Below are positions 1-64,000 of a stretch of 64,000 nucleotides of DNA, piece after piece. The number at the start of each line of letters is the position of its first letter. Positions within the stretch are counted from its first letter, which is position 1. The stretch covers positions 372,001 through 436,000 of the forward strand of contig NZ_JAXIVS010000008.1 of NCBI RefSeq assembly GCF_034259325.1. Direction: 5' to 3'. The notes under the pieces were generated by a model. That model ran no database searches. It was not told where the DNA came from and saw nothing but the letters and a program-made list of their open reading frames with translations. Both the position numbers and the translations under genes were made by a program. The stretch is from Hyalangium ruber. GTDB lineage: Bacteria; Myxococcota; Myxococcia; Myxococcales; Myxococcaceae.

Positions 1-667
1 CGAGCGCATCATCCGCGAGCTGCTGCGAGAGGGTGCCCGGGGCCATGGAGAAGAGGTGCCCGCTGTTGGCGCAGCCCACGCCCGCCACCTGGAAGGTGCC
101 GAACTTCTCCAGCAGTGGCACCGGCGTGCCCGCGGGCGCGTCCTTATATGCGCAGCCCAGGGCCACATACAGGCCCGTGAGCCGGGGGCGCTCGACCGCC
201 ACCGCGATGGCGTTCTCCACGAGGTTCGGGGTGTTGTTGGTGCTCGGGTCGGCGCCGATGATGACGACGTTGCCGTCGACGATGTGGCCCCAGGCCGAGC
301 GGCTGTCGACCGCCGCCTGGAACGCGTCCGTGCCGCCCTGGCAGGCCGCGTCGCCGATGATGAGCGCGCGGTACCTCATGAACTGCTGGGCCTTCATCGC
401 GCGCCACTGCTCCGGGGAGACCACCTCGACCGAGTGCCCCAGGCTGGCGGCGGCCTGCGCCTCGCGGCTCTGGTCGCCTCCGCTCACGCTGCTGCCGAGG
501 ATGAGGACCTTCTGGGTGCTGTAGGCCTCTTGCTGGAGGGTGCGCAGGGTGTCCGGCGCATTCACCTCCGCGAGCGGCTCTCCACTGCAGGCGCTGGCCA
601 CCCACGCGATCAGCACCCCCGACACTCCCCACATGCCTCTGTGCTGGCTCTTCTGATTCGAACGCAT
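1..667 (-). CDS. Partial secreted lipoprotein, function unknown (C-terminus beyond window)
   Basis: The first 222 codons run from an ATG at 667 down to the window edge with no stop. The product begins with a charged stretch, a hydrophobic segment and a lipobox-like AWVASAC with Cys27, so a lipoprotein is predicted. The following region reads like a Rossmann-like domain: a beta strand KVLILGSSVSGG near residue 53, then ALIIGDAACQGG and VVIIGADPST, with short helices between them. Two extra cysteines lie near residues 170 and 200. This resembles the N-terminal part of large myxobacterial extracellular proteins, but no family could be named. It is divergent from the cytochrome gene that starts at 902. 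The opposite-strand frames here are shadows. Confidence 0.6.
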   Translation of the reverse strand, partial: MRSNQKSQHRGMWGVSGVLIAWVASACSGEPLAEVNAPDTLRTLQQEAYSTQKVLILGSSVSGGDQSREAQAAASLGHSVEVVSPEQWRAMKAQQFMRYRALIIGDAACQGGTDAFQAAVDSRSAWGHIVDGNVVIIGADPSTNNTPNLVENAIAVAVERPRLTGLYVALGCAYKDAPAGTPVPLLEKFGTFQVAGVGCANSGHLFSMAPGTLSQQLADDAL

Positions 668-901
668 GGCCCACCTCGGTGCCGTGTTGGCTGACACCAC
701 CCCTGGTATTCCCTAGCCCGACTGCAACCCCCGGCCTCCTGTGCGGAGGCCCGCCCGGCGGCTTGCTGCATGCCGAAGCGATCGCGAACATGAACATCCC
801 CGGTAGATGCGCAAGCCTGTGCGTCGAGGGCGAAGTTCTGGTTTGTCCTGAATCGTGTCGCGCGGTGGATGGAGCGGGGGCCATGTGCCACGCTCGCGCG
901 C
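668..901. other. Divergent intergenic region with a hairpin
   Basis: This 234-base gap separates the two divergent lipoprotein genes and should hold both promoters. It contains a perfect inverted repeat with 7-base arms (733-739 and 745-751, GGCCTCC and GGAGGCC) around a 5-base loop. There is no T-run after it, so an operator or a structured leader is as likely as a terminator. I saw no convincing -35/-10 or sigma-54 site and no conserved small ORF. Confidence 0.3.
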
Positions 902-1561
902 ATGCGAGGTCTTCCAGTTGCCACTCTGGCGTTAGGCGCGGCCGCGATGGTGGCTGGCTGCAGGTCCTCTTGCTCGCCTGCTCCTCAGGCGGTCATTCGC
1001 TCGGAAGTCGACTCCGGAGCGGGGCTGAAGCCCGTGGCGGAGTTCTCCCGCATCGCCGATCCGGCTGCTCGCTCGGTTGCTCTCTTCGTCGAGGCGGGGA
1101 AGGTCATCAGCCATCCGCGGTGCAGCAATTGTCATCCCGCGGACGGAGTCCCTCGGCAGGGGATGGATCAGCACCCGCATGTCCCGACGGTGTCCGGGGG
1201 CGCAGAGGGCCACGGGACTCCGGGCCTGCCCTGTACCTCCTGTCATCGGGCGGCCAACACGCCCACGGTGGGCGCGACGGTGCGGAGCATCCCGGGCAAC
1301 CCGAAGTGGGCCCTGGCGCCGGCGGAGATGGCGTGGGTGGGCAAGTCGCTGGGCTCCATCTGCGAGCAGCTCAAGGATCGCCAGCGCAACGGGGGCAAGA
1401 GCCTGGCCGAGCTTCAGCACCACATGGCCGAGGACGCCCTGGTCGGCTGGGGCTGGAACCCCGGGCCGGGCTTGGAGCCCGTGCCCGGCACGCAGAAGGC
1501 GTTCGGTGAGCTGATCCAGGCCTGGATCGACACCGGCGCCCACTGTCCGGCGCCCTATTAG
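902..1561 (+). CDS. Diheme cytochrome c-like lipoprotein
   Basis: The start is the ATG at 902, giving a 219-residue product with a signal sequence and lipobox ending at Cys20 (AAAMVAGC). An upstream in-frame ATG at 869 would put charged residues before the signal and is less likely. Two CxxCH heme c motifs are present, CSNCH and CTSCH, about 40 residues apart, so the protein probably binds two hemes in the periplasm. It is clearly homologous to the product at 47873-48457: both share HPRC-x-NCHPA, a GHG turn, CEQ-x-KD-x2-RNGG and a WGW-x-PG motif. That paralogue sits directly behind a molybdenum hydroxylase, so this one is inferred to accept electrons from the hydroxylase at 2669-5343, although it lies on the opposite strand and apart from it. 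Confidence 0.75.
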   Translation: MRGLPVATLALGAAAMVAGCRSSCSPAPQAVIRSEVDSGAGLKPVAEFSRIADPAARSVALFVEAGKVISHPRCSNCHPADGVPRQGMDQHPHVPTVSGGAEGHGTPGLPCTSCHRAANTPTVGATVRSIPGNPKWALAPAEMAWVGKSLGSICEQLKDRQRNGGKSLAELQHHMAEDALVGWGWNPGPGLEPVPGTQKAFGELIQAWIDTGAHCPAPY

Positions 1562-1579
1562 GGCCAGGACTCACTGGCC
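1562..1579. terminator. Candidate bidirectional terminator hairpin
   Basis: A perfect 6-bp stem (GGCCAG / CTGGCC) with a 6-base loop begins one base after the stop codon of the cytochrome gene and ends three bases before the convergent gene's stop. Its position suits a shared terminator. No T-run follows, so this rests on position and symmetry only. Confidence 0.4.
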
Positions 1580-1582
1580 GCG

Positions 1583-2068
1583 CTATGCGGGGTGGATGCC
1601 GTGTCGGGCGGCCACTTGCCGCGCGTATTCGATGCCGTCGAGCATCTGCTGGCGGGAATGCCGATGCTTGGGCAGCCTGCGCACCCGGCGCTCGGTGTCT
1701 GCCAACATGGCGAAGGCGTCTTCCGCTTGCTCGGGGAAGCGGGGCAAGGACTGCACGTAGATCGTCGAGATGTGAAAGCGGTTCCAGAGAGCCGGGAAGC
1801 CCAGCCGCTTCACCCGGCGCAGCCACGGCCCAAAGTCTTTCCAAGGTCGGCTCTGACCGAATGCCTCGTCTACGACGTCCAGCGCCGTCAGACGCTTGAG
1901 GTGCAGACGTTCGGCGGGGCTTCGTGCCTCTCGTGCGAACTGCCGCTCCAGGTCTGTGAGTGCGGCCACGAACACTTCAAAGGGCTGTTCAGCGTAAGTC
2001 AGCCCAAACGTCAGCCACTCGCGCTGCTCGGCAACTGTGCTCCACCACTCCTCACGAGAGCGCGCCAC
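1583..2068 (-). CDS. Hypothetical cytoplasmic protein, candidate immunity partner
   Basis: The product is 161 residues from a GTG at 2068. That start is chosen because GGAGGG lies 8 bases upstream and the GTG follows the upstream stop codon by two bases; an ATG at 2089 would overlap the upstream gene. There is no signal peptide or membrane segment. The protein is charged, helical-looking and rich in Arg, Trp and Phe, and I do not recognise a family. It is translationally coupled to the Cys-rich lipoprotein gene at 2071-2613. Secreted lipoprotein toxins of myxobacteria (the SitA/SitI arrangement) are typically followed at once by a small cytoplasmic immunity gene, so that role is a reasonable but unproven inference. 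Confidence 0.55.
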   Translation of the reverse strand: MARSREEWWSTVAEQREWLTFGLTYAEQPFEVFVAALTDLERQFAREARSPAERLHLKRLTALDVVDEAFGQSRPWKDFGPWLRRVKRLGFPALWNRFHISTIYVQSLPRFPEQAEDAFAMLADTERRVRRLPKHRHSRQQMLDGIEYARQVAARHGIHPA

Positions 2069-2070
2069 GG

Positions 2071-2613
2071 TTAGAACCCTCCAAGACATTCGATGTCGTT
2101 GACCTTCTCAGGCCAGTGACCGGTTGCGCGGCATTGCTGGTAGCAGGCACGGCAGATCGTCTGTCCGTGCTGGCCTCGCTTCTCGTATTCGCCCCCCTGC
2201 GCGATGCACTGATTCCAATAGTCGAGGCACTTCTTGGTCCTCTCCCGGAGTTCTTCCGGCGACAGGTCCGTGAGAGGCGGCAACGCATCGGGCCCGTTCT
2301 TGGGTTCCTGCTTTGGCGCCCGCTTCGGCGCCTGCCTGGGAGCTACTGCCCCGCAGCGCTCGTACTGGCCCGGATTCTTCTTGAGGCAGCAAGTGATCGT
2401 TGAATCGGTCTGATTGCACTCGACGGGTTGCGCGATGGCCTCGCCCCGCTTCGCGGGGGCGTCCCCAATTTCGGACACGGCGCCTGCCATGCCTGATCCG
2501 CCTGTGCCTCGGTGCGCTGCCTGGGTGGAGCTACAGCCCGCCGCGCCATAGAGCGCGACACCCAGCAAGAGCGCGCGAGCAACCGAGCCCCGCCCGTGTC
2601 CGTTTTGGTTCAC
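2071..2613 (-). CDS. Cys-rich lipoprotein, candidate polymorphic toxin of SitA-like type
   Basis: The chosen start is a GTG at 2613 with AAGAG a few bases upstream; an ATG at 2661 would add an unlikely extension. A signal sequence ends in a lipobox (LYGAAGC, Cys27). After a low-complexity linker comes a first Cys cluster (TCCLKKNPGQYERC), then a Pro/Lys-rich hinge, then a C-terminal module with six cysteines: CLDYWNQC, ICRACYQQC and a final ECLGGF. From memory this CCLKK plus Cys-rich C-terminal layout recurs in myxobacterial paralogous lipoproteins linked to kin-discrimination toxins. No catalytic residues can be named, so the toxin call rests on architecture and on the coupled downstream gene. 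The pair sits between a cytochrome gene and its probable partner oxidoreductase. Confidence 0.5.
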   Translation of the reverse strand: MNQNGHGRGSVARALLLGVALYGAAGCSSTQAAHRGTGGSGMAGAVSEIGDAPAKRGEAIAQPVECNQTDSTITCCLKKNPGQYERCGAVAPRQAPKRAPKQEPKNGPDALPPLTDLSPEELRERTKKCLDYWNQCIAQGGEYEKRGQHGQTICRACYQQCRATGHWPEKVNDIECLGGF

Positions 2614-2668
2614 TAGGCTCTTGCGGCAAGGCCTTAAAGGTTGCGTGGTGTAGCTCACCATAAGGAGT

Positions 2669-4876
2669 TTAGTCCTGTCGCATCGCCGCGAGGCGCCGCG
2701 GCGTCAGCGGCAGCTCGCGCACCCGCAGGCCCGTGGCGTCGAAGACGGCGTTGGCGAGTGCCGCGACAGTGGGCCCTTGCGAGGCCTCGCCCGCTCCGAG
2801 GAACGGCTCTCCGGGGCGATCGATGAGCTCCACCTCGACGGGAGGGACCTCCGAGAAGGTGAGGATCGGATAGGTGCTCCAGTCGCGCGAGAGGATGCGG
2901 CGCTCGTCGTACTGGACCGCCTCCTTCAGGCTCCAGCTCAGGGACTGGACCAGCCCGCCCTCGAGCTGGTTGATGAGCCCGTCCGGGTTGACCACCTCGC
3001 CCGCATCGGCCGCCAGGACGGCCCGGACCACCCGGATGGCGTGGCTCTTCGGATCGACGAGGACCTCCAGGCAGATGGCGCAGTAGCTGGCGAGGTTCTT
3101 GTAGCGGGCGAAGCCGATGCCCCGTCCGCGGTGGGGCTCGCGGCGGTAGGTGGACCAGCCGAAGCGCTCCGCCGCCTTGACGATGACAGCCTGGGCCCGC
3201 GCGTCCCGGAGCTGGCGGAGGCGGAACTCGACGGGATCGACGCGCGCCGCGTGTGCCAGCTCGTCCATGAAGGACTCGATGGCGAAGACATTGGTGTAGG
3301 CGCCCAGGGCGCGATGGGAGGAGACCCGCAGGGGCATCTCCGTCACCAGGTGGGTGGTCACCCGCTGGCTGGGAAACGCATAGAGCGGGATGGCGTTGCG
3401 GTCGGCCGAGTAGTTCGGAGGACCGCCGCCCCAGGGGACCGGCATGGGGAAGGGCTTGGCCAGGGAGCGTCCGGCCAGCAGGTTTCCAGGATTGCCGCCT
3501 GGCCGTGTGCCGTGCGGGGTGGACCAGAGTTCGTAGGTCCAATCGAGCACGTCCCCGTTCTCGTCGATGCCCGCGCGAACCCGCGTCACCATCGCAGGGC
3601 CATACGGCTCCCAGGTGTGCTCGTCCTCACGAGACCACTGCACACGCACGGGCCGGTGGGGCAGGGCACGCGCCAGGAGCGCGGCGTCGGCGGCGGCGTC
3701 ATCCGCGCCGTTGTGGCCGTAGCAGCCCGAGCCGTGCATGTGCTGGCCGTGTACCTTGTCCTTCGACAGGCCGAGCATCTTCGCGATGGCCTCGGCGGTG
3801 TCGAAGACGCTCTGGCTGTGGGTCTGGACGGTCAAGCTCTCGCCGTTCCAGGTGGCCACGGCGCACGAGGGGCCAATCGCGCCATGCATCTGGTAGGGGC
3901 GCCGGTAGCTGGCCTCCAGGGTGCGCACCGGGGCAGGGCCGGCCGGGCGCTGCGTGTCCTGGATGGTGGTGTCCTGGGACGGCTGGCCCATCAGCCAGGC
4001 GTAGGGATCGAGGGGCAGGGACGCGCGCTCCTGCCAGCGGGCGGCGCGGGCCAGGCTCGCGGCGGCGCGGATCGCCAGCCACTCCTTGGTGGCGATCACC
4101 CCCAGGAAGTCTCCGTCGCGCACGACCTTCAAGACGCCTGGCATGCGCTCCACGGCGGAGACCTCTACATCGAGGAGCTTCGCGCCATAGGAAGGAGGGC
4201 GGACCACCCGGCCATGCACCAGGGCGTCGGGCCGGAAGTCCTGCACGAAGATGCTCTCACCCACGACCTTGGGAGGCAGATCGCGGCGCGGGACTGATTG
4301 GCCCACATAGCGCCGCTCGGAGGCGGGCTTGGGCGCGACGGAGCCGGTCGCCTCCCGGTTCAGCGCGCGATCGCCGACGAGGCTCCAGTAGGTGGTGGTG
4401 CCACCCTTGCCCGGGGCCGTGATCGTTCCATCGGTGACGCGCAGCCGCGCCGCAGGCACGCCCAGGCGCTCGCTGGCCATGGCCACCAGGATGGCGCGCA
4501 CCTCGGCGGCGGCGTGGCGCACCGCTGTGCCGCCCTCGGGCATGGACATGCTGCCGGCAGTCGTCCCTTGGTTGGGGCACAGGGTGGTGTCGCCGGAGAT
4601 AATCTCCAGCCGGGCGAGTTCGATATCCAGCTCGTCCGCGCAGATCTGCCCGAGCGCCGTCAGGACACCCTGGCCCAGCTCCACCTTGCCGGTTTTCAGC
4701 GTGACGATGCCGTTCGCGCCGACGCGCAGCCAGGCGTCGAGCTGGCGCGTCCTCTCCAGGTCTCGGGGGAGCCTCTTCGGGCCCTGCTTCTGGCCGAAGG
4801 CGCGCGGGCCGGTCAGGGCGAAGGCCAGCACCAACGCGCCTTGCAGGAACGTGCGGCGGTCGAGGTGCGCGCTCAT
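2669..4876 (-). CDS. iorB: Isoquinoline 1-oxidoreductase-type molybdenum hydroxylase large subunit
   Basis: This 735-residue protein belongs to the xanthine dehydrogenase family, the Mo-cofactor subunit that hydroxylates N-heterocycles or oxidises aldehydes. The start is the ATG at 4876, which overlaps the stop of the upstream small subunit (ATGA). The N-terminus is a twin-arginine signal (LDRRTFLQGA followed by a hydrophobic stretch and RAFG), so the folded enzyme is exported to the periplasm. Family landmarks are GKVELGQGVLTALGQI near residue 56, the GTTAGSMSMPEGG loop, and near the C-terminus FLGAGEASQGPT, which holds the conserved catalytic Glu. The substrate cannot be told from sequence. 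A second, paralogous subunit lies at 45732-47864. Confidence 0.85.
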   Translation of the reverse strand: MSAHLDRRTFLQGALVLAFALTGPRAFGQKQGPKRLPRDLERTRQLDAWLRVGANGIVTLKTGKVELGQGVLTALGQICADELDIELARLEIISGDTTLCPNQGTTAGSMSMPEGGTAVRHAAAEVRAILVAMASERLGVPAARLRVTDGTITAPGKGGTTTYWSLVGDRALNREATGSVAPKPASERRYVGQSVPRRDLPPKVVGESIFVQDFRPDALVHGRVVRPPSYGAKLLDVEVSAVERMPGVLKVVRDGDFLGVIATKEWLAIRAAASLARAARWQERASLPLDPYAWLMGQPSQDTTIQDTQRPAGPAPVRTLEASYRRPYQMHGAIGPSCAVATWNGESLTVQTHSQSVFDTAEAIAKMLGLSKDKVHGQHMHGSGCYGHNGADDAAADAALLARALPHRPVRVQWSREDEHTWEPYGPAMVTRVRAGIDENGDVLDWTYELWSTPHGTRPGGNPGNLLAGRSLAKPFPMPVPWGGGPPNYSADRNAIPLYAFPSQRVTTHLVTEMPLRVSSHRALGAYTNVFAIESFMDELAHAARVDPVEFRLRQLRDARAQAVIVKAAERFGWSTYRREPHRGRGIGFARYKNLASYCAICLEVLVDPKSHAIRVVRAVLAADAGEVVNPDGLINQLEGGLVQSLSWSLKEAVQYDERRILSRDWSTYPILTFSEVPPVEVELIDRPGEPFLGAGEASQGPTVAALANAVFDATGLRVRELPLTPRRLAAMRQD

Positions 4877-5343
4877 TCCGGCTTCTCCGCCGCAGCGCGC
4901 ATCACGGCGCGCACGATGCGGTTGTGCGAGCCACACCGGCACAGGTTGGCGTCCAGCGCGGTGCGGACCTCCGCCTCCGAGGGAGTGGCCTTCTCTCGCA
5001 GCAGCGCCTCCGCCGTCATGATCATGCCCGGGATGCAGTAGGCGCACTGGCCCGCCTGCTCGGTCAGGAAGGCGCGCTGGAGCCGGGACAGCGTGCCCTC
5101 CGGTCTCCGCACCAGCCCCTCCAAGGTGGTGAGCTGCTGCCCGACCAGTGAGGCGGCCGGGACGATGCAGGAGCGCAGCGGGGCGCCGTTGCTCAGCACC
5201 GTGCAGGTACCGCACTGTCCGACGCCGCAGCCGTACTTCGCTCCGTTCAGGCCGAGCTCATCGCGCAGCACATAGAGGAGCGGCGTGTCCTCCTCCGCAT
5301 CGATGAGGTGGTTGTCGCCATTGACGCTCAGGGTGAATGCCAT
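4873..5343 (-). CDS. iorA: [2Fe-2S] subunit of isoquinoline 1-oxidoreductase-type enzyme
   Basis: The 156-residue product has the two [2Fe-2S] domains of xanthine oxidase family small subunits. The plant-type ferredoxin cluster uses Cys39, Cys44, Cys47 and Cys59 (CGVGQCGTC). The helical domain has Cys100, Cys103, Cys135 and Cys137 (CAYC and CRC). It has no signal of its own and would be exported with the Tat-bearing large subunit. The gene overlaps iorB by four bases, so the two are co-transcribed and coupled. It carries electrons from the Mo centre to an outside acceptor, probably a c-type cytochrome. It is divergent from the transporter at 5452, with about 108 bases between the starts. Confidence 0.9.
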   Translation of the reverse strand: MAFTLSVNGDNHLIDAEEDTPLLYVLRDELGLNGAKYGCGVGQCGTCTVLSNGAPLRSCIVPAASLVGQQLTTLEGLVRRPEGTLSRLQRAFLTEQAGQCAYCIPGMIMTAEALLREKATPSEAEVRTALDANLCRCGSHNRIVRAVMRAAAEKPE

Positions 5344-5451
5344 CCGGTGCTCTCCCGGCCGGGGAGACTAACAAGCCGCTGGGTTTACCCAGGCCTGACT
5401 CTCGCGCCCATCCTCTGGTGTTCGACACTCGGGGGTGGCAAGAGCGACTCC

Positions 5452-6435
5452 ATGATCTTGCGCGTTGTCCAACGGCTCTCCCGGGACTGGTTCCTGGTGG
5501 GGATGATCCTTGCGGTGGTGCTCGCCGCGCTCTTCCCGGACTTCGGCCGTTCCGGCGGGCCCATGCACGCGGATGTGGTCGCCAACGTGGGCATCTTCGC
5601 GGTCTTCTTCCTCCATGGCTTCGGGCTGTCCGCGGAGCGCATGAAGGCTGGCGTGACGAGGTGGCGGCTGCACCTGCTCGTGCAGTCGTTCACCTTCGGC
5701 GTGTTCCCGCTGCTGTGGCTGCTGCTCGACACGCTCGGAGGCCGGTGGATCCCGAGCGATCTGTCCTTGGGGTTCCTCTATCTGTGTGCCGTCCCATCGA
5801 CCATCTCCTCCTCGGTGGCGATGACGGGCATCGCCCGGGGCAACGTCGCGGGCGCCATCTTCAACGCGAGCCTGTCGAGCCTGCTGGGAATCGTCCTCAC
5901 GCCGCTGATCGTCAGCGTGCTGTCCACGACCACCGGACAGTCGCTCTCGCTGGTCGATGCCGTCCTCAAGCTGGCGGTGCTGCTCCTGCTGCCCCTGGTC
6001 CTGGGGCAGGTGATGCGGCCCCTCGTCGGCCGGTGGTTCGCCCGCTACCAGCGCTACACCCACGCCTTCGATCGGCTCGTCATCCTGCTGCTGGTGTACG
6101 CCTCGTTCTGCGACTCGGTCGCCGCCGGCTCCTTCACCCGGTATGGCGGCGGAGTCCTGGCCATCTCGCTGGTGGGCGCGGCGCTCATCCTCGCGGTGGT
6201 GCTGGTGCTGACCACGACCGCGTCACGCTGGGCGAGGTTCGAGAAGGAGGACGAGATCGCCGCGGTCTTCTGTGGCTCGAAGAAGACGCTGGCCTCGGGA
6301 GTCCCCATGGCCCGGCTGCTGTTCGGCGCGCACCCTGGTCTGGGGCTCATCGTCCTGCCGCTGATGTTCTACCACCAGCTTCAGTTGATCGTCTGCTCGG
6401 TGCTGGCCGAGCGCTATGCCTCCCGCCCGCAGTGA
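5452..6435 (+). CDS. Bile acid:sodium symporter-like (SBF-like, YfeH family) transporter
   Basis: The product is 327 residues from an ATG at 5452, with about nine or ten hydrophobic segments. It matches the SBF-like branch: RDWFLVG followed by a first helix ending LFPDFGRSGG, the segment VPSTISSSVAMTGIARGN and the late FCGSKKTLASGVPMA that is typical of this branch. Such proteins are inner-membrane secondary transporters whose substrates are mostly unknown, so the bile acid name is only historical. An upstream in-frame ATG at 5308 would run through the promoter of the divergent iorA gene and is rejected. It stands alone, with 82 bases to the two-component genes downstream. Confidence 0.85.
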   Translation: MILRVVQRLSRDWFLVGMILAVVLAALFPDFGRSGGPMHADVVANVGIFAVFFLHGFGLSAERMKAGVTRWRLHLLVQSFTFGVFPLLWLLLDTLGGRWIPSDLSLGFLYLCAVPSTISSSVAMTGIARGNVAGAIFNASLSSLLGIVLTPLIVSVLSTTTGQSLSLVDAVLKLAVLLLLPLVLGQVMRPLVGRWFARYQRYTHAFDRLVILLLVYASFCDSVAAGSFTRYGGGVLAISLVGAALILAVVLVLTTTASRWARFEKEDEIAAVFCGSKKTLASGVPMARLLFGAHPGLGLIVLPLMFYHQLQLIVCSVLAERYASRPQ

Positions 6436-6517
6436 AGGCAAGGGGGGCGTGACCTCGTAATATTTCGTCATCTTCCTGAAGTTCCGCGGTCATCCACGTG
6501 CGTCAGGGTCGCTCTGC

Positions 6518-7246
6518 ATGGATCAGATGACACGCACCCTGGTCGAGGAGGGGACCGTCCAGATCCTGCTGGTGGAGGACGACGAGCGGCTGGCCCGGCT
6601 CACCGCCCGCTACCTGCAGGAGCACGGCCTCGTCGTCACCGTCGCCCGCACCGGTTCGGAGGGCCTCGCGGAGGCCAGCCGCCACGCCTTTGACGTCATC
6701 CTGTTGGACTTGATGCTCCCGGGCCGCGATGGCCTGGAGGTGTGCCGGGAGCTGCGCACCCGGAGCGATGTCCCCATCATCATGGTCACCGCCCGAGGAG
6801 AGGAGGCGGACCGGGTGCTGGGGCTGGAGACGGGGGCGGATGACTACCTGCCCAAGCCGTACTCCTCGCGCGAGCTGCTGGCGCGCATCCGCGCCCAGGT
6901 GCGCAGGGCGCGGGGCCAGGCGGGCCCTGCCACCCAACCGATTCAGGTGGGCCGGCTGCTGCTCGACCCCCGCAGCCTCACCGCCACCCTGGACGGCCGG
7001 GTGCTGTCGCTGACGAGCTATGAGTTCGGACTGCTGCGGGTGTTGGCCGAGCGCTCCGGCAGGGTGCTCAGCCGCGAGCAGCTCCTGGATCTCGTCAAGG
7101 GCAGCGCGGATGAGGTATTCGATCGCTCCATCGACGTGCATATCTTCCGAATCCGGCAGAAGATCGAAGAGGATCCGCGTAGCCCTCGGCTGCTCAAGAC
7201 GGTGCGCGGCGCGGGCTACCTGTTGGCTCGCGGGGAAGAGTCTTGA
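6518..7246 (+). CDS. OmpR-family response regulator
   Basis: The 242-residue product has a receiver domain (residues about 14-126) and a winged-helix DNA-binding domain (about 140-238). The phosphoacceptor is Asp64 in ILLDLMLPG, the acidic pair is Glu20/Asp21/Asp22, and KPY carries the conserved Lys. The C-terminal domain ends KTVRGAGYLLA, as in OmpR/PhoB proteins. Its stop overlaps the TTG start of the kinase gene, so the two are translationally coupled. The pair is convergent with a phosphate-related operon and is a plausible but unproven regulator of it. Confidence 0.9.
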   Translation: MDQMTRTLVEEGTVQILLVEDDERLARLTARYLQEHGLVVTVARTGSEGLAEASRHAFDVILLDLMLPGRDGLEVCRELRTRSDVPIIMVTARGEEADRVLGLETGADDYLPKPYSSRELLARIRAQVRRARGQAGPATQPIQVGRLLLDPRSLTATLDGRVLSLTSYEFGLLRVLAERSGRVLSREQLLDLVKGSADEVFDRSIDVHIFRIRQKIEEDPRSPRLLKTVRGAGYLLARGEES

Positions 7247-8658
7247 GCCGGAAGCGCTTTCGGCTCCCGGGCGGGCTGCTGCTCCGCATCTACCTGGTGG
7301 GTATCGCCCAGTTCGTTCTCATCGTCATGGTGGTGATCAGCACCCGAGACCTCATCGCGGAGCCTCCTCCGACGCGGCGGGATCCCGAGCAGCAGATGGC
7401 CTTCCTGGTTTCGGAGTGGTCGTTGTTCCTGCGGCAGCCCGAGGCGTTGCAGGCGGCGATGGAGCGGTCGGCGCACCACCTCGGGACTCAAGCGACGATT
7501 CGCACCCTGGAGGGCCAGGTGCTGGCCTCCAGCGCCTCGCCTCCGCTGGATGCGCTCTCCACCGAGGCGCTCGAGCAGCTCTCGCGGGAGCACGCCTTGG
7601 TTGAAGGGGAGCCTCCCCGGATGGCTGCGGCGATCCTCCCGAGGGAGGGGCCAGCGGAGGCGTACGTCGTGTTCGGGCAGCGGCTTCATCGAGGGCCGCC
7701 CCGGGGGCCTCCTCGCGGCCCGCCGCCCATCAACTTCGCGGTGCTCATCACACTGGTGCTGGGCTGCACGGCCATCACCTCCATTGCGTTCGCCCGGACG
7801 CTGGCGGTGCCCTTGCAACGGCTGGCGGAGGTAGCTCGCGCCTTCGGTACGGGGAAGTTGGATGCCCGCGTGCGCCTGCGTCGCCGTGACGAGCTGGGGC
7901 AGGTGGCCGACGCCTTCAATGAGATGGCAGAGCACATCACCCGCTTGCTCCGCTCTCAGAAGGAGCTGCTCGCCAACGTGTCGCATGAGCTACGCACGCC
8001 GCTGGCGCGCATCCGCGTGGCGCTGGACCTGGCGGCCGAGGGGGACGCGGAGCTGGCCCGGGAGTCCCTGGCGGACATCACCACGGACCTGACGGAGCTG
8101 GAGCGGCTGATCTCGGACGTGCTCACGGCGGCCCGGTTGGATCTCGCCACGGACCAGACGCCCGGCGCCGTGCCGCCGCTGCGCCGGGAGCGGGTAGAGG
8201 TGCAGCCCCTCATCGACAAGGCTACGGCACGCTTCCGGGCGGACCGTCCAGGGCATCAGTTGGAAGTGAGCGTGGAAGGGCCGCTGCCCGCGTTGGATGC
8301 GGACCCGGTGCTGCTGCGCCGCGCGCTGGACAACCTGCTGGACAACGCGGGCAAGTACTCGGAGCCCGGCACCACGGTGCGGCTGACGGCCCGGCGCACG
8401 GAGACGGGCCTCACGTTCGAGGTGGCCGATCAGGGGATCGGCATCGACGCGAGCGACATGCCCCACCTCTTCACGCCGTTCTTCCGCAGCGACCGGAGCC
8501 GGGCTCGGACCACGGGTGGAGTGGGGTTGGGGCTCGCGCTCGCCCGCCGCATCGTCGTGGCGCACGGGGGCACGCTGGTGCTGGAGAGCCAGTCGGGCGC
8601 GGGCACCAAGGCTCGCATCGACCTGCCCGAGTACAAGAGCACGACAGAATCGCAGTGA
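7243..8658 (+). CDS. Membrane sensor histidine kinase
   Basis: The 471-residue kinase starts at a TTG (7243) overlapping the regulator stop. The order is: membrane helix at about 12-33, a periplasmic sensor region of about 120 residues, an odd RGPPRGPPRGPPP proline-arginine stretch just before the second helix (about 163-184), HAMP, HisKA with His248 in NVSHELRTPL, and HATPase_c with NLLDNAGKYS, GIGID and GLGLALARRIV. The layout is that of CpxA/RstB-type kinases. The Arg/Pro-rich segment next to the membrane is unusual. It ends 19 bases from the convergent DUF47 gene. Confidence 0.9.
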   Translation: MSRKRFRLPGGLLLRIYLVGIAQFVLIVMVVISTRDLIAEPPPTRRDPEQQMAFLVSEWSLFLRQPEALQAAMERSAHHLGTQATIRTLEGQVLASSASPPLDALSTEALEQLSREHALVEGEPPRMAAAILPREGPAEAYVVFGQRLHRGPPRGPPRGPPPINFAVLITLVLGCTAITSIAFARTLAVPLQRLAEVARAFGTGKLDARVRLRRRDELGQVADAFNEMAEHITRLLRSQKELLANVSHELRTPLARIRVALDLAAEGDAELARESLADITTDLTELERLISDVLTAARLDLATDQTPGAVPPLRRERVEVQPLIDKATARFRADRPGHQLEVSVEGPLPALDADPVLLRRALDNLLDNAGKYSEPGTTVRLTARRTETGLTFEVADQGIGIDASDMPHLFTPFFRSDRSRARTTGGVGLGLALARRIVVAHGGTLVLESQSGAGTKARIDLPEYKSTTESQ

Positions 8659-8677
8659 GAGACTGCATCCTTCGGCG

Positions 8678-9304
8678 TCAGGAGTGCTCCAGGACCACAC
8701 CTTCAATGACGTCGGCGACGTCGAGGCAGCGGTCCGTGGCGGTTTCGAGGAGATCGTAAATCTCCTTCCATTTGATGACGGTGAGGTGGTCGGCGCCGCT
8801 CTTGAAGAGCCGCCCCATCCCCGCGCGCAGGGCCTCGTCCGCCTGCGTCTCCAAACGCTTGATGTCCTTGCACCCGGTCAGGATCTGCTCTGGCTGCTTG
8901 ATGAGCCGCAGCTTCGAGACCACCTCCTGGACCTTCTCCGTCGACAGCACCAGCAGGCGCGCCAGCTCCGTGGCCTCCGGCAGGCTGGAGGGGATCTCGT
9001 AGAAGTGGAGCCGAGACGCCGCGGCGTTGGTGAAGTCCAGCACGTCGTCGATGCGTGACAGCAGCGAGTGGATCTGCGTCCGATCGAATGGGGTGATGAA
9101 CTCCTTGTGCAGCCGGGTGAAGGCGACGTGCGTCACGGAGTCGCCCTTGTGCTCCAGCTCCTTGAGCGCCTGCACCCGGGACGCCACGTCCCGGTAGTCG
9201 CTCAGCAGGGAGTGCAGCAGCCGCGCGCCCTCGACGGTCACCGCGCACTGGGCGTCGAAGTCATCGAAGAAGTGATCGGATCGGGGCATCAACTTTTGGA
9301 GCAT
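8678..9304 (-). CDS. DUF47 family (PhoU-like) phosphate transport accessory protein
   Basis: The 208-residue all-helical product matches the DUF47/TIGR00153 family: an N-terminal FFDDFDAQC, then KELEHKGDSVTH with the E-x3-D metal-binding pattern, RTQIHSLLSRIDDVLDF, and a C-terminal repeat ending ATDRCLDVADVIEGVVL. The start has GGGAGG six bases upstream. Members usually sit next to a PiT low-affinity phosphate transporter. None is present here; instead the gene closes an operon with an outer-membrane porin and a polyphosphate polymerase, 43 bases after the porin stop. Confidence 0.88.
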   Translation of the reverse strand: MLQKLMPRSDHFFDDFDAQCAVTVEGARLLHSLLSDYRDVASRVQALKELEHKGDSVTHVAFTRLHKEFITPFDRTQIHSLLSRIDDVLDFTNAAASRLHFYEIPSSLPEATELARLLVLSTEKVQEVVSKLRLIKQPEQILTGCKDIKRLETQADEALRAGMGRLFKSGADHLTVIKWKEIYDLLETATDRCLDVADVIEGVVLEHS

Positions 9305-9347
9305 GGAACCTCCCGCACACGTTGTGACCGCACTGCCTGGAGCCGCA

Positions 9348-10517
9348 TCAGAAGTTCACCTGCAGCTGGACCAGCAGGGCTCGCCGCGAGGCGAGGTCCT
9401 CGTCCAGGGCGAGGAGTGAGGCGGGGACCTCCGCGCCCGCCTTGCGGACCTCGAACTGCGCCTGCACCCGCCACAGGTCCCACTGCCCGGCGTTGAGGCC
9501 CAGAGCGCCCTCCCAGAGCAGGTCCGAGGAGCGGTCGAGGTCCGGATCGAGCGCCGAGAGCATCGCAAAGGGCTCGACATATGCCCCGCCCGCGCTGGTT
9601 CCGCCCCAGCGCCACGCCGTCACCGCGCGCCCGGTGAGCAGGGGCCCCTCCGTTCCCGTGAGGAAGGTGGCGCGCCCGGCGTGTACCTCCGCCCAGGTGC
9701 GCAGGCCGCCTTGGCTGAGCGGGAGCGTGTGCTGGACATCCAGCCCGCTCATCCAGCTGTGGTGGTCACTGTTGGAGTTGGCGCCCGCGGGCTGCAGCAG
9801 CGCAGAGGCCCCCACCTCCCAGTTGCCCGAGGCCCACGTGCCCCGGAGCGCGGGGACGAGGCCGAGCCCCTTGTCGAGCGCGATCTTCTTGTCCGTGTCA
9901 CGCGTCTGCCACACCCCCGCGCGCAGCTTCAGGTCCTGCGTGCAGCCTGCACACTTCCACTCGAGCTGGGCGCCCGTGCTCCGGCCGGTGAAGCCCAGGG
10001 CGCTGTTCAGCACATCGCGCAGCAGGCCGCGCCGGACGAGCGGAAGGCTCCGGGTCGATTCGAGCTCCACCAGAGAGAGGGGTACTTTGAAGCGGCCGGC
10101 CCGGACGGAGAGTCCCTTGGTGACCTTCAGCCAGGCGAAGGCATCCTTCAGCTCACCCTGCGCCGCATCGAACTCCACCACGGCGCGCAGGCGCTTCTTC
10201 CACTTGTAGGTGAACTCGAGGCGCGCGGCGGGGACGGTGAGCTCTCCGGCCCACGCGCCGCCCTGCGGAACCTCCAGCGTCTCGCGCACGGACATGCGTC
10301 CTCCCACTTCCACCGAGCCGAGCGCGGTGGAGAGGGTGAGCGGCGCATCGTCCGTGGCGGGTGTCGCGGGTTCCGAAGCCGGGGGTTCCGTGTCTGGAGG
10401 GGCGGGGGCATCCGAGGGCGTCAGCGCCGGCTCTTGTGCGCGGGCGGGACGGCCTGTGAGCAGGAGCGTGGCGAGGAGCACGCCCCAGAGGGACGGGCAG
10501 CGGAGCAGGGAAGTCAT
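9348..10517 (-). CDS. Phosphate-selective porin O/P family outer-membrane protein
   Basis: The product is 389 residues from the ATG at 10517, with a type I signal ending ARA before QEPAL and a Pro/Ala-rich linker of about 50 residues. The rest alternates as beta strands and follows the OprO/OprP family: EFTYKWKKRLRAVVEFD, then KDAFAWLKVTKGLSVRAGRFKVPLS, then LPLVRRGLLRDVLN, and a C-terminal strand ending in Phe (LVQLQVNF), as outer-membrane barrels do. It probably lets phosphate or polyphosphate cross the outer membrane. It lies between the VTC polymerase gene (38 bases upstream) and the DUF47 gene, which supports a phosphate role. Confidence 0.75.
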   Translation of the reverse strand: MTSLLRCPSLWGVLLATLLLTGRPARAQEPALTPSDAPAPPDTEPPASEPATPATDDAPLTLSTALGSVEVGGRMSVRETLEVPQGGAWAGELTVPAARLEFTYKWKKRLRAVVEFDAAQGELKDAFAWLKVTKGLSVRAGRFKVPLSLVELESTRSLPLVRRGLLRDVLNSALGFTGRSTGAQLEWKCAGCTQDLKLRAGVWQTRDTDKKIALDKGLGLVPALRGTWASGNWEVGASALLQPAGANSNSDHHSWMSGLDVQHTLPLSQGGLRTWAEVHAGRATFLTGTEGPLLTGRAVTAWRWGGTSAGGAYVEPFAMLSALDPDLDRSSDLLWEGALGLNAGQWDLWRVQAQFEVRKAGAEVPASLLALDEDLASRRALLVQLQVNF

Positions 10518-10555
10518 CACGAGGTGAAAGTCCTTGAGAGGGGCGGCGCGGCCAG

Positions 10556-11320
10556 CTACCGGGAGCCAGGCAGGAGCCGCGTGCCGCCGAAGAGGGCGCG
10601 CATTCCCTGCTCGAACTTCGAGCCCTGGGTCTCGGAGTGCTCCAGGGGCTGGAGGGCCTTCTCCAGCCACGAGGGCCCGCGACCCAGCCACTTCACTTCG
10701 AGCAAGGGGACCGACGCGCGCTGGAGCACTTGCGTGGGCGCGGCGGCCCCTCCAGGAGTGGGCGGAAGCGCGAAGGTGAGCTCCTCGTCCAGGGTGATGC
10801 GGACCAGGCCCAGGGGGGCCATGTGGGTGGTGCGCCGGTACCAGGCCATCACCCACGGCTTCACCGGGCCGAGGGTGGACTGCCGCAGCAGCGCGCTCGC
10901 CGGGCTCGACTCGGGCAGCGGGTCGCCCGACAGCAGCGCGTTCGCCTCTTCCGCCGAGAGCAGGCAGCGCGCCTTCATGCGGCGCTCGCCGGTGCTGATC
11001 TTCAGCTCGAGGTAGCGCACGCCGGTCAGGATGGGAGCATCGGTGAGTTGCGCTGCTCCCGCGTACTCCCGCAGCCGCAGGCGCTGGGCCAGGCCGCTTC
11101 CACGGGAGCCCAGCAGGTCCAGCTCCTCCGTGTCGAAGTACGTCGTGCGCGTGAAGGCGTACGGGTGGTCCAGCGCGTACACGAGGGGCTCGGTGAAGGG
11201 CCCCACGGCGCAGAGGAAGTCCTCGACCGCCTCACGAGGGGGCTGAAACCGACGCTCGTGATCCAATTCAGGTGAGGAGTGCTCCATCGAAGAAGAACCC
11301 GTGTAGGCGAGGGCGCTCAT
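10556..11320 (-). CDS. VTC domain polyphosphate polymerase
   Basis: This is a 254-residue protein if it starts at the ATG at 11320; ATGs at 11287 and 11473 are also in frame. It follows the VTC triphosphate-tunnel fold: HERRFQPP (basic residues), RTTYFDTEELD, QRLRLREY, YLELKIS, AWYRRTTH, VRITLDEEL, LLEVKW and a final SKFEQGMRAL. In yeast Vtc4 these basic and acidic strands line the tunnel that makes polyphosphate from ATP. No SPX or membrane domain is attached, so this is a soluble bacterial type. It leads an operon with a porin and a PhoU-like protein. Confidence 0.82.
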   Translation of the reverse strand: MSALAYTGSSSMEHSSPELDHERRFQPPREAVEDFLCAVGPFTEPLVYALDHPYAFTRTTYFDTEELDLLGSRGSGLAQRLRLREYAGAAQLTDAPILTGVRYLELKISTGERRMKARCLLSAEEANALLSGDPLPESSPASALLRQSTLGPVKPWVMAWYRRTTHMAPLGLVRITLDEELTFALPPTPGGAAAPTQVLQRASVPLLEVKWLGRGPSWLEKALQPLEHSETQGSKFEQGMRALFGGTRLLPGSR

Positions 11321-11384
11321 GGGGGTGGTCTCGTTCCGGTTGCATGCCGGCGCTGGGGCTGCGAGGAGACACCCTGCCTGGGGG

Positions 11385-11413
11385 CTGTGACTTGTTCGTT
11401 GCGTGTCTGTGAC
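11385..11413. promoter_or_regulatory. Paired CTGTGAC direct repeats, candidate regulator site
   Basis: Two exact CTGTGAC heptamers (11385-11391 and 11407-11413) start 22 bases apart, which is two helical turns. They lie 65 to 93 bases upstream of the VTC gene's start codon, where an OmpR/PhoB-type activator would bind. Pho-box half-sites have a similar spacing, but this sequence is not a standard Pho box. A nearby inverted repeat, CCCTGGT (11494-11500) with ACCAGGG (11518-11524), may be a separate terminator or operator. Confidence 0.35.
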
Positions 11414-11557
11414 GAAGTATTTCCTTGGCGGAAGCTCGTTCCGTGAGCCTGAGCGGTCGCCATTATCAAGCAAGGCTTAACAGCCCATTAGCTCCCTGGT
11501 GCCTAGTCCGCTGAGGGACCAGGGCTTATTTCTCTGGTGTCGCTTCAACATCAGGGG

Positions 11558-11799
11558 ATGGAAATGAAACTGCTCGCCGCGACGGTCATGTCGCTTGCGC
11601 TGTTCGCTTCGGCGTTCGCCCAGACAAACCCCACGAGAGCCGCCACGGGGCCGGGCGCCCCCCCGGTCGCCTCAAGCGGGAATTCACAGACGCTGCAGAC
11701 ACCGCGATGACGCATATCGCCATTCAGGAACAGCTCGACGGCAAGGTCGTCGAGTGGATGGAGAAGGTCAGCGACGCGCAGTACGGCGAGCTGCCGTAA
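11558..11799 (+). pseudogene. Decayed cupin-domain gene: signal peptide joined to a C-terminal tail
   Basis: From the ATG at 11558 a 50-codon frame gives a clear type I signal peptide ([18 protein letters not shown] then QTNP) and stops at 11710. In another frame 11707-11799 reads [10 protein letters not shown], then [13 protein letters not shown] and a stop. That second piece matches, from memory, the end of secreted cupin proteins ([10 protein letters not shown]-x-LDGK-x-V-x-WMEKV). Those proteins also start with this sort of signal, so an internal deletion with a frameshift has removed the cupin barrel. Such cupins are often neighbours of aldo/keto reductases, as here. Either piece could still be expressed as a small peptide, but I consider decay more likely. 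Confidence 0.6.
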
Positions 11800-12822
<1,023 letters not shown>

Positions 12823-12910
12823 GCACGGTGAAATGCGAGTCGCAGAGACTCAGGGCCGGAGTGGGTGTACCGGTTCGAGCGGTTGAGGCAATCAGGAGTT
12901 CGCGACCCGC

Positions 12911-14542
12911 ATGCACGTCTTTGAGATCATCATCGCGTTGTTGCTCGTCGGCGCGGGCCTCACCGCGCTGTCCCGACGCCTCGGGACTCCTTATCCAGCG
13001 TTGGTGGCGCTCGCCGGCGCCGGCCTGGCGCTCGTTCCTGGCACGCCAACGCTTGTCCTGGATCCCGAGCTCGCGCTCACGCTGTTCGTCGCGCCGGTGC
13101 TGCTGGACGCCGCGTTCGATAGCTCTCCGCGTGACCTCCGGGCGAACTGGCGGACCGTCACGGGCCTCGCCATCGGCGCCGTGGTGCTCACCATCGTCGT
13201 CGTCGCGGTGGTGGCCCGCCTGCTCGTACCCGACATGCCCTGGGCCGTCGCGGTCGCGCTCGGCGCGATCGTCGCGCCCCCGGACGCGGCGGCCGCGACC
13301 GCTGTACTCAAGCAGCTCCGTCCGCCGCATCGCCTCCTCGTCATCCTCGAGGGCGAGAGTCTCTTCAATGATGCGAGCGCGCTGCTGATCTACCGTCTCG
13401 CCGTCGGGGCCGCGCTCGCGGGGACGCTGTCGCTGGCGGGTGTGATCCCGATGCTCTTCGTCGTCACCGTGGGCAGCGTGGTGCTCGGGTTCGTGCTGTC
13501 GCGGCTGATCGTTCTGCTGACCGCGCGGATGCACGACGTCGCCATCGCGGTCGTCGTTCAGTTCTGCGGGACGTTCGCGGTTTGGATTCTCGCGGAGCGG
13601 CTCCACCTCTCCGGCATCCTGACCGTGGTCGTCTTCGCGATGGCGACCGCTCGCCGCGTCGCGGACGTGACCCCGGCGCGTCTCCGGATCCCGTCGTACG
13701 CGGTCTGGGAGTTCGCGGTGTTCGTGTTGAACGTGCTCGCCTTCATCCTCGTCGGGTTCCAGCTGAAGGCGATCCTCAGCCGGCTCGATTCACTGACGCT
13801 CATCGAGTACTCCGGTGTCGCGGCCGCGGTGTGCGTCGCGACGATCCTCGCGCGGATCGCATGGGTGTCGGGCGCAGCGGCCTTCAGTCGCTGGCGGTGT
13901 CGTCCGGCGCAGGACGGCACGACGGGGAAGCGGGACACGGTGGCCCTGTCGAATCGCGCCGCGGCGGTCGTCGGATGGTGCGGCATGCGAGGGATCGTGA
14001 CGCTCGCCACGGCTCTCGCGCTTCCGACCGGCGGGTCCGACGGGCCCGCGTTTCCCTATCGCGATCTGGTCCTGTTCACCGCGTTCGCCGTCGTGCTCGG
14101 GACACTCGTCGTCCAGGGCATGACGCTGCGTCCACTCATCAACGTGCTCGAACTCGAGGATGACGGCTCGGTGGAGCGCGAGGTGCGACTCGCCCGGGTC
14201 GAGACGTTGCGCGCCGCGCTCTTGGCCACGGCCGAGCTGCCTGGCGAGGAGATGTCGGAACTGCTGCGTCGCCGCTACGAGGTCATGCTGCGGCGCGCCG
14301 AAGCGGAGCTGGCCAGCAACGGCAGCGCGCCTCATGGGGCGCCAGCGAGTGACGGTCACACGTTCAACGTCGACGCGGACTTCGTGCGCAAGGCCACCTC
14401 GGCCGAGCGGCAGCGGCTCCTCTCGCTGCGGGCGGACGGCACCATCGGCGATGCGGCCTTCCAGCGCGTCGAGCAGGAGCTCGACTTGGAGGAGTTGGAT
14501 TTGCAGCAGCTCGCTCCCGGCGCCGATGCCGGGAGGGCTTAG
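12911..14542 (+). CDS. CPA1 family Na+/H+ antiporter
   Basis: The 543-residue inner-membrane protein has about twelve hydrophobic segments followed by a cytoplasmic tail of about 120 residues. CPA1 hallmarks are the acidic pair in APPDAAAATAV (helix 5, ion binding) and EGESLFNDASALLIY. The exchange of Na+ or K+ for H+ serves pH and salt balance. AGGAG precedes the start. The tail is charged and helical, as in NhaP/YjcE proteins, and probably regulatory. It shares direction with the genes on either side, with 88 bases before it and 26 after it. Confidence 0.9.
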   Translation: MHVFEIIIALLLVGAGLTALSRRLGTPYPALVALAGAGLALVPGTPTLVLDPELALTLFVAPVLLDAAFDSSPRDLRANWRTVTGLAIGAVVLTIVVVAVVARLLVPDMPWAVAVALGAIVAPPDAAAATAVLKQLRPPHRLLVILEGESLFNDASALLIYRLAVGAALAGTLSLAGVIPMLFVVTVGSVVLGFVLSRLIVLLTARMHDVAIAVVVQFCGTFAVWILAERLHLSGILTVVVFAMATARRVADVTPARLRIPSYAVWEFAVFVLNVLAFILVGFQLKAILSRLDSLTLIEYSGVAAAVCVATILARIAWVSGAAAFSRWRCRPAQDGTTGKRDTVALSNRAAAVVGWCGMRGIVTLATALALPTGGSDGPAFPYRDLVLFTAFAVVLGTLVVQGMTLRPLINVLELEDDGSVEREVRLARVETLRAALLATAELPGEEMSELLRRRYEVMLRRAEAELASNGSAPHGAPASDGHTFNVDADFVRKATSAERQRLLSLRADGTIGDAAFQRVEQELDLEELDLQQLAPGADAGRA

Positions 14543-14568
14543 GACTCGAGTTCAGGAGGAGGCAGCAG

Positions 14569-15261
14569 ATGAATGGGGCGAGGCGGCCGTACGTGATTTG
14601 CCACATGGTTCCCTCCGTCGATGGGAGGATCGACGTCACGCGCTGGAAGCTCCCGCCCAGTGCCCTGGCCGAGTACGAGCGCACGGCCCAGACCTTCGAC
14701 GCCGATGCGTGGATGATCGGCCGGATCTCCATGGAGCCCTACGCCGGGAAGGCCAGGGTTCCAACGCGCAAGACGCCGGGGCCGATTTCGAGGACGGACT
14801 TCATCGCGAGGAGCGATGCGGAGTCCTACGCCATCGCGCTGGACCCCTCCGGCAAGCTCACCTGGAAGTCGAACTCCATCGATGAGGAGCACGTGATTAC
14901 GGTCCTCACCGAGCAGGTCTCGGACGACTACCTGGCCTTCCTTCAATCCAAGGGTGTCTCCTACCTGTTTGGCGGCAAGACGGAGTTGAACCTGAAGAGG
15001 GTGCTCGAGAAGCTCCGGAAGGAGTTCGGCATCAAGAAGCTGCTCCTCGAGGGAGGCGGGAAGATCAACGGCTCGTTCCTGGCCGCGGGCCTCATCGATG
15101 AGCTGAGCGTGCTGGTGGCACCCATCGCGGATGGTTCCATCGGCACCCCGTCGCTCTTCGATGCGAGAGAGGGAAAAGGGCCCACTCGCCACCTCAAGCT
15201 GATCTCCTTCGAGAAGCGCACAGGTGACCTGCTTTGGCTGCGCTACAAGCTGAAGCGCTGA
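14569..15261 (+). CDS. RibD C-terminal domain / dihydrofolate reductase-like protein
   Basis: The 230-residue product has the deaminase-reductase fold: PYVICHMVPSVDGRI at the N-terminus (NADPH-binding start), ADAWMIGRISMEPY, SYLFGGKTELN, and KKLLLEGGGKINGSFLAAGLIDELSV, which is the typical cofactor GGG turn. It lacks a deaminase domain. Stand-alone RibD_C proteins reduce varied substrates and their roles are mostly unknown. A strong GGAGGAGG lies ahead of the ATG. Confidence 0.85.
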   Translation: MNGARRPYVICHMVPSVDGRIDVTRWKLPPSALAEYERTAQTFDADAWMIGRISMEPYAGKARVPTRKTPGPISRTDFIARSDAESYAIALDPSGKLTWKSNSIDEEHVITVLTEQVSDDYLAFLQSKGVSYLFGGKTELNLKRVLEKLRKEFGIKKLLLEGGGKINGSFLAAGLIDELSVLVAPIADGSIGTPSLFDAREGKGPTRHLKLISFEKRTGDLLWLRYKLKR

Positions 15262-15269
15262 CGTCCAGG

Positions 15270-15310
15270 CCCTGCTTCGCCAGGGACACCCTCAGCTGGC
15301 TTGGGCTGAG
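15270..15310. terminator. Candidate bidirectional terminator between convergent genes
   Basis: Two short hairpins lie in the gap between the convergent genes: CCCTG/CAGGG (15270-15274 and 15281-15285) and CTCAGC/GCTGAG (15291-15296 and 15305-15310). No T-run is present. The call rests on position. Confidence 0.3.
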
Positions 15311-15322
15311 ACAACCGGGGAA

Positions 15323-16579
15323 TCAGCTCTGGGACAGCCGCTGCCACAGCACGGAGCTCATGGCCTTGGTTCCGATGAGGATCGACTCTTCGTCGGCATC
15401 GAAGTCAGGGAAGTGCGGAGCGCCGAGGATGCCGCGCGCGGGATTCGCCACGCCGAGAAGGAACATCGTCCCGGGGAGCTGTTGGAGGAAGAGCGCGAAG
15501 TCCTCACCGGAGTAGATGTGCGTCGCGTGGAGGGTGAGCACGTTGCCTTCGCCGACGGCTTCCGCGAGCGTGGGCGCGGCCCCGGCCGTGACCTGAGGAT
15601 CGCTCGACATGCTGGGAAACGGCGCATCACGGAACGAGAGCTGATAGCCCGTGGCACCGAGCTCGCGTTCCACGGCCTCCTTCACGGACTGGCGCAGCTG
15701 CGGGTACATGGAATCCGAGGACGCCTTCACCGTTCCGCGAACGAGGAAGCGTGTGGGAACGTCCGAAGGTGAGATCTTCACATTCATGTAGATGGCCGTG
15801 GAATACGGCCCGCCCGGCTTCTGGATGTCGGCGAGATAGGGCGCTACCTGCTCGGCCTGCTTGAGGGGCGCGACCGTGCCGAACTCCGAGAGGCGCGCCT
15901 GGAGACGTTGGGCGACCGCCGAGGTGGCATGCTCGCCGGTGAGCTCGAGCGTGAACTGGTCGAGCCCCGCGAAGACCGCGCCCTGGGCAACAGTGCCTAC
16001 CCGGAACGGGAAGGAGTGGAGGGCGTAGATGACATCCGGGCGCGGATCGACGAGCGCGCCGTCGCGGATCATCGCTTGAGCGCCCTGGATGTTCTCCTCG
16101 GCCGGCTGGAACAGGAACACAGCGGTCCCTGGCATCTGCTCCCGGAGAGAGGACAGGATGCTCGCCACGCCAATACCGATGGCGGTGTGCAGATCATGCC
16201 CGCACACATGCTGAACGCCGGGAACCGTGGAGCCGTACTCACGCCCGGGCGGTTCCTGGCCGACGACGGCGTCCATGTCCGCACGGTAGGCGACAACCGG
16301 GCCCGGGCGGCCGCCGCGGAGGATGCCGACCACCCCATGCCCTCCGATGCCCGTGCGCACCTCGAGCCCCAGCGCCGTCAGGCGCTCCGCAACCACGCCG
16401 GCGGTCCGGCGCTCGGTGCCAGAGAGCTCGGGGTGGCGGTGGAGATCGCGGCGGATGGAGATCAACTCTGGCTGCAGGGCCGTGGCCTTCTCCGTGATGG
16501 TCGCCAGGGGCGATTCCTGGGGAGCGGGCGTCTTTCCACACGAGGTCAGCAGGAGCGCTGCCAGGACGAGTCGTTTCAT
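15323..16579 (-). CDS. M20 family amidohydrolase/peptidase lipoprotein
   Basis: The 418-residue product begins with a short signal and lipobox (ALLLTSC, Cys14), so it is attached to a membrane outside the cytoplasm, which is unusual for this family. Family features are RRDLHRHPELSGTE, VAYRADMDAV (metal-binding Asp), the VCGHDLHTA metal site, FLFQPAEEN with the catalytic Glu pair, and a late HATHIYSGEDFALF. It resembles amidohydrolases that cut N-acyl amino acids, indole-acetyl conjugates or hippurate. The start overlaps the end of the TetR gene by four bases, so it is coupled to its likely regulator. Confidence 0.88.
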   Translation of the reverse strand: MKRLVLAALLLTSCGKTPAPQESPLATITEKATALQPELISIRRDLHRHPELSGTERRTAGVVAERLTALGLEVRTGIGGHGVVGILRGGRPGPVVAYRADMDAVVGQEPPGREYGSTVPGVQHVCGHDLHTAIGIGVASILSSLREQMPGTAVFLFQPAEENIQGAQAMIRDGALVDPRPDVIYALHSFPFRVGTVAQGAVFAGLDQFTLELTGEHATSAVAQRLQARLSEFGTVAPLKQAEQVAPYLADIQKPGGPYSTAIYMNVKISPSDVPTRFLVRGTVKASSDSMYPQLRQSVKEAVERELGATGYQLSFRDAPFPSMSSDPQVTAGAAPTLAEAVGEGNVLTLHATHIYSGEDFALFLQQLPGTMFLLGVANPARGILGAPHFPDFDADEESILIGTKAMSSVLWQRLSQS

Positions 16580-17253
16580 GAGGTTCCTCTTCGGGTGACA
16601 GGTGGGGGATTCGAGGCGCGGAACGTCCGGCGGACTCTTCGGAGGGTTGCGAGGCTGCCGCCAGAGCCTCGAAACAGCGTCTCGAGCATGGGACCGATGA
16701 GTCGGCTCAGCCGGCGGTCCGGGTCGGGTTGGGTGGAGAACTCGAAGGCGATGACGCCGTGGATGGCCGCGAAGAAGACGTGGGGGAGCGTCTTCGGATC
16801 GCCTCGGAGCAGGCCCGCGCGGATGGCCGCGGCGAAGCAGGTGGAGGCCGTCCTCCAGGCGCGCTCGCGGCGGGTCGCGAGGTACACGTCGTGCTCCTCC
16901 TCCTGCGTCACGTCGAACATCAGCCGGTAGAGCGCTGACTGGCTCGTGGCGAAGTGGATCAGCGCGAGCGTGAGCCGCAGGAGCCGCTCAAGAAGATCGT
17001 CGACTCCGACGATGGCGCTCTCCAACTCCGCCGCCAGCGCCTCGAAGCCACTTCCGCGGAGCGTGGCCAGGAGCTCTCCCTTGCCGCCCGGGAAGTATCG
17101 GTAGAGCGCCATGGGAGACATTTCGAGTTCCTGGGCGACAGCACGAAGGCTGACGGACTCGACACCGTGGCGAGTGAAGAGAACGAACGCAGCCCGCAGG
17201 GCACGCTCGCGCTGTTGCTGCACGGCTTCTGGGGACAGGGGAGGACGCGCCAT
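16576..17253 (-). CDS. TetR/AcrR family transcriptional regulator
   Basis: The 225-residue product has an N-terminal helix-turn-helix (AAFVLFTRHGVESVSLRAV, then MALYRYFPGGKGELL) and a C-terminal ligand domain of helices. Its stop overlaps the start of the M20 gene, so the two form one transcript. A perfect 13-base palindrome lies 41 bases upstream of its start and is its likely own operator. Ligand unknown; a substrate of the linked hydrolase is the natural guess. Confidence 0.9.
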   Translation of the reverse strand: MARPPLSPEAVQQQRERALRAAFVLFTRHGVESVSLRAVAQELEMSPMALYRYFPGGKGELLATLRGSGFEALAAELESAIVGVDDLLERLLRLTLALIHFATSQSALYRLMFDVTQEEEHDVYLATRRERAWRTASTCFAAAIRAGLLRGDPKTLPHVFFAAIHGVIAFEFSTQPDPDRRLSRLIGPMLETLFRGSGGSLATLRRVRRTFRASNPPPVTRRGTS

Positions 17254-17293
17254 GGGGCGAAGGGGCGATACGGGCCGGCGAGGGAACGTAAAA

Positions 17294-17306
17294 TGTACGC
17301 CGTACA
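17294..17306. promoter_or_regulatory. Perfect palindromic operator candidate for the TetR regulator
   Basis: TGTACG-C-CGTACA is a perfect inverted repeat with one central base, in an AT-richer stretch just upstream of the TetR gene start at 17253. TetR operators are commonly palindromes of this type near their own promoter. The site would control the TetR-M20 operon. Confidence 0.55.
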
Positions 17307-17332
17307 GTAAACACCAGTTCCATGCGCTTGTG

Positions 17333-17656
17333 TCACTCGCTCCGCGAGAAATGGCGGAGGCCCGTCGTGGAAGGGTGCTCCGGCTGCCTCACCCGTGTGG
17401 CTGCCTGCCCTCGCGGACGTCTCCCGGAGGAGGCAGCAGGGGGCTTCCCGCGGGCGCGGCCGATGGCGCGGGCACCGCTACCGGACGTCGAGGGAATGCC
17501 ACGCGTGGCGCAGTACGCGTTGGCGAAGTTCTGGCACTCCCCGTAGGCCACCGCGCCGGCCGTCGTCGTGTACCAGTTCGGCTGGCTGCTGGTGCATTTG
17601 AACGTACACTTCCGTGCGCCCGCGTTCCACCCTTCACAGAGCGCGGACTCCATCAT
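17333..17656 (-). CDS. Small Cys-rich ORF, possibly a truncated or frameshifted gene
   Basis: The 107-codon frame starts at an ATG pair preceded by AGAAGG. The first half looks like real protein: cysteines at 7, 17, 21, 41 and 49 with GWNAGARKCTFKC and YGECQNFANAYC. The second half turns Arg/Ser/Pro-rich and looks like a shifted frame. There is no signal peptide, which is odd for a Cys-rich protein, so the 5' part may also be lost. No family recognised. Apart from the TetR operator, the rest of 17254-17679 shows nothing else. Confidence 0.3.
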   Translation of the reverse strand: MMESALCEGWNAGARKCTFKCTSSQPNWYTTTAGAVAYGECQNFANAYCATRGIPSTSGSGARAIGRARGKPPAASSGRRPRGQAATRVRQPEHPSTTGLRHFSRSE

Positions 17657-17679
17657 GCGCCCTTCTGGAGGAGCCCTGA

Positions 17680-18813
17680 GTGTCGTCCCCCCTCATGACC
17701 GAAGATGAAGTCGAGAACCTCTCCCAGGCCACCGCGGACGCGCTAGCGAAGGTCGACTTCGACATCACGCGTTGGAAGGAGGCGGGAGCCATCAGCCCCG
17801 GGGTGGTGGCGCTGCTCTACGCCTGGTTCTCCAACGAGGTGTATCGCAATGGCATCTCGGGCTGGGTGGGCAATGGCTACACCCGGCATGGCGAGCATCG
17901 CGTGCTCGCGGCCCTCACCCGCATGCACGCCGCTCTCGATCCGGACATGGCGTCGGTGCTGCTGGAGACCTTCCAGCAGGTCGAGCGCTGCAACGGGGAG
18001 CCCGGCGCCTTGCCGCGCCACCTCGATGCGCTGCTATGGGAGCGTCCCCTTCGGCGGGTCGGGTTTGGCCTGGCGGTGGCGGCGCGCTGGGATGCCGACG
18101 CCGATCCGTTCCAGCTCACGCCCCAGTGGGACCCGCCGCGTCCGACGCTGGCTCCGGTGGAGGGGCCGGTGCGCTACCCGGGCGTAGCCGTGGGCCTCAC
18201 CGAGCGCGGCGCGCACCTCGACGTCCGGATGGAGAACTTCGACACCTTCGATTTCCTGAATGTCCAGGGGGCCGTCGTCCGGGGGCTGTGGCGAGCCGGA
18301 GCCACGGACGCGGAGCTGGAGCGCTTCCTCCGCGAGACGGACGACGATCGCAAGCACGTGGGGGAGGTCTGCGCGCGCTGGGTCAGCTTCGACGGCGATG
18401 GCGGCGACGCCGCCCGCTTCCAGCGCATCCGCGATGTGCTGTATCCGCCCGATCCGTTCCTCTCCTGGTTCCCCGAGGTGAAGGGCTGGCACGGGCTCTT
18501 CAGCCTGCCGAAGGACTTCATCGAGCGGGTCGAAAAGGGGCTGAAGGGCACGAACTATCACCGGCTGGAGCAGCCCGCGGCCGAGCTGAGGGATGCGGTC
18601 CGGGCCGCGCTCCGCTGGGACCCGGACGCCATCGGCGTGCTTCAGGGAGAGACCCTCTCTCCCGCCGATGCGGACGTCCTCGAGCTGCTGGTCAATGCCG
18701 CCCTGACGGGCCATCGGGTGATCGTCTTCGGCCTGAGCGACGCGGCGAGGCAGGCCCTTCAAGCCCAGGCCTCGCGGTTTCAGGAGGTGGTGCAGGTGGC
18801 TTCCCTGGCCTGA
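17680..18813 (+). CDS. Conserved-looking protein of unknown function
   Basis: The 377-residue product starts at a GTG with GGAGGAG seven bases upstream; an ATG five codons in is the alternative. It has no signal peptide or clear membrane segment and is acidic and rich in Trp, Arg and Asp. A Gly-rich VGNGYTRHGEHR lies near residue 67 and a helical C-terminus contains HRVIVFGLSDAARQAL, which could be a small alpha/beta unit. I cannot place it in a family. Codon use is normal for the window. It stands alone, divergent from the Cys-rich ORF. Confidence 0.75.
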   Translation: MSSPLMTEDEVENLSQATADALAKVDFDITRWKEAGAISPGVVALLYAWFSNEVYRNGISGWVGNGYTRHGEHRVLAALTRMHAALDPDMASVLLETFQQVERCNGEPGALPRHLDALLWERPLRRVGFGLAVAARWDADADPFQLTPQWDPPRPTLAPVEGPVRYPGVAVGLTERGAHLDVRMENFDTFDFLNVQGAVVRGLWRAGATDAELERFLRETDDDRKHVGEVCARWVSFDGDGGDAARFQRIRDVLYPPDPFLSWFPEVKGWHGLFSLPKDFIERVEKGLKGTNYHRLEQPAAELRDAVRAALRWDPDAIGVLQGETLSPADADVLELLVNAALTGHRVIVFGLSDAARQALQAQASRFQEVVQVASLA

Positions 18814-18827
18814 GCCGCGCCCAACAC

Positions 18828-21599
18828 TCAGTACAGGAGCAGCTTCCCGGCGCGGAAGAAGCACACCCGCGTCTCGTCCTGCGCGTCCACGGTGGCATCG
18901 ATCTCCGCTGAGTCCACCTGGCTCAGATCATCCGTGCGCGACCAGTAGTCGTTCGTGCCACGCCGAACCACCTCCAGCTCGCCTCCGTGCGTGAAGGCGA
19001 GGCGAGGGTTACCTCCCGCATCCGCGGCGACGGCGAGCTCCGAGAGGGAGAAGGCCTCCACGAGGGATGTGCTCACCGTGCTGGCGCTGAAGGGGGTGCG
19101 GAGCGTCACCCGGTGCAGTCCGCTGGCGAAGAGCAGCATCGGGCCCGTGGACGTCCAGGCGGTGGAGACTCGCGCACTGCCCAGGAATTCAGGCAGCGTC
19201 AGCGCCTCCGCCGAGCCCGTGCTCTTCCAGGCACCCAGGAAGTTGCCACCGTATGGGATGTAGAGCGTGCCGCTCGGGCTGAAGACGGCATCCCCGAGGG
19301 GCTGTTGGTGACTGGTGGCGGTGGTGGGGAAGGAGACCCGCGCGGAGGACCAGGCAGCGGCACCCGTGCGGTAGGCAACGGCCGTTCGCCAGACCGTCCC
19401 GACGTCGGTCACGGAGCCGTACCAGCCATAGACGACGGTAGGCCGGTTGCCGTTGGAGGGATCCAGGGCAATGGAGACCCAGGTGCTCGGCTCAACGGGC
19501 GTCGCGGCGGAGTCCACGCGCTCGCGGATCCACGTGTTCCCGGAGCGCGTGGCGTACCAGAGCCCCTTGCCGCTCATCAGGTACACCAGGTGGGGCGTCC
19601 CATCCGCGGCAACGGTCATCGCCAGGGACTCCAGGACCATGCCGCCCGTGTTGAACCCCATGCCATCCACCTGTTCCATCGCCCAGGTGGTGCCCGTGCG
19701 CGTGCCGTACCACAGCGAGGGATGCGTCACTCCACGGAAGGCCAGGTGCGCCACCGCGCCACGCATCTCCAACTGGCACGCCGAGCCGAAGAACTCGGGG
19801 CCCTCGGCCACCACCTCGGGAACTCGGACGTAGGGTGTCACCGTGACGGTGCGCGTGGCCGTTGCCGTCAGCCCGTCATTGTCCGTCACCTCCAGGGTCA
19901 CGGTGTACGTGCCAGGGGCGGCATAGGTGTGCGAGGCCTGGGGGGCCGTGCCGTCCATGGGCGTCGTCGCATCGCCGAAGTCGAAGCGGTAGCGGTTGAC
20001 GGTGCCATCCGGATCGCTGGAGGTGGCCCCATCGAAGGTGGCGACGCGGCGCGCCTCCGCCTGGGCGGGCCCCGTGAGCCGCGCTACGGGAGGCAGCTTC
20101 ACCTGCGCCGGGTCGATGATGAGTTGGATGCTGGCGCTGGCCATCCGGCCTCCGGAGTCCGCGGCCGTCAGGGTGAGCTGGTGCGTGCCCGCTTCCAGCG
20201 AGCTCACGTCCAGCGAGGGGCCGTGGCCGAGCTGCCCTCCGAGGCTCGATTGCCAGGTCAGGCTGTTGCCGGTGAGCACGCCGTCCTCGGGATCCTGGCC
20301 GGTGCCTCGCAGGGCCACCACGGCGCCCACGGTGAAGTGTGAGCCGTTGGCCGGAGAGGTGATCTGCACGGTGGGCGGGTCGTTCGTGGGGAGGACCTCC
20401 ACGCGGATGCGCGCGGCGCCCTCGGTGCCGCTCGAGTCCCTGGCGGTGAAGAAGATCTCATGGGAGCCGGCCGACAACCCCGGCACGGTGAGCGGGCTGC
20501 CCGTCCCCAATGCGCCCGCGAGGCTGGAGGACCAGCGCAGCGCCGCGCCCGACAGGGTGCCGTCCTCCGCGTCCGTGGCCGTGCCCTCCAGGGTGAGGGG
20601 CGTGCCCGCGAAGAGCGTGAAGCCATTGACGGGGCGGGTGATGGTGACCGAGGGCGCCGTCTGTCCCTGCACGGTGACCGTGACGAGCACGGAGGCGCTC
20701 GCGGTGGCGCCCAGCGAGTCGGTGGCCGTGAGCGTCAGGGCATGCACGCCGGCCGAGAGCACCACCCCCGTCACCTGTCGGCCCGTGCCCAGGGTGCCAT
20801 CCTTGCTGGAGGTCCACGCCAGCGCGCTGTCGGCCAGCGTGCCATCCTCCGCATCCGTGGCGCTCCCTTCCAAGGTGATGGCCTGGGTGGTGAAGAAGCG
20901 CGAGCCCTCCGTGGGCTGGGTGAGGGTGACGACCGGCTTCTGGTTCGTCCCTGGGGGGACGACGGTCACCGTCACGCTCGCGTAGCCGGCCTGTCCTCCC
21001 GGATCCACGGCGCTCAACAGCAAGCGGTGGACTCCTCGGGCCGCACCGGTGAAGGACAGCTGCGTCCCGGTGCCGATGATGCCTCCGCTGTCGGAGCTCC
21101 AGGTGAGCGCCGCACCTGACAGCGCTCCGGTCTCCGGATCCACGGCCTTGCCTTTCAACGGAATGGGCGTGCCCTCCTCGAAGGTGGCCCCCGCGGTGGG
21201 CGACTCGATGGTGGCCACCGGCGGTTGGTCCTCGACGATGACGGTGACGGAGAGCTGCGCACGCGCCTGCTTGCCTCCGGAGTCGGTGACATCCAGGCTG
21301 AGCCGGTGCTCTCCCCCGGAGAGGCGGACGCTCAGGGGACTGCCAGTGCCCAGCGGGCCGTCGAGGCTCGAGGACCAGCGCAGGGCGGTGCCGCTCAGGG
21401 GGCCGTCTTCCGGATCAGTGGCCGAGCCTGTCAGCTCGTGCGGCCCGGCTCCCAGCAGCGTGGCTCCGTCCGTGGGCGACAGGATGCTGGCGGAGGGCGC
21501 GGCGTTCTCGGGGGGAGGCGGCGGGGGTGGCTGGGACTTGTCACCCCCACAGGCCGCCAGCGCCACGAGCGCGAGCATCAGAAGGATGCGTAAGGACAT
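18828..21599 (-). CDS. Large secreted lipoprotein with five Ig-like repeats, a PKD domain and a propeller-like end
   Basis: The 923-residue product starts with a signal and lipobox (ALAAC, Cys17) and a PPPPPPP linker. Residues about 35-510 hold five repeats of roughly 95 residues, each opening like SPTDGATL and containing ATDPEDG or ATDAEDG, LxWSS and LGTG. A PKD domain follows (DGATSSDPDG, FDFGD, ASHTYAAPGTYTVTLEV, about 515-600). The last 320 residues are paralogous to the product of the next gene upstream (21621-23051): both have HPSLWYG or HPSIWYG, VDGMGFNTGG, LDPS-x2-NRPT and VAYRTGA. It probably acts at the cell surface in adhesion or binding. Confidence 0.8.
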   Translation of the reverse strand: MSLRILLMLALVALAACGGDKSQPPPPPPPENAAPSASILSPTDGATLLGAGPHELTGSATDPEDGPLSGTALRWSSSLDGPLGTGSPLSVRLSGGEHRLSLDVTDSGGKQARAQLSVTVIVEDQPPVATIESPTAGATFEEGTPIPLKGKAVDPETGALSGAALTWSSDSGGIIGTGTQLSFTGAARGVHRLLLSAVDPGGQAGYASVTVTVVPPGTNQKPVVTLTQPTEGSRFFTTQAITLEGSATDAEDGTLADSALAWTSSKDGTLGTGRQVTGVVLSAGVHALTLTATDSLGATASASVLVTVTVQGQTAPSVTITRPVNGFTLFAGTPLTLEGTATDAEDGTLSGAALRWSSSLAGALGTGSPLTVPGLSAGSHEIFFTARDSSGTEGAARIRVEVLPTNDPPTVQITSPANGSHFTVGAVVALRGTGQDPEDGVLTGNSLTWQSSLGGQLGHGPSLDVSSLEAGTHQLTLTAADSGGRMASASIQLIIDPAQVKLPPVARLTGPAQAEARRVATFDGATSSDPDGTVNRYRFDFGDATTPMDGTAPQASHTYAAPGTYTVTLEVTDNDGLTATATRTVTVTPYVRVPEVVAEGPEFFGSACQLEMRGAVAHLAFRGVTHPSLWYGTRTGTTWAMEQVDGMGFNTGGMVLESLAMTVAADGTPHLVYLMSGKGLWYATRSGNTWIRERVDSAATPVEPSTWVSIALDPSNGNRPTVVYGWYGSVTDVGTVWRTAVAYRTGAAAWSSARVSFPTTATSHQQPLGDAVFSPSGTLYIPYGGNFLGAWKSTGSAEALTLPEFLGSARVSTAWTSTGPMLLFASGLHRVTLRTPFSASTVSTSLVEAFSLSELAVAADAGGNPRLAFTHGGELEVVRRGTNDYWSRTDDLSQVDSAEIDATVDAQDETRVCFFRAGKLLLY

Positions 21600-21620
21600 A
21601 GGTTGGCTCCACGTCTGGCT

Positions 21621-23051
21621 CTACTGGAACATCACCTTCGAGCCGGACTTGAAGCAGTAGTGGACGACGCTCGTCGTAGGGCGCTGCGCCAGGGAGATGC
21701 GCGTGCTGGGGCTCGCGGTCCCGAGGCTCGTATAGGTCCAGTAGTTGTTGGCGTTGGGGATGACCATCTCCAGGGAGTTCCCATGGAGGTGGAGTTCCTG
21801 GGGCTTGCCCCCCACGAGGATCAGATCGCCCACCTGGGTCTCGGTTGCCTCGATATTGCTGGTGGAGAAGGAAGCCACAGGCTGCGTGGTGCCGGGAGTG
21901 ATGTCCAACAGGTTGCGTCCCGTGCGCAGCAGTAGGTGTCCCGACCCCGTCCTCACCATGGACGTGTAGGTTGTCTCGAAGGACGGGAGGAGCTCATAGC
22001 CAACAGGGGTCGTAGCCGGCTTCCAGGTTCCGAACGCATTGATCCCGTAGGGGATGTAGAGCTTCCCCGTGGGATCAAAGGCGATCTCCCCTGAGGGGAA
22101 TTGATGGCCGCTGGTGGGGACCGGGAACAGGACCGGGGAGACGTTCCAGGTATTTGCGCCCGTCCGGTAGGCCACGACGGTCCGCCAATTGCTGTTGCCA
22201 TCCCCGGAATAGACGATCGTGGGGCGGTTCCCCTGGGACGGATCCAAGGCGATGGCGACAGGAGAGCCGTAGGGGTAGAGCGGGTACGCACCGGCATCGA
22301 CACGCTCACGGGTCCACGTGGTTCCCGAGAGCGTGGCGTACCACACGCTCTTGCCGCCTATCATGTAGACGATGTGCGGCCTGCCCGTGGCGTCCACCGC
22401 CAACGCCATGGGTTCCATCACGATACCGCCCGTGTTGAAGCCCATGCCGTCCACCAGTTGGGTCGTCCACGTGGAACCGTTCCAGAAGCCGTACCAGATC
22501 GAAGGGTGGGTCTCGTTGAAGTAGATGAGGTGCCCGTTCCCGGCGGAGTCGAAGGCCAGGTCACAGGTACTTCCCGTCTCGTCGTTGGACGTATCCACGG
22601 CCACGGGGGCGAGCAGGCCGCTGGCCCAGGCGCCTTCGGACTGGCTCGAGGCCTCGGCGGAGACGCGGTACTGGAAGGTCTCGGTGAGCTGCTGGCCCGC
22701 GTCCGTCTCCGCCGTGAGGGTGAGCGTGGCGGTGCCGGCCCGAGGCAGCGTCCAGGTGGCCTCCATGCCCTGCGTCTCCAGCGTCCCTCCGCTGGCGCTC
22801 CAGAGCACGGACCTCACGTCCGAGCGCGAGGAGACGGCGCGGAAGCGCTCCACCGTGCGCTCCAGATAGGGCCCCTGGTTCTCACGCTTGAGGCTGAACG
22901 CGGTCGCGCGCGGCAGGGTGGGAAACGGCACGTCCGTGGAGGGATTGATGGACGGGTGGGAGGGCACGGACGACCCAGGCTCGCCGCAGGCCACCAGGGC
23001 GAGAGGGAAGAACAGGCCCAGGAGTCGTGCCTTCGAGAAAAGCGATGCCAT
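21621..23051 (-). CDS. Secreted lipoprotein paralogous to the C-terminus of the adjacent gene
   Basis: The 476-residue product has a signal with lipobox (LALVAC, Cys22), one Ig-like domain at about residues 55-130, and a domain of about 330 residues that matches the end of the 923-residue neighbour. Short repeating units (LVDGMGFNTGG, HIVYMIGG, WYATLSGTTW, LYIPYGINAFG) suggest a beta-propeller of six or so blades. The two genes lie 21 bases apart on one strand and look like a tandem duplication in which one copy gained or lost Ig repeats. Function unknown; surface location predicted. Confidence 0.78.
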   Translation of the reverse strand: MASLFSKARLLGLFFPLALVACGEPGSSVPSHPSINPSTDVPFPTLPRATAFSLKRENQGPYLERTVERFRAVSSRSDVRSVLWSASGGTLETQGMEATWTLPRAGTATLTLTAETDAGQQLTETFQYRVSAEASSQSEGAWASGLLAPVAVDTSNDETGSTCDLAFDSAGNGHLIYFNETHPSIWYGFWNGSTWTTQLVDGMGFNTGGIVMEPMALAVDATGRPHIVYMIGGKSVWYATLSGTTWTRERVDAGAYPLYPYGSPVAIALDPSQGNRPTIVYSGDGNSNWRTVVAYRTGANTWNVSPVLFPVPTSGHQFPSGEIAFDPTGKLYIPYGINAFGTWKPATTPVGYELLPSFETTYTSMVRTGSGHLLLRTGRNLLDITPGTTQPVASFSTSNIEATETQVGDLILVGGKPQELHLHGNSLEMVIPNANNYWTYTSLGTASPSTRISLAQRPTTSVVHYCFKSGSKVMFQ

Positions 23052-23170
23052 GAGGGAGCCCCTTTGGGAAAACAGAACCCGCTTAGCGAAGAGGAGAGAC
23101 TCTCGTCAATGGAGGGTGATTATCTTTCCCCGCCGTTCAAGCCTGTCACCTCACCCAAGACACCCATCTC

Positions 23171-23968
23171 ATGCCCACTCCCTGGAAGAAGCTGCTGCGT
23201 CTGGTCTGCGTGTTCTCCCTTCTGGCCTCGGGTCTCACCGGTTGTGCCAGATCTCATACCTATGTGCTGGTCCACGGCGCCTTCTCCGACAGCACCGCGT
23301 GGGGCAGGGTCACCCCGCTCCTGGAGAAGGAGGGCCACAAGGTGGTGACGTTGGACCTGCCCGCGCATGGCAAGGACACCACGCCAGCGGAGCAGGCCAG
23401 CCTGCAGGGTTACACCGACCGCGTGCTCCAGACCATCGACGCGCAGCAGGAGCCGGTCATCCTCGTAGGCCACAGCATGGGCGGTACGGTGATCAGCCAG
23501 GTGGCGGAGCAGCGCCCCGACAAGGTGTCCAAGCTGGTGTACCTGGCGGCCTTCTTGCTGCCCAACGGCAAGTCCCTCATGGATCTGTCCCAGCAGGACA
23601 CGGAGGCTCGTCTCGGGCCCTACCTGGTCCCTTCCGAGGATGGCAAGACGCTCACCCTCAAGCCCGGGGCGCTGGAGGCTGCCTTCTGCCAGGACTGCTC
23701 CGTCGAGGACGCGCAGATGCTGAACGCGGCGCTCCCTCCCCCCGAGCCCGTGGCTCCGGTGAGCACGCCTGTCACTGTCACCGAGGCCAACTGGGGCCGT
23801 GTGCCGCGCTTCTACATCGAGACGACGAAGGATCTGGCCATCGGCCCTGCCCAGCAGAAGCGCCTCTACACGGAGTTGCCCGTGAAGCGCGTCTTCACCC
23901 TGGAGAGCGGCCACATGCCCTTGATCACCCACCCCGAGGAGCTGGCCAGGCACCTGCTGTCGCTGTAG
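23171..23968 (+). CDS. Alpha/beta hydrolase lipoprotein
   Basis: The 265-residue product begins with a signal and lipobox (ASGLTGC, Cys25), then a full alpha/beta hydrolase domain: YVLVHGAFSDSTAWG (oxyanion region), the nucleophile elbow VGHSMGG, and a late ESGHMPLITHPEEL with the catalytic His. The compact form with the HGA-x3-W start resembles plant methylesterases and hydroxynitrile lyases. Export as a lipoprotein is unusual for that group. It is divergent from the lipoprotein pair. A weak stem (TGTAGC, 23964-23969, with GCTACA, 23978-23983) spans the stop codon. Confidence 0.88.
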   Translation: MPTPWKKLLRLVCVFSLLASGLTGCARSHTYVLVHGAFSDSTAWGRVTPLLEKEGHKVVTLDLPAHGKDTTPAEQASLQGYTDRVLQTIDAQQEPVILVGHSMGGTVISQVAEQRPDKVSKLVYLAAFLLPNGKSLMDLSQQDTEARLGPYLVPSEDGKTLTLKPGALEAAFCQDCSVEDAQMLNAALPPPEPVAPVSTPVTVTEANWGRVPRFYIETTKDLAIGPAQQKRLYTELPVKRVFTLESGHMPLITHPEELARHLLSL

Positions 23969-24001
23969 CCAGTGCCAGCTACATCGGGGGCAGGCCCGTA
24001 A

Positions 24002-24898
24002 TCAGTGATTAGAAACGCGAACGTTTGCCCGCGCCACCAACGCCTCCGAGTCCGCAAGGAATGCACGGACGTGGTCGTCCGTGAGCTTGGCTGAAGGCAG
24101 GATCGCATCACCTTTCTTGTCGAACATGGCGCCGCTGTGTCCTTCGAGGTCCGGCGACACGAGCAGCGGTGTCACGGTCTCAGCGTAGGTCTCGGCGCTC
24201 GGTGCCAGGAGTCCGATCATCCACTCGATGAAACGGAAGCGAAGCGAGCCTTCGCCGAGGAAGTTGCTGCGGATGTTGGTCTTGATGAGGCCAGGGTTCA
24301 GGCCGAAGAAGCTTGCGTTCGCGTAGCGCTTCGCTGAGTCGATGACGAGCATCTCGTTGCCTGCGACGGTGTTCATATGTACCGCCATGCCGCTGTAGGA
24401 CTTCTCAGCGTTGAGGTCGCCGAGCGAGCCCGCCTGACCAGTGCCCGGATACCCCATGATGAACACGCGCGGCTTCATGGGAGCTGCCGACCGGTGCTTC
24501 CCGAGACGTGGAGCCATGCCGCGCACCAGCACCAACCTGCTCAGGTAGCTGACCGCCATGTCACGCTCGAGGCCCTCGGCGGTCTCCTGGCGCGTGGGCG
24601 CGGCGAAGATGCCGGTGGTGAGGACGACGAGGTCCAGTGTCTCCGCGGGCAATGCTGCGGCGACACGCTGCGCTTCGCTCATCAGACTGAGGTCTTCCTG
24701 GAGGAACTCGATGCCCGGCACACCGGAATCGCGGAAGGTTTGCCCGACGACCGTCACGCTCGCACCGCGCGAGGCCAGGAGGTGACTGATCGCACGCCCA
24801 AGGCCGCCGGTTCCGCCAACAACCGCGACCTTCAACCCCTTGAGGTCGAGGCCCGCGGCGTCGACACGGCGCCATACGAGGTTCTTGTCTCGCTTCAT
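24002..24898 (-). CDS. Short-chain dehydrogenase-like protein lacking the YxxxK motif
   Basis: The 298-residue product has the Rossmann start VAVVGGTGGLGRAISHLLASRG and the LVVLTTGIF strand, so NAD(P) binding is expected. Where classical SDRs have YxxxK, this protein reads SYSGMAVHMNTVAGN: no Lys follows the Tyr. Either chemistry differs or the protein is a binder or regulator. It follows an NmrA-like gene by five bases and is part of that operon. The TetR gene beyond is the likely controller. Confidence 0.85.
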   Translation of the reverse strand: MKRDKNLVWRRVDAAGLDLKGLKVAVVGGTGGLGRAISHLLASRGASVTVVGQTFRDSGVPGIEFLQEDLSLMSEAQRVAAALPAETLDLVVLTTGIFAAPTRQETAEGLERDMAVSYLSRLVLVRGMAPRLGKHRSAAPMKPRVFIMGYPGTGQAGSLGDLNAEKSYSGMAVHMNTVAGNEMLVIDSAKRYANASFFGLNPGLIKTNIRSNFLGEGSLRFRFIEWMIGLLAPSAETYAETVTPLLVSPDLEGHSGAMFDKKGDAILPSAKLTDDHVRAFLADSEALVARANVRVSNH

Positions 24899-24903
24899 GA
24901 CGG

Positions 24904-25818
24904 CTAGAGCCTTTCTCCCACGACGTACTCGCGCACCGTGGTCGGCTTGATGGACGGGTACCGGTCGTTCATGAGCTCATCGAGCTTGCCTTCGCCGTTG
25001 AGAATGGACCGGTAGTACATGAGCGGCAGGTAGGAGAGGAAATCAGCGGGGTTTGCCTTCTTCAGGTGCTCGATGCGTGCATCCAGGTCTTCGAGCGAGC
25101 CCAGCCGTTCGACACGCAGCTTCTTCCCCGAGCCCAGCTCGTAGGCGCGGACGAGACCTTCGAAGTCGAGAACGTCACCCGCGACGGAGAAAACGCGCGG
25201 AACGGGCCGTTCGTCGACGGCGACCTCCGCGGTGTACCGCGCCGTGTCCGCGTAGGTGGTCCAGTCCATCGGCTGTTTTCCGTCGCCCCAGACGTAGGCC
25301 GTCTGCTTCTCGACGTCGATGACTCGAATGAAGCCGAACAACACGCCCCGATCGAGGAATCCGCCGTTCAGCACGTGGACGACCTCGACCTTGCCGCGCT
25401 CGGCGTCCGCGGCCAACGCGAACTGGCGCCGCATCTCGGAGGTGGGGATGTGGCCCGGCTTCACCTTGAAGAGGTCGAGAGAGTAGTCGGAGGGGATGAA
25501 CCTGTTGACTCCGGCGTCCCGCGCCGCGCGCAAGAGGTGCATCTGGCCGTCGATGATGACCTCGGGTCCACCCTGAACCGCGGAGATGACGGTCGAAGCG
25601 CCCTGGCAGAGCGAGTCCAGCGCGGCACGGAACTCCGGGCCAAGCGCGCCTTCGACTACCTGGACACCTCGCTTTTCGAGGTCAGCGACCTTCTGACGGC
25701 TTCCCGGACGGACGAGCACCCTGAGCCGCACGTCCGGTCTGTCGAGCACCGCATGACCGATCAACGTTCCCAGGTGGCCCGTGCCGCCCACCAACACGAT
25801 TGTCTGCTGAGTCATCAT
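24904..25818 (-). CDS. NmrA/isoflavone reductase-like NAD(P)-binding protein
   Basis: The 304-residue product is taken from the ATG at 25818 (a second ATG follows; GCGAGGGA lies upstream). It has IVLVGGTGHLGTLIG, then VRLRVLVRPGS, a strand STVISAVQGG, and NRFIPSDYSLD, as in atypical SDRs of the NmrA/isoflavone reductase group. These act as NADP-dependent reductases or redox-sensing regulators. An in-frame extension to 25872 runs into the promoter and is not used. It is divergent from a TetR gene, with a strong palindrome between them. Confidence 0.88.
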   Translation of the reverse strand: MMTQQTIVLVGGTGHLGTLIGHAVLDRPDVRLRVLVRPGSRQKVADLEKRGVQVVEGALGPEFRAALDSLCQGASTVISAVQGGPEVIIDGQMHLLRAARDAGVNRFIPSDYSLDLFKVKPGHIPTSEMRRQFALAADAERGKVEVVHVLNGGFLDRGVLFGFIRVIDVEKQTAYVWGDGKQPMDWTTYADTARYTAEVAVDERPVPRVFSVAGDVLDFEGLVRAYELGSGKKLRVERLGSLEDLDARIEHLKKANPADFLSYLPLMYYRSILNGEGKLDELMNDRYPSIKPTTVREYVVGERL

Positions 25819-25906
25819 TCCCTCGCTCAGATGGTGTTCGCGGGTGCGAGCGCGGCAAGACGGTGTCGCCACCCATGAAGTACGCTGCGTCCGGTACCCG
25901 GATTAG

Positions 25907-25924
25907 TTTCTTTCCAGAAAGAAA
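25907..25924. promoter_or_regulatory. Operator-like palindrome in the NmrA/TetR divergent promoter
   Basis: TTTCTTTC-CA-GAAAGAAA is an inverted repeat with perfect 8-base arms and a 2-base spacer, in an AT-rich patch that stands out in this GC-rich window. It lies 89 bases from the NmrA start and 42 bases from the TetR start, so one bound regulator could block both promoters. Confidence 0.6.
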
Positions 25925-25965
25925 TAAAACTCCCCCTGTCGGCTGTCAAGGCCGCGAGCATTGCC

Positions 25966-26577
25966 ATGGGAAGACCGAAGGAAGTCACGGACGAGCAGAT
26001 CGTCGTCGCTGCGCGGCGCTGTTTCCTCAAGCGCGGCGCGGGCGTATCAGCTGCCGACATTGCACGTGAGCTCGGTGTGAGCCACACGACGTTGTTCAAC
26101 CGCTTCGGCTCGAAGGAGGGGCTGATGATCGCCGCCCTTGGGCCGCCCGCGGAGGTTCCCTGGGTGGCTGCGCTCGACGCTGGGCCTGACGAGCGCCCGA
26201 TCCGCGAGCAGCTCGTTGAACACGCGAAGGTGATGTCCGCCTACTTTCAGGACCTGCAGGCAGGGCTCGGGGTGTTGCAGGCCGCTGGCATCGAGCCAGG
26301 AAAGGCCTACGGCGGGCGCAAGGGCGAGTCGGCACCGGTACAGGCGTTCCGTGCGCTCGTTGAGTGGCTGCGGCGTGCTCAGAGCCAGGGACGCCTCTCC
26401 AAGTGCGATGTCGAAACCCTGGCCTCGACGCTCCTTGGCGCGCTGCATGGCTGGGCGTTCACCGCGCGCGTCTGCGGCGAATCGACTGCCTCCGCGGCCG
26501 GCGAGCGCTATGTCGAGCGCTTCATCGAGCTGCTCTGGGACGGAATTGGAGTAAGCGTTCGCCGCGCCTCGTCGTGA
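25966..26577 (+). CDS. TetR/AcrR family transcriptional regulator
   Basis: The 203-residue product has the TetR helix-turn-helix near its start (AARRCFLKRGAGVSAADIARELGVSH then LFNRFGSKEGLM) and a helical ligand domain. It is divergent from the NmrA-SDR operon, with an 18-base palindrome between, so it probably represses that operon and itself. The ligand is unknown; electrophiles or aromatic compounds would fit the reductases. Confidence 0.92.
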   Translation: MGRPKEVTDEQIVVAARRCFLKRGAGVSAADIARELGVSHTTLFNRFGSKEGLMIAALGPPAEVPWVAALDAGPDERPIREQLVEHAKVMSAYFQDLQAGLGVLQAAGIEPGKAYGGRKGESAPVQAFRALVEWLRRAQSQGRLSKCDVETLASTLLGALHGWAFTARVCGESTASAAGERYVERFIELLWDGIGVSVRRASS

Positions 26578-26645
26578 CGGGCTCCAGCCAGTCCATGGCC
26601 GTGGGCCCGCTTGACACTCACAGGCGCTTGTCGGGAAGTTGCCGC

Positions 26646-27761
26646 ATGGCCTCGATTCCCGGCGTCTGGCGTGCCTTGGCAGGGCTCGTGCTCTGCCTCG
26701 CTTGCTCGCGCGCGAGTCCGCCACCGCCCCCAATGCTCCGCCACGAAGCCTATGTCTGGCAGCGGGCCTGGAGCCCGGAACTCGCGCAGGCATTGAGCCA
26801 GGCTCCCGTGGAACTGGGAGCCCTGCGCGTGCTGGCGCGGGAGCTGACAGGGCCGGCGCGCACGCCGGTGGAGGTACGGGTGGACACGGAGGCCCTCGCC
26901 CGCAGCGGCCGAGAGGTGGTGGCCGTCATGCGAGTGGACGGCACGGCGCCGCTCGAAGAGCTCTCGCTCCTTGAGACCGCCGCGATGGCGCGAGCCTGGC
27001 GTGCGCAAGGGGTCCGCGTGCGCGGTGTCGAGGTGGACCATGACTGCGCCACCGCATCCCTGGAGGCGTATGCCCACTGGCTGGAGCGCGAGAAGAGAGC
27101 CCTGGGAGATGACCTCACGCTGTCCATGACGGCACTGCCCACTTGGGCCTCCTCGCCCGCGGTGACCCGCCTGGCCTCGGTGCCGACAGAGCTCGTCCTC
27201 CAGGTACACGCGGTGCGCGCTCCCTCGCTCTTCTCGCCCGACGAGGCGCGGGGCTTCATCGAGACCTGGGCCCGCGCCACCGGCCGCCCTTTTCGCGTCG
27301 CCCTGCCCACCTACCGCGTTCGCCTGAGAACGGGGCAACAGCTGGCTGCCCAGCCGCGGCATGTGGCGGAGCTGCTCGCGGGACTGCGCGAGCGTCCCGT
27401 GCCAGAGGTAGTGGGAATCGTCTGGTTCCGGCTCGGTCACCGAGGCGATCCCGAGTCCTGGAGTCTGCCCACGCTCGCGGCGGTGGTGCGTGGTGAGCCG
27501 CTGGTACCCGGGCTGGTCCCGCGCCTGGTCGAGGCGGGCAATGGCACGCTGGACATCGTCCTGGAGAACCCAGGCCCTGTGGATGCGGACGCACCCGCGC
27601 ACCTCACCCTCTCTGGCCGGCTCGAGGTGCTGGACGGGGTGGGCGGATACGCCGCACAAGGGGATTCACTCGTGGCGCGCACGCCCCCGCACTTGCGCGT
27701 GGGAGAGCGCCGGGTGATTGGCTTCGTGCGGGGAACCGAGGTGACACTTGCTGGGCCGTAG
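26646..27761 (+). CDS. DUF3142 domain lipoprotein
   Basis: The 371-residue product starts at the ATG at 26646, giving a signal and lipobox (LVLCLAC, Cys20), then a PPPPP linker. The body resembles DUF3142: a VWQRAWSPEL strand, EVDHDCATASLEAYAHWL with the acidic strand end expected of a TIM-barrel glycosidase-like fold, LTLSMTALPTW, and FRVALPTYRV. A beta-rich C-terminal domain follows. The role is unknown; glycan binding or cleavage outside the cell is a guess from the fold. Its 3' end overlaps the next gene by 14 bases, so the two are coupled. Confidence 0.72.
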   Translation: MASIPGVWRALAGLVLCLACSRASPPPPPMLRHEAYVWQRAWSPELAQALSQAPVELGALRVLARELTGPARTPVEVRVDTEALARSGREVVAVMRVDGTAPLEELSLLETAAMARAWRAQGVRVRGVEVDHDCATASLEAYAHWLEREKRALGDDLTLSMTALPTWASSPAVTRLASVPTELVLQVHAVRAPSLFSPDEARGFIETWARATGRPFRVALPTYRVRLRTGQQLAAQPRHVAELLAGLRERPVPEVVGIVWFRLGHRGDPESWSLPTLAAVVRGEPLVPGLVPRLVEAGNGTLDIVLENPGPVDADAPAHLTLSGRLEVLDGVGGYAAQGDSLVARTPPHLRVGERRVIGFVRGTEVTLAGP

Positions 27762-29760
27762 CGTGGTGCTCTGTTTTGGGTTGCTGGCCGTGCTCGTGCC
27801 CGTGCGGCGAGCGCGGGCCTGTGGTCCGGATTTTCCTCCCATCCTGCTGGACGACCGCGGTGGCACACTGCGGGGATTACCCGAGGGGACCTTCGCCGAC
27901 GAGATGACCCGGCTGGTGCCCAAGCCTGGGGATGCCTTCCAGCTGATGGAGCTCGGCGAGGAACCGCCAGAGGCACGAACGGGGGGAGGGACGCGGGAGA
28001 CGGAGCTGTATCAGGCCGGAGCGCGGGCTTTCAACGCGGGGAACCTGGCTCAGGCGCGGGCTCGCTTCCGCGAGGTGCTCGCATTGCCCGCGGGGGAGCG
28101 GCGGCGCTTTGGCCCCTTCGCCGCATTCATGCTGGGTCGGATGGCGCCGTCGCTCGAGGAGGCGCAGCGGTACTTCAACGAGGTGCGTGAGCTGGTGCGC
28201 CAGGGCAGCGACGATCCGCTGGGCCTGGCGGTGGCGAGCCTGGGAGAGGAAGGGCGGGCGCTGCTGCGCGAGGGCAAGGACGTGGAGGCCGCGCGGCGCT
28301 ACGCGGAGCAGGCCAGCTACGGGAGCCAGATCGGGGCGCTCTCGTTGCTGAGGGTGGCGCGGGCGCTGGCGCGAGACGAGGTGCGGCTGAAGCGGGCGCT
28401 GCAGGATCCGCTGGGGCAGCGCCTGCTCACCACCTATGTGTGGACGCGCAAGCAGGACACCTGGTGGGACGAGAGCGATGAGCGGCAGCGACCGATGCCG
28501 GGCCTGCTGGACGCGCTGGCCGAGTTGCCCGAGGTGGCCGGAGCCGACAGGCTGGCGGCGGCGGCGTGGCGAGCGGGTCGCTTCGATCTGGCCGAGCGCT
28601 TCGCCGGCAAGCAGCAGTCGCCCCTGGACACCTGGGTGCGGGCGAAGCTGAAGCTGCGCCAGGGCAACCAGGCGGAGGCAGACCGACTTATGGCGGAGGC
28701 CGCCGCGCAGTTCACTCCCACGGAAGGGTGGCTCAACTCCTTCAATGGCATGCCGTACACGTTGTATCCGAGCCAGCGCCTGGAAGCCGAGCAAGGCGTG
28801 CTCGCATTGTCACAGGGCCACTTCATGGAGGCTGCCGAGCACCTGCTGGCGAGCTGCTCCTGGCCGGACCTTGCCTACGTGACCGAGCGTGTCCTGACGC
28901 TCGAGGAGTTGCAGCGCTTCGTGGCCTCCCACAGCACCGTGAAGCCGTGCCCGACGGAGAACCCGTGGAGCGAGGCGGACATCAGAACCCAGCTGCGGGA
29001 GCTGCTCGGGCGCCGCCTGTTGCGCGGCGGGAAGGGCAGGGAGGCCTTGCCGTTCTTCCAAGGCACGCCGATGGAGGCGCAGGCCCGCGCGTACGTGGAG
29101 GCACTGGAGCGAGGGAGGACCCCGGGGGGGGATGCCACCGAGCGGGCTCGGGCGCTCTACGCGGCGGCTCTGTTCGCGCGCCACTCGGGCCTGGAGCTGC
29201 TGGCCACCGAGGTCGCTCCGGACTGGGCATGGGTGGGCGCGGATTATGATCTCGATGATGAGGACGTGAAGCCCATTCCCGGGGACGCAGCGAGCCCTGA
29301 GGCCGCGCAGCAGGCGTTGAACGAGACGAAAGCGCTCACGACGCAGGAAGAGGCTCAACGGTACATCGCCCATGCGCCCGCGCACCCTGTTCGCTTCCAA
29401 TACCGCTCCACGGCGGCGGATCTGGCGGAAGAGGCCGCGGCTCTGGTGCCTCCGCGCAGCCAGGCGTACGCGGCGCTGCTGTGCCAGGCCGCGCGCTTCA
29501 GCTCGCGCAGTGAGCCGGAGCGGACCGCCCGGCTGTGGAAGACGTACATCCAGAAGGGAGCGCTGCTGCAGGAGGCATGGGCGTTCGGTCAGCAATGCCC
29601 CGAGCCTGACTTCGCGCGGCTCGCGGGCTGGCAGGAGTCTCGACCTGCGCGCAAGCAGCACTGGCGCAAGCGAACGCTGGCGGTTGTGACGGGGGTGGTG
29701 CTGCTGCCCGTGGTGGCGGTGGGCTTCCTGCTTCTGCGCCGCAGACGGGCAAAGTCCTGA
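27748..29760 (+). CDS. Secreted or membrane TPR-like protein coupled to DUF3142
   Basis: The product is 670 residues if it begins at the TTG at 27748; a GTG at 27763 is equally possible. It has a signal peptide (LLAVLVPVRRARA), then helical hairpin repeats (for example LYQAGARAFNAGNLAQARARFREVL) that look like TPR or SEL1-like units, and a C-terminal membrane helix (VVTGVVLLPVVAVGFLLL) followed by RRRRAKS. Most of the protein should face outside the inner membrane. It overlaps the DUF3142 gene, so the products probably work together. No catalytic motif seen. Confidence 0.72.
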   Translation: MLGRSVVLCFGLLAVLVPVRRARACGPDFPPILLDDRGGTLRGLPEGTFADEMTRLVPKPGDAFQLMELGEEPPEARTGGGTRETELYQAGARAFNAGNLAQARARFREVLALPAGERRRFGPFAAFMLGRMAPSLEEAQRYFNEVRELVRQGSDDPLGLAVASLGEEGRALLREGKDVEAARRYAEQASYGSQIGALSLLRVARALARDEVRLKRALQDPLGQRLLTTYVWTRKQDTWWDESDERQRPMPGLLDALAELPEVAGADRLAAAAWRAGRFDLAERFAGKQQSPLDTWVRAKLKLRQGNQAEADRLMAEAAAQFTPTEGWLNSFNGMPYTLYPSQRLEAEQGVLALSQGHFMEAAEHLLASCSWPDLAYVTERVLTLEELQRFVASHSTVKPCPTENPWSEADIRTQLRELLGRRLLRGGKGREALPFFQGTPMEAQARAYVEALERGRTPGGDATERARALYAAALFARHSGLELLATEVAPDWAWVGADYDLDDEDVKPIPGDAASPEAAQQALNETKALTTQEEAQRYIAHAPAHPVRFQYRSTAADLAEEAAALVPPRSQAYAALLCQAARFSSRSEPERTARLWKTYIQKGALLQEAWAFGQQCPEPDFARLAGWQESRPARKQHWRKRTLAVVTGVVLLPVVAVGFLLLRRRRAKS

Positions 29761-29787
29761 CATCAGGAGGGGCGGACAGGCACCCGT

Positions 29788-30594
29788 TCACTTCAGTCGC
29801 AAGTCGAAGCCAAGGCCTGCTTGGACCGTTACCGCGAAGCGATGACGGTCGGCGCGGTGGGTGAAGAAGTAATCAGCCCCCAAGTCCAACACCGCCGTGA
29901 GGCCTGCGGGCAGCGCGACGCGTCCTCCAGCTACTGGCCCCACGCCATAGCTGTCGAGCCCGGGCACCATGACGGCTCTCAGTCCCAGGAAGGGTCTCCA
30001 GTCTCCACGGCCTGGTAGGACGCCTCCTTGGAGATGGAAGGTCGGCGGATTGCCAATCAAAACCCGCACACTCCCTTCTAGTGACTCGCGCCGAACGGAG
30101 GCGCCCGCGCCCACGGTCCACACGCGCCCCACGGCTTCAAAGAGGCCAAGTGCTTCCGGTCTCAGATAGAGATGGGCGGGAGGAGGGATGCGCTGAAGCG
30201 CCTCTTCTCGCGCTCTCTGAAGCGCGGCCTCTCTCTCCGCGAACGTGCGCTCGGCTTCGACTTGCTGGCGGATGACCTCGGCAAGTGCCACCAGCTCTGG
30301 CGGAAAGCGCACGGGGTCCACCTGCTGCTCGGGATGCGTACGTGCGAGGACTTCCAACTGCTTACGGGCTTCTTCGACCTGCCCCAAGGCATGCAGCGAG
30401 GCGGCCAGGTAGACGCGCGAGAGCGCTGGATCTCCAGGGGAGCGCGAGGCTTCGGCCAGCTCCTGCTCGAGGAGCCGGATCGCCGCCTCGTACTCTCCGT
30501 TCTCGTAGAGCTGGATCCCCGTCATTTGCGCCCAGGCGAGCCCGGGCACGAGCAGGAGCCCCAAGAGCAGGAGCGTGGCAGGGTGGAGCGTCAT
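29788..30594 (-). CDS. Exported TPR protein with a beta-barrel-like C-terminus
   Basis: The 268-residue product has a signal peptide (LLLLGLLLVPGLAWA then QMTG), an N-terminal TPR-like pair (LYENGEYEAAIRLLEQEL, VYLAASLHALGQVEEARKQL), a charged coil of about 30 residues, and a C-terminal half of alternating strands (VWTVGAGASVR, FLGLRAVM, GRVALPAGLTAVLDLGADY, ending FDLRLK). This recalls myxobacterial proteins encoded next to Ser/Thr kinases. It overlaps the kinase gene by four bases and closes a three-gene operon. Confidence 0.7.
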   Translation of the reverse strand: MTLHPATLLLLGLLLVPGLAWAQMTGIQLYENGEYEAAIRLLEQELAEASRSPGDPALSRVYLAASLHALGQVEEARKQLEVLARTHPEQQVDPVRFPPELVALAEVIRQQVEAERTFAEREAALQRAREEALQRIPPPAHLYLRPEALGLFEAVGRVWTVGAGASVRRESLEGSVRVLIGNPPTFHLQGGVLPGRGDWRPFLGLRAVMVPGLDSYGVGPVAGGRVALPAGLTAVLDLGADYFFTHRADRHRFAVTVQAGLGFDLRLK

Positions 30595-32372
30595 CGCGGG
30601 AAGCCTTGCCCGCTGGCGCTGAATTCCGCCTGATGCGTCAGGGATTCACCAGGAGGGATGACGACCGTCCGCCGGTAGTGGGGGAAGGCCGGGTGGCGGA
30701 GCTCGAGCTCATGCTCACCCTCCGTCAGGGTGTAGTCATGCAAGGGAGGCACACGCCCAAGCTTCTTCCCATCCACCCAGACATCCGCCCAGGCGCCCTT
30801 CACCACGACATGCAGGGTGCCCGTGGCGGCTCTCGCCACGAGCGGCTCGGCGAGAGCGGTGGGCGGCTGAGCGGAAACGATGGACAAGGGCGCAGGCTGC
30901 TTGGGCATGCGTGTCTTCCTCCTCGCTGGGAGGGGCTCGGGCCCTCTGGAGCTGACGGCCGACGTGAGCACGGGCTCAAGAGTTGGAGGAGAGGGCAGAA
31001 CCTGGCTGGGCGCGTGGATCGTCAGCTCGGAGTTAAGGGAGCTCGCAACAGGGGGGACCGGAGGCTGCTGGGCTGCGGCAGTCGCTGGGCTGGTAACCTC
31101 CAGAGTCGCCTGTGTGGACGCGCGATCCATGCTCATGCGTACCCCCAACAGCACCGCCAGCACGCTGACTGGCGCTGCGCTCCACTTCAACCAGGGGCCG
31201 AGCCTGGGAGGCCGGTGGAGCATCGCAGCCTCGGGTTCTGGCACGGCCGAGGCGGGCTGCAGGGTCTCCGTTGGAGCCTGAGCAGGCGCGGCATCCGAGA
31301 AAGGCATGACCACGGAGCTGGAGCGGGAGCGCCGCATCTCCGAGAGGCTGGAGCTCTCCTGCTGCTGGAGCAGGGCCCTGAGTTCGCATGCGACCGCGGA
31401 GGCAGAGGCTGGACGTTGGTGGGGATCCTTGGCGAGCAATCGAAGGACGAGGGTGTCGACCTCGGCAGGCAGCGCTACGAACGAAGAGGGCAGGGGGGGC
31501 GGGCTCTTCAGGTGATGGGCGACGACCTCCATGTGCGAGCGACCCAGGAAGGGCCGCCTACCGGTCAGCAGCTCGAACGCGATGATTCCCACCGCGTACA
31601 GATCGGTCCGAGGGCCTACCTCATCGCCGAGTGCCTGCTCCGGAGCCATGTACTGGGGAGTGCCAACAATGACATCCGAGCGCGTTTGCGGCGTGGTGCC
31701 CTCGGGCGTGGCGCTGCGCTTGGCCAGCCCGAAGTCCAACACCTTGAGGGTCTCGGCACCGTTGGACTGCCGCGCGACGAAGATGTTGCTGGGCTTGAGG
31801 TCCCGATGGGTGACCCCCATGGCATGTGCGGCCGAGAGGGCATCGAGCACCTCGCACAGCAGGGCGAATGTCTCGGTGAGCGATAGGGGGGCGCGCTTGG
31901 CGATGAGCTCGCTGAGAGGGCGGCCCTCGAGGTACTCCATGACGAGGTACTGACCAACGCCCGGCTGCTCGCCAAAACCGAAGATGTCGATGATGCCGCG
32001 GTGTTGGATGGCGCTGGCGGCTCGGGCCTCGGCCAGCAGGCCGCGAGCGTGAGGGCCCTTGTTCACCTCGTCGCGGATGAGCTTGATGGCCGCCTTGCGA
32101 CCGATGGTGACGTGCTCGCCCTCGTAGACGATGCCCATGCCGCCGCTGCCGATGTACCGGCGCACCACGTAGTCGCCGAGCTGCTGACCCAGCAGTGCAT
32201 CCGCCCTCCCGAGCGAGGTGCTTGGGGAGGCAGCCACGTCGGGCAGGATCGTCTGGGTGGGCTGCTCGGCTTCTAAGGGAGGCCCGGGGGGAACCTCCTG
32301 GGGGCACGCGCGCAGCTCGGGCGCTGGTCCGTGGCCGTGAAGGTCGCCGAAGCGGGAGGGGGGTAAGCGCAT
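30591..32372 (-). CDS. Transmembrane Ser/Thr protein kinase with PEGA-like tail
   Basis: The 593-residue product starts at the ATG at 32372. A Hanks-type kinase domain spans about residues 66-325: GSGGMG (75-80), Lys97 in AAIKLI, catalytic HRDLKPSN with Asp191, DFG (213-215) and APEQ. A Ser-rich linker, a membrane helix near residue 400 (SAAPVSVLAVLLGVRM), a Pro/Ser-rich stretch and a C-terminal PEGA-like domain (VDGKKLGRVPPLHDYTLTEG) follow. The PEGA part would lie in the periplasm and may sense the envelope. It lies ten bases behind the kelch gene and overlaps the TPR gene, so the three are one operon. Confidence 0.9.
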   Translation of the reverse strand: MRLPPSRFGDLHGHGPAPELRACPQEVPPGPPLEAEQPTQTILPDVAASPSTSLGRADALLGQQLGDYVVRRYIGSGGMGIVYEGEHVTIGRKAAIKLIRDEVNKGPHARGLLAEARAASAIQHRGIIDIFGFGEQPGVGQYLVMEYLEGRPLSELIAKRAPLSLTETFALLCEVLDALSAAHAMGVTHRDLKPSNIFVARQSNGAETLKVLDFGLAKRSATPEGTTPQTRSDVIVGTPQYMAPEQALGDEVGPRTDLYAVGIIAFELLTGRRPFLGRSHMEVVAHHLKSPPPLPSSFVALPAEVDTLVLRLLAKDPHQRPASASAVACELRALLQQQESSSLSEMRRSRSSSVVMPFSDAAPAQAPTETLQPASAVPEPEAAMLHRPPRLGPWLKWSAAPVSVLAVLLGVRMSMDRASTQATLEVTSPATAAAQQPPVPPVASSLNSELTIHAPSQVLPSPPTLEPVLTSAVSSRGPEPLPARRKTRMPKQPAPLSIVSAQPPTALAEPLVARAATGTLHVVVKGAWADVWVDGKKLGRVPPLHDYTLTEGEHELELRHPAFPHYRRTVVIPPGESLTHQAEFSASGQGFPR

Positions 32373-32382
32373 GGGACATGAC

Positions 32383-35300
32383 TCAGGATCGCCGGCGCGA
32401 GCGCCACTGCAGCAGCCCAAACAGCAGGAGCGCCCAGAGCCAGGTTGCCTGCCAGGAGGGTGGGCTGGCAGTGCAGCCCATTCCGTAATAGCTGCGCAGG
32501 GCGATCGTGAAAGACACCTCGGGGGATGTGTCGCTGGTGTTGCCAGCCAGATCGGTGGCCGTGATCGAAAGACTGTGTGTGCTCCACGTGAGCGACGGGG
32601 AGGCAAGTTCCCATGCTCCGCTGTCGGTTGCCTGGGTCTCGCCGATTTCGACGCCGTCGACAGAGACCCTTACGGTGCTGCCAGGATCGGCGGTGCCGGA
32701 GAAGATGGGCTGGTTCGTGAAGAACTCCTGGTCCGGCGCTGGCACGAGGAGCTCAGGGTGTTCTGGGCCCACGGTATCGACTGTCCAGGAATACGTGCTG
32801 GGGTCGGGATCCACATTGCCAGCCCTGTCGATGGCCCTCACCTGGAAGGTGTGCTGACCATCCTCCAAGGAGGAGTAGTGGAAGGGCGGCGCGCAGGCGG
32901 TGAAGGCAGCGCCATCCAGACTGCACTCGAAAGACGCACCTTGCTCCGAGGAGAACGAGAGGCCGGCGGTCGTGTCACGGGTATAGCTCGAGGGTGTCGA
33001 AGCCAGCTCGAGTTCGGTCTTGGGCGATGTGCGGTCCACCGTCCAGCGATACGTGGCAGGAGAGGGGTCCCTGTTGCCCGCGATGTCCCGCGTGCGCACC
33101 TCGAAGGTGTGCTCACCCTCTGAGAGGGAGGAGTAATTCAGGGGGTTGGAGCAGAGAGTAAAACCCTGCTCTTGTGAGTCCTGCCCGTCCCGCCTGCACT
33201 CGAAGCTGCCGCGATCCACGGCGTCGGACGTGAACGTGAACGCAGCCGTCGTGGCTTGAGTCACCAACGAGGGAGTCGACTGGAGCTCTAGGGATGTGTC
33301 CGGAGGGGTGGTGTTGCTCACCACGAGCATCTGGGTGGAGGTCAGCCCGCGCGTGCTGAGCGTCAGCAGATACGTCCCGCTCGGCAGGGAGGGCAGGGTC
33401 GCCCTCAGCGAAGTATTCGAGGAGTCATACCCGCTCAGCGCCACCCAGTGGGGATATTCGATCGAGCGTAAGGACAGCAATGGGTAGTCAATGGGGGAAG
33501 ACGGTTGCTGGTCGGTGCCGGTCTCGGTTCCGTGGCGGAAGCGCTTGCCCCGCACGGTGAGGGGGGTGCCAGGCTCCAGGTGGAGAGGACTCACGTCGGT
33601 GACGACGGGAGGCCACGCGTCCGCTCCTGGCTGAGCCTCCGTGTACAGCTCGGTGGAGGAGAAGGAGGTGGATGGGTTGCTCTGCCCGCCCACTACGAGG
33701 ACCTGGCCACTCAGCAGCAAGGTGGCGGTATGCCTGCCACGGGGCTCCGCCAGTGCGCTTGTGGAGGCCCATAGCCCCGTCGCCGGATTGAAGACCTCGG
33801 CGGAGGCGAGATAACCGGAGCTGTTGTATCCACCCACCACGAGGACTTTGCCGCCGGGCAGCAGGGTGGCGGCGTGAGAGGTGCGGGTCTGTACCAGAGG
33901 ACCCGTGGGAACCCAGACGCCGGTGGACGGGTCGTATATTTCGGCGCTGCTGCCGGCGGATGATCCTGCCACCACCAGGACTTTGCCACTCGGCAACCGA
34001 GTCGCGGTGTGGCCGAAGCGGCCGCGCGTCAGGAACCCTGTGGGGGACCAGGTTCCAGTCACGGGATCGTATACCTCGGCGGTGGTGAGACTCGATGAGC
34101 CTCCCACTACGAGGACCCTGCCATCCGAGAGGAGAGTGGCGGTGTGCAGGGATCGCCCGCGCGTCGGGGAACCTGTGGAGGACCAGGTTCCAGTGACCGG
34201 ATCGTACACCTCGGCGGTGGCGGCGCCACTGCTTGGTGAGCCTCCTACGACGAGGACTCTGCCGTCGAGCAGCAGTGTGGCCGTCTGTTGAGAGCGCGCC
34301 TGTGCCATAGGACCTGTGGAGGACCAGGTTCCAGTGACGGGATCGTACACCTCGGCAGTGCGCCTCGATGAACCTCCCACGACGAGAACCTTGCCGTCCA
34401 GGAGCAGCGTGGCCGTGGGGTAATAGGAAGAGAGGCCTAGAGGAAGAGAACCTAGGGCGGACCAAGTTCCAGTGACGGGATCGTACACCTCGGCGGGGAG
34501 CTTCGATGATCCTCCCACCACGAGGAGCTTGCCGTCGGAGAGCAGTGTGGCGGCGTGAGCGGCGCGGGTCTGTATTAGAGGTCTTGTGGGAGCCCAAACT
34601 CCGATGACGTGATCGTAGACCTCGGAGGAGCCACTGGTGACCCCGCCCACCACGAGGACCTGACCGTTGTGGAGCAACGCGGCAGCGTGGCGGACGCGGC
34701 GTTCTTCCAGAGTACCCGTGGGGGACCAGACTCCAGTGGCCGGATCATAGATCTCAGTAGTGGCGGTACTCCAGGCGCCGCCCACGACGAGGACCCTGCC
34801 GTCCGTAAGCAATGTGGCGGTGTGACTCGCACGGCGCTGTACCGGAGAACCTGTGAAGGACCAGACTCCGGTTGTCGGGTCATAGACCTCGGCGGTGGGT
34901 TCGCTTCGGTTGTTGCCCACGACAAGGACCTTCCCATCGGGTAGCAGGGTTGCGGTGTGGTAGTCGTGAGGCTGTTTCGGAGAGCTGGTCAGGGTCCAGG
35001 TTCTGGTGGATGGGTCGTACAACTCGGCGGTGGAGCTTTCTTGGTAGCCGCCCACGACGAGGACCTTGCCGTCCGTGAGCAATGTGGCCGTGTGATACGA
35101 ACGGCGATGTACCGGAGAACCTGCGGGAGACCAGACTCCGGTCTCTGGGTCGTACAGCTCGGCGGTGGCAGCGACGTTGCTCGGTAAGCCTCCTACGACG
35201 AGGACTTTTCCGTCGGGGAGCAGCGTGGCGGTGTGTCCGTAGCGCCCCTGCGAGAGAGGACCTGTGAAGGTCCAGACGTTGGCGGCCGGATCATACACCT

Positions 35301-35730
35301 CGACGGTGTTCCGGGGCTGGCTAGGAGGTTGTGTGTAGAGGCCGTTGTGACCGCCCACGACGAGGACCTTGCCGCTGGGCATCAGGGTTACGGTGGGGGC
35401 GGTGCGCCCCTGTGCCATGGGCGTGGCGAGAGCCCAAGAGCCGGTAGAGGGATCGTAGATCTCGGTGGTGTCTGAAGCATGGCTGTCCCCCAAGAGGAGG
35501 ACTTTGCCATCTGGCAGAGGAATAATGGCGTGATCGAGGCGGGGCTTCGACGGTGAGCCTGTCAGCTTCCATCCTGGAACGAAGTTAGCGGTGCTTGGGG
35601 CATCCAAGCCTTGACGGTCACTGAGTTCTTGCGCCTGCTCACCCTCGGTACCCAGAGAGTCGATGGGCTGAGAACACGCCAGCAGGAAGCATAGGAGTAG
35701 CGGAAGGTGCCGCGATGCAGAGGGCAACAT
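32383..35730 (-). CDS. Kelch-repeat surface lipoprotein with MYXO-CTERM-like tail
   Basis: The 1115-residue product starts at the ATG at 35730 with a signal and lipobox-like CFLLAC (Cys19). Residues about 60-700 hold 13 to 14 kelch motifs of about 45-50 residues, each with GKVLVVGG, an AEVYDP strand and a TW pair; they would form two propellers. An IPT-like domain follows, then two Cys-containing units (SFECSLDG-x2-F, YSSLEDGQHTFQVRA), and a Big-like domain. The last 35 residues read GMGC, a helix (WLWALLLFGLL) and RSRRRS, as in MYXO-CTERM tags processed by myxosortase. It is the first gene of an operon with a Ser/Thr kinase. Confidence 0.82.
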   Translation of the reverse strand: MLPSASRHLPLLLCFLLACSQPIDSLGTEGEQAQELSDRQGLDAPSTANFVPGWKLTGSPSKPRLDHAIIPLPDGKVLLLGDSHASDTTEIYDPSTGSWALATPMAQGRTAPTVTLMPSGKVLVVGGHNGLYTQPPSQPRNTVEVYDPAANVWTFTGPLSQGRYGHTATLLPDGKVLVVGGLPSNVAATAELYDPETGVWSPAGSPVHRRSYHTATLLTDGKVLVVGGYQESSTAELYDPSTRTWTLTSSPKQPHDYHTATLLPDGKVLVVGNNRSEPTAEVYDPTTGVWSFTGSPVQRRASHTATLLTDGRVLVVGGAWSTATTEIYDPATGVWSPTGTLEERRVRHAAALLHNGQVLVVGGVTSGSSEVYDHVIGVWAPTRPLIQTRAAHAATLLSDGKLLVVGGSSKLPAEVYDPVTGTWSALGSLPLGLSSYYPTATLLLDGKVLVVGGSSRRTAEVYDPVTGTWSSTGPMAQARSQQTATLLLDGRVLVVGGSPSSGAATAEVYDPVTGTWSSTGSPTRGRSLHTATLLSDGRVLVVGGSSSLTTAEVYDPVTGTWSPTGFLTRGRFGHTATRLPSGKVLVVAGSSAGSSAEIYDPSTGVWVPTGPLVQTRTSHAATLLPGGKVLVVGGYNSSGYLASAEVFNPATGLWASTSALAEPRGRHTATLLLSGQVLVVGGQSNPSTSFSSTELYTEAQPGADAWPPVVTDVSPLHLEPGTPLTVRGKRFRHGTETGTDQQPSSPIDYPLLSLRSIEYPHWVALSGYDSSNTSLRATLPSLPSGTYLLTLSTRGLTSTQMLVVSNTTPPDTSLELQSTPSLVTQATTAAFTFTSDAVDRGSFECRRDGQDSQEQGFTLCSNPLNYSSLSEGEHTFEVRTRDIAGNRDPSPATYRWTVDRTSPKTELELASTPSSYTRDTTAGLSFSSEQGASFECSLDGAAFTACAPPFHYSSLEDGQHTFQVRAIDRAGNVDPDPSTYSWTVDTVGPEHPELLVPAPDQEFFTNQPIFSGTADPGSTVRVSVDGVEIGETQATDSGAWELASPSLTWSTHSLSITATDLAGNTSDTSPEVSFTIALRSYYGMGCTASPPSWQATWLWALLLFGLLQWRSRRRS

Positions 35731-36088
35731 GACGTCGGTGGCAGGATGGGTGGGGAGGGAGCAGTATGCCGGACACCTGTCACGTGTCTGAATAGGGCAC
35801 TCCCTGGCACGTGGTGGCCTGCCTGCCGCCCGGTCTGTCGTGTAAGCGGCTCTCCTGCCTCCAAGGTGGGCTCCTACTCTCGGCGGTGTAGGCAACGGCC
35901 CCTGCGAGCACAGGTGTGAACCAGCCGAGTGCATCGGCAAGCCCGAAGGGCAGCAGGATGCAGAAGAGAAGCACCCTGTAAGCGAAGGGGAGGGGGGAAC
36001 CGGTTAATTAACCCTCATCAATGCGGGCGAGGGCGCCCCCCTCTACTCTCGAGGCCACAACGTCGCTGAACGTTCTGGAGCCCTCGAG
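35731..36088. other. Intergenic region holding a bestrophin remnant
   Basis: This 358-base gap lies between the divergent kelch and DUF4386 genes. Its middle holds a bestrophin-like fragment on the minus strand, listed separately. A TTAATTAA AT-rich patch at about 36004-36011 is the only low-GC stretch and may be part of the promoter of the gene at 36089. Nothing else was seen. Confidence 0.5.
35879..35998 (-). pseudogene. Bestrophin family fragment
   Basis: Read from 35995 downward on the minus strand the frame gives PLPFAYRV, then LLFCILLPFGLADALGW, then FTPVLAGAVAYTAE. This follows the late part of bestrophin chloride channels (PLPFAY-x-VHL, LYCLLLPFGLVD-x-LGW-x-TP), with a gap where the VHLR segment should be. 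A stop precedes it and the C-terminal part is missing. A GTG at 35974 could still start a 64-residue peptide, but the piece looks like decay of a lost gene. Confidence 0.6.
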
Positions 36089-36754
36089 ATGAACACCACC
36101 CGCCTTCACTCCCGCTCCCTGGGAATTCTCTTTCTCCTTCCGTTTTTCGCCTACGGCATCGGCACCGCGCTCGTCACCTCCGTCCTGACGGAGCCGGAGC
36201 ACCTGGCCGTGGTGGCCGGTCAGAGGACGTTGTTCGTCGGGGGCGCGCTGCTGCTCCTGTTGAACTCCATCACCGTCGTCGGGATTGGCGTGCTGTTCTT
36301 TCCAATACTCCGCGAGCGGAGCCTGAGCATCGCCGTCGCATACGTCTGCACGCGGGTCATGGAGGCGCTGATCCTCATCGTCGGAGTGGTGTTCCTTCTG
36401 TGCATCCTTCAGCTCGGAGAATCCGCGCAAGGGCAGACGACGCCGGAGCTGGTGACCCTGTCCAAACTTCTCTCGAAGGGGAACTTCTGGGCGTACCAGC
36501 TCGCGATGATCATCCTAGGGGCCGGCAGCGTGGTGTTCTGCCTGTCGCTGTACCGCTCCCGGCTTCTTCCATCGTTGCTCCCGCTGGTGGGCGCGGTGGG
36601 CTACGGGATGCTGGCTCTGGGGTCCGTGCTCGAGCTCTTCGGGCTGCCGTGGGGCATCTTCTTTTCCGGGCCCGGGGGCCTGTTCGAGCTGTTCCTCGGC
36701 GGCTGGCTCATCGCCAAGGGGTTCCGGACGGTCACGCCTTCCGTCGCGACGTAG
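36089..36754 (+). CDS. DUF4386 family integral membrane protein
   Basis: The 221-residue product has about six hydrophobic segments and fits DUF4386: an N-terminal SLGILFLLPFFAYGIGTA, the loop FPILRERSLSIAVAYVCTRVMEAL, and FWAYQLAMIILGAGSVVFCLSLYRSRLLP. Inner-membrane location; function unknown. Its 3' end overlaps the convergent Crp-like gene by 23 bases. Confidence 0.85.
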   Translation: MNTTRLHSRSLGILFLLPFFAYGIGTALVTSVLTEPEHLAVVAGQRTLFVGGALLLLLNSITVVGIGVLFFPILRERSLSIAVAYVCTRVMEALILIVGVVFLLCILQLGESAQGQTTPELVTLSKLLSKGNFWAYQLAMIILGAGSVVFCLSLYRSRLLPSLLPLVGAVGYGMLALGSVLELFGLPWGIFFSGPGGLFELFLGGWLIAKGFRTVTPSVAT

Positions 36755-37337
36755 CCGGCTTGCCGCGCGTGGCGATACGCTTTCGGATCCGGCTCAGTGA
36801 CTCGGGCTTCACGCCGATGTAGCTGGCCAGCTGGTACTGGGGAATCCGCTGGAGGATGTCCGGCCGCGTCTTCGAGAGCTTGAGGTAGCGTTGCTCCGGG
36901 GTATCGGTGAGATGGGAAGCGAACCACTCCTGCTGTTCCGCCAGGACCTTCTGCATCACCATTCGGGAGATGCTCTCGAAGCGAGGGAAGCGTCGATACA
37001 GGTCTCCCTCGCGTTGCCCGGTGCCCACCACCAGCGTGGTGTCTTCCGCGCAGACCAGGAAGTGATCCGCGGGGGTCTGGTTCATCATGCTTTGAATCGA
37101 GAGGACCCATTCGTCCTCGGTGAAGAACCCGTTGCTCCGCTCTTCACCGTCGACGACGTAGTACTGGCGGACGCAGCCCTGGAGGACGAAGTAGGCCTCG
37201 GTGCAGACCTGGCCCGCCATGAGCAAGTGCGTGCCTTTCGGACAGGTCTTCACCACCATGCTGTCCAGGATGGCCTGGGCTTCCTCGTCCGACAGAGGAG
37301 AGATGCGGTGGAAGTAGTCGACGAGCTTGCGTTTCAT
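36732..37337 (-). CDS. Crp/Fnr family transcriptional regulator
   Basis: The product is 201 residues from the ATG at 37337. A cyclic-nucleotide-like beta-roll lies at about residues 10-125 (KGTHLLMAGQVCTEAYFVLQGCVRQY) and a short C-terminal helix-turn-helix at 150-195 (IPQYQLASYIGVKPESLSRIRKR). It is of the compact kind common in Bacteroidetes and myxobacteria and lacks Fnr-type cysteines. The 3' end overlaps the convergent DUF4386 gene by 23 bases. It may regulate that neighbour. Confidence 0.88.
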   Translation of the reverse strand: MKRKLVDYFHRISPLSDEEAQAILDSMVVKTCPKGTHLLMAGQVCTEAYFVLQGCVRQYYVVDGEERSNGFFTEDEWVLSIQSMMNQTPADHFLVCAEDTTLVVGTGQREGDLYRRFPRFESISRMVMQKVLAEQQEWFASHLTDTPEQRYLKLSKTRPDILQRIPQYQLASYIGVKPESLSRIRKRIATRGKPATSRRKA

Positions 37338-37426
37338 GAGAGCACTGCGCGACCGGCGGGAACCCCGTGAAAGCGAGCATGACCGCCAAGGCAATCGGGT
37401 AGAAGACTGTACCCGAGGAGACTCGC

Positions 37427-38218
37427 ATGCCGAAAACGATGACGCTGTCCCAGGTGATGAAGCAGCTCGAGGCTCATGGTGACGAGAAGGTGCGCCAGCG
37501 CTACGTGCGCGATGGCGCGGGGGACAACGTTTTCGGCGTGCTGCTCGGCAAGATCCGTGGCCTCGCGGAGGCGCTCGGGACGAACCACGGGCTCGGCCTG
37601 GAGCTGTGGGCGACGGGCAACCACGAGGCGCGCATCCTCGCGTGCATGCTGCTCGATCCTGAGGCGCTCACCGAGAAGGAGGCGCGCGCGCTCCTCGAGC
37701 CGCTCTCGAACCCGACCCTGGTCGACGAACTCGTCGGACGCGTGCTCGTGCATGCGCCCATCGCCGAGGCGCTGCAAGTGCGGTGGATGGACGGCAGCAA
37801 GGAGCTCCCCCGCCGCGCCGGGTGGAAGCTCCTCGCTGGGCGCATCGCGCGCGGGCTCGCGAAGGACCTCGACGTCCGCGCGACGCTCGCGCGCATCGAG
37901 CGTGAGTTGCCGCCCGCACCGTACCGGGTGAAGGAGGGCATCAACTTCTGCCTCGTCTGGATCGGCCTCCACCTGCCCGAGTACACCGGGGAGGCCATCG
38001 CCATCGGCGAGCGCCTCGGCCGGTGGGACCCCCGACCGATCCCGAAGGGCTGCACGTCGAGCTACGCACCGGAGTGGATCGCGGCGTCGCTCGCGCTGCG
38101 TCGAGGCGAGAAGACCGAGGCACGAAAGGCGATGGAGGCGACCGCAAAGACGAAGGCCGCTCCGGTCAGGAAGAAGAGCACCGGGAAGAGGCCCGCTGCC
38201 CGGAAGGGGGCGCGCTGA
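37427..38218 (+). CDS. AlkD-like DNA alkylation repair protein
   Basis: The 263-residue product shows HEAT-like helices typical of AlkC/AlkD glycosylases: GLELWATGNHEARILACML near residue 60 and VRWMDGSKELPRRAGWKLLA near 122. These enzymes remove alkylated purines without base flipping. A Lys/Arg/Ala-rich tail (KKSTGKRPAARKGAR) may bind DNA. GAGGAG precedes the ATG. Divergent from the Crp/Fnr gene. Confidence 0.78.
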   Translation: MPKTMTLSQVMKQLEAHGDEKVRQRYVRDGAGDNVFGVLLGKIRGLAEALGTNHGLGLELWATGNHEARILACMLLDPEALTEKEARALLEPLSNPTLVDELVGRVLVHAPIAEALQVRWMDGSKELPRRAGWKLLAGRIARGLAKDLDVRATLARIERELPPAPYRVKEGINFCLVWIGLHLPEYTGEAIAIGERLGRWDPRPIPKGCTSSYAPEWIAASLALRRGEKTEARKAMEATAKTKAAPVRKKSTGKRPAARKGAR

Positions 38219-38526
38219 CATCACGCGCCAGGCGCCAATGGCGCCCAGCAGGATGGTTCGGCTCATGGTGTCTCTCGAGAGTCGCATCGTGACAACGCCG
38301 CCATCCTGTCCTGTGCGAGTCCGCACACTGTCCACGAGAGTTCAGAATGCCAGGCGGCCAGTTCGGTCTCCAACGGACCGGAGTGTCGGGTTTTCTGCGC
38401 TTCCTCCCGCGGCCCGGGGCATGCCAGTCGGGGGCAGGGAATGCCGTTGTTCATCCTTCATTTCGGGGTAAAGGCAGCCTGTCTCTGCGCCTGACTGGTG
38501 CTGTTTCCTTGTGGAGAGCGTATCTC
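38219..38526. other. Intergenic region before the hybrid kinase
   Basis: The 308 bases before the kinase start hold no convincing gene. On the minus strand, near 38219-38292, a frame reads MSRTILLGAIGAWRVMSAR, which looks like the start of a small membrane protein cut off at the end of the AlkD gene; it may be a remnant. In-frame plus-strand codons from 38347 lack protein-like character, so they are not counted as part of the kinase. Confidence 0.35.
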
Positions 38527-41500
38527 GTGACATCGAAGGCTCAGCAGCAGGAACCCTACGCCGACATCTTCGTCGGCGACGGCGAGATGGCCAGACTGAT
38601 GCGAGCCCACGACTGGGCCTCCACTTCCTTGGGCTCACCGGAGAACTGGCCGAACGCGCTGAAGGTGGCCCTTCGGCTGCTGCTCACCTCGCGGTTCGAG
38701 ATGTGGCTGGGATGGGGTCCCGACATCCACTTCTTCTACAACGACGCCTACCGGCCCACGCTGGGAGTCAAGCACCCGAAGTCACTCGGGATGCCGACCC
38801 GCATCCTGTGGGCCGAGATCTGGGACGACGTCAAAGACCGCCTGCGGACTGTCTACGAGCGGGGAGAGTCGACCTGGGACCGGGCCCTGCTGCTCGTCCT
38901 GCACCGCAACGGCTATCCCGAGGAGACCTACCACACCTTCTCCTATAGCCCGCTGATCGGCGACAGCGGCAAGGTGGAAGGGGTGTTTTGCGCCGTCTCG
39001 GAAGAGACGGACCGGGTGATCAGCGAGCGCCGTCTGGCATCACTCCGCGAGCTGGCGTCCCGGCTCGCTCCGGCCTCGCTCCGGTCCGAGGTGATCGACG
39101 CCGTTCGGGAGGGGCTCGGCGGCAATCTGCACGATCTCCCCTTCAGTCTGACCTATCTGTTCGACGAGGAGGGCCGGGGGCATCTGGCCTGTGCGACTGG
39201 GATTGAGCCCGGCCACGGCTGCGCGCCTGAGACCCTGGCCCCAAGCGGTGACATCTGGGACCTGAGCTCCGTCTGGGCCGGCGAGGCAAACGTGACGGTG
39301 GACCTCTACAGCCGCGAGGCCCTGCCGACGGGTGCCTGGGACAAGCCGCCAACTACCGCCGCGGTGGTTCCGCTGATCGGCCAGGGGGGCGAGCGCCCGC
39401 GAGGAGCGATGATCATCGGGCTAAACCCCTACCGCCCGGCGGACTCGAGCTATGTGCCGTTCCTGAATCTCTTGGTGGGGCAAGTGGCGTCCAGCCTGGC
39501 CAGCGCCGAGGCACACGAAGCCGCGCGCCAGCGGGCTGCGGTGCTGACAGAGGCCGTGAAGATACGCCAGCAGGCGGCCGAGGTCCTGCGCCAGGCCAAT
39601 GAGCAGCTGACCTCCGAAGTCGAGCTGCGCACCCAGGAGCGCGACCGCTTCCGCACGCTGTTCCATCAGGCTCCCAGCTTCATGTGCATCCTGTCCGGCC
39701 CGGACCACGTGTTCGAGCTGGTCAACAGCGCCTACCTGCAGCTGGTCGGCCACCGCGACCTGATCGGCCTTCCGGTGCGCAAGGCCCTGCCGGAGATCGA
39801 GGGCCAGGGCTTTTTCGAGCTGCTGGACGGGGTCTATGCCAAGGGCAAACCCTTCGTGGGCCGCAACATGCCGGTGATGCTCCAGCGCACGCGCGGCGAT
39901 GCACTGGAGGAGCGTTTCGTCCACCTCGTCTATCAGCCGATCCTGGCGCCGGACGGCAAAGTGTCCGGCATCTTCGTCGACGGCTACGACGTCACGCACC
40001 AGAAGCGCGCCGAAGAGCAACTGCAGCGCCTGAACGAGACGCTCGAGCAGCGGGTCGCGGCGCGCACGGACGAGCTGGCGGAAGCGCTCGACCACCTGCA
40101 GCGGGAGACAGCGGAACGGCGGCAGATGGAGGCGGCTCTGCGTCAGGCCCAGAAGATCGAGGCCCTCGGCAAACTCACAGGGGGCGTCGCCCACGACTTC
40201 AACAACCTCCTGCAGGTGATCAGCGGAAACCTGCAACTGCTGGCGAAGGACATCGCCGGCAACGCCCGGGCCGAGACCCGCGTACAAAACGCCATGGCCG
40301 GGGTGGCGCGAGGCTCGAAGCTGGCCTCGCAGCTCCTGGCCTTCGGCCGTCGTCAGCCGCTGGAGCCCAAGGCGGTGAACCTGGGCCGCCTGCTGAAGAA
40401 CATGGACGATCTGCTGCGGCGAGCGCTGGGCGAGGACATCGAGATCGAGACCGTGGTCTCGGGCGGGCTGTGGAACACCCTGGTCGACCCGAATCAGATC
40501 GAGAATGCCATCCTCAACCTGGCGATCAACGCTCGGGACGCCATGCAGTCCGGCGGCCGGCTGACGATCGAAGCGGGCAACGCCCTGCTGGACGACGAGT
40601 ACGCGGGCCAGCACGAGGAGGTGAAGCCCGGTCAATACGTGATGATCGCCGTCACCGACACCGGCACGGGGATTCCTCCGGACATCCTGGAGCGCGTGTT
40701 CGAACCCTTCTTCAGCACCAAGCCGGAAGGAAAGGGGACCGGTCTGGGACTCTCGATGGTGCATGGACTGGTCAAGCAGTCCGGCGGCCATATCAAGATC
40801 TACAGCGAGGTCGGCGAGGGCACGACCATCAGGTTGTACCTGCCGCGCGTCGCCCAGGGCGAGGACGTCCTCACCGACATCAGCAAGACGCCGGTGCGCG
40901 GCGGGACCGAGACCATCCTGGTGGTCGAGGACGACGACGACGTGCGGGAGACCGCGGTCAGCCTCCTCTCCGAGCTCGGCTACCGGGTGCTCAAGGCCCG
41001 CGATGCGGCCAGTGCCCTGAGCGTCATCGAGAGCGGAATCCCGATCGACCTCCTGTTCACGGACGTGGTGATGCCCGGCCCGCTGCGGAGCCCGGAACTC
41101 GCCCGCAAGGCCAAGGAGCGCCTCCCGCATGTCGGGGTGCTGTTCACCTCGGGCTATACCGAGAACGCCATCGTCCACCATGGGCGGCTGGACGCGGGCG
41201 TGGAGCTGCTCTCCAAGCCCTACACGCGCGAAGCCCTGGCCCGGAAGGTGCGGCACGTGCTGGGCAACGAGGCGCAGCATCGGCTGGTGAAGCAGCAGCG
41301 GACCGAGGCGTCCGCCCCACCCCCGGCGGCGGAGGACGTGCCACGTCGCCTCAGGATCATGCTGGTTGAGGACGACGAACTCATTCGTTCAAGCACGGCC
41401 GAGTACCTGATGGACCAGGGGCACGTGGTGGTGGAGGCCCAGGACGCCGAGAGCGCGCTCGCCGCGCTTTCCACCTGCCAGGCGGATGTCCTCATGACCG

Positions 41501-41712
41501 ACGTGGGGCTGCCGGGGCGATCAGGCACAGAGCTGGCGCGTGAGGCGGTCGCCCGCTGGCCACACTTGAGGGTGATCTTCGCCAGTGGCGACGACGCGGC
41601 ATCGGCGGAATCGGGCCTGGCGGACGCCGTGGTGCTGCTGAAGCCCTACACGCCCAAGGACCTGGCAGCGGCCTTGGTCATGAAGACGGTCCAGCGGACG
41701 CGCAAGCGCTAG
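38527..41712 (+). CDS. Soluble hybrid histidine kinase with PAS, GAF and two receiver domains
   Basis: The product is 1061 residues from a GTG at 38527, chosen because GGAGAG lies eight bases upstream. Order: PAS-like domain (about 20-160), GAF-like domain (about 165-330), second PAS (about 375-500, FRTLFHQAPSFMCIL), coiled coil, HisKA with His556 in GGVAHDFNNLLQ, HATPase_c (LNLAINARDAM, GTGIPPDILERVF, GTGLGLSMVHGLV), then receivers with Asp846 (LLFTDVVMPG) and Asp992 (VLMTDVGLPG). No membrane segment. The kinase core is of the AHDFNNLL type widespread in Alphaproteobacteria, which hints at transfer. No partner regulator is adjacent. Confidence 0.9.
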   Translation: MTSKAQQQEPYADIFVGDGEMARLMRAHDWASTSLGSPENWPNALKVALRLLLTSRFEMWLGWGPDIHFFYNDAYRPTLGVKHPKSLGMPTRILWAEIWDDVKDRLRTVYERGESTWDRALLLVLHRNGYPEETYHTFSYSPLIGDSGKVEGVFCAVSEETDRVISERRLASLRELASRLAPASLRSEVIDAVREGLGGNLHDLPFSLTYLFDEEGRGHLACATGIEPGHGCAPETLAPSGDIWDLSSVWAGEANVTVDLYSREALPTGAWDKPPTTAAVVPLIGQGGERPRGAMIIGLNPYRPADSSYVPFLNLLVGQVASSLASAEAHEAARQRAAVLTEAVKIRQQAAEVLRQANEQLTSEVELRTQERDRFRTLFHQAPSFMCILSGPDHVFELVNSAYLQLVGHRDLIGLPVRKALPEIEGQGFFELLDGVYAKGKPFVGRNMPVMLQRTRGDALEERFVHLVYQPILAPDGKVSGIFVDGYDVTHQKRAEEQLQRLNETLEQRVAARTDELAEALDHLQRETAERRQMEAALRQAQKIEALGKLTGGVAHDFNNLLQVISGNLQLLAKDIAGNARAETRVQNAMAGVARGSKLASQLLAFGRRQPLEPKAVNLGRLLKNMDDLLRRALGEDIEIETVVSGGLWNTLVDPNQIENAILNLAINARDAMQSGGRLTIEAGNALLDDEYAGQHEEVKPGQYVMIAVTDTGTGIPPDILERVFEPFFSTKPEGKGTGLGLSMVHGLVKQSGGHIKIYSEVGEGTTIRLYLPRVAQGEDVLTDISKTPVRGGTETILVVEDDDDVRETAVSLLSELGYRVLKARDAASALSVIESGIPIDLLFTDVVMPGPLRSPELARKAKERLPHVGVLFTSGYTENAIVHHGRLDAGVELLSKPYTREALARKVRHVLGNEAQHRLVKQQRTEASAPPPAAEDVPRRLRIMLVEDDELIRSSTAEYLMDQGHVVVEAQDAESALAALSTCQADVLMTDVGLPGRSGTELAREAVARWPHLRVIFASGDDAASAESGLADAVVLLKPYTPKDLAAALVMKTVQRTRKR

Positions 41713-41870
41713 CCTCTGAGGCGATCTCCCGGCCCAGCCGCAGCCGATAGCTTTGCTCCTGTGCGTCCTCTTGGGACGCGCCCGTGTTCAAGGTGGACGC
41801 GCTCCAGGCTTGGCGGCACTTTCTCCTGCGGGTGTACCCCTCTGAGACAGGCCCGCGCCCGGGTTGGCTC

Positions 41871-41888
41871 CCCCCTTGCACAAGGGGG
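41871..41888. promoter_or_regulatory. Perfect palindrome upstream of the metalloprotease
   Basis: CCCCCTTG-CA-CAAGGGGG has perfect 8-base arms with a 2-base spacer and ends 34 bases before the ATG at 41923. It may be an operator or a leader hairpin. A second small stem, GCGTCC (41763-41768) with GGACGC (41774-41779), lies further upstream and may terminate the kinase transcript. Confidence 0.4.
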
Positions 41889-41922
41889 CGCGTCCAACCC
41901 GTTCTCAAAGAGCTCATTCCCC

Positions 41923-43980
41923 ATGTCGCTCAAGAAGTTGAAGGCTGTACCCGGCACCACGTGGATGGCCATGGCCGGCCTCCTGCTCACCGCCTGTAAC
42001 CCCGAGGCAGGACAGCCGGAGACGCGTCCGGCCTGGAGTGACCCCGAGAGCGCCTGGGTCTCTGCCGACGCGCCCGTGCGCGAGGGCTATATCTGGAACG
42101 GAGCCCGGGAGCGGTTCGAGGCGGTGCGCTACGCCGACGTGGATGGGATGGCCGTGCTGGAGGGCGACATCTTGCTGGGGAGTGTGGAGCAGGTGGAGGC
42201 ACTCACCCGCGAGGTCCAGGCCCAGGGAGGGCCCCAGTCCCAAGGAGTGCGGGCGCAAGGCGTGGCCATCAGCGGCGCGTTCTACAGGTGGCCTGATGCG
42301 GTGGTGCCGTACACCATCAACCCGAACCTCCCCAGCCAGAACCGGGTGACGGACGCCATCGCCCACTGGCAGTCGAAGACGCAACTGCGCTTCGTACTGC
42401 GAACGGCGAGCAATGCGGCGATCTACCCGAACTACGTCACCTTCCAGCCCGGCGACGGGTGCAACTCGTGGGTGGGAATGCAAGGCGGCCAGCAGGCCAT
42501 CAACCTGGCGGCCAATTGCTCCACGGGCAGCACCATCCATGAAATCGGCCACGCCATCGGTCTGTGGCACGAGCAGAGCCGCGAGGACCGCGACGCCCAC
42601 GTGCGCATCCGGTGGGAGAACATCCAGGCCGGCTACGCGCACAACTTCGACAAGCAGGTCAGCAATGGCGAGGATGTGTTCGGCTACGACTTCGACTCCA
42701 TCATGCACTACGGGGCCTACGCGTTCTCCGCCAATGGGCAGCCCACCCTCGAGACGCTGGGGGGCCAGTCCATCGGCCAGCGCAACGGGTTGAGCAACAC
42801 GGACGTGAACGCCTCCATCAAGCTGTACTCGCGGCAGATTCTGGTCAACGAGGCCATTCCGCACTTCCAGAGTTGGGCTGCGGAGACCCGCGCGGTGGTG
42901 ACAGGCGACTTCAATGGAGATGGGCGGACGGACATCGCGGCGGTGGGCGCTGGCGGCTGGTCGAACTTGCCCGTAGCGCTCTCCAACGGCAATGGCTCCT
43001 TCCGCCTGGTGAACGAGGGCATCCCTTACTTCCAGAGCTGGGCTGCGGAGACCCGTACGGTGGTGACGGGCGACTTCAATGGGGATGGGCGGACAGACAT
43101 CGCGGCGGTAGGCGCTGGCGGCTGGTCGGGCTTGCCCGTAGCACTCTCCAACGGCAATGGCTCCTTCCGTCTGGTGAATGAGGGCATCCCGTACTTCCAG
43201 AGCTGGGCTGCGGAGACCCGTACGGTGGTGACAGGCGACTTCAATGGGGATGGGTGGACGGACATCGCGGCGGTGGGCGCTGGCGGCTGGTCGGGCTTGC
43301 CCGTAGCGCTCTCCAACGGCAATGGCTCCTTCCGCCTGGTGAACGAGGGCATCCCTTACTTCCAGAGCTGGGCTGCGGAGACCCGTACGGTGGTGACAGG
43401 CGACTTCAATGGAGATGGGCGGACGGACATCGCGGCGGTGGGCGCTGGCGGCTGGTCGGGCTTGCCCGTAGCACTCTCCAACGGCAATGGCTCCTTCCGC
43501 CTGGTGAATGAGGGCATCCCTTACTTCCAGAGCTGGGCTGCGGAGACCCGTACAGTGGTGACGGGCGACTTCAATGGGGATGGGCGGACGGACCTCGCAG
43601 CGGTGGGCGCCAACGGCTGGTCGGGCTTGCCCGTAGCGCTCTCCAACGGCAATGGCTCCTTCCAGTTGGTCAACGAGGGCATTCCTCACTTCCAAACCCA
43701 GGCCGCTGCGACGCGTACGGTGGTGACAGGCGACTTCAATGGAGATGGGCGGACGGACATCGCGGCCGTGGGTGCTGACGGCTGGGGAGCCTTGCCCATG
43801 GCGATCTCCAACGGCAATGGTTCCTTCCGCTCGCCCAATGAGTACATCCCGTACTTCCAGAGCTGGGCCTCGGCGACACGTACAGTGGTAACAGGCGACT
43901 TCAATGGAGATGGGCGGACGGACCTCGCGGCGGTGGGCGCTGGTGGATGGGCGGCCGTGCCCGTAGCGCTCATCTACTGA
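41923..43980 (+). CDS. Astacin-like M12A metalloprotease lipoprotein with FG-GAP/VCBS repeats
   Basis: The product is 685 residues from the ATG at 41923. A signal and lipobox (GLLLTAC, Cys25) and a pro-region precede an astacin catalytic domain at about residues 115-310: the zinc site HEIGHAIGLWHEQSREDRD starts at His206, and SIMHYGAYAFS supplies the Met-turn with the Tyr ligand. Residues 328 to the end hold seven units of 55 residues, each with GDFNGDGRTD (Ca-binding D-x-D-G-x2-D) and LPVALSNGNGSF, fitting a seven-bladed propeller. Extracellular, surface-bound protease; the repeats may bind glycans or cells. Confidence 0.9.
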   Translation: MSLKKLKAVPGTTWMAMAGLLLTACNPEAGQPETRPAWSDPESAWVSADAPVREGYIWNGARERFEAVRYADVDGMAVLEGDILLGSVEQVEALTREVQAQGGPQSQGVRAQGVAISGAFYRWPDAVVPYTINPNLPSQNRVTDAIAHWQSKTQLRFVLRTASNAAIYPNYVTFQPGDGCNSWVGMQGGQQAINLAANCSTGSTIHEIGHAIGLWHEQSREDRDAHVRIRWENIQAGYAHNFDKQVSNGEDVFGYDFDSIMHYGAYAFSANGQPTLETLGGQSIGQRNGLSNTDVNASIKLYSRQILVNEAIPHFQSWAAETRAVVTGDFNGDGRTDIAAVGAGGWSNLPVALSNGNGSFRLVNEGIPYFQSWAAETRTVVTGDFNGDGRTDIAAVGAGGWSGLPVALSNGNGSFRLVNEGIPYFQSWAAETRTVVTGDFNGDGWTDIAAVGAGGWSGLPVALSNGNGSFRLVNEGIPYFQSWAAETRTVVTGDFNGDGRTDIAAVGAGGWSGLPVALSNGNGSFRLVNEGIPYFQSWAAETRTVVTGDFNGDGRTDLAAVGANGWSGLPVALSNGNGSFQLVNEGIPHFQTQAAATRTVVTGDFNGDGRTDIAAVGADGWGALPMAISNGNGSFRSPNEYIPYFQSWASATRTVVTGDFNGDGRTDLAAVGAGGWAAVPVALIY
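42904..43980 (+). repeat. Seven near-identical 165-bp tandem repeats
   Basis: The codons for GDFNGDG begin at 42904, 43069, 43234, 43399, 43564, 43729 and 43894, so the period is exactly 165 bases; the last unit is partial. The first five units differ at only a few bases each, while the last two are more diverged. One unit (43234) reads GDGWTD instead of GDGRTD. Such uniformity points to recent expansion or gene conversion. Confidence 0.9.
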
Positions 43981-44101
43981 ATCAGCGAGGAGACCGGTCA
44001 GCCCTCGTGGCGCCTGCTTTCCTCCCCACCTCGATGCGAAATTCCCGCAACTCGCGGCCGCCTCCCGGGTTCGAGGAACCGAACCCTGGAGGAACGCATC
44101 C

Positions 44102-45154
44102 ATGAAGTGGACTGGAATGAAGCGCACTGGGCAGTGGAGTCTCATCTCGGCGGCCGGACTGCTCGCGCTGGGCTTTGGCGGTTGTGGGCCCTCGGAGGAG
44201 GGCCTCGAGCCCCTCGCCGCCGTGTCTCCGAACACCTCAAGCGCGGCTCTGACGGTGTATCAGCAGGCCGCGGTGGACACGGCCAACACCTCCCAGCACT
44301 GCGATACGCTGGGCAACTTCCACTGGGAGTTGGGCGACGGGGCCACGGTGCATTTCAGCCTGTCCCGAGGCACCGGTGTGGGCGCATTCACGGAGATGCC
44401 GCTCGCCTCCGCGAGCAAGTGGCTCTATGCGAGCGCCTACCTGCAGTCCAAGGGCTACGCCAACCTCACCCCGAACGAGAAGAGGCGGCTCAACTTCACC
44501 AGCGGCTACCTCGAAGGCATTGACGCGACGTGTGGAGACCCGGGGACGACCGTCTCGGCGTGCTACGGCCCGAGTTACAAGAACGTCTCCTACAATGCCT
44601 CCCAGGAGGGCAAGTACTACTACGACGGCGGGCACATGCAGAAGCTGGCCGCGGACGACATCGGCATCCGGTCGGGTACGGGCTTCGCCAGTGTCATGGA
44701 CTGGGTCAACAAGTGGTTGAGCACCAGCCTGCCCGAGTCCGACAACGCCGTGAGCGTGGCCGGAGGATTTCACGGCAGCGCGGCGCACTACCGCCTCTTC
44801 CTCCAGAAGCTGCTCAACAACCAATACGCCATGTCCTCCCAGTTGGTGTCGGACGCGGTGCCGGCCTACGCGGGCGGTCCTGGCGTGGCGTTCACGCCCT
44901 GGTCTTCGAGCCAGAGGGCTTTCTACGGGCTCGGGCACTGGTTGGAGCGAGAGTGGCTCAATGGCGCCTGGACGCTGACGGGCCACTCCTCGCCGGGAAA
45001 GTTCGGGTTCTACCCGTGGGTGGACGCTGGCAAGACGCAGTACATGATTCTGGCCCGCTCCCGGGTGCTCCTCGCCAACAACGAGGGAGAGAAGTCGCGC
45101 CTGTGCGCGCACGCCATCCGCCGGGCCTACCTGACGGGCGTGCCGGAGCCATAG
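44102..45154 (+). CDS. SxxK serine hydrolase-like (beta-lactamase-related) lipoprotein
   Basis: The 350-residue product has a signal and lipobox (LGFGGC, Cys28). An SxxK motif is visible at Ser103-Lys106 (PLASASKWLYASAYLQ) at the start of a helix, as in beta-lactamases and penicillin-binding proteins. A later HSSPGKFGFYPWVD could hold the KTG-like strand. A clear YxN was not found, so the fold is inferred. Expected activity is peptide, ester or amide hydrolysis outside the cell. GGAGGA lies eight bases before the ATG. It follows the astacin gene by 121 bases and may be expressed with it. Confidence 0.6.
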   Translation: MKWTGMKRTGQWSLISAAGLLALGFGGCGPSEEGLEPLAAVSPNTSSAALTVYQQAAVDTANTSQHCDTLGNFHWELGDGATVHFSLSRGTGVGAFTEMPLASASKWLYASAYLQSKGYANLTPNEKRRLNFTSGYLEGIDATCGDPGTTVSACYGPSYKNVSYNASQEGKYYYDGGHMQKLAADDIGIRSGTGFASVMDWVNKWLSTSLPESDNAVSVAGGFHGSAAHYRLFLQKLLNNQYAMSSQLVSDAVPAYAGGPGVAFTPWSSSQRAFYGLGHWLEREWLNGAWTLTGHSSPGKFGFYPWVDAGKTQYMILARSRVLLANNEGEKSRLCAHAIRRAYLTGVPEP

Positions 45155-45267
45155 CAGGGCCTTTCGGCGGGGCCAAACTGTGTATGCTGGGGTCATTGCT
45201 GGTGGCGGACCTCGCAGCCCAACGTGAACCCCATTCGTATCCCTGAGACAACGACGAGAGGCGTGGC

Positions 45268-45735
45268 ATGGGAATGAAGCTCGACATCAATGGCGCGGTC
45301 CGCGAGGTGGAAGCCAGCGGCGACATGCCGCTGCTATGGGTCCTGCGTGACCTTCTCCAACTGAGCGGGACGAAGTACGGCTGCGGAATGGCGCAGTGTG
45401 GGGCGTGTACGGTGCATCTCGACGGCAAGCCTGTTCGCTCCTGCATCACACCCGTCTCGAGCGTCGGTGCGCGCAAGGTCACGACGATCGAGGGGCTGTC
45501 ACCGGATGGCTCGCACCCCGTGCAGCGTGCATGGGCCGAGGCGGATGTCGTGCAGTGTGGATACTGCCAGTCCGGTCAGATCATGACGGCCGTGGCGCTG
45601 CTCGAGAAGAAGGCCGAGCCGACGGACTCCGACATCGACGCCGCGCTGTCGGGCAACATCTGCCGCTGCGGGACGTACGAGCGCGTGCGCGAAGCGGTCC
45701 GGCTCGCCGTGCGGTTGAAGCGAGGTGCCAAGTGA
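45268..45735 (+). CDS. iorA: [2Fe-2S] subunit of a second isoquinoline 1-oxidoreductase-type enzyme
   Basis: The 155-residue product carries both [2Fe-2S] clusters: Cys39, Cys44, Cys47 and Cys59 (CGMAQCGAC) and Cys97, Cys100, Cys132 and Cys134 (CGYC, CRC). These first four positions are the same as in the paralogue at 4873-5343. Its stop overlaps the GTG of the large subunit (GTGA), so the two are coupled. It is the first gene of a three-gene operon that ends with a diheme cytochrome. Confidence 0.92.
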
Positions 45736-47864
45736 CAGTCTCGCGACGAGGATTTCTCACCGGTGCGGCGGCGAGTACGGCGGGGCTGGTGATCAGCTTC
45801 TATGTACCAAAGCTCGTGCATGCCGCGCCCAAGGCCGCGCAGCCGCTGCCGTCCCCGAACGCGTTCCTGCGAATCGGCAGTGATGACTCGGTCACCGTAC
45901 TGCTCGCGCACTCCGAGATGGGCCAGGGAATCTGGACTGGCCTGGCGATGCTGATCGCGGAAGAGCTCGACTGTGACTGGTCGAAGGTGCGCTGCGAGCA
46001 CGCACCCGCCGCGCCGGTTTACGGCCACCCCGCCATGGGCATCCAGATGACGGGCGGGTCAACGACCACGCACGGCGAGTTCGACCGGTACCGCAACGTT
46101 GGCGCGACGGCGAAGGCGCTGCTCCTGCGCGCAGCCGCAGCGAGCTGGAAGACCACGCCAGGGAAGCTCACCGCGGCCAATGGCGTGATCTCCTTCGGTG
46201 GCAAGACGCTGAAGTACGGCGAGGTCGCCGAGGCGGCGATGAAGCTGTCGCCTCCGAAGACGGTGAAGCTCAAGGAGCCGAAGGACTGGAAGCTGATCGG
46301 CACCCGGGTACGCCGGCTCGACACGCCCGAGAAGATCAACGGCAAGGCACAGTTCGGGATGGACGTCTCGTTCCCCGGCCTGCGGACCGCGGTCGTGCTG
46401 CGGCCGCCGGCGTTCGGCGCGAAGCTCGTGAAGTTCGACAGTGCCGATGCGCTGAAGGTCCCAGGTGTCGAGAAGGTCGTACAGACCGCGAACGGTGTCG
46501 CGGTGGTCGCCAGCCACTTCTGGGCGGCGAAGCTCGGTCGCGATGCCGTCCGCGCGGAGTGGTCGACCCCCGAGGACGGTGGTGCCAGCTCCGAGAAGAT
46601 CCTCGCCGAGTACCGCAAGCTCTCACTTGGCGAGGGCGCGACCGTGGCCGACACCGGCAAAGTGAAGGAAACGATCAACCTCGCCGCCAGCAAGCTCGAG
46701 GCGTCGTACGAGGTGCCGTACCTCGCGCACGCCATGATGGAGCCGCTCAACTGCACCGTGAAGATCGACGGTGATCGCTGCGAGATCTGGACGGGTACCC
46801 AGTTCCAGACCGTCGATCAGGCCACCGCGGCGCACATCCTGGGCACGACGCCCGACAAGGTCACGATCCACACCACCTTCCTTGGCGGAGGCTTCGGCCG
46901 CCGCGCCAACCCGGCGTCGGACTTCGTGTCCGAGGCCGTGATCGTCGCGAAGGCGGCCGGTGTGCCAGTCAAGGTCATCTGGACGCGCGAGGACGACATG
47001 CGCGGCGGGTACTACCGCCCCGCGTATGTCCACCGCGTCAGCGTCGGCATCGACAAGGCGGGCATGCCAGCGGCGTGGCATCACGTCATCGTCGGGCAGT
47101 CGATCCTCGCTGGCACTCCGTTCGAGAAGTTCATGGTCCAGAACGGCATCGACGCGACGTCGGTCGAAGGCATCGCCGACTCGCCTTATCTCGAGACCAC
47201 GAAGTCAAAGCACGTCTCGCTGCACTCCCCGAAGACGCCGATCACCGTGCTGTGGTGGCGCTCCGTGGGGCACACCCACACCGCGTTCGCGATGGAGAGC
47301 ATGATCGACGAGCTGGCACACGCCGCCGGCAAGGATCCGCTCGCGTATCGCCTGGAGCTTCTGAAGGAGAAGCCTCGGTTCGCGCGCGCACTCGAGACGG
47401 CCGCGGCCAAGGCGGGCTGGGGAACGCCCGCCCCAGCGGGCCGGGCGCGTGGCCTCGCGGTGCATGAGTCGTTTGGCTCGATCATCGCCGAGGTCGCGGA
47501 GGTCTCGGTCGAGGGTGGACGCATCAAGGTCCATTCGGTGACGGCGGCGGTCGACTGCGGAACCGCGGTCAACCCGCTGGGGATCGAGGCTCAGGTCCAG
47601 GGCTCGATCGCGTTCGGGCTTACCGCGGCGCTCCACGGCAAGCTGACCATCGAGGGCGGCAAGGTCGTCGAGAGCAACTTCCACGACTATCCCGCGCTTC
47701 GCATGTTCGAGATGCCGAAGATCAGTGTTCACGTGATCGCCAGTGACGCGAAGATGGGTGGCATTGGCGAGCCAGCGACCGCGCCCATCGCGCCCGCCGT
47801 CGCGAACGCGGTGTTCGCGCTTACCAAGCAACGGCTGCGCACGCTGCCGCTGCGCCTCGCATAG
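45732..47864 (+). CDS. iorB: Isoquinoline 1-oxidoreductase-type molybdenum hydroxylase large subunit, second copy
   Basis: The product is 710 residues from a GTG at 45732. It has a twin-arginine signal ([13 protein letters not shown], then a hydrophobic stretch ending LVHA), so the enzyme is exported folded. Motifs: [44 protein letters not shown] (Mo-cofactor loop), and [20 protein letters not shown] with the catalytic Glu. It is shorter and clearly different from the copy at 2669-4876, so this is an old paralogue rather than a recent duplicate. Substrate unknown; N-heterocycle or aldehyde oxidation expected. Confidence 0.88.
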
Positions 47865-47872
47865 GACTTCCG

Positions 47873-48457
47873 ATGATGCGTACCTTCGTGACGCTCGTGC
47901 TCGTGCTCGCCGGATGCGGCGGCAAATCAGTGCCGACGCCCTCCGTGGGCGAGAAGCCGGACCAGGCCACCGGTGTGGCTGCATTCGCGACCGTGCGCGC
48001 GGTGCTCCAGCACCCGCGCTGCCAGAACTGCCATCCCGCGGGCGATGCGCCGCTGCAGGGCGACGAGGGCCGCGTACACGCGATGCGCGTGCTGCGCGGG
48101 CCCACGGGGCACGGCATGGCGGGTGCCGAATGCACGACGTGCCACGGCCCGGCGAATCCTCCGAGCAACTATGGCCTCCATGTCCCGCCTGGCTCGATCA
48201 AGGGCTGGCACATGCCGAAGCCCGAGGAGAAGCTCGTGTTCGTCGGCCTCGAGCCGCGTGCATTGTGTGAACAGGTCAAGGACCCGGCGCGCAACGGTGG
48301 CCTGGATATGGCCGCGCTCCGCATTCACCTCGAGGACCCGCTCGTGAAATGGGGGTGGGACCCGGGCTTTGGCCGCGCGCCGGTGTCCACGCCGTACGCG
48401 ACGTTCATCGCCGCGTGGGAGACCTGGGCTGCCGCTGGCGCCCCGTGCCCCAACTGA
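47873..48457 (+). CDS. Diheme cytochrome c-like lipoprotein of the iorAB operon
   Basis: The 194-residue product has a signal with lipobox (LVLVLAGC, Cys15) and two CxxCH heme sites, CQNCH and CTTCH. It starts nine bases after iorB ends, so it is the third gene of the operon and the likely periplasmic electron acceptor of the hydroxylase. It is homologous to the product at 902-1561 through HPRC-x-NCHPA, GHG, CEQ-x-KD-x2-RNGG and WGW-x-PG. Confidence 0.85.
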   Translation: MMRTFVTLVLVLAGCGGKSVPTPSVGEKPDQATGVAAFATVRAVLQHPRCQNCHPAGDAPLQGDEGRVHAMRVLRGPTGHGMAGAECTTCHGPANPPSNYGLHVPPGSIKGWHMPKPEEKLVFVGLEPRALCEQVKDPARNGGLDMAALRIHLEDPLVKWGWDPGFGRAPVSTPYATFIAAWETWAAAGAPCPN

Positions 48458-48489
48458 TCGGGCACGAAGGCGCCGTAAGGGAAAAGACA

Positions 48490-48519
48490 AAGGGCTCCCG
48501 GTTCCACCTGGGAGCCCTT
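48490..48519. terminator. Strong hairpin terminator between convergent genes
   Basis: AAGGGCTCCC (48490-48499) pairs exactly with GGGAGCCCTT (48510-48519) across a 10-base loop. It lies between the stop of the cytochrome gene and the convergent lipoprotein gene. A-rich sequence on one side (GAAAAGACAAA) gives the U-tract for the minus strand, and CTTCG for the plus strand. Confidence 0.8.
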
Positions 48520-48544
48520 CGTCATCCTGAGAGGAGGGAGCGGA

Positions 48545-49348
48545 TTAGCGGCTCCGGCAGGCCAGCTCCGCGGTGAAGCTCAGCGTGTGGCCGTTGCCCG
48601 AGACGGTGAAGGTGTAGGTGCCCGCGCCGCCGTTGGCCTCCGCATCCCAGTTATACTGGTAGATGCAGCTCTCACCGGCGTGGTTCATGGCCGCCGAGTA
48701 GGAGAAGCCCTCCGGGCCGGAGATGGTGAGCGAGGGGCTCTCGCCGAAGTCGCCGCGCACGTGGACCGGGATGTGCGGCGGGCCGCGGCCGGTGCACAGG
48801 CTGGGGTTGCCCACCAGGTTGCCGAACGGCTCCATGCCCTCGCAGACGTTGTCCGGGGCGCAGTCGACCACGACGGTGATGGGCGCCGCGCACGTCTCCT
48901 TGGGCTCGCGGCCCTGCGAGCCGCTCTGTGTGAAGCACACCTGCACGGTGTGCTCCCCGTTGGGCAGGCTCACCGACAGCGCGTAGCCCGCCGTCTTGAT
49001 GCGGCCGTCATGCAAGAAGTCCTGGGGCTGGATGAGCCCCATCTGCACCCGGTCCCCGCCGTCGATGGAGGCGGTGATGATGACCGAGTCCACCGAGCCG
49101 GTGGTGGTCACCGTGCCGGCGATGTCCACCTGCGCGGCCTCCTCGCTGGTGCAGGTGTTGGCCGTCACCTCGGCGGTGGCCGAGAGGCTGGTGCCGTTAT
49201 CGGTGCCCCGGGCCGCCGTGGCGCTGCCCGCCTTGACCGCAGCCTGCTGCTGGCCCAGCTCCAGGCCCTGCTCCTCCTCGGCCACGCCACAGGCGGCGAA
49301 GAAGGTAAGTGCAAAGCACACAGACAGGATCTTCCGACTCAGGTTCAT
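48545..49348 (-). CDS. Secreted lipoprotein, function unknown
   Basis: The 267-residue product has a signal and lipobox (LTFFAAC, Cys20), then a low-complexity Gln/Ala/Thr stretch, then two beta-rich regions: about 60-160 with VDIAGTVTTTGSVDSVIITASIDGG and about 175-267 with IYQYNWDAE and TYTFTVSGNG, both Ig-like. Several cysteines (CTSEE, VCFTQ, ETCAAP, VDCAPDNVC, SLC, SCIYQ, LACRSR) probably form disulfides. CTGGAG precedes the start. AT-rich sequence at 49427-49444 (TATTTTTACGGTTTTATA region) may be its promoter. No family recognised. Confidence 0.7.
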   Translation of the reverse strand: MNLSRKILSVCFALTFFAACGVAEEEQGLELGQQQAAVKAGSATAARGTDNGTSLSATAEVTANTCTSEEAAQVDIAGTVTTTGSVDSVIITASIDGGDRVQMGLIQPQDFLHDGRIKTAGYALSVSLPNGEHTVQVCFTQSGSQGREPKETCAAPITVVVDCAPDNVCEGMEPFGNLVGNPSLCTGRGPPHIPVHVRGDFGESPSLTISGPEGFSYSAAMNHAGESCIYQYNWDAEANGGAGTYTFTVSGNGHTLSFTAELACRSR

Positions 49349-49536
49349 GGGGTGTGGCTCCAGGAGAGAAGGCTTGAGGGGTGTTTCGCGAGAAAGACCC
49401 GACTCCCCTGTTTTCGGCCACAGCCTATTTTTACGGTTTTATAGGAAACGCTTCGACCGGGACATGGGACAGGGCCAGCGGATTGCCGTGCTGGGTGGGG
49501 AAAGGGGGGCGCTGGCCATCACCGAAGGTAGTCACA

Positions 49537-51345
49537 TCAAGCAACGCGGTCGCGACGACGGCGGCGGCGCAGCACCCAGATGCCGCAGACGGCCATCCAC
49601 ACGCTGATAGCCTGGGCGGGGCCCGATTCGCAGTTGCAGCCTGCGGGAGCGCCCGCGTCGACTTCGTCTTCGTCTTCTCCCGGTCCCTCACCTTCGCCTC
49701 CGCCTCCGCCCTCAGCGGGCGGTGGTGGTGGTGGTGGTGGTGGTGGCGGCGGTGGTGGTGGCAGCGGCGGTGTTCCGCTCGCCACGGGCAAGGTGACTAC
49801 GCTTGGGTGCGCCGGGTCCGTGTAGATGGAGAGCGTCGTCGTCACGGGTGTCGGCGACGAGGACAGCGGCTCGGCGACGTTTGGATTCACCTCATAGTGC
49901 GGCGAGTTCGTCCCGCTGATCGCCACGCGGAGGCTGTGGCCAGCCTTCACCCGCACGGCAACCGGACCCAGGTCGAGCTCGAACGGGACAGGTACTCCCG
50001 GCGTGAGCGGCGTAATCACAGACGGATCTGCGACGAAGCGCCCACGGCGCACGCCGTCGGTGAGCAGGATCGACTTGCCACTCGGCGCGACCTGCGTCAG
50101 TCGCACGACGACGTCGACATCCGCAGTGGCGCTTGCAGCGTAGATCCGGGCCTTGGGGTTGCCGATGATCTCGTAGTCAGAAGTTCCCGGCGCAGTGGTG
50201 ATCGTCAGCACATCGCCGCGCGCATCGATCGCCGACTGATCGCGAGGACCATCCGCCACGGAGAGGTTCGACCCGCCCACGGTCGGCACCGGGTTCGAAG
50301 GATCGACGGTCAACGTCGTGACGGCTTGCGCAGCGGTGAGATACCAGGGCGTCAGGACACTCCCCGGAGGCGGCCATAGCGTGCCCTGTCGCCACTCTCC
50401 GGTCGCGGCCACACCGTCATCGCTGATCTGCGTGACGAAGTAGCGCAGCGACGGCCACGTGGGCGTTCCCTTCCCTTTGAGGCAATGGTTGAAGAACGCG
50501 AGGTTGTCGTCCGTCGGCGCGGCCACGTTTGCGTAGGCGAGCTCACCGACCGGAGTCTGCGCGTCGCCGTGCGTCCAGGGGCCGAGCACCAGTGTGTGAC
50601 CGGAGCCCGGCGCCGAGTCCGTCACGTAGTGCGAGAATGCCGCTGTTTGCTGCAGCGCGAAGACGTCGAAGAACCCTGACGTCATGTACACGCGAGCGCG
50701 AATTCGGCTGCGCTCGGTCGCATCGACGATCACCGGGTCCCAGTAGCTGCTCTTGGCTTCGTGGGCGCGCCAGGCGGCGAGTGTCGTCGGCGTCGGAAAG
50801 CCGTTGAGCCAAGACGTCGTCAACTCGGCTCGCCAGGCGCCTCCTGGCATGAGCGATTCATACAGGTTGTCGGAGGCATTCTGTACGTGGGCACAGCGCA
50901 GCGAATCCGGCGCATCTGGGAGCGCCAGGAGCTGCACGATGCCCTCGGCGGAGGCGCCGAAGGAGCCGATGTTGCCGTCGCACCAGGCTTGTTGCTCGAT
51001 CCAGCGCATCGTCGCCGGACCATCCACGGCATCGGTAAAGAAGGGCAGGAACGTCCCCTCGGATCCTCCCCGCCCGCGCACGTCCTGGGAGACGACGATG
51101 TAGCCGTTCAGATCCGCCAGGTTCCACACGAGGAGCGATTGGGGGAACGGAAACCCGCGGCCGTAGGGCGTGCGACGAAGGATGACCGGGCGCGGCCCAG
51201 GAAATTGCGCCGGATCCGGCCTCCAAATATCCGTCATCAGCCTCGTGCCATCTGGCATCGGGACCATCACCTCGGTCTTCGTTGCCGCGAGCGCGGTCTG
51301 CGCGCACATGACGAAGATGAGGACAAGAAGGGGGGTGCGCATCAT
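49537..51345 (-). CDS. CocE/NonD family hydrolase (S15-type) with MYXO-CTERM-like tail
   Basis: The product is 602 residues from the first of two ATGs at 51345. It has a signal peptide (LLVLIFVMCAQTALA), then an alpha/beta hydrolase of the X-Pro dipeptidyl-peptidase type: MPDGTRLMTDIW, VVSQDVRGRGGSEG, the nucleophile region GSFGASAEG, and LVLGPWTHGD near the catalytic His. A jelly-roll-like C-domain follows. The end has a run of about 14 prolines, a Gly/Glu-rich stretch, then GCNCESG, a helix (AISVWMAVCGIWVL) and RRRRRR. That matches MYXO-CTERM tags, so the enzyme is probably surface-anchored. Confidence 0.87.
   Translation of the reverse strand: MMRTPLLVLIFVMCAQTALAATKTEVMVPMPDGTRLMTDIWRPDPAQFPGPRPVILRRTPYGRGFPFPQSLLVWNLADLNGYIVVSQDVRGRGGSEGTFLPFFTDAVDGPATMRWIEQQAWCDGNIGSFGASAEGIVQLLALPDAPDSLRCAHVQNASDNLYESLMPGGAWRAELTTSWLNGFPTPTTLAAWRAHEAKSSYWDPVIVDATERSRIRARVYMTSGFFDVFALQQTAAFSHYVTDSAPGSGHTLVLGPWTHGDAQTPVGELAYANVAAPTDDNLAFFNHCLKGKGTPTWPSLRYFVTQISDDGVAATGEWRQGTLWPPPGSVLTPWYLTAAQAVTTLTVDPSNPVPTVGGSNLSVADGPRDQSAIDARGDVLTITTAPGTSDYEIIGNPKARIYAASATADVDVVVRLTQVAPSGKSILLTDGVRRGRFVADPSVITPLTPGVPVPFELDLGPVAVRVKAGHSLRVAISGTNSPHYEVNPNVAEPLSSSPTPVTTTLSIYTDPAHPSVVTLPVASGTPPLPPPPPPPPPPPPPPPAEGGGGGEGEGPGEDEDEVDAGAPAGCNCESGPAQAISVWMAVCGIWVLRRRRRRDRVA
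49718..49772. repeat. Interrupted GGT trinucleotide tract
   Basis: A run of GGT/GGC triplets encodes, on the minus strand, the poly-proline linker of the CocE/NonD hydrolase. About nine uninterrupted GGT units are followed by mixed ones. Slippage could vary linker length between strains. Confidence 0.8.
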
Positions 51346-51472
51346 CGCTGGCCGGCCATCTGCTTGTTGAAGACGGACATGTGCCCCTCCTGGGGTTGCC
51401 ACGAACTTTGACCAACTTCCCGCGGAGTGTACACGCGTCCGGGCTCCGCTCTGGGTGGGCTCGTCTGGCTCC

Positions 51473-51503
51473 GGATGCACTCGGCCCGTGAATCGCGCCC
51501 GAT
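51473..51503. repeat. 31-bp direct repeat, left copy
   Basis: This 31-base stretch beginning GGATGCACTCGG and ending CCCGAT recurs at 52609-52639 with one mismatch (GCGCCC against GCTCCC). It lies just after the stop of the gene at 51508-52506. The two copies thus bracket that one gene. Confidence 0.85.
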
Positions 51504-51507
51504 GGGG

Positions 51508-52506
51508 CTACTTCCTCACGTAGACCTCGCTCTCCACGTTCGGCGAGAAGGACCACGTGGGCTCGGACTGAAGCAGCAGCACTTGCTGTCCGTCGGGGCC
51601 ACGGGGGGCTCCGGTGATGAAGTACCTGTGCGCGTACTTCTCGCCGGTGAGCACCAGCAGGTCATGCTCTACCTTCCACCGGCCCTGGTCCTTGTCGGTG
51701 GCGAACTGGATGGCGCCCACTTGCCCAGAGCCGCCGGTGAACGCGTATGTGTAGGTGTGGTCGTCGTTGAAGGTGAAGTCGACGGCGCGTGCCACCGCGG
51801 TCATCGAGGTCGCTCCCGTGACGGTGTTGATCCACTGCGCGGTGTTGGTGTCGCCGAACACGAAGTGGCCGGTCACCTCGTCATCCGAGACGAGCGGCCC
51901 GCCCGTGGGGCTGCCCTGGACCGTGGCGAGCAGCTCCTCGACGAAGGCGTGCGTCTTCGGGAACGAGAAGCTGATGATCATCTGCGAGCCCATCGCCGTG
52001 GTGTCGCAGCCCTGCACGACGAGGAACGGCTCGAGGCGCTCATCGGCCTCGACGAGGTAGAGGCTCACCATCACCGGTTCGGGGTTTCCAGGTCGCAGCA
52101 GCCGCGCGCGGCCGAAGTACGCCCGGGCGCCGTTGGACACGAAGCGGCGCTGCACCAGCGGTGCGTGGACCTGCTCGTAGGCGCCGCTGAGCAGCTTTCG
52201 CCACTGCGCGGAGAGCTTCTCCTCGGCGCCCTCGAGCCCCGCAAGGGGGGGCAGCCGCCTCACTTCGACCCAGTACACCTCGGTGTCGTCACGCTGCTCG
52301 CGACGCCAGCGGTCCTCGCCCACCTTTTGGAACGACGAGGGGGGCGCGAAGGTGAAGCCCGCGCCCCCGCTCGTGCGCATTCCCGCCGCTGGGGTCGTCT
52401 CTTCGCCACCCACCAGTCCGAGCACCAGGGTGCCGAAGCAGCAGGTGAAGGTAAGACCGACGAGTGCCGCCGTTACTGCGAGGGTGATCTTCACGCCCTT
52501 CGTCAT
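51508..52506 (-). CDS. Membrane-anchored protein of unknown function, bracketed by direct repeats
   Basis: The 332-residue product has one N-terminal membrane helix (VKITLAVTAALVGLTFTCCFGTLVL) and an outside-facing body. Near residues 50-130 comes FTFAPPSSFQKVGEDRWRRE, like a PsbP/DUF-type lipoprotein domain with amphipathic strands. The C-terminal third has DFTFNDDHTYTYAFTGG and GRWKVEHDLLVLTG, which looks like a lipocalin-like beta barrel. No family could be named. The gene is inserted between a hydrolase gene and ppc, and 31-base direct repeats flank it. Confidence 0.7.
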   Translation of the reverse strand: MTKGVKITLAVTAALVGLTFTCCFGTLVLGLVGGEETTPAAGMRTSGGAGFTFAPPSSFQKVGEDRWRREQRDDTEVYWVEVRRLPPLAGLEGAEEKLSAQWRKLLSGAYEQVHAPLVQRRFVSNGARAYFGRARLLRPGNPEPVMVSLYLVEADERLEPFLVVQGCDTTAMGSQMIISFSFPKTHAFVEELLATVQGSPTGGPLVSDDEVTGHFVFGDTNTAQWINTVTGATSMTAVARAVDFTFNDDHTYTYAFTGGSGQVGAIQFATDKDQGRWKVEHDLLVLTGEKYAHRYFITGAPRGPDGQQVLLLQSEPTWSFSPNVESEVYVRK

Positions 52507-52608
52507 GGCCGGACCCTATGGCAAGGCTCTCGGCTCCCTCAACTCCTCATCGCGCGAGCGGTCCTACTCGCTGGACACCCGCAGGGCCCGGCTATTTGAC
52601 GCGGACCA

Positions 52609-52639
52609 GGATGCACTCGGCCCGTGAATCGCTCCCGAT
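52609..52639. repeat. 31-bp direct repeat, right copy
   Basis: This is the second copy of the repeat at 51473-51503 (30 of 31 bases the same). It lies in the leader of ppc, ending 20 bases before the start codon. This copy includes most of an inverted repeat listed separately. Confidence 0.85.
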
Positions 52640-52642
52640 TCA
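52625..52642. promoter_or_regulatory. Inverted repeat in the ppc leader
   Basis: TGAATCG-CTCC-CGATTCA has perfect 7-base arms with a 4-base spacer and ends 17 bases before the ppc ATG. It could be an operator or an RNA hairpin near the ribosome site. The left copy of the 31-base repeat keeps only part of this symmetry (arms reduced to four bases). Confidence 0.45.
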
Positions 52643-52659
52643 GATAGAGTCCCGCCGCC

Positions 52660-55329
52660 ATGGCGCGTCTGTCTTCCGTCGATCCACCCCTCCGCCGCGA
52701 TGTCCGCCTCCTGGGCCGGCTGCTCGGTGAAGTCCTCATCGAGCAGCAAGGGCAGGCTTTGTTTGATCTGGAGGAGCAGGTCCGGCACCTCTCCATCCAG
52801 CGCCGCCGAGGCCCCAAACCGGGGCGCCGCGCCACCGCGGGCGAGCTCGCCGCGCTGCTGCGAGACCTCCCCCTGGAGCAGGCCGAGCCGGTGCTGCGCG
52901 CCTTCTCCGTCTACTTCCAGCTCGTCAACCTCGCCGAGCAGCACCACCGCATCCGCCGCACCCGCGCCCATGCCAGCGATCCGGAGGCCTTGCCCCAGCG
53001 TGGCTCCCTGGAGGCCGCGTTCCAGAAGCTGAAGGAAGCGGGCGTCCCCGCCGAGCGTGTGCGCGAGGCCCTGCGCACCATGCACGTGACGCTGACGCTC
53101 ACCGCGCACCCCACGCAGGCGGCGCGCCGCACGCTGCTGGAGAAGCTCTACCGCATTCAGCGCCTGCTCGAGGAGCGCGACCGCTGCTCGCTCACGCCCC
53201 AGGAGATGGCCGACAACCTGGAGTCCATGCGCGAGGAGATCACCGCCCTCTGGCAGTCGGACGAGCTGCGGCGCATGAAGCCCACCGTGGGCGACGAGGT
53301 GAAGAACGTCCTCTGGTACGTGGAGGAGGTGCTCGCCGAGCAGCTCGCGCGGCTCCCGGAGGTGATCGCCTGGGCCTTCGAGCATGCCTACGCGGAGCCG
53401 CTGGGTCCCATCGCCTCGCCCGCGCGGCTGCACTCGTGGGTGGGCGGGGACATGGACGGCAACCCGCTGGTGACGCCCGAGGTGTTGGCCGACACGCTGC
53501 GCGCTCACCGGGCTCGTGGCCTGCGCATGTTGCTGCGCGACATCGAGTCCCTCGGTGTCAACCTGTCCCAGTCGGACCGCCACGCGACCACTCCTGAGGA
53601 GCTTCAGGCCTCGTTGGAGAAGGATGGGGCGCGGCTGCCCGAGGTGGCGCGGCGGCAGGGGCCGCGCACGGCGGGTGAGCCGTGGCGTCGCAAGCTGCGC
53701 TTCATGGAGGCTCGGCTTCAGCTGGCGCTCCGGTACGTGGAGGGCCAGCGCGTTGGGCGCACGGAGCCGATGGCGCCCGAGGCCTACCGCTCTCCCGCGG
53801 AGCTGCTGCAGGATCTGGAGCTCATCGAGCGCACGCTCCTGCAGGTGAAGTCGGCGCGCGCGGGAGTCCGGAACGTGCGGCGGGTGCTGGAGCGGGTGCG
53901 CGTCATGGGCTTCCATCTGGCGGAGCTGGAGTTCCGCGTGCCGGCCGAGGACGCCATCAGCGCCGCGGCCTCGCTCAATGGCGGGCCCGCGCCCTCGGAA
54001 GGGGGCGAGCGGCTGCTCGCGGTGCTGGAGCGGGTGCGCGAGGCCCAGACCGAGTCAGGCGAGGAGGCGTGCCGTACCTTCATCCTCTCCATGGCCAGCA
54101 CCGCGGACGATGTGCTGGCGGCCTTCCGGTGTGCGCGCCACGCGGGCCTCTGGGACGCGCAGCGCGGCTGCGCCACGGTGGACATCGTGCCGCTGTTCGA
54201 GCAGCTCGGCGCGCTGGATGACGGCCCGAAGGTGCTCGAGGCGCTCTTCGCAGACCCGGCCTACCGGCGTCACCTGCAAGCCCGAGGCGTGCAGGAGGTG
54301 ATGGTGGGCTACAGCGACTCGGGCAAGGAGGTGGGGCTGCTGGCCGCGGCCGCCGCGCTCTACCGGGCCCAGGTGGCGCTCAACCAGGTGGCGAAGGCGG
54401 CGGGGGTTCCCCTGCGCCTCTTCCACGGCCGAGGCGAGTCCGTGGCGCGCGGAGGAGGGCCCGCCCAGCAGGCCATCCTCGCGCTGCCTCCGGGCAGCCT
54501 GGTGGGCGGTTACAAGGCCACGGAGCAGGGTGAGGCGCTGGACCACAAGTACGCGCGGCCCGAGCTGGCGCGGCGCACGCTGGAGCTGGTGCTCGGCGGC
54601 GTGCTGCTGCACACGATGGACGCCCAGCCCCGGCCCTCCGAGGCGGACGAGGCGGCCTTCCGCGACATCTTCAACACGCTGGCGGAGACGGGCCGGCGCG
54701 AGTACCGCTCCCTGGTCTGGGAGGATCCGCGCTTCGTCGAGTTCTTCCTGGCGGCCACCCCCGTGGAGGAGATCTCCGCGCTGCCCATCGGCTCGCGTCC
54801 CAGCAAGCGCAAGGCGGGAGGGCTCGAGTCGCTGCGCGCCATCCCCTGGGTGTTCGCGTGGACGCAGAACCGGGCCATCCTGCCGGGCTGGTACGGCGTG
54901 GGCTCGGCGCTGGAGGCCTTCGTGGACAAGCCGGATGGCCTGGGGCGGCTCAAGCGCATGTACCGGGAGTGGCCCTTCTTCCGGACGGTCATCGACAACG
55001 TGACGATGGTGCTGGCCAAGAGCGACATCGCCATCGCCTCGCGCTACGCGACGCTGGCACCCGAGTCCACCCGGCCGCTGTGGCGCCGCATCCGCGCCGA
55101 GTACAAGCGCACGCGCCGCCTGGTGAAGCGGATTACGGGCGAGGCGCGGCTGTTGGACCACAACCCCCAGCTCCAGCGCTCCATCGCCCTGCGGAACCCC
55201 TACGTGGACCCCATGTCCTTCCTCCAGGTGGAGCTGCTGCGGCGCAAGCGCGCCGGCCAGGAGGAGGTGGATCGTCCGCTGCTCCTCACGCTCAACGGCA
55301 TCGCCGCGGGCATGCGCAACACGGGCTGA
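52660..55329 (+). CDS. ppc: Phosphoenolpyruvate carboxylase
   Basis: The 889-residue product is of normal length for the enzyme that turns PEP and bicarbonate into oxaloacetate and phosphate, refilling the TCA cycle. Signatures: [15 protein letters not shown] with the catalytic His150, [35 protein letters not shown], and the C-terminal end [18 protein letters not shown], followed by NTG at the very end. The N-terminal region before residue 100 is more diverged. The leader carries an inverted repeat, and a GNAT gene follows after five bases. Confidence 0.95.
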
Positions 55330-55334
55330 GCTCC

Positions 55335-55826
55335 ATGACTGAGAAAGTCCCCTACATCCTCCGCTCCCACCGGCCGGGCGACATGGGCTGGGTCGTCCAC
55401 CGCCACGGGGTGCTCTACGCCCAGGAGTACGGCTGGGACGAGCGCTTCGAGGCGCTGGTGGCCAGCGTGGTGGCGGAGTTCATCCAGAACCTGGATCCGA
55501 AGCGCGAGCGCTGCTGGCTGGCCGAGCGGGACGGAGAGGTGGTGGGCTCCGTGTTCCTCGTGAAGAAGACGGAGGAGGTGGCCAAGCTCCGTCTCCTGCT
55601 GGTGGAGTCCAAGGCGCGTGGGCTGGGGATCGGCGCCCGGCTGGTGGACGAGTGCCTGCGCTTCAGCCGGCAAGCTGGCTACAAGCGCATCACCCTGTGG
55701 ACGAGCAGCGTGCTCACCGGCGCCCGCACCCTCTATGAGAGGGCGGGCTTCCAGCTCGTCCACTCCGAGCCGGATCCGCTCTTTGGTCCCGGGCAGCTCG
55801 CGGAGACATGGGAGCGGGAGCTGTAG
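55335..55826 (+). CDS. GNAT family N-acetyltransferase
   Basis: The 163-residue product starts five bases after the ppc stop, so the two share a transcript. It has the GNAT fold with acetyl-CoA loop RGLGIGARLVDECL near residue 97 and a C-terminal YERAGFQLV. The N-terminal RSHRPGDMGWVVHRHGVLYAQEYGWD is the same as in MarR-GNAT fusion proteins, but the MarR half is absent. Substrate unknown. The link to ppc suggests possible control of ppc or a related enzyme by acetylation, which is only a guess. Confidence 0.88.
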   Translation: MTEKVPYILRSHRPGDMGWVVHRHGVLYAQEYGWDERFEALVASVVAEFIQNLDPKRERCWLAERDGEVVGSVFLVKKTEEVAKLRLLLVESKARGLGIGARLVDECLRFSRQAGYKRITLWTSSVLTGARTLYERAGFQLVHSEPDPLFGPGQLAETWEREL

Positions 55827-55849
55827 CGGCCCGACGCTCCGACTCGGAA

Positions 55850-57127
55850 TCAGAGCCCGTTGTCGCGCAGCACGCGCGTGGCCTCGGCGGCCATGACACG
55901 GTGGCCCTCGGCGCTGGGGTGGATGCCGTCCACCTCCAGCCCGTCGATGAACAGGTGGATGTTGTTGGGCTGGCGCGTCACCGCCTCCAGGTCGATGACG
56001 TGGGCGCGCTTCTGCTCGCGGACCCACGCGTTGAACACGAGCCGGCTTGCCTTCACCACCTCGTAGTTGCCGTGGTTCGACTTCTCCTTGGGCAGCAGGG
56101 TGCTGACCCACGGCTGGCAGAAAGGCTGCAGCCGGTCGAGCAGACGGGTCATCCGCGCCTGGAGCTGCTCGTCGGTCACCGCGCTCAAGTCGTTGGTCCC
56201 CAGGAGGATGAGGCAGTCGGTGACACCCGAGAGCGCGAGGACCTCCTGGTCCAGGGTATCCAGCGCGCCCCAGAAGCCCTGGCCGCTCACGCCCGCGTTG
56301 ATGACCGGCACACCCAGCTGCGCCTGGACGAGCGTGGGCCACGCGTTGCGCATGTCATTGTAGGTGTCGATGTAGCCCTCGGTGATGCTGTCACCCAGGG
56401 CCAGGAAGACGCGGCCCGTTGGACCCTCGACGTCGATGGTGGCGACCCCGATGGCGCGCTGCCACGAAGCGCCTCCGATGGCGCTGGGGGTGCTGGCGTG
56501 CGCGCCGGAGCGCGCGAAGCTGCCCGGAAACGCGTTGATCGCGGACACGGACAGCGCTCCCTTCACCTCGAAGGACACGTACAGCTCGTCCCGGAAGCCC
56601 ACGGGGAAGTCGATCGGATCGGACGTCACGCGGACGCGCGCTCCCACGCTGAAGCCGGAGGAGCCCGAGAAGGTGATGGGGACGGGCGCCGACGCGAGCG
56701 CCCCACTGGGGCCCGCATGGGCCACGGTGGCCTTCTGCAGCGTCAGGCCGCTGTCTCCCGAGCGGAACGTCACCCGCAGCCGGTCTCCCGCGCGGCCGAT
56801 GGGGATGCGCATGCGGAACGTCGTCAGGGAGCCCACGCTGTGGGACCAGCGCAGCGCCTGATGGAAGCCGGGCTGGAACGAGATCGCCGGGACCCGAGGC
56901 GGTGTGGGCCGGTCCTCTTCCCGCTCATGCAGCACGAGCGGGGGTGCCACCTCCAGCCCATCGAGGGGAGGTGGCACCGGAGCGATGGAGTCCTCCACCC
57001 AGGCGGGTGGCTCGGCGTCGGAGGAGGGGTCCGGAGAGGCAACGTCTTCGGCTCCAGGTCCGCAGCCGCTCCAGAGCCCGAGGCTCAGCAGGCTCACCAG
57101 GAGCCCAAGTCTCGCTTTTGCTCCCAT
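55850..57127 (-). CDS. SGNH/GDSL hydrolase lipoprotein
   Basis: The 425-residue product has a signal and lipobox (LGLWSGC, Cys22) and an acidic/proline-rich linker. A beta-rich domain spans about residues 80-225, and an SGNH domain about 230-425: ALGDSITEG (block I, Ser), INAGVSGQG (block II, Gly), LLGTNDL (block III, Asn), and VDGIHPSAEGH (block V, Asp and His). All four catalytic blocks are present. Likely an outer-membrane or surface carbohydrate esterase. It is convergent with the GNAT gene, 23 bases apart. Confidence 0.9.
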   Translation of the reverse strand: MGAKARLGLLVSLLSLGLWSGCGPGAEDVASPDPSSDAEPPAWVEDSIAPVPPPLDGLEVAPPLVLHEREEDRPTPPRVPAISFQPGFHQALRWSHSVGSLTTFRMRIPIGRAGDRLRVTFRSGDSGLTLQKATVAHAGPSGALASAPVPITFSGSSGFSVGARVRVTSDPIDFPVGFRDELYVSFEVKGALSVSAINAFPGSFARSGAHASTPSAIGGASWQRAIGVATIDVEGPTGRVFLALGDSITEGYIDTYNDMRNAWPTLVQAQLGVPVINAGVSGQGFWGALDTLDQEVLALSGVTDCLILLGTNDLSAVTDEQLQARMTRLLDRLQPFCQPWVSTLLPKEKSNHGNYEVVKASRLVFNAWVREQKRAHVIDLEAVTRQPNNIHLFIDGLEVDGIHPSAEGHRVMAAEATRVLRDNGL

Positions 57128-57250
57128 CCCAACCCCCTCTCGGAGGGCAACTTGGGCATGTCCTACATAGCCGAGTAGAGAGCGCTCAGTTCAAACGCGA
57201 GGTTCCATTGTCTGGTACCCAGGCGAGAGGACGGGCCTTGCGTGGGGTGC

Positions 57251-58129
57251 TCAGGGGACACAAGCGCCAGCGTCGGCGTTGCTTTGTAGGGGTTGGCAGG
57301 TACCTCGGGCGCAGCCTGGCTGGCCGCTCGGGTAGCGGCAGATCGGGCGGCAGGTGAGCCCCTCTCCCGTGCGAACGCAGGCGCTGCCTCGCGCGCACTG
57401 GTTGGAGAACTCGCAGGTCGCTCCCTCGCTCAGGTTCCCGGTGCTCGCGCACAGGGCCGAGTCCGTCGTGGGGTAGCAGCTGAGCGGGCTCTCGCAGTCC
57501 TGGGCCAGCAGATCGCAGCGCTGGGATGGGGCGCCGCAAATCAACGGCAGCTCCACCGTGCCCGGGAGCCGGAGCACCTCATTGCACTCACGCGGCGCGG
57601 CGCACGAGGCCGTGTCGTGGCACAGCCGCGCGCACTGGAAGCCGGTGCCGCCATCCGCGAGCGCCACATCCGTGCAGAACAGCCCCTTCTTGCAGGTGTC
57701 GATCCCCAGCGGCTCCGAAGCGCCCAGCTGACACGGCGCGCCCTCGTCCGCCGTTCCCTCCGCCACGCACTCGCGCCAGGTGCCGCCGTCTCCGCGCACG
57801 TACGTGCAGCGCTGGCCGTCGGGGCAGTCCTGGCGCACCGGATCGCACGCGCCGCCGAAGCACTGGCTGCCGGTGCCTCCATCCTCGAGCTGGCGGAAGA
57901 GACAGCTCTGCCCCGCGTCACATCCGCGCTGTCGCGAGACCTCGCACGTGAAGGGCGAGGGGACGGGTTCGTGCCCCGCATCCTCCTCGGGCCGAGAGCC
58001 TCCATCGCGCGTTCCCGCGTCGGTGCCGGGGCTCGGAGTCCCCGGTGTTGGCCCCTTGTCACTGCACCCGAGACCGCCCAGCGCTCCCAAGAGGAGGGCT
58101 CCCCACAGCGGAATCAGGCGTGCGCGCAT
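57251..58129 (-). CDS. Cys-rich lipoprotein of myxobacterial type
   Basis: The product is 292 residues from the ATG at 58129, with a signal and lipobox (LGGLGC, Cys22), then a Thr/Asp/Gly-rich linker. Over 20 cysteines follow in units such as RGCDAGQSCLF, DCPDGQRCTYV, DTCKKGLFCTD, CATGNLSEGATC-like CEFSNQCARGSAC, and a final GTCQPLQ. Such Dickkopf/EGF-like spaced cysteines are common in secreted myxobacterial proteins. Function unknown. Confidence 0.78.
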   Translation of the reverse strand: MRARLIPLWGALLLGALGGLGCSDKGPTPGTPSPGTDAGTRDGGSRPEEDAGHEPVPSPFTCEVSRQRGCDAGQSCLFRQLEDGGTGSQCFGGACDPVRQDCPDGQRCTYVRGDGGTWRECVAEGTADEGAPCQLGASEPLGIDTCKKGLFCTDVALADGGTGFQCARLCHDTASCAAPRECNEVLRLPGTVELPLICGAPSQRCDLLAQDCESPLSCYPTTDSALCASTGNLSEGATCEFSNQCARGSACVRTGEGLTCRPICRYPSGQPGCARGTCQPLQSNADAGACVP

Positions 58130-58273
58130 CGGAACTCCCAGACAATCGAGAAGGACGGGGGGTAACACGACACATGGAGCGCACGGGGGCTCTTGAACCG
58201 AGCCTGGAAGACAGCCGACACTTTGACTCGCAAGTACGGCGGGAAGGCACGGGACGGGGTAGAGCACGCTCAC

Positions 58274-58684
58274 ATGATGAATCCAGATTTGCAGCGCTGG
58301 TCCCGGGAGCTTGAGTTCCACATGAACACTGATTCCGCCGATCTGCCGTTCACGGGTGGAGAAGCCCAGCCGAACCGCCGAGCCGAGGAGCGGGTACCCG
58401 CACGCTTCGAGGTCCACTTCAGCCAGACGGAGGATGCCGCCAAGGCCCTCCGCGCCTATTCGCTGAACATCTCGAGCGGCGGGCTGTGCCTGCGCACCCG
58501 ACGTGCCTATGACGTGGGAGCGCCAGTGCGGCTCGAGCTGCACGTGAACGGCGAGCTCTTCAAGCTCCAGGGCGTCGTCGCCTGGGTGCGTGACGAGTCC
58601 GAGGCCGTGGGCGTGCGCTTCACGAAGCTGACGGAGGACGATCGCACTCGCCTCCAGAGCCTCATCGACAGCCTGAAGCGCTGA
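58274..58684 (+). CDS. PilZ domain protein
   Basis: The product is 136 residues if the ATG pair at 58274 is used; an ATG at 58322 is also possible and a TTG at 58193 less so. The PilZ domain starts at RRAEERVPARFEVHF and has NISSGGLCLRT and VVAWVRDESEAVGVRF, which carry the RxxxR and D/N-x-S-x2-G c-di-GMP motifs (second motif NISSGG). It belongs to the small stand-alone PilZ proteins found many times in myxobacteria, probably a c-di-GMP effector in motility or development. Confidence 0.85.
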   Translation: MMNPDLQRWSRELEFHMNTDSADLPFTGGEAQPNRRAEERVPARFEVHFSQTEDAAKALRAYSLNISSGGLCLRTRRAYDVGAPVRLELHVNGELFKLQGVVAWVRDESEAVGVRFTKLTEDDRTRLQSLIDSLKR

Positions 58685-58692
58685 TCAGCGGC

Positions 58693-59190
58693 TCAGCGAC
58701 GGGACTCGAACCCGTCGTGCCGGAACACCTGGCAGTCGGCGGTGAAGCCGCAGGCCTCGTAGAAGCTCGCCAGCTCCGCGCCGGCCTCGTGACGGCCGGC
58801 CAGCTCCAGGCGCTTCACGCTCAGCACCTTGGCCCGCTCGATGGCGTGCAGCAGCAGCGCCTTGCCCACGCCGCGCCGCCGCCAGCTCTCCGTCACCACC
58901 AGCTCATCCACCGTGGCGATGCGCCCGCGCAGCCGCAGCTGCGGCCGGTGCGAGAGGCTGAGCATGCCCACGGGCCGGTCCTGCGGATCGCACGCGACGA
59001 AGATCTCGATCTCGGGATGGCTGGTGACCCAATGCACCGTCTGCGTGTCCGAGCCCTCAGGGAAGCCGAGCTCCCGCAGCAGCGTGGCCAGGGCTTCGGC
59101 ATCTCCGCGGCGCGCGCGACGGATGCGGAACGCCTGGGGGGAGGCGGGTGAGGGAGACGGCGTCGGACTTTTGACGATGGGGGGCGGCAC
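58693..59190 (-). CDS. GNAT family N-acetyltransferase
   Basis: The 165-residue product has a low-complexity Pro/Ser start, so the true start may be further inside. The GNAT domain spans about residues 20-160: IRRARRGDAEALATLLRELGFP, VDELVVTESWRRRGVGKALL (acetyl-CoA binding R-R-x-G-V-G-K), and FYEACGFTADCQVFRH. It is convergent with the PilZ gene by nine bases. Substrate unknown. Confidence 0.88.
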   Translation of the reverse strand: MPPPIVKSPTPSPSPASPQAFRIRRARRGDAEALATLLRELGFPEGSDTQTVHWVTSHPEIEIFVACDPQDRPVGMLSLSHRPQLRLRGRIATVDELVVTESWRRRGVGKALLLHAIERAKVLSVKRLELAGRHEAGAELASFYEACGFTADCQVFRHDGFESRR

Positions 59191-59212
59191 GAAGGTTTGC
59201 AGTGTAACGAAA

Positions 59213-59246
59213 GGGCCGCCGCTCCTTCAAAGGAGAACGGCGGCCC
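59213..59246. terminator. Strong hairpin terminator after the E1 operon
   Basis: GGGCCGCCG (59213-59221) pairs with CGGCGGCCC (59238-59246), and inside it CTCCT with AGGAG extends the stem, with a 4-base loop and a small AA bulge. It lies between the E1 beta stop and the GNAT start on the minus strand, so it should end the E1 transcript. Confidence 0.75.
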
Positions 59247-59274
59247 CAAGTTCCTACATGGACGCAGCGTGCGC

Positions 59275-60330
59275 CTACGGCTCCTCGGCGGCGAGCGAGC
59301 GGATGCTCTGGGTGACGTCCGCCTGCTGCGGCACGCTGGCCATCTCCAGCGTGTCGGCCAGGCCGATGCCGGGCACGAACTTGCCGGCCAGCAGCCGCGG
59401 CGGCGCCAGCAGCTTGTAGAACAGCTCCTCCACCGTGCGGCGCACCAGGTGCTCACCGAAGTTCGTCACCTCGGTGTCCTCGTTCACGTACAGCACGCGG
59501 CCCGTCTTCTCGATGGAGCTCTTGAGCAGGTCCCAGTCGTACGGCCACAGCGTGCGCAGGTCGATGACCTCCACGCTCACACCCTCCTCGCGCAGGGTGT
59601 CGGCCGCCTTGGCGCACAGGGGCAGGGTGCGGCCGTAGCTGACCACCGTCACCTGCGTGCCCTCGCGCACCACCTTGCCCTTGCCGATGGGCACCGCGTA
59701 CGCCTCCAGCGCCGGCCACTGCGGCTTCCACGCCGAGCGGTCACCCAGCGGCGCGTCGATCATCTTCGACAGCTGCCGATCATCGTCCGGCTCGCCGGGG
59801 ATGCGCTCCTCGCCCTTCACGCGCAGGAGCGCCTTGGGCTCCAGGTACATGACGGGGTTGAGATCCTGGCAGGCGGAGATCATCAGCCCGTACGCGTCCA
59901 GCGGGTTGGAAGGCATGACGATCTTCCAGCCGGGGATGTGGGTCGCCGTCGCGTCGAACGAGTGCGAGTGGTAGATGGAGCCGCGGATGCCGCTGCCCAC
60001 CGGCGTCTTCACCACCATGGGCAGGTTCCAGTCCCCGTTGGTGGACCAGAGCGTGTTGCCGGCGATCTTCAGCAGATCGATGGTGTTGTAGATGTAGTCG
60101 GCGAACTGGATCTCGGCGACCGGGCGCTGGCCCGCCATGGCCAGGCCAATGGCCGTGCCGATGATGCCGCGCTCGTCCAGGGGCGAGTTCCACGCCGTCT
60201 TCAAGCTCTGGGTCGCCGTGAAGACGCCACCCAGCGGCATGCCCACGTCCTCGCCAAAGATGTCCATCACGCCGAGGTGCTCCTCGGCGTAGTGCAGGGC
60301 CATGCGAACGGCCTGAGCCATGTTGGCCAT
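59275..60330 (-). CDS. 2-oxo acid dehydrogenase E1 beta subunit
   Basis: The 351-residue product shows the transketolase pyrimidine domain and C-terminal domain of E1 beta: MDIFGEDVGMPLGGVFTAT near the start with the catalytic-side Glu, GIIGTAIGLAMAGQRPVAEIQFADYI, and SVEVIDLRTLWPYDWDLL. Together with E1 alpha it decarboxylates a 2-oxo acid onto the lipoyl group of E2. It starts three bases after the alpha stop. Pyruvate or a branched-chain 2-oxo acid is possible. E2 and E3 are not in the window. Confidence 0.9.
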   Translation of the reverse strand: MANMAQAVRMALHYAEEHLGVMDIFGEDVGMPLGGVFTATQSLKTAWNSPLDERGIIGTAIGLAMAGQRPVAEIQFADYIYNTIDLLKIAGNTLWSTNGDWNLPMVVKTPVGSGIRGSIYHSHSFDATATHIPGWKIVMPSNPLDAYGLMISACQDLNPVMYLEPKALLRVKGEERIPGEPDDDRQLSKMIDAPLGDRSAWKPQWPALEAYAVPIGKGKVVREGTQVTVVSYGRTLPLCAKAADTLREEGVSVEVIDLRTLWPYDWDLLKSSIEKTGRVLYVNEDTEVTNFGEHLVRRTVEELFYKLLAPPRLLAGKFVPGIGLADTLEMASVPQQADVTQSIRSLAAEEP

Positions 60331-60332
60331 GG

Positions 60333-61346
60333 TTATTTCTTCTCCGCGAAGATGTGGTTCCAGATGGTCTCGGGGGCCGGCAGCGGCTCTTCCCGCACCA
60401 GGCGGGCGGAGGCGGCCATGTCCTCGGTGTAGCGGTTGCGCAGCTCGTCCATCTGCTGGCGCGTCAGCACGCCCTCCTTCTCCAGCTTGGCCTCGAACTC
60501 CTTGAGGCAGTCCATCTCGTTGCCCACGAAGTTGGCGCCCGAGGCCGAGGAGTGCCCGTACAGGCGCGACACCCGCGCCTCCAGCAGGAAGGGCTTGCGC
60601 TCCTTGCGCACGTACTCCATCGCCTCCTTCAGCTCGTTGTAGGACTCGATGGGATCGTTGCCGTTGATGGTCTTGCTGCGGATGTTGAAGGCGCGCCCGC
60701 GGTCGGCGACGTTCGTCTCGCCGTGCTGGCCGTCCGCCGAGGTGGAGATGCCCCACTTGTTGTTGGTGACGATGATGAGGATGGGCAGCGGGTTGGCGGG
60801 GCGGCTGCTCCAGACGAGGCAGGTGGCGAAATCGCCCTCGGCCGTGCCCGCGTCACCGCCGGTGACGATGGTGATGCCGTCGCCGCCGTGGCGCTTCTGC
60901 GCCATGGCCGTGCCCGGGGCGATCGAGTACTGCACCTCGATGGGCGAGGAGACGGGGGCGATGTTCCACTCCTTCTTGGAGAAGTGGCCGGCGAAGTTGC
61001 GGCCGCCCGAGTACGGGTCGCTGGCGGTGTTCTTCATCTGCCGCATCGCGCCGATGGGCTCCTCACCGAGCGCCAGCAGCGTGGCCGACTGGCGGTAGTG
61101 GGCGTGCAGGTAGTCGTAGTCCAGGCCCTGGCCCTTCTTCATCAGCAGCCCGAGCGGGACGTTGAACGCCTCCTCGCCGGGGCCGCCGATCCAGAAGAAG
61201 CCGTGGCCCTGCTTGTACATCTGGATGAGGCGCTCCTCGAGCACGCGCGCCTTCACCATCACATCGTGGATCCGGACGAGCAGCTCGCGATCGAGCGTGG
61301 GCCCGGAGGAGGCTTCATCGCGGTTGAGCAAGCGGGGTCGTGACAA
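60333..61346 (-). CDS. 2-oxo acid dehydrogenase E1 alpha subunit
   Basis: The product is 337 residues if the TTG at 61346 is used, chosen for AGGAAG six bases upstream; a TTG at 61388 is an alternative. The thiamine diphosphate motif is present as GGDAGTAEGDF and ends NNKWGIST. Other landmarks are IGGPGEEAFNVPLGLLM, HYRQSATLLALG and GRNFAGHFSKKEWN. The phosphorylation-loop region ends YGHSSASG. Its closest look is to the branched-chain/pyruvate type. In myxobacteria such enzymes feed iso-branched fatty acids, which would fit but is not shown. First gene of the E1 operon. Confidence 0.88.
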   Translation of the reverse strand: MSRPRLLNRDEASSGPTLDRELLVRIHDVMVKARVLEERLIQMYKQGHGFFWIGGPGEEAFNVPLGLLMKKGQGLDYDYLHAHYRQSATLLALGEEPIGAMRQMKNTASDPYSGGRNFAGHFSKKEWNIAPVSSPIEVQYSIAPGTAMAQKRHGGDGITIVTGGDAGTAEGDFATCLVWSSRPANPLPILIIVTNNKWGISTSADGQHGETNVADRGRAFNIRSKTINGNDPIESYNELKEAMEYVRKERKPFLLEARVSRLYGHSSASGANFVGNEMDCLKEFEAKLEKEGVLTRQQMDELRNRYTEDMAASARLVREEPLPAPETIWNHIFAEKK

Positions 61347-61470
61347 GCGAGGCTTCCTGAGGAATGGGAGGATGCCCCTATACCCCAAAGGTGCCCCTCG
61401 GACTCAAGCCTGCTCCGCGCGCACGTGTCCTCGATGAACGCAGGGAGGCGGGTGTGGCGCGCTGCGGCAA

Positions 61471-62631
61471 TCAGCGCGGCTTCTTGGACTCATGCGCACC
61501 TTGGGAGGACAGGGGCTCGCCGCGGCTCCGGTGCAGCTCGCGGGCCCGGATGGCGAGCGCGCTCTGGCCTTCCGTGTCGGCGCGCGTGGCGATGAGCGCC
61601 AGCGTCTCTCCGCCGAGGTGCGGGGCGCCCGGGCCCGAGAGCAGCTGCTCCAGGTCCGCGAAGCGCCCGGCGTTCAGCAGCGCGGTGGTCAGCGCGTGGC
61701 CCGTGCGCGCGGAGGGCTCGGCGGTGAAGGCGGCCTGGAGGGGGCGGATGGCGAACTCCGCGAGGCCGCTGTCCAGCAGCAGCTCGCCCACGAAGCGTGG
61801 ATCGTGCGGCACCTCTGGAAGTTCGGCGGGAGGCCGGGCCGGAGATGGGCGCTTCTTCGAGGCGTTTGAGGCGTGAGCGTTCAGGCGCAGGTCCTGGAGG
61901 AGTTGCTCGACGTGCGCCTCGGCTTCACCCGCGGCGGGCCTGGTGCGTCGGAGCAGGGTGGGGGAGCGGAGCTGGCGCATGTAGCGCCCCTCCACCCGCG
62001 CGCGCCAGTACTGCACCCCGTTCATCACCCCCAGGCTGAGCGCGAGCAGCCCCAGCCAGAGCTCCTTATAGAGGATGGCGAGCACGAGCCCGCAGGCGGC
62101 CACTCCGAGGGAGATGAGGTGGATGAGCCACTCGTAGCGGGAGCCTCCGCGCTCGCGGATCACCGCCGCCATGATGTGCCCGCCATCCAGGGGGACAATG
62201 GGCAGCAGGTTGAGCAACCCCAGGCCAAAATTGGTCCAGATCAGCGCTTGAAACGTGAAGCCCGCCAGGCCGCTGGACAGGCCAGCGGGCGTGAGTTCGC
62301 GCACCCCCCACACCAGGCAGCCGAGCACGAAACCCGCCACCGGACCGGCCAGGGAAACCCACAACCGTTGACGGTGGGTGAGCCGCTCCGCGTCTTCACC
62401 CGTGGTGGTTCCGCCCAGCCCGTGCAGGGTGATGCTCGCGGGGCAGCCATAGCGCCGGTACGTCAGCGCATGGCCCAGCTCGTGGACGAGTACCGAGGCG
62501 AAGACGACACCAAACCACACGGCCAGCCGCGCCGGCTCCCTCAGCAGGGACGCGCCGAGGCCCAGGGTGGTGAGGAGGAACAGCGGGTGAACCTGGACCG
62601 GAAAGCCGGCCAATCGGAAGCGCGGAGTCAT
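61471..62631 (-). CDS. Site-2 protease-like M50 metallopeptidase with soluble C-terminal region
   Basis: The product is 386 residues from the ATG at 62631. It has about five membrane segments with the zinc motif HELGH (His50, Glu51, His54) in the second and LLNLLPIVPLDGGHIM, with the Asp ligand, in a later one. A 150-residue cytoplasmic tail of helical hairpins (DSGLAEFAIRPLQAAF, ALTTALLNAGRFADLEQLL) looks TPR-like. S2P enzymes cut within membranes and often release regulators. No PDZ or CBS domain is seen. The substrate is unknown. Confidence 0.85.
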   Translation of the reverse strand: MTPRFRLAGFPVQVHPLFLLTTLGLGASLLREPARLAVWFGVVFASVLVHELGHALTYRRYGCPASITLHGLGGTTTGEDAERLTHRQRLWVSLAGPVAGFVLGCLVWGVRELTPAGLSSGLAGFTFQALIWTNFGLGLLNLLPIVPLDGGHIMAAVIRERGGSRYEWLIHLISLGVAACGLVLAILYKELWLGLLALSLGVMNGVQYWRARVEGRYMRQLRSPTLLRRTRPAAGEAEAHVEQLLQDLRLNAHASNASKKRPSPARPPAELPEVPHDPRFVGELLLDSGLAEFAIRPLQAAFTAEPSARTGHALTTALLNAGRFADLEQLLSGPGAPHLGGETLALIATRADTEGQSALAIRARELHRSRGEPLSSQGAHESKKPR

Positions 62632-62789
62632 GGCCTCCCCAGGGGGTAGGGACGCCCGGCATCCTAACCGGCGGGGAGCCGGGCTGCAGGGCAGGGGGGC
62701 CGGGGGCTCGCACTCGCGCGGAAGTGCGCTACAGTCCCGGCGCCTTTTCATTGCCAGCCCGCGCTCGGTTCGCGGCCTGTCCCTCAGGT

Positions 62790-64000
62790 GTGCCCTTGTC
62801 CAACAAGACGAACCCGCGCCTCAATCCACCCGAAGACGCCTCGCCTGAGGATTCCGTTCCACCCGCCGAGCACACAGGAACGCGGCCAACGGTCGAGCCC
62901 ACGGCCACCCACCACACCGTCAACTTCACCGCCACCTCGCTGGCGGCCCCGGTCGCTGGGGAGATGACGGGCACCATCGTCGCTCCGCTCGAGGCCGGTG
63001 AGCTGCCCGACGTGGCCTCCATCCGCGGCATGCGGCTGGACCAGTTGCTGCTGTTGACCACGGGCGCGCTCGTCGTCGTCATCGTCGGTCTGCTCGCCGC
63101 GCTCTCGTTCGCCTCCACGAAGAACCTGTTCGAGGACACCGCCGGCCGCTTCAAGGACAGGCTCCAGAGCCAGGCCCGCGAGCTCGGACAGACGGTGAGC
63201 CACACCCTGGCGCTCACCTCCGCCACCTCGCTGCGCGACAACAACTACGGCTTCCTCTCCGAGGTGGCGCGCTCCATCACCGAGGACAACCCCAACATCC
63301 TGCGCGTGCAGATGTTCGACGCCGACGGGCTGCTGGTGGCCGACTCGGACAAGGACGCCAAGCTGGGCGAGTCCTCCGGAGGCCGCAAGGCCGAGCGTGG
63401 CTGGGCCACCGCCTTCTTCCAGGATCAGCCCGTCTTCGAGTTCCAGGAGCCGCTGGACTACAACTCCCAGAGCGGCAAGGGCCTCATCGTCATCAGCTAC
63501 TCGCTCAACGCGCTCCAGAAGCAGATCAACGAGCTGGAGGAGAGCAAGCAGCAGACCCTGCGGCAGACGACGCTGCGCACCGTGGGCCTGGGGCTCGGCT
63601 TCGTGGTGCTCGCCGGCATCCTCGCCGCGCTGCAGAGCCGCAGCGTGACCCGGCCCCTGGGCGTGCTCACCCGCCGGGTGATGCAGCTGGCCGCGGGTGA
63701 CCTGAGCGCTCGCAGCACCGGGCAGGCCACGGGCGCCGGCCGCGAGGTGAAGACGCTGGGCGTGGTGTTCAACCACATGGCCGAGCGCATCAAGGTCCTG
63801 CTCGAGGACGTGCGCGTCAAGGCGCAGCTCGAGCGCGAGATGTCGCTTGCGCGCACGGTGCAGGAGACGCTGCTGCCCGGCCGCGAGGCGCTGCAGATGG
63901 GGCCCCTGCGCATCGCCGGCCTGGTCGTCACCGCGGATGCGTGCGGCGGCGACTGGTGGTTCCGCGCCCCGCTGGACGAGCAGCGCGTGGTGATCGGCAT
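62790..64000 (+). CDS. HAMP and SpoIIE/PP2C-type phosphatase, 3' end beyond the window
   Basis: The frame starts at a GTG (62790) or, with better AGG spacing, a TTG at 62796, and is open to the window end. Order: Pro/Thr-rich N-terminus, membrane helix at about residues 84-107 (LLLLTTGALVVVIVG), a periplasmic sensor-like domain (about 110-255, VQMFDADGLLVADSD), second membrane helix (VGLGLGFVVLAGILAAL), HAMP (SVTRPLGVLTRRVMQLAAGDLSARS), a coil, and the start of a SpoIIE phosphatase (LARTVQETLLPG, VTADACGGDWW with the metal Asp). It probably controls an anti-sigma-factor antagonist cascade. Confidence 0.85.
   Translation, partial: MPLSNKTNPRLNPPEDASPEDSVPPAEHTGTRPTVEPTATHHTVNFTATSLAAPVAGEMTGTIVAPLEAGELPDVASIRGMRLDQLLLLTTGALVVVIVGLLAALSFASTKNLFEDTAGRFKDRLQSQARELGQTVSHTLALTSATSLRDNNYGFLSEVARSITEDNPNILRVQMFDADGLLVADSDKDAKLGESSGGRKAERGWATAFFQDQPVFEFQEPLDYNSQSGKGLIVISYSLNALQKQINELEESKQQTLRQTTLRTVGLGLGFVVLAGILAALQSRSVTRPLGVLTRRVMQLAAGDLSARSTGQATGAGREVKTLGVVFNHMAERIKVLLEDVRVKAQLEREMSLARTVQETLLPGREALQMGPLRIAGLVVTADACGGDWWFRAPLDEQRVVIG

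Follow-up and report, generated by a model that had tools for sequence, protein, structure and literature searches.

Why does a single gene without a recognised family, lying directly ahead of the phosphoenolpyruvate carboxylase gene ppc in a myxobacterial genome, sit between two nearly identical copies of a 31-bp sequence? We examined this locus in a 64-kb stretch of DNA (the window), in the 10.77-Mb draft genome of 43 contigs to which it belongs and in 95 other genomes of the same family, none of them from the same genus. The locus looks like an ordinary insertion scar in a region where relatives carry different genes, and not like a new mobile element.

A direct repeat that brackets one gene

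A repeat scan of the window bore out what an earlier note on this DNA had described: a 31-bp direct repeat whose two copies are identical at 30 of 31 positions and spaced 1136 bp apart (Table 1). The left copy reads GGATGCACTCGGCCCGTGAATCGCGCCCGAT, and the right copy differs from it at base 25, where G becomes T. Between them lies one gene, which we call Y332. Its stop codon is 4 bp from the left copy and its ATG 102 bp from the right copy, which in turn ends 20 bp ahead of the ppc start codon. The earlier note had correctly placed the right copy in the ppc leader; the unrecognised gene that it saw before the left copy is the bracketed Y332 itself. Under a simple independent-base model at 67.7% GC, 2e-7 chance pairs within 5 kb of each other are expected per 64 kb and 4e-5 per whole genome, and a chance origin of the pair is excluded for practical purposes.

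An RNA element at the repeat was considered and dropped: Rfam gave no match at E up to 1 across 51000-53000, and the folds lay within the range of shuffled sequences (z from -0.98 to 0.75).

Table 1. Features at and around the repeat pair. Positions are those of the window unless the contig that contains it, C8, is named.
Feature	Position	Strand	Remarks
Helicase gene, DEAD/DEAH-box with DUF3516 domain	C8:365218-367755		Pfam; 4.2 kb before the window start
Helicase-ppc interval	C8:365218-424660 (window 1-52659 plus about 6.8 kb before)		74 bp to 56.9 kb where both genes were seen
Long array of 165-bp repeats	C8:414841-415900 (window about 42841-43900)		lies within a gene that has Astacin and FG-GAP-repeat domains
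CocE/NonD family (peptidase S15) hydrolase	49537..51345	-	other neighbour, starts about 128 bp left of the left copy
Hydrolase leader	51346..51438	-	51351-51438 (88 bp) matches a Spo0M-family gene on contig C3 of the same genome, over its leader and first codons (81% identity)
Left copy of the 31-bp direct repeat	51473..51503	+	4 bp past the Y332 stop codon
Y332, bracketed gene, 332 aa	51508..52506	-	ORF; hydrophobic N-terminal segment seen by eye in alignment
Spacer from the Y332 start to the right copy, 102 bp	52507..52608		presumed Y332 promoter region
Right copy of the 31-bp direct repeat	52609..52639	+	-51 to -21 of the ppc start codon
Perfect 7-bp dyad TGAATCG-CTCC-CGATTCA	52625..52642		runs 3 bp past the right copy
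TAGAGT, -10-like hexamer	52645..52650	+	9 nt before the ppc start; place conserved
ppc, phosphoenolpyruvate carboxylase	52660..55329	+	conserved flank

The right copy in the ppc leader

The 47 family ppc loci (six Sorangium/Polyangium loci and L083, which has no upstream DNA, being excluded) gave 37 distinct leaders, the window's included. Of the 37, 36 carry a TANNNT hexamer that ends 7-11 nt ahead of the start codon; hexamers ending 13-42 nt before it occur in none, and one ending 1-6 nt before it in a single leader. The start codon of the sole exception, L063, is probably misplaced. This position suggests the -10 box of a ppc transcript whose 5' end would coincide with the start codon or lie beside it. 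It suggests that ppc of this family is transcribed with almost no 5' leader.

As the right copy ends just ahead of the window's hexamer, 5 bp from it, it would supply the presumed -35 region of ppc, and to judge by this placement it likely covers that region. By eye, no alignment between genera is apparent in the leaders upstream of the -10 box, and because this part of the leader is not conserved the duplication cannot be polarised, that is, neither copy can be called the older. A weak hint that the right copy is the original may lie in the perfect dyad found there alone, the left copy being without it; the 318 bp of non-coding sequence surrounding both copies would be expected to contain about 0.36 such dyads, and this one is possibly due to chance. 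A sigma-70-type promoter scan of 51300-52720 returned none.

A variable interval between a helicase gene and ppc

Of 27 related regions, two same-contig pairs being counted once each, 15 have a helicase gene ahead of ppc and in the same orientation. The distance between the end of the helicase match and ppc is 74, 80, 88, 100, 693, 755, 755, 756 or 777 bp and, in the longer intervals, 1336, 1954, 2790, 3737, 5951 or 9795 bp. The corresponding distance in the window's own genome is 56,904 bp. The helicase was not seen in the other 12 regions within 2.7 to 12 kb upstream of ppc. Neither Y332 nor the hydrolase on the far side of the left copy was found before ppc in any of the 27 regions, within 2.4 to 12 kb per region, and a further comparison of 12 regions revealed no upstream gene in common with the window. 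On the downstream side of ppc the nearest relatives keep most of the gene order, except that a GNAT gene is missing in some. We regard the helicase-ppc interval as a place where unrelated genes accumulate and as a candidate hotspot of gene gain.

Y332 is the last gene of the variable block, with its repeats at the ppc edge, and no such repeat occurs at the far, helicase end of the block. The two ends of the block share a direct match of 12 bases (C8 368579 / 424599), which by our own estimate is at about chance level and was set aside. Among the 38 predicted window genes before ppc, Pfam gave no transposase, integrase or other recombinase, and no tRNA was found in the window.

These comparisons favour one of the two readings offered by the earlier note, the insertion of a single gene beside ppc: none of the 27 regions has Y332 or the hydrolase before ppc, and the helicase, near ppc in 15 of them, is here 56.9 kb away. 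The note had named the keeping of both repeats and the gene in all relatives as the outcome that would speak against its proposal. Y332 and the repeats are missing before ppc in relatives, so the pair is not kept in all of them, and that outcome did not occur among the 27 regions.

Occurrence of the 31-bp sequence elsewhere

With up to 3 mismatches allowed, the 31-mer occurs only twice in the whole genome and its reversed control not at all. An 18-base core, with 3 mismatches allowed, matches nine places, two of them (the known copies) perfectly; because the reversed control gives 14, the remaining seven are background. Searched for in the 96 family genomes with up to 3 mismatches allowed, a 26-base core gave two matches in the window's own genome and one, with 3 mismatches, in G043, a genome without a ppc match; the reversed control also gave one match, in G034. 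The idea that the 31 bp is a family-wide element was rejected, its sole foreign match having 3 mismatches and equalling the reversed-control count. The sequence is absent from the ppc leaders of relatives, and an exact 19-base search of viral contigs with the repeat core found none. The kind of relative that the earlier note named as support for insertion or excision, with one copy, no Y332 and the hydrolase adjoining ppc, was not found among the 95 other family genomes, all of other genera.

To place the pair in its genomic setting, we scanned 858.5 kb, about 8% of the genome (458.5 kb of C8, window included, and 400 kb of C3), for direct repeats of at least 20 nt that lie 100-8000 bp apart. 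Fifteen pairs had both copies less than 40% inside predicted genes (the left 31-bp copy is 26% inside); gene prediction was rough, and several of the remaining pairs are probably located in repetitive coding sequence that escaped it. Predicted genes are bracketed by two of the 15, namely the 31-bp pair and a 47-nt pair, which adjoins longer repeats of the same 2.9-kb spacing and is therefore part of a larger duplication. Isolated gene-bracketing pairs are thus rare, with one in the sequence scanned, which argues for a single event.

Homologues of the bracketed gene

Attempts to assign Y332 to a known family or structure were given up: neither Pfam, searched as permissively as E 10, nor NCBIfam at E 0.1 gave a match, and a comparison with the PDB gave a single row at E 0.96, which is chance level and not a convincing match. 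A phage or plasmid origin was likewise rejected, as Y332 matched none of 72,556 plasmid and 50,697 phage records and its repeat core is missing from viral contigs too.

Matches to Y332 occur patchily, in 25 of the 96 family genomes (its own included) and in 6 of 26 genera. Two of the 25 (G040 and G041) are weak or partial, and the main matches in the other genomes have 39-47% identity; in G094 a full-length match at 40% is accompanied by a partial one at 56%, which scores best. Of the main loci in the 22 other genomes we compared 18, each with flanks of up to about 5 kb per side. Seven of these (L160, L161, L162, L166, L167, L168 and L172) have neighbours in common, and L174 and L177 share their flanks. 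L163, L165 and L173 have no neighbouring gene in common with any other of the 18, and the remaining six have none in common with the four reference loci against which they were compared. L165 and L161 are 92% identical in nucleotide sequence over about 1.08 kb, which is the gene and little else; apart from one further 135-bp match just before the gene, their flanks are unrelated. Y332 thus occurs in several unrelated neighbourhoods across the family genomes.

Within 400 bp on either side, 17 of the 18 homologues have no near-exact flanking direct repeats, and the window gives the 31-bp pair; L177 has a weaker 20-nt pair with 2 mismatches, the downstream copy lying 307 bp past the stop codon. 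As the homologues are without comparable flanking repeats, the repeats do not, as far as seen, travel with the Y332 family. The other reading of the earlier note, a mobile cassette with duplicated ends, finds no support in these counts: two copies in the genome, one chance-level match in 95 others and 17 of 18 homologues without repeats.

Origin of the repeat pair

With moderate confidence, we read the two repeats as the scar left by a one-off insertion into a variable region, at its ppc edge. DNA carrying Y332 would have entered a break beside the ppc promoter, and a 31-bp stretch at the break would have been copied to the far end by staggered-end fill-in or short-homology repair, a duplication by which ppc would have kept its -35 region intact. 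Illegitimate recombination or Ku-dependent end joining was probably responsible, with no dedicated element. The genome has two Ku genes, which make the end-joining route possible, not proven, since their presence is no sign of a part in this event. The variable interval, the bracketing of Y332 together with about 100 bp, the uniqueness of the repeat and the position of its right copy beside a conserved hexamer are seen directly, and the insertion itself we infer, because an empty site was not found. Identity at 30 of 31 positions, together with the non-aligning leaders of the nearest genera, suggests that the duplication arose only after the lineage had separated from the nearest genera sampled. 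Y332 could predate the repeats at the locus, because no close relative of it was found in the family genomes searched.

Two other accounts would not require a dedicated mobile element. In a Campbell-type integration, a circle or fragment with its own 31-bp copy would have recombined with a single copy before ppc and would likewise have left direct repeats at both ends; 31 bp is also near the lower length of about 30 bp that PMC2884548 gives as reported for RecA-dependent recombination in E. coli. We consider this unlikely, if the least unlikely of the alternatives, since it needs a prior independent copy and there is none elsewhere in the genome; the 95 other family genomes, carriers of Y332 included, give a single chance-level match, and the exact search of viral contigs gave none. 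The two copies might instead be putative binding sites of one regulator of ppc and the neighbouring genes, a repeat kept for its function. The position of the right copy relative to ppc and the perfect dyad that it forms with the next 3 bases are consistent with such a role, which we nevertheless find rather improbable: the left copy is without the dyad, neither the genome nor the ppc leaders of relatives hold a further copy, and a sharp 31-bp block of identity between unrelated flanks is unlike a degenerate operator.

Accounts that call on mobile elements fare worse. Were the 31 bp the attL/attR cores of a site-specific gene cassette, with a recombinase acting in trans, one would expect what is seen here, a compact unit of one gene, bounded on either side by direct repeats and ending right after the stop codon; integron cassettes and pdif modules are similarly compact, with a short sequence at each end, and the attL/attR sites of phages and integrative and conjugative elements are direct repeats of tens of bases. 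Unlike the former, the site does not recur in the genome and there is no integrase among the window genes; unlike the latter, the unit has one gene only, with no recombinase between the repeats and no tRNA in the window. By eye, the repeat does not resemble the consensus of attC or of dif-type arms. With no recombinase-like Pfam match among the 38 predicted window genes before ppc, no plasmid or phage record that matches Y332 and no comparable repeats at the 18 homologues checked, we think a cassette distinctly improbable. It is highly doubtful that the 31 bp is the core site of a trans-acting recombinase that moves single genes and lands on the -35 region so that the target promoter works. 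More doubtful still is a transposon with a long target-site duplication: it would be a single unit bounded by direct repeats, as here, but the 1.1 kb between the copies has no transposase-like gene, the repeat scan found no inverted pair joining the two inner ends, as a transposon or insertion sequence would have, and 31 bp is longer than the target duplications known from transposons, about 2-14 bp. Lastly, a chance similarity or an assembly artefact can hardly be entertained, even in a draft of many contigs, given the expectation for the window stated above, the one-base difference between the copies and a repeat shorter than the reads of current sequencers.

The favoured reading, a one-off insertion, has a precedent. 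According to PMC2884548, direct repeats of 5 bp or longer flank 10-18% of variable segments in three species, 66-94% of those repeats are under 30 bp, and a large part of such diversity is attributed to illegitimate recombination. Like those segments, the present unit is about 1 kb, lies in a variable locus and has short direct repeats at its bounds, 31 bp being at the long end. That paper compares strains within species, whereas our comparison is between genera, and it ascribes some of the variation to deletion between repeats, whereas no empty site was found here. Between genera, the locus behaves as a variable segment, with helicase and ppc as the backbone and a gap of 74 bp to 56.9 kb; boundary repeats are present if Y332 alone is taken as the segment, the whole block having none at its far end. 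A review of myxobacterial genomics (PMC8538405) states that gene gain and loss in Myxococcus xanthus are faster than amino-acid change in core genes, and this fast turnover fits the insertion account. A literature search gave no title on such a repeat; the locus sequence was not used as a query, and subscription papers were mostly outside its scope.

The locus is a further instance of the apparent growth of large myxobacterial genomes through the gathering of unrelated genes between conserved neighbours, and the short duplication may mark the junction of one acquired gene. More generally, gene gain in the family could be followed with the helicase-ppc interval as a marker locus.

The adjoining hydrolase gene

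The hydrolase on the other side of the left copy is 93-94% identical to genes in G003, G073 and G005, which represent two other genera; all other family matches listed are at about 41% or less. Nucleotide homology to these three genomes stops near the ends of the hydrolase gene, and their ppc genes are only 77-78% identical. The difference between the two levels of identity makes a single-gene transfer likely, and the hydrolase is probably a separate acquisition.

Most of the hydrolase leader matches the Spo0M-family gene on C3 (Table 1); no Spo0M match was seen in the other loci compared. The edge of the block thus seems to be made of at least three pieces of different origin: the hydrolase, a Spo0M-type leader and the Y332 unit. 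The leader keeps a ribosome-binding-like site, recognised by eye, together with a reading frame of 12 codons, MSVFNKQMAGQR, which ends in a stop codon overlapping the hydrolase ATG.
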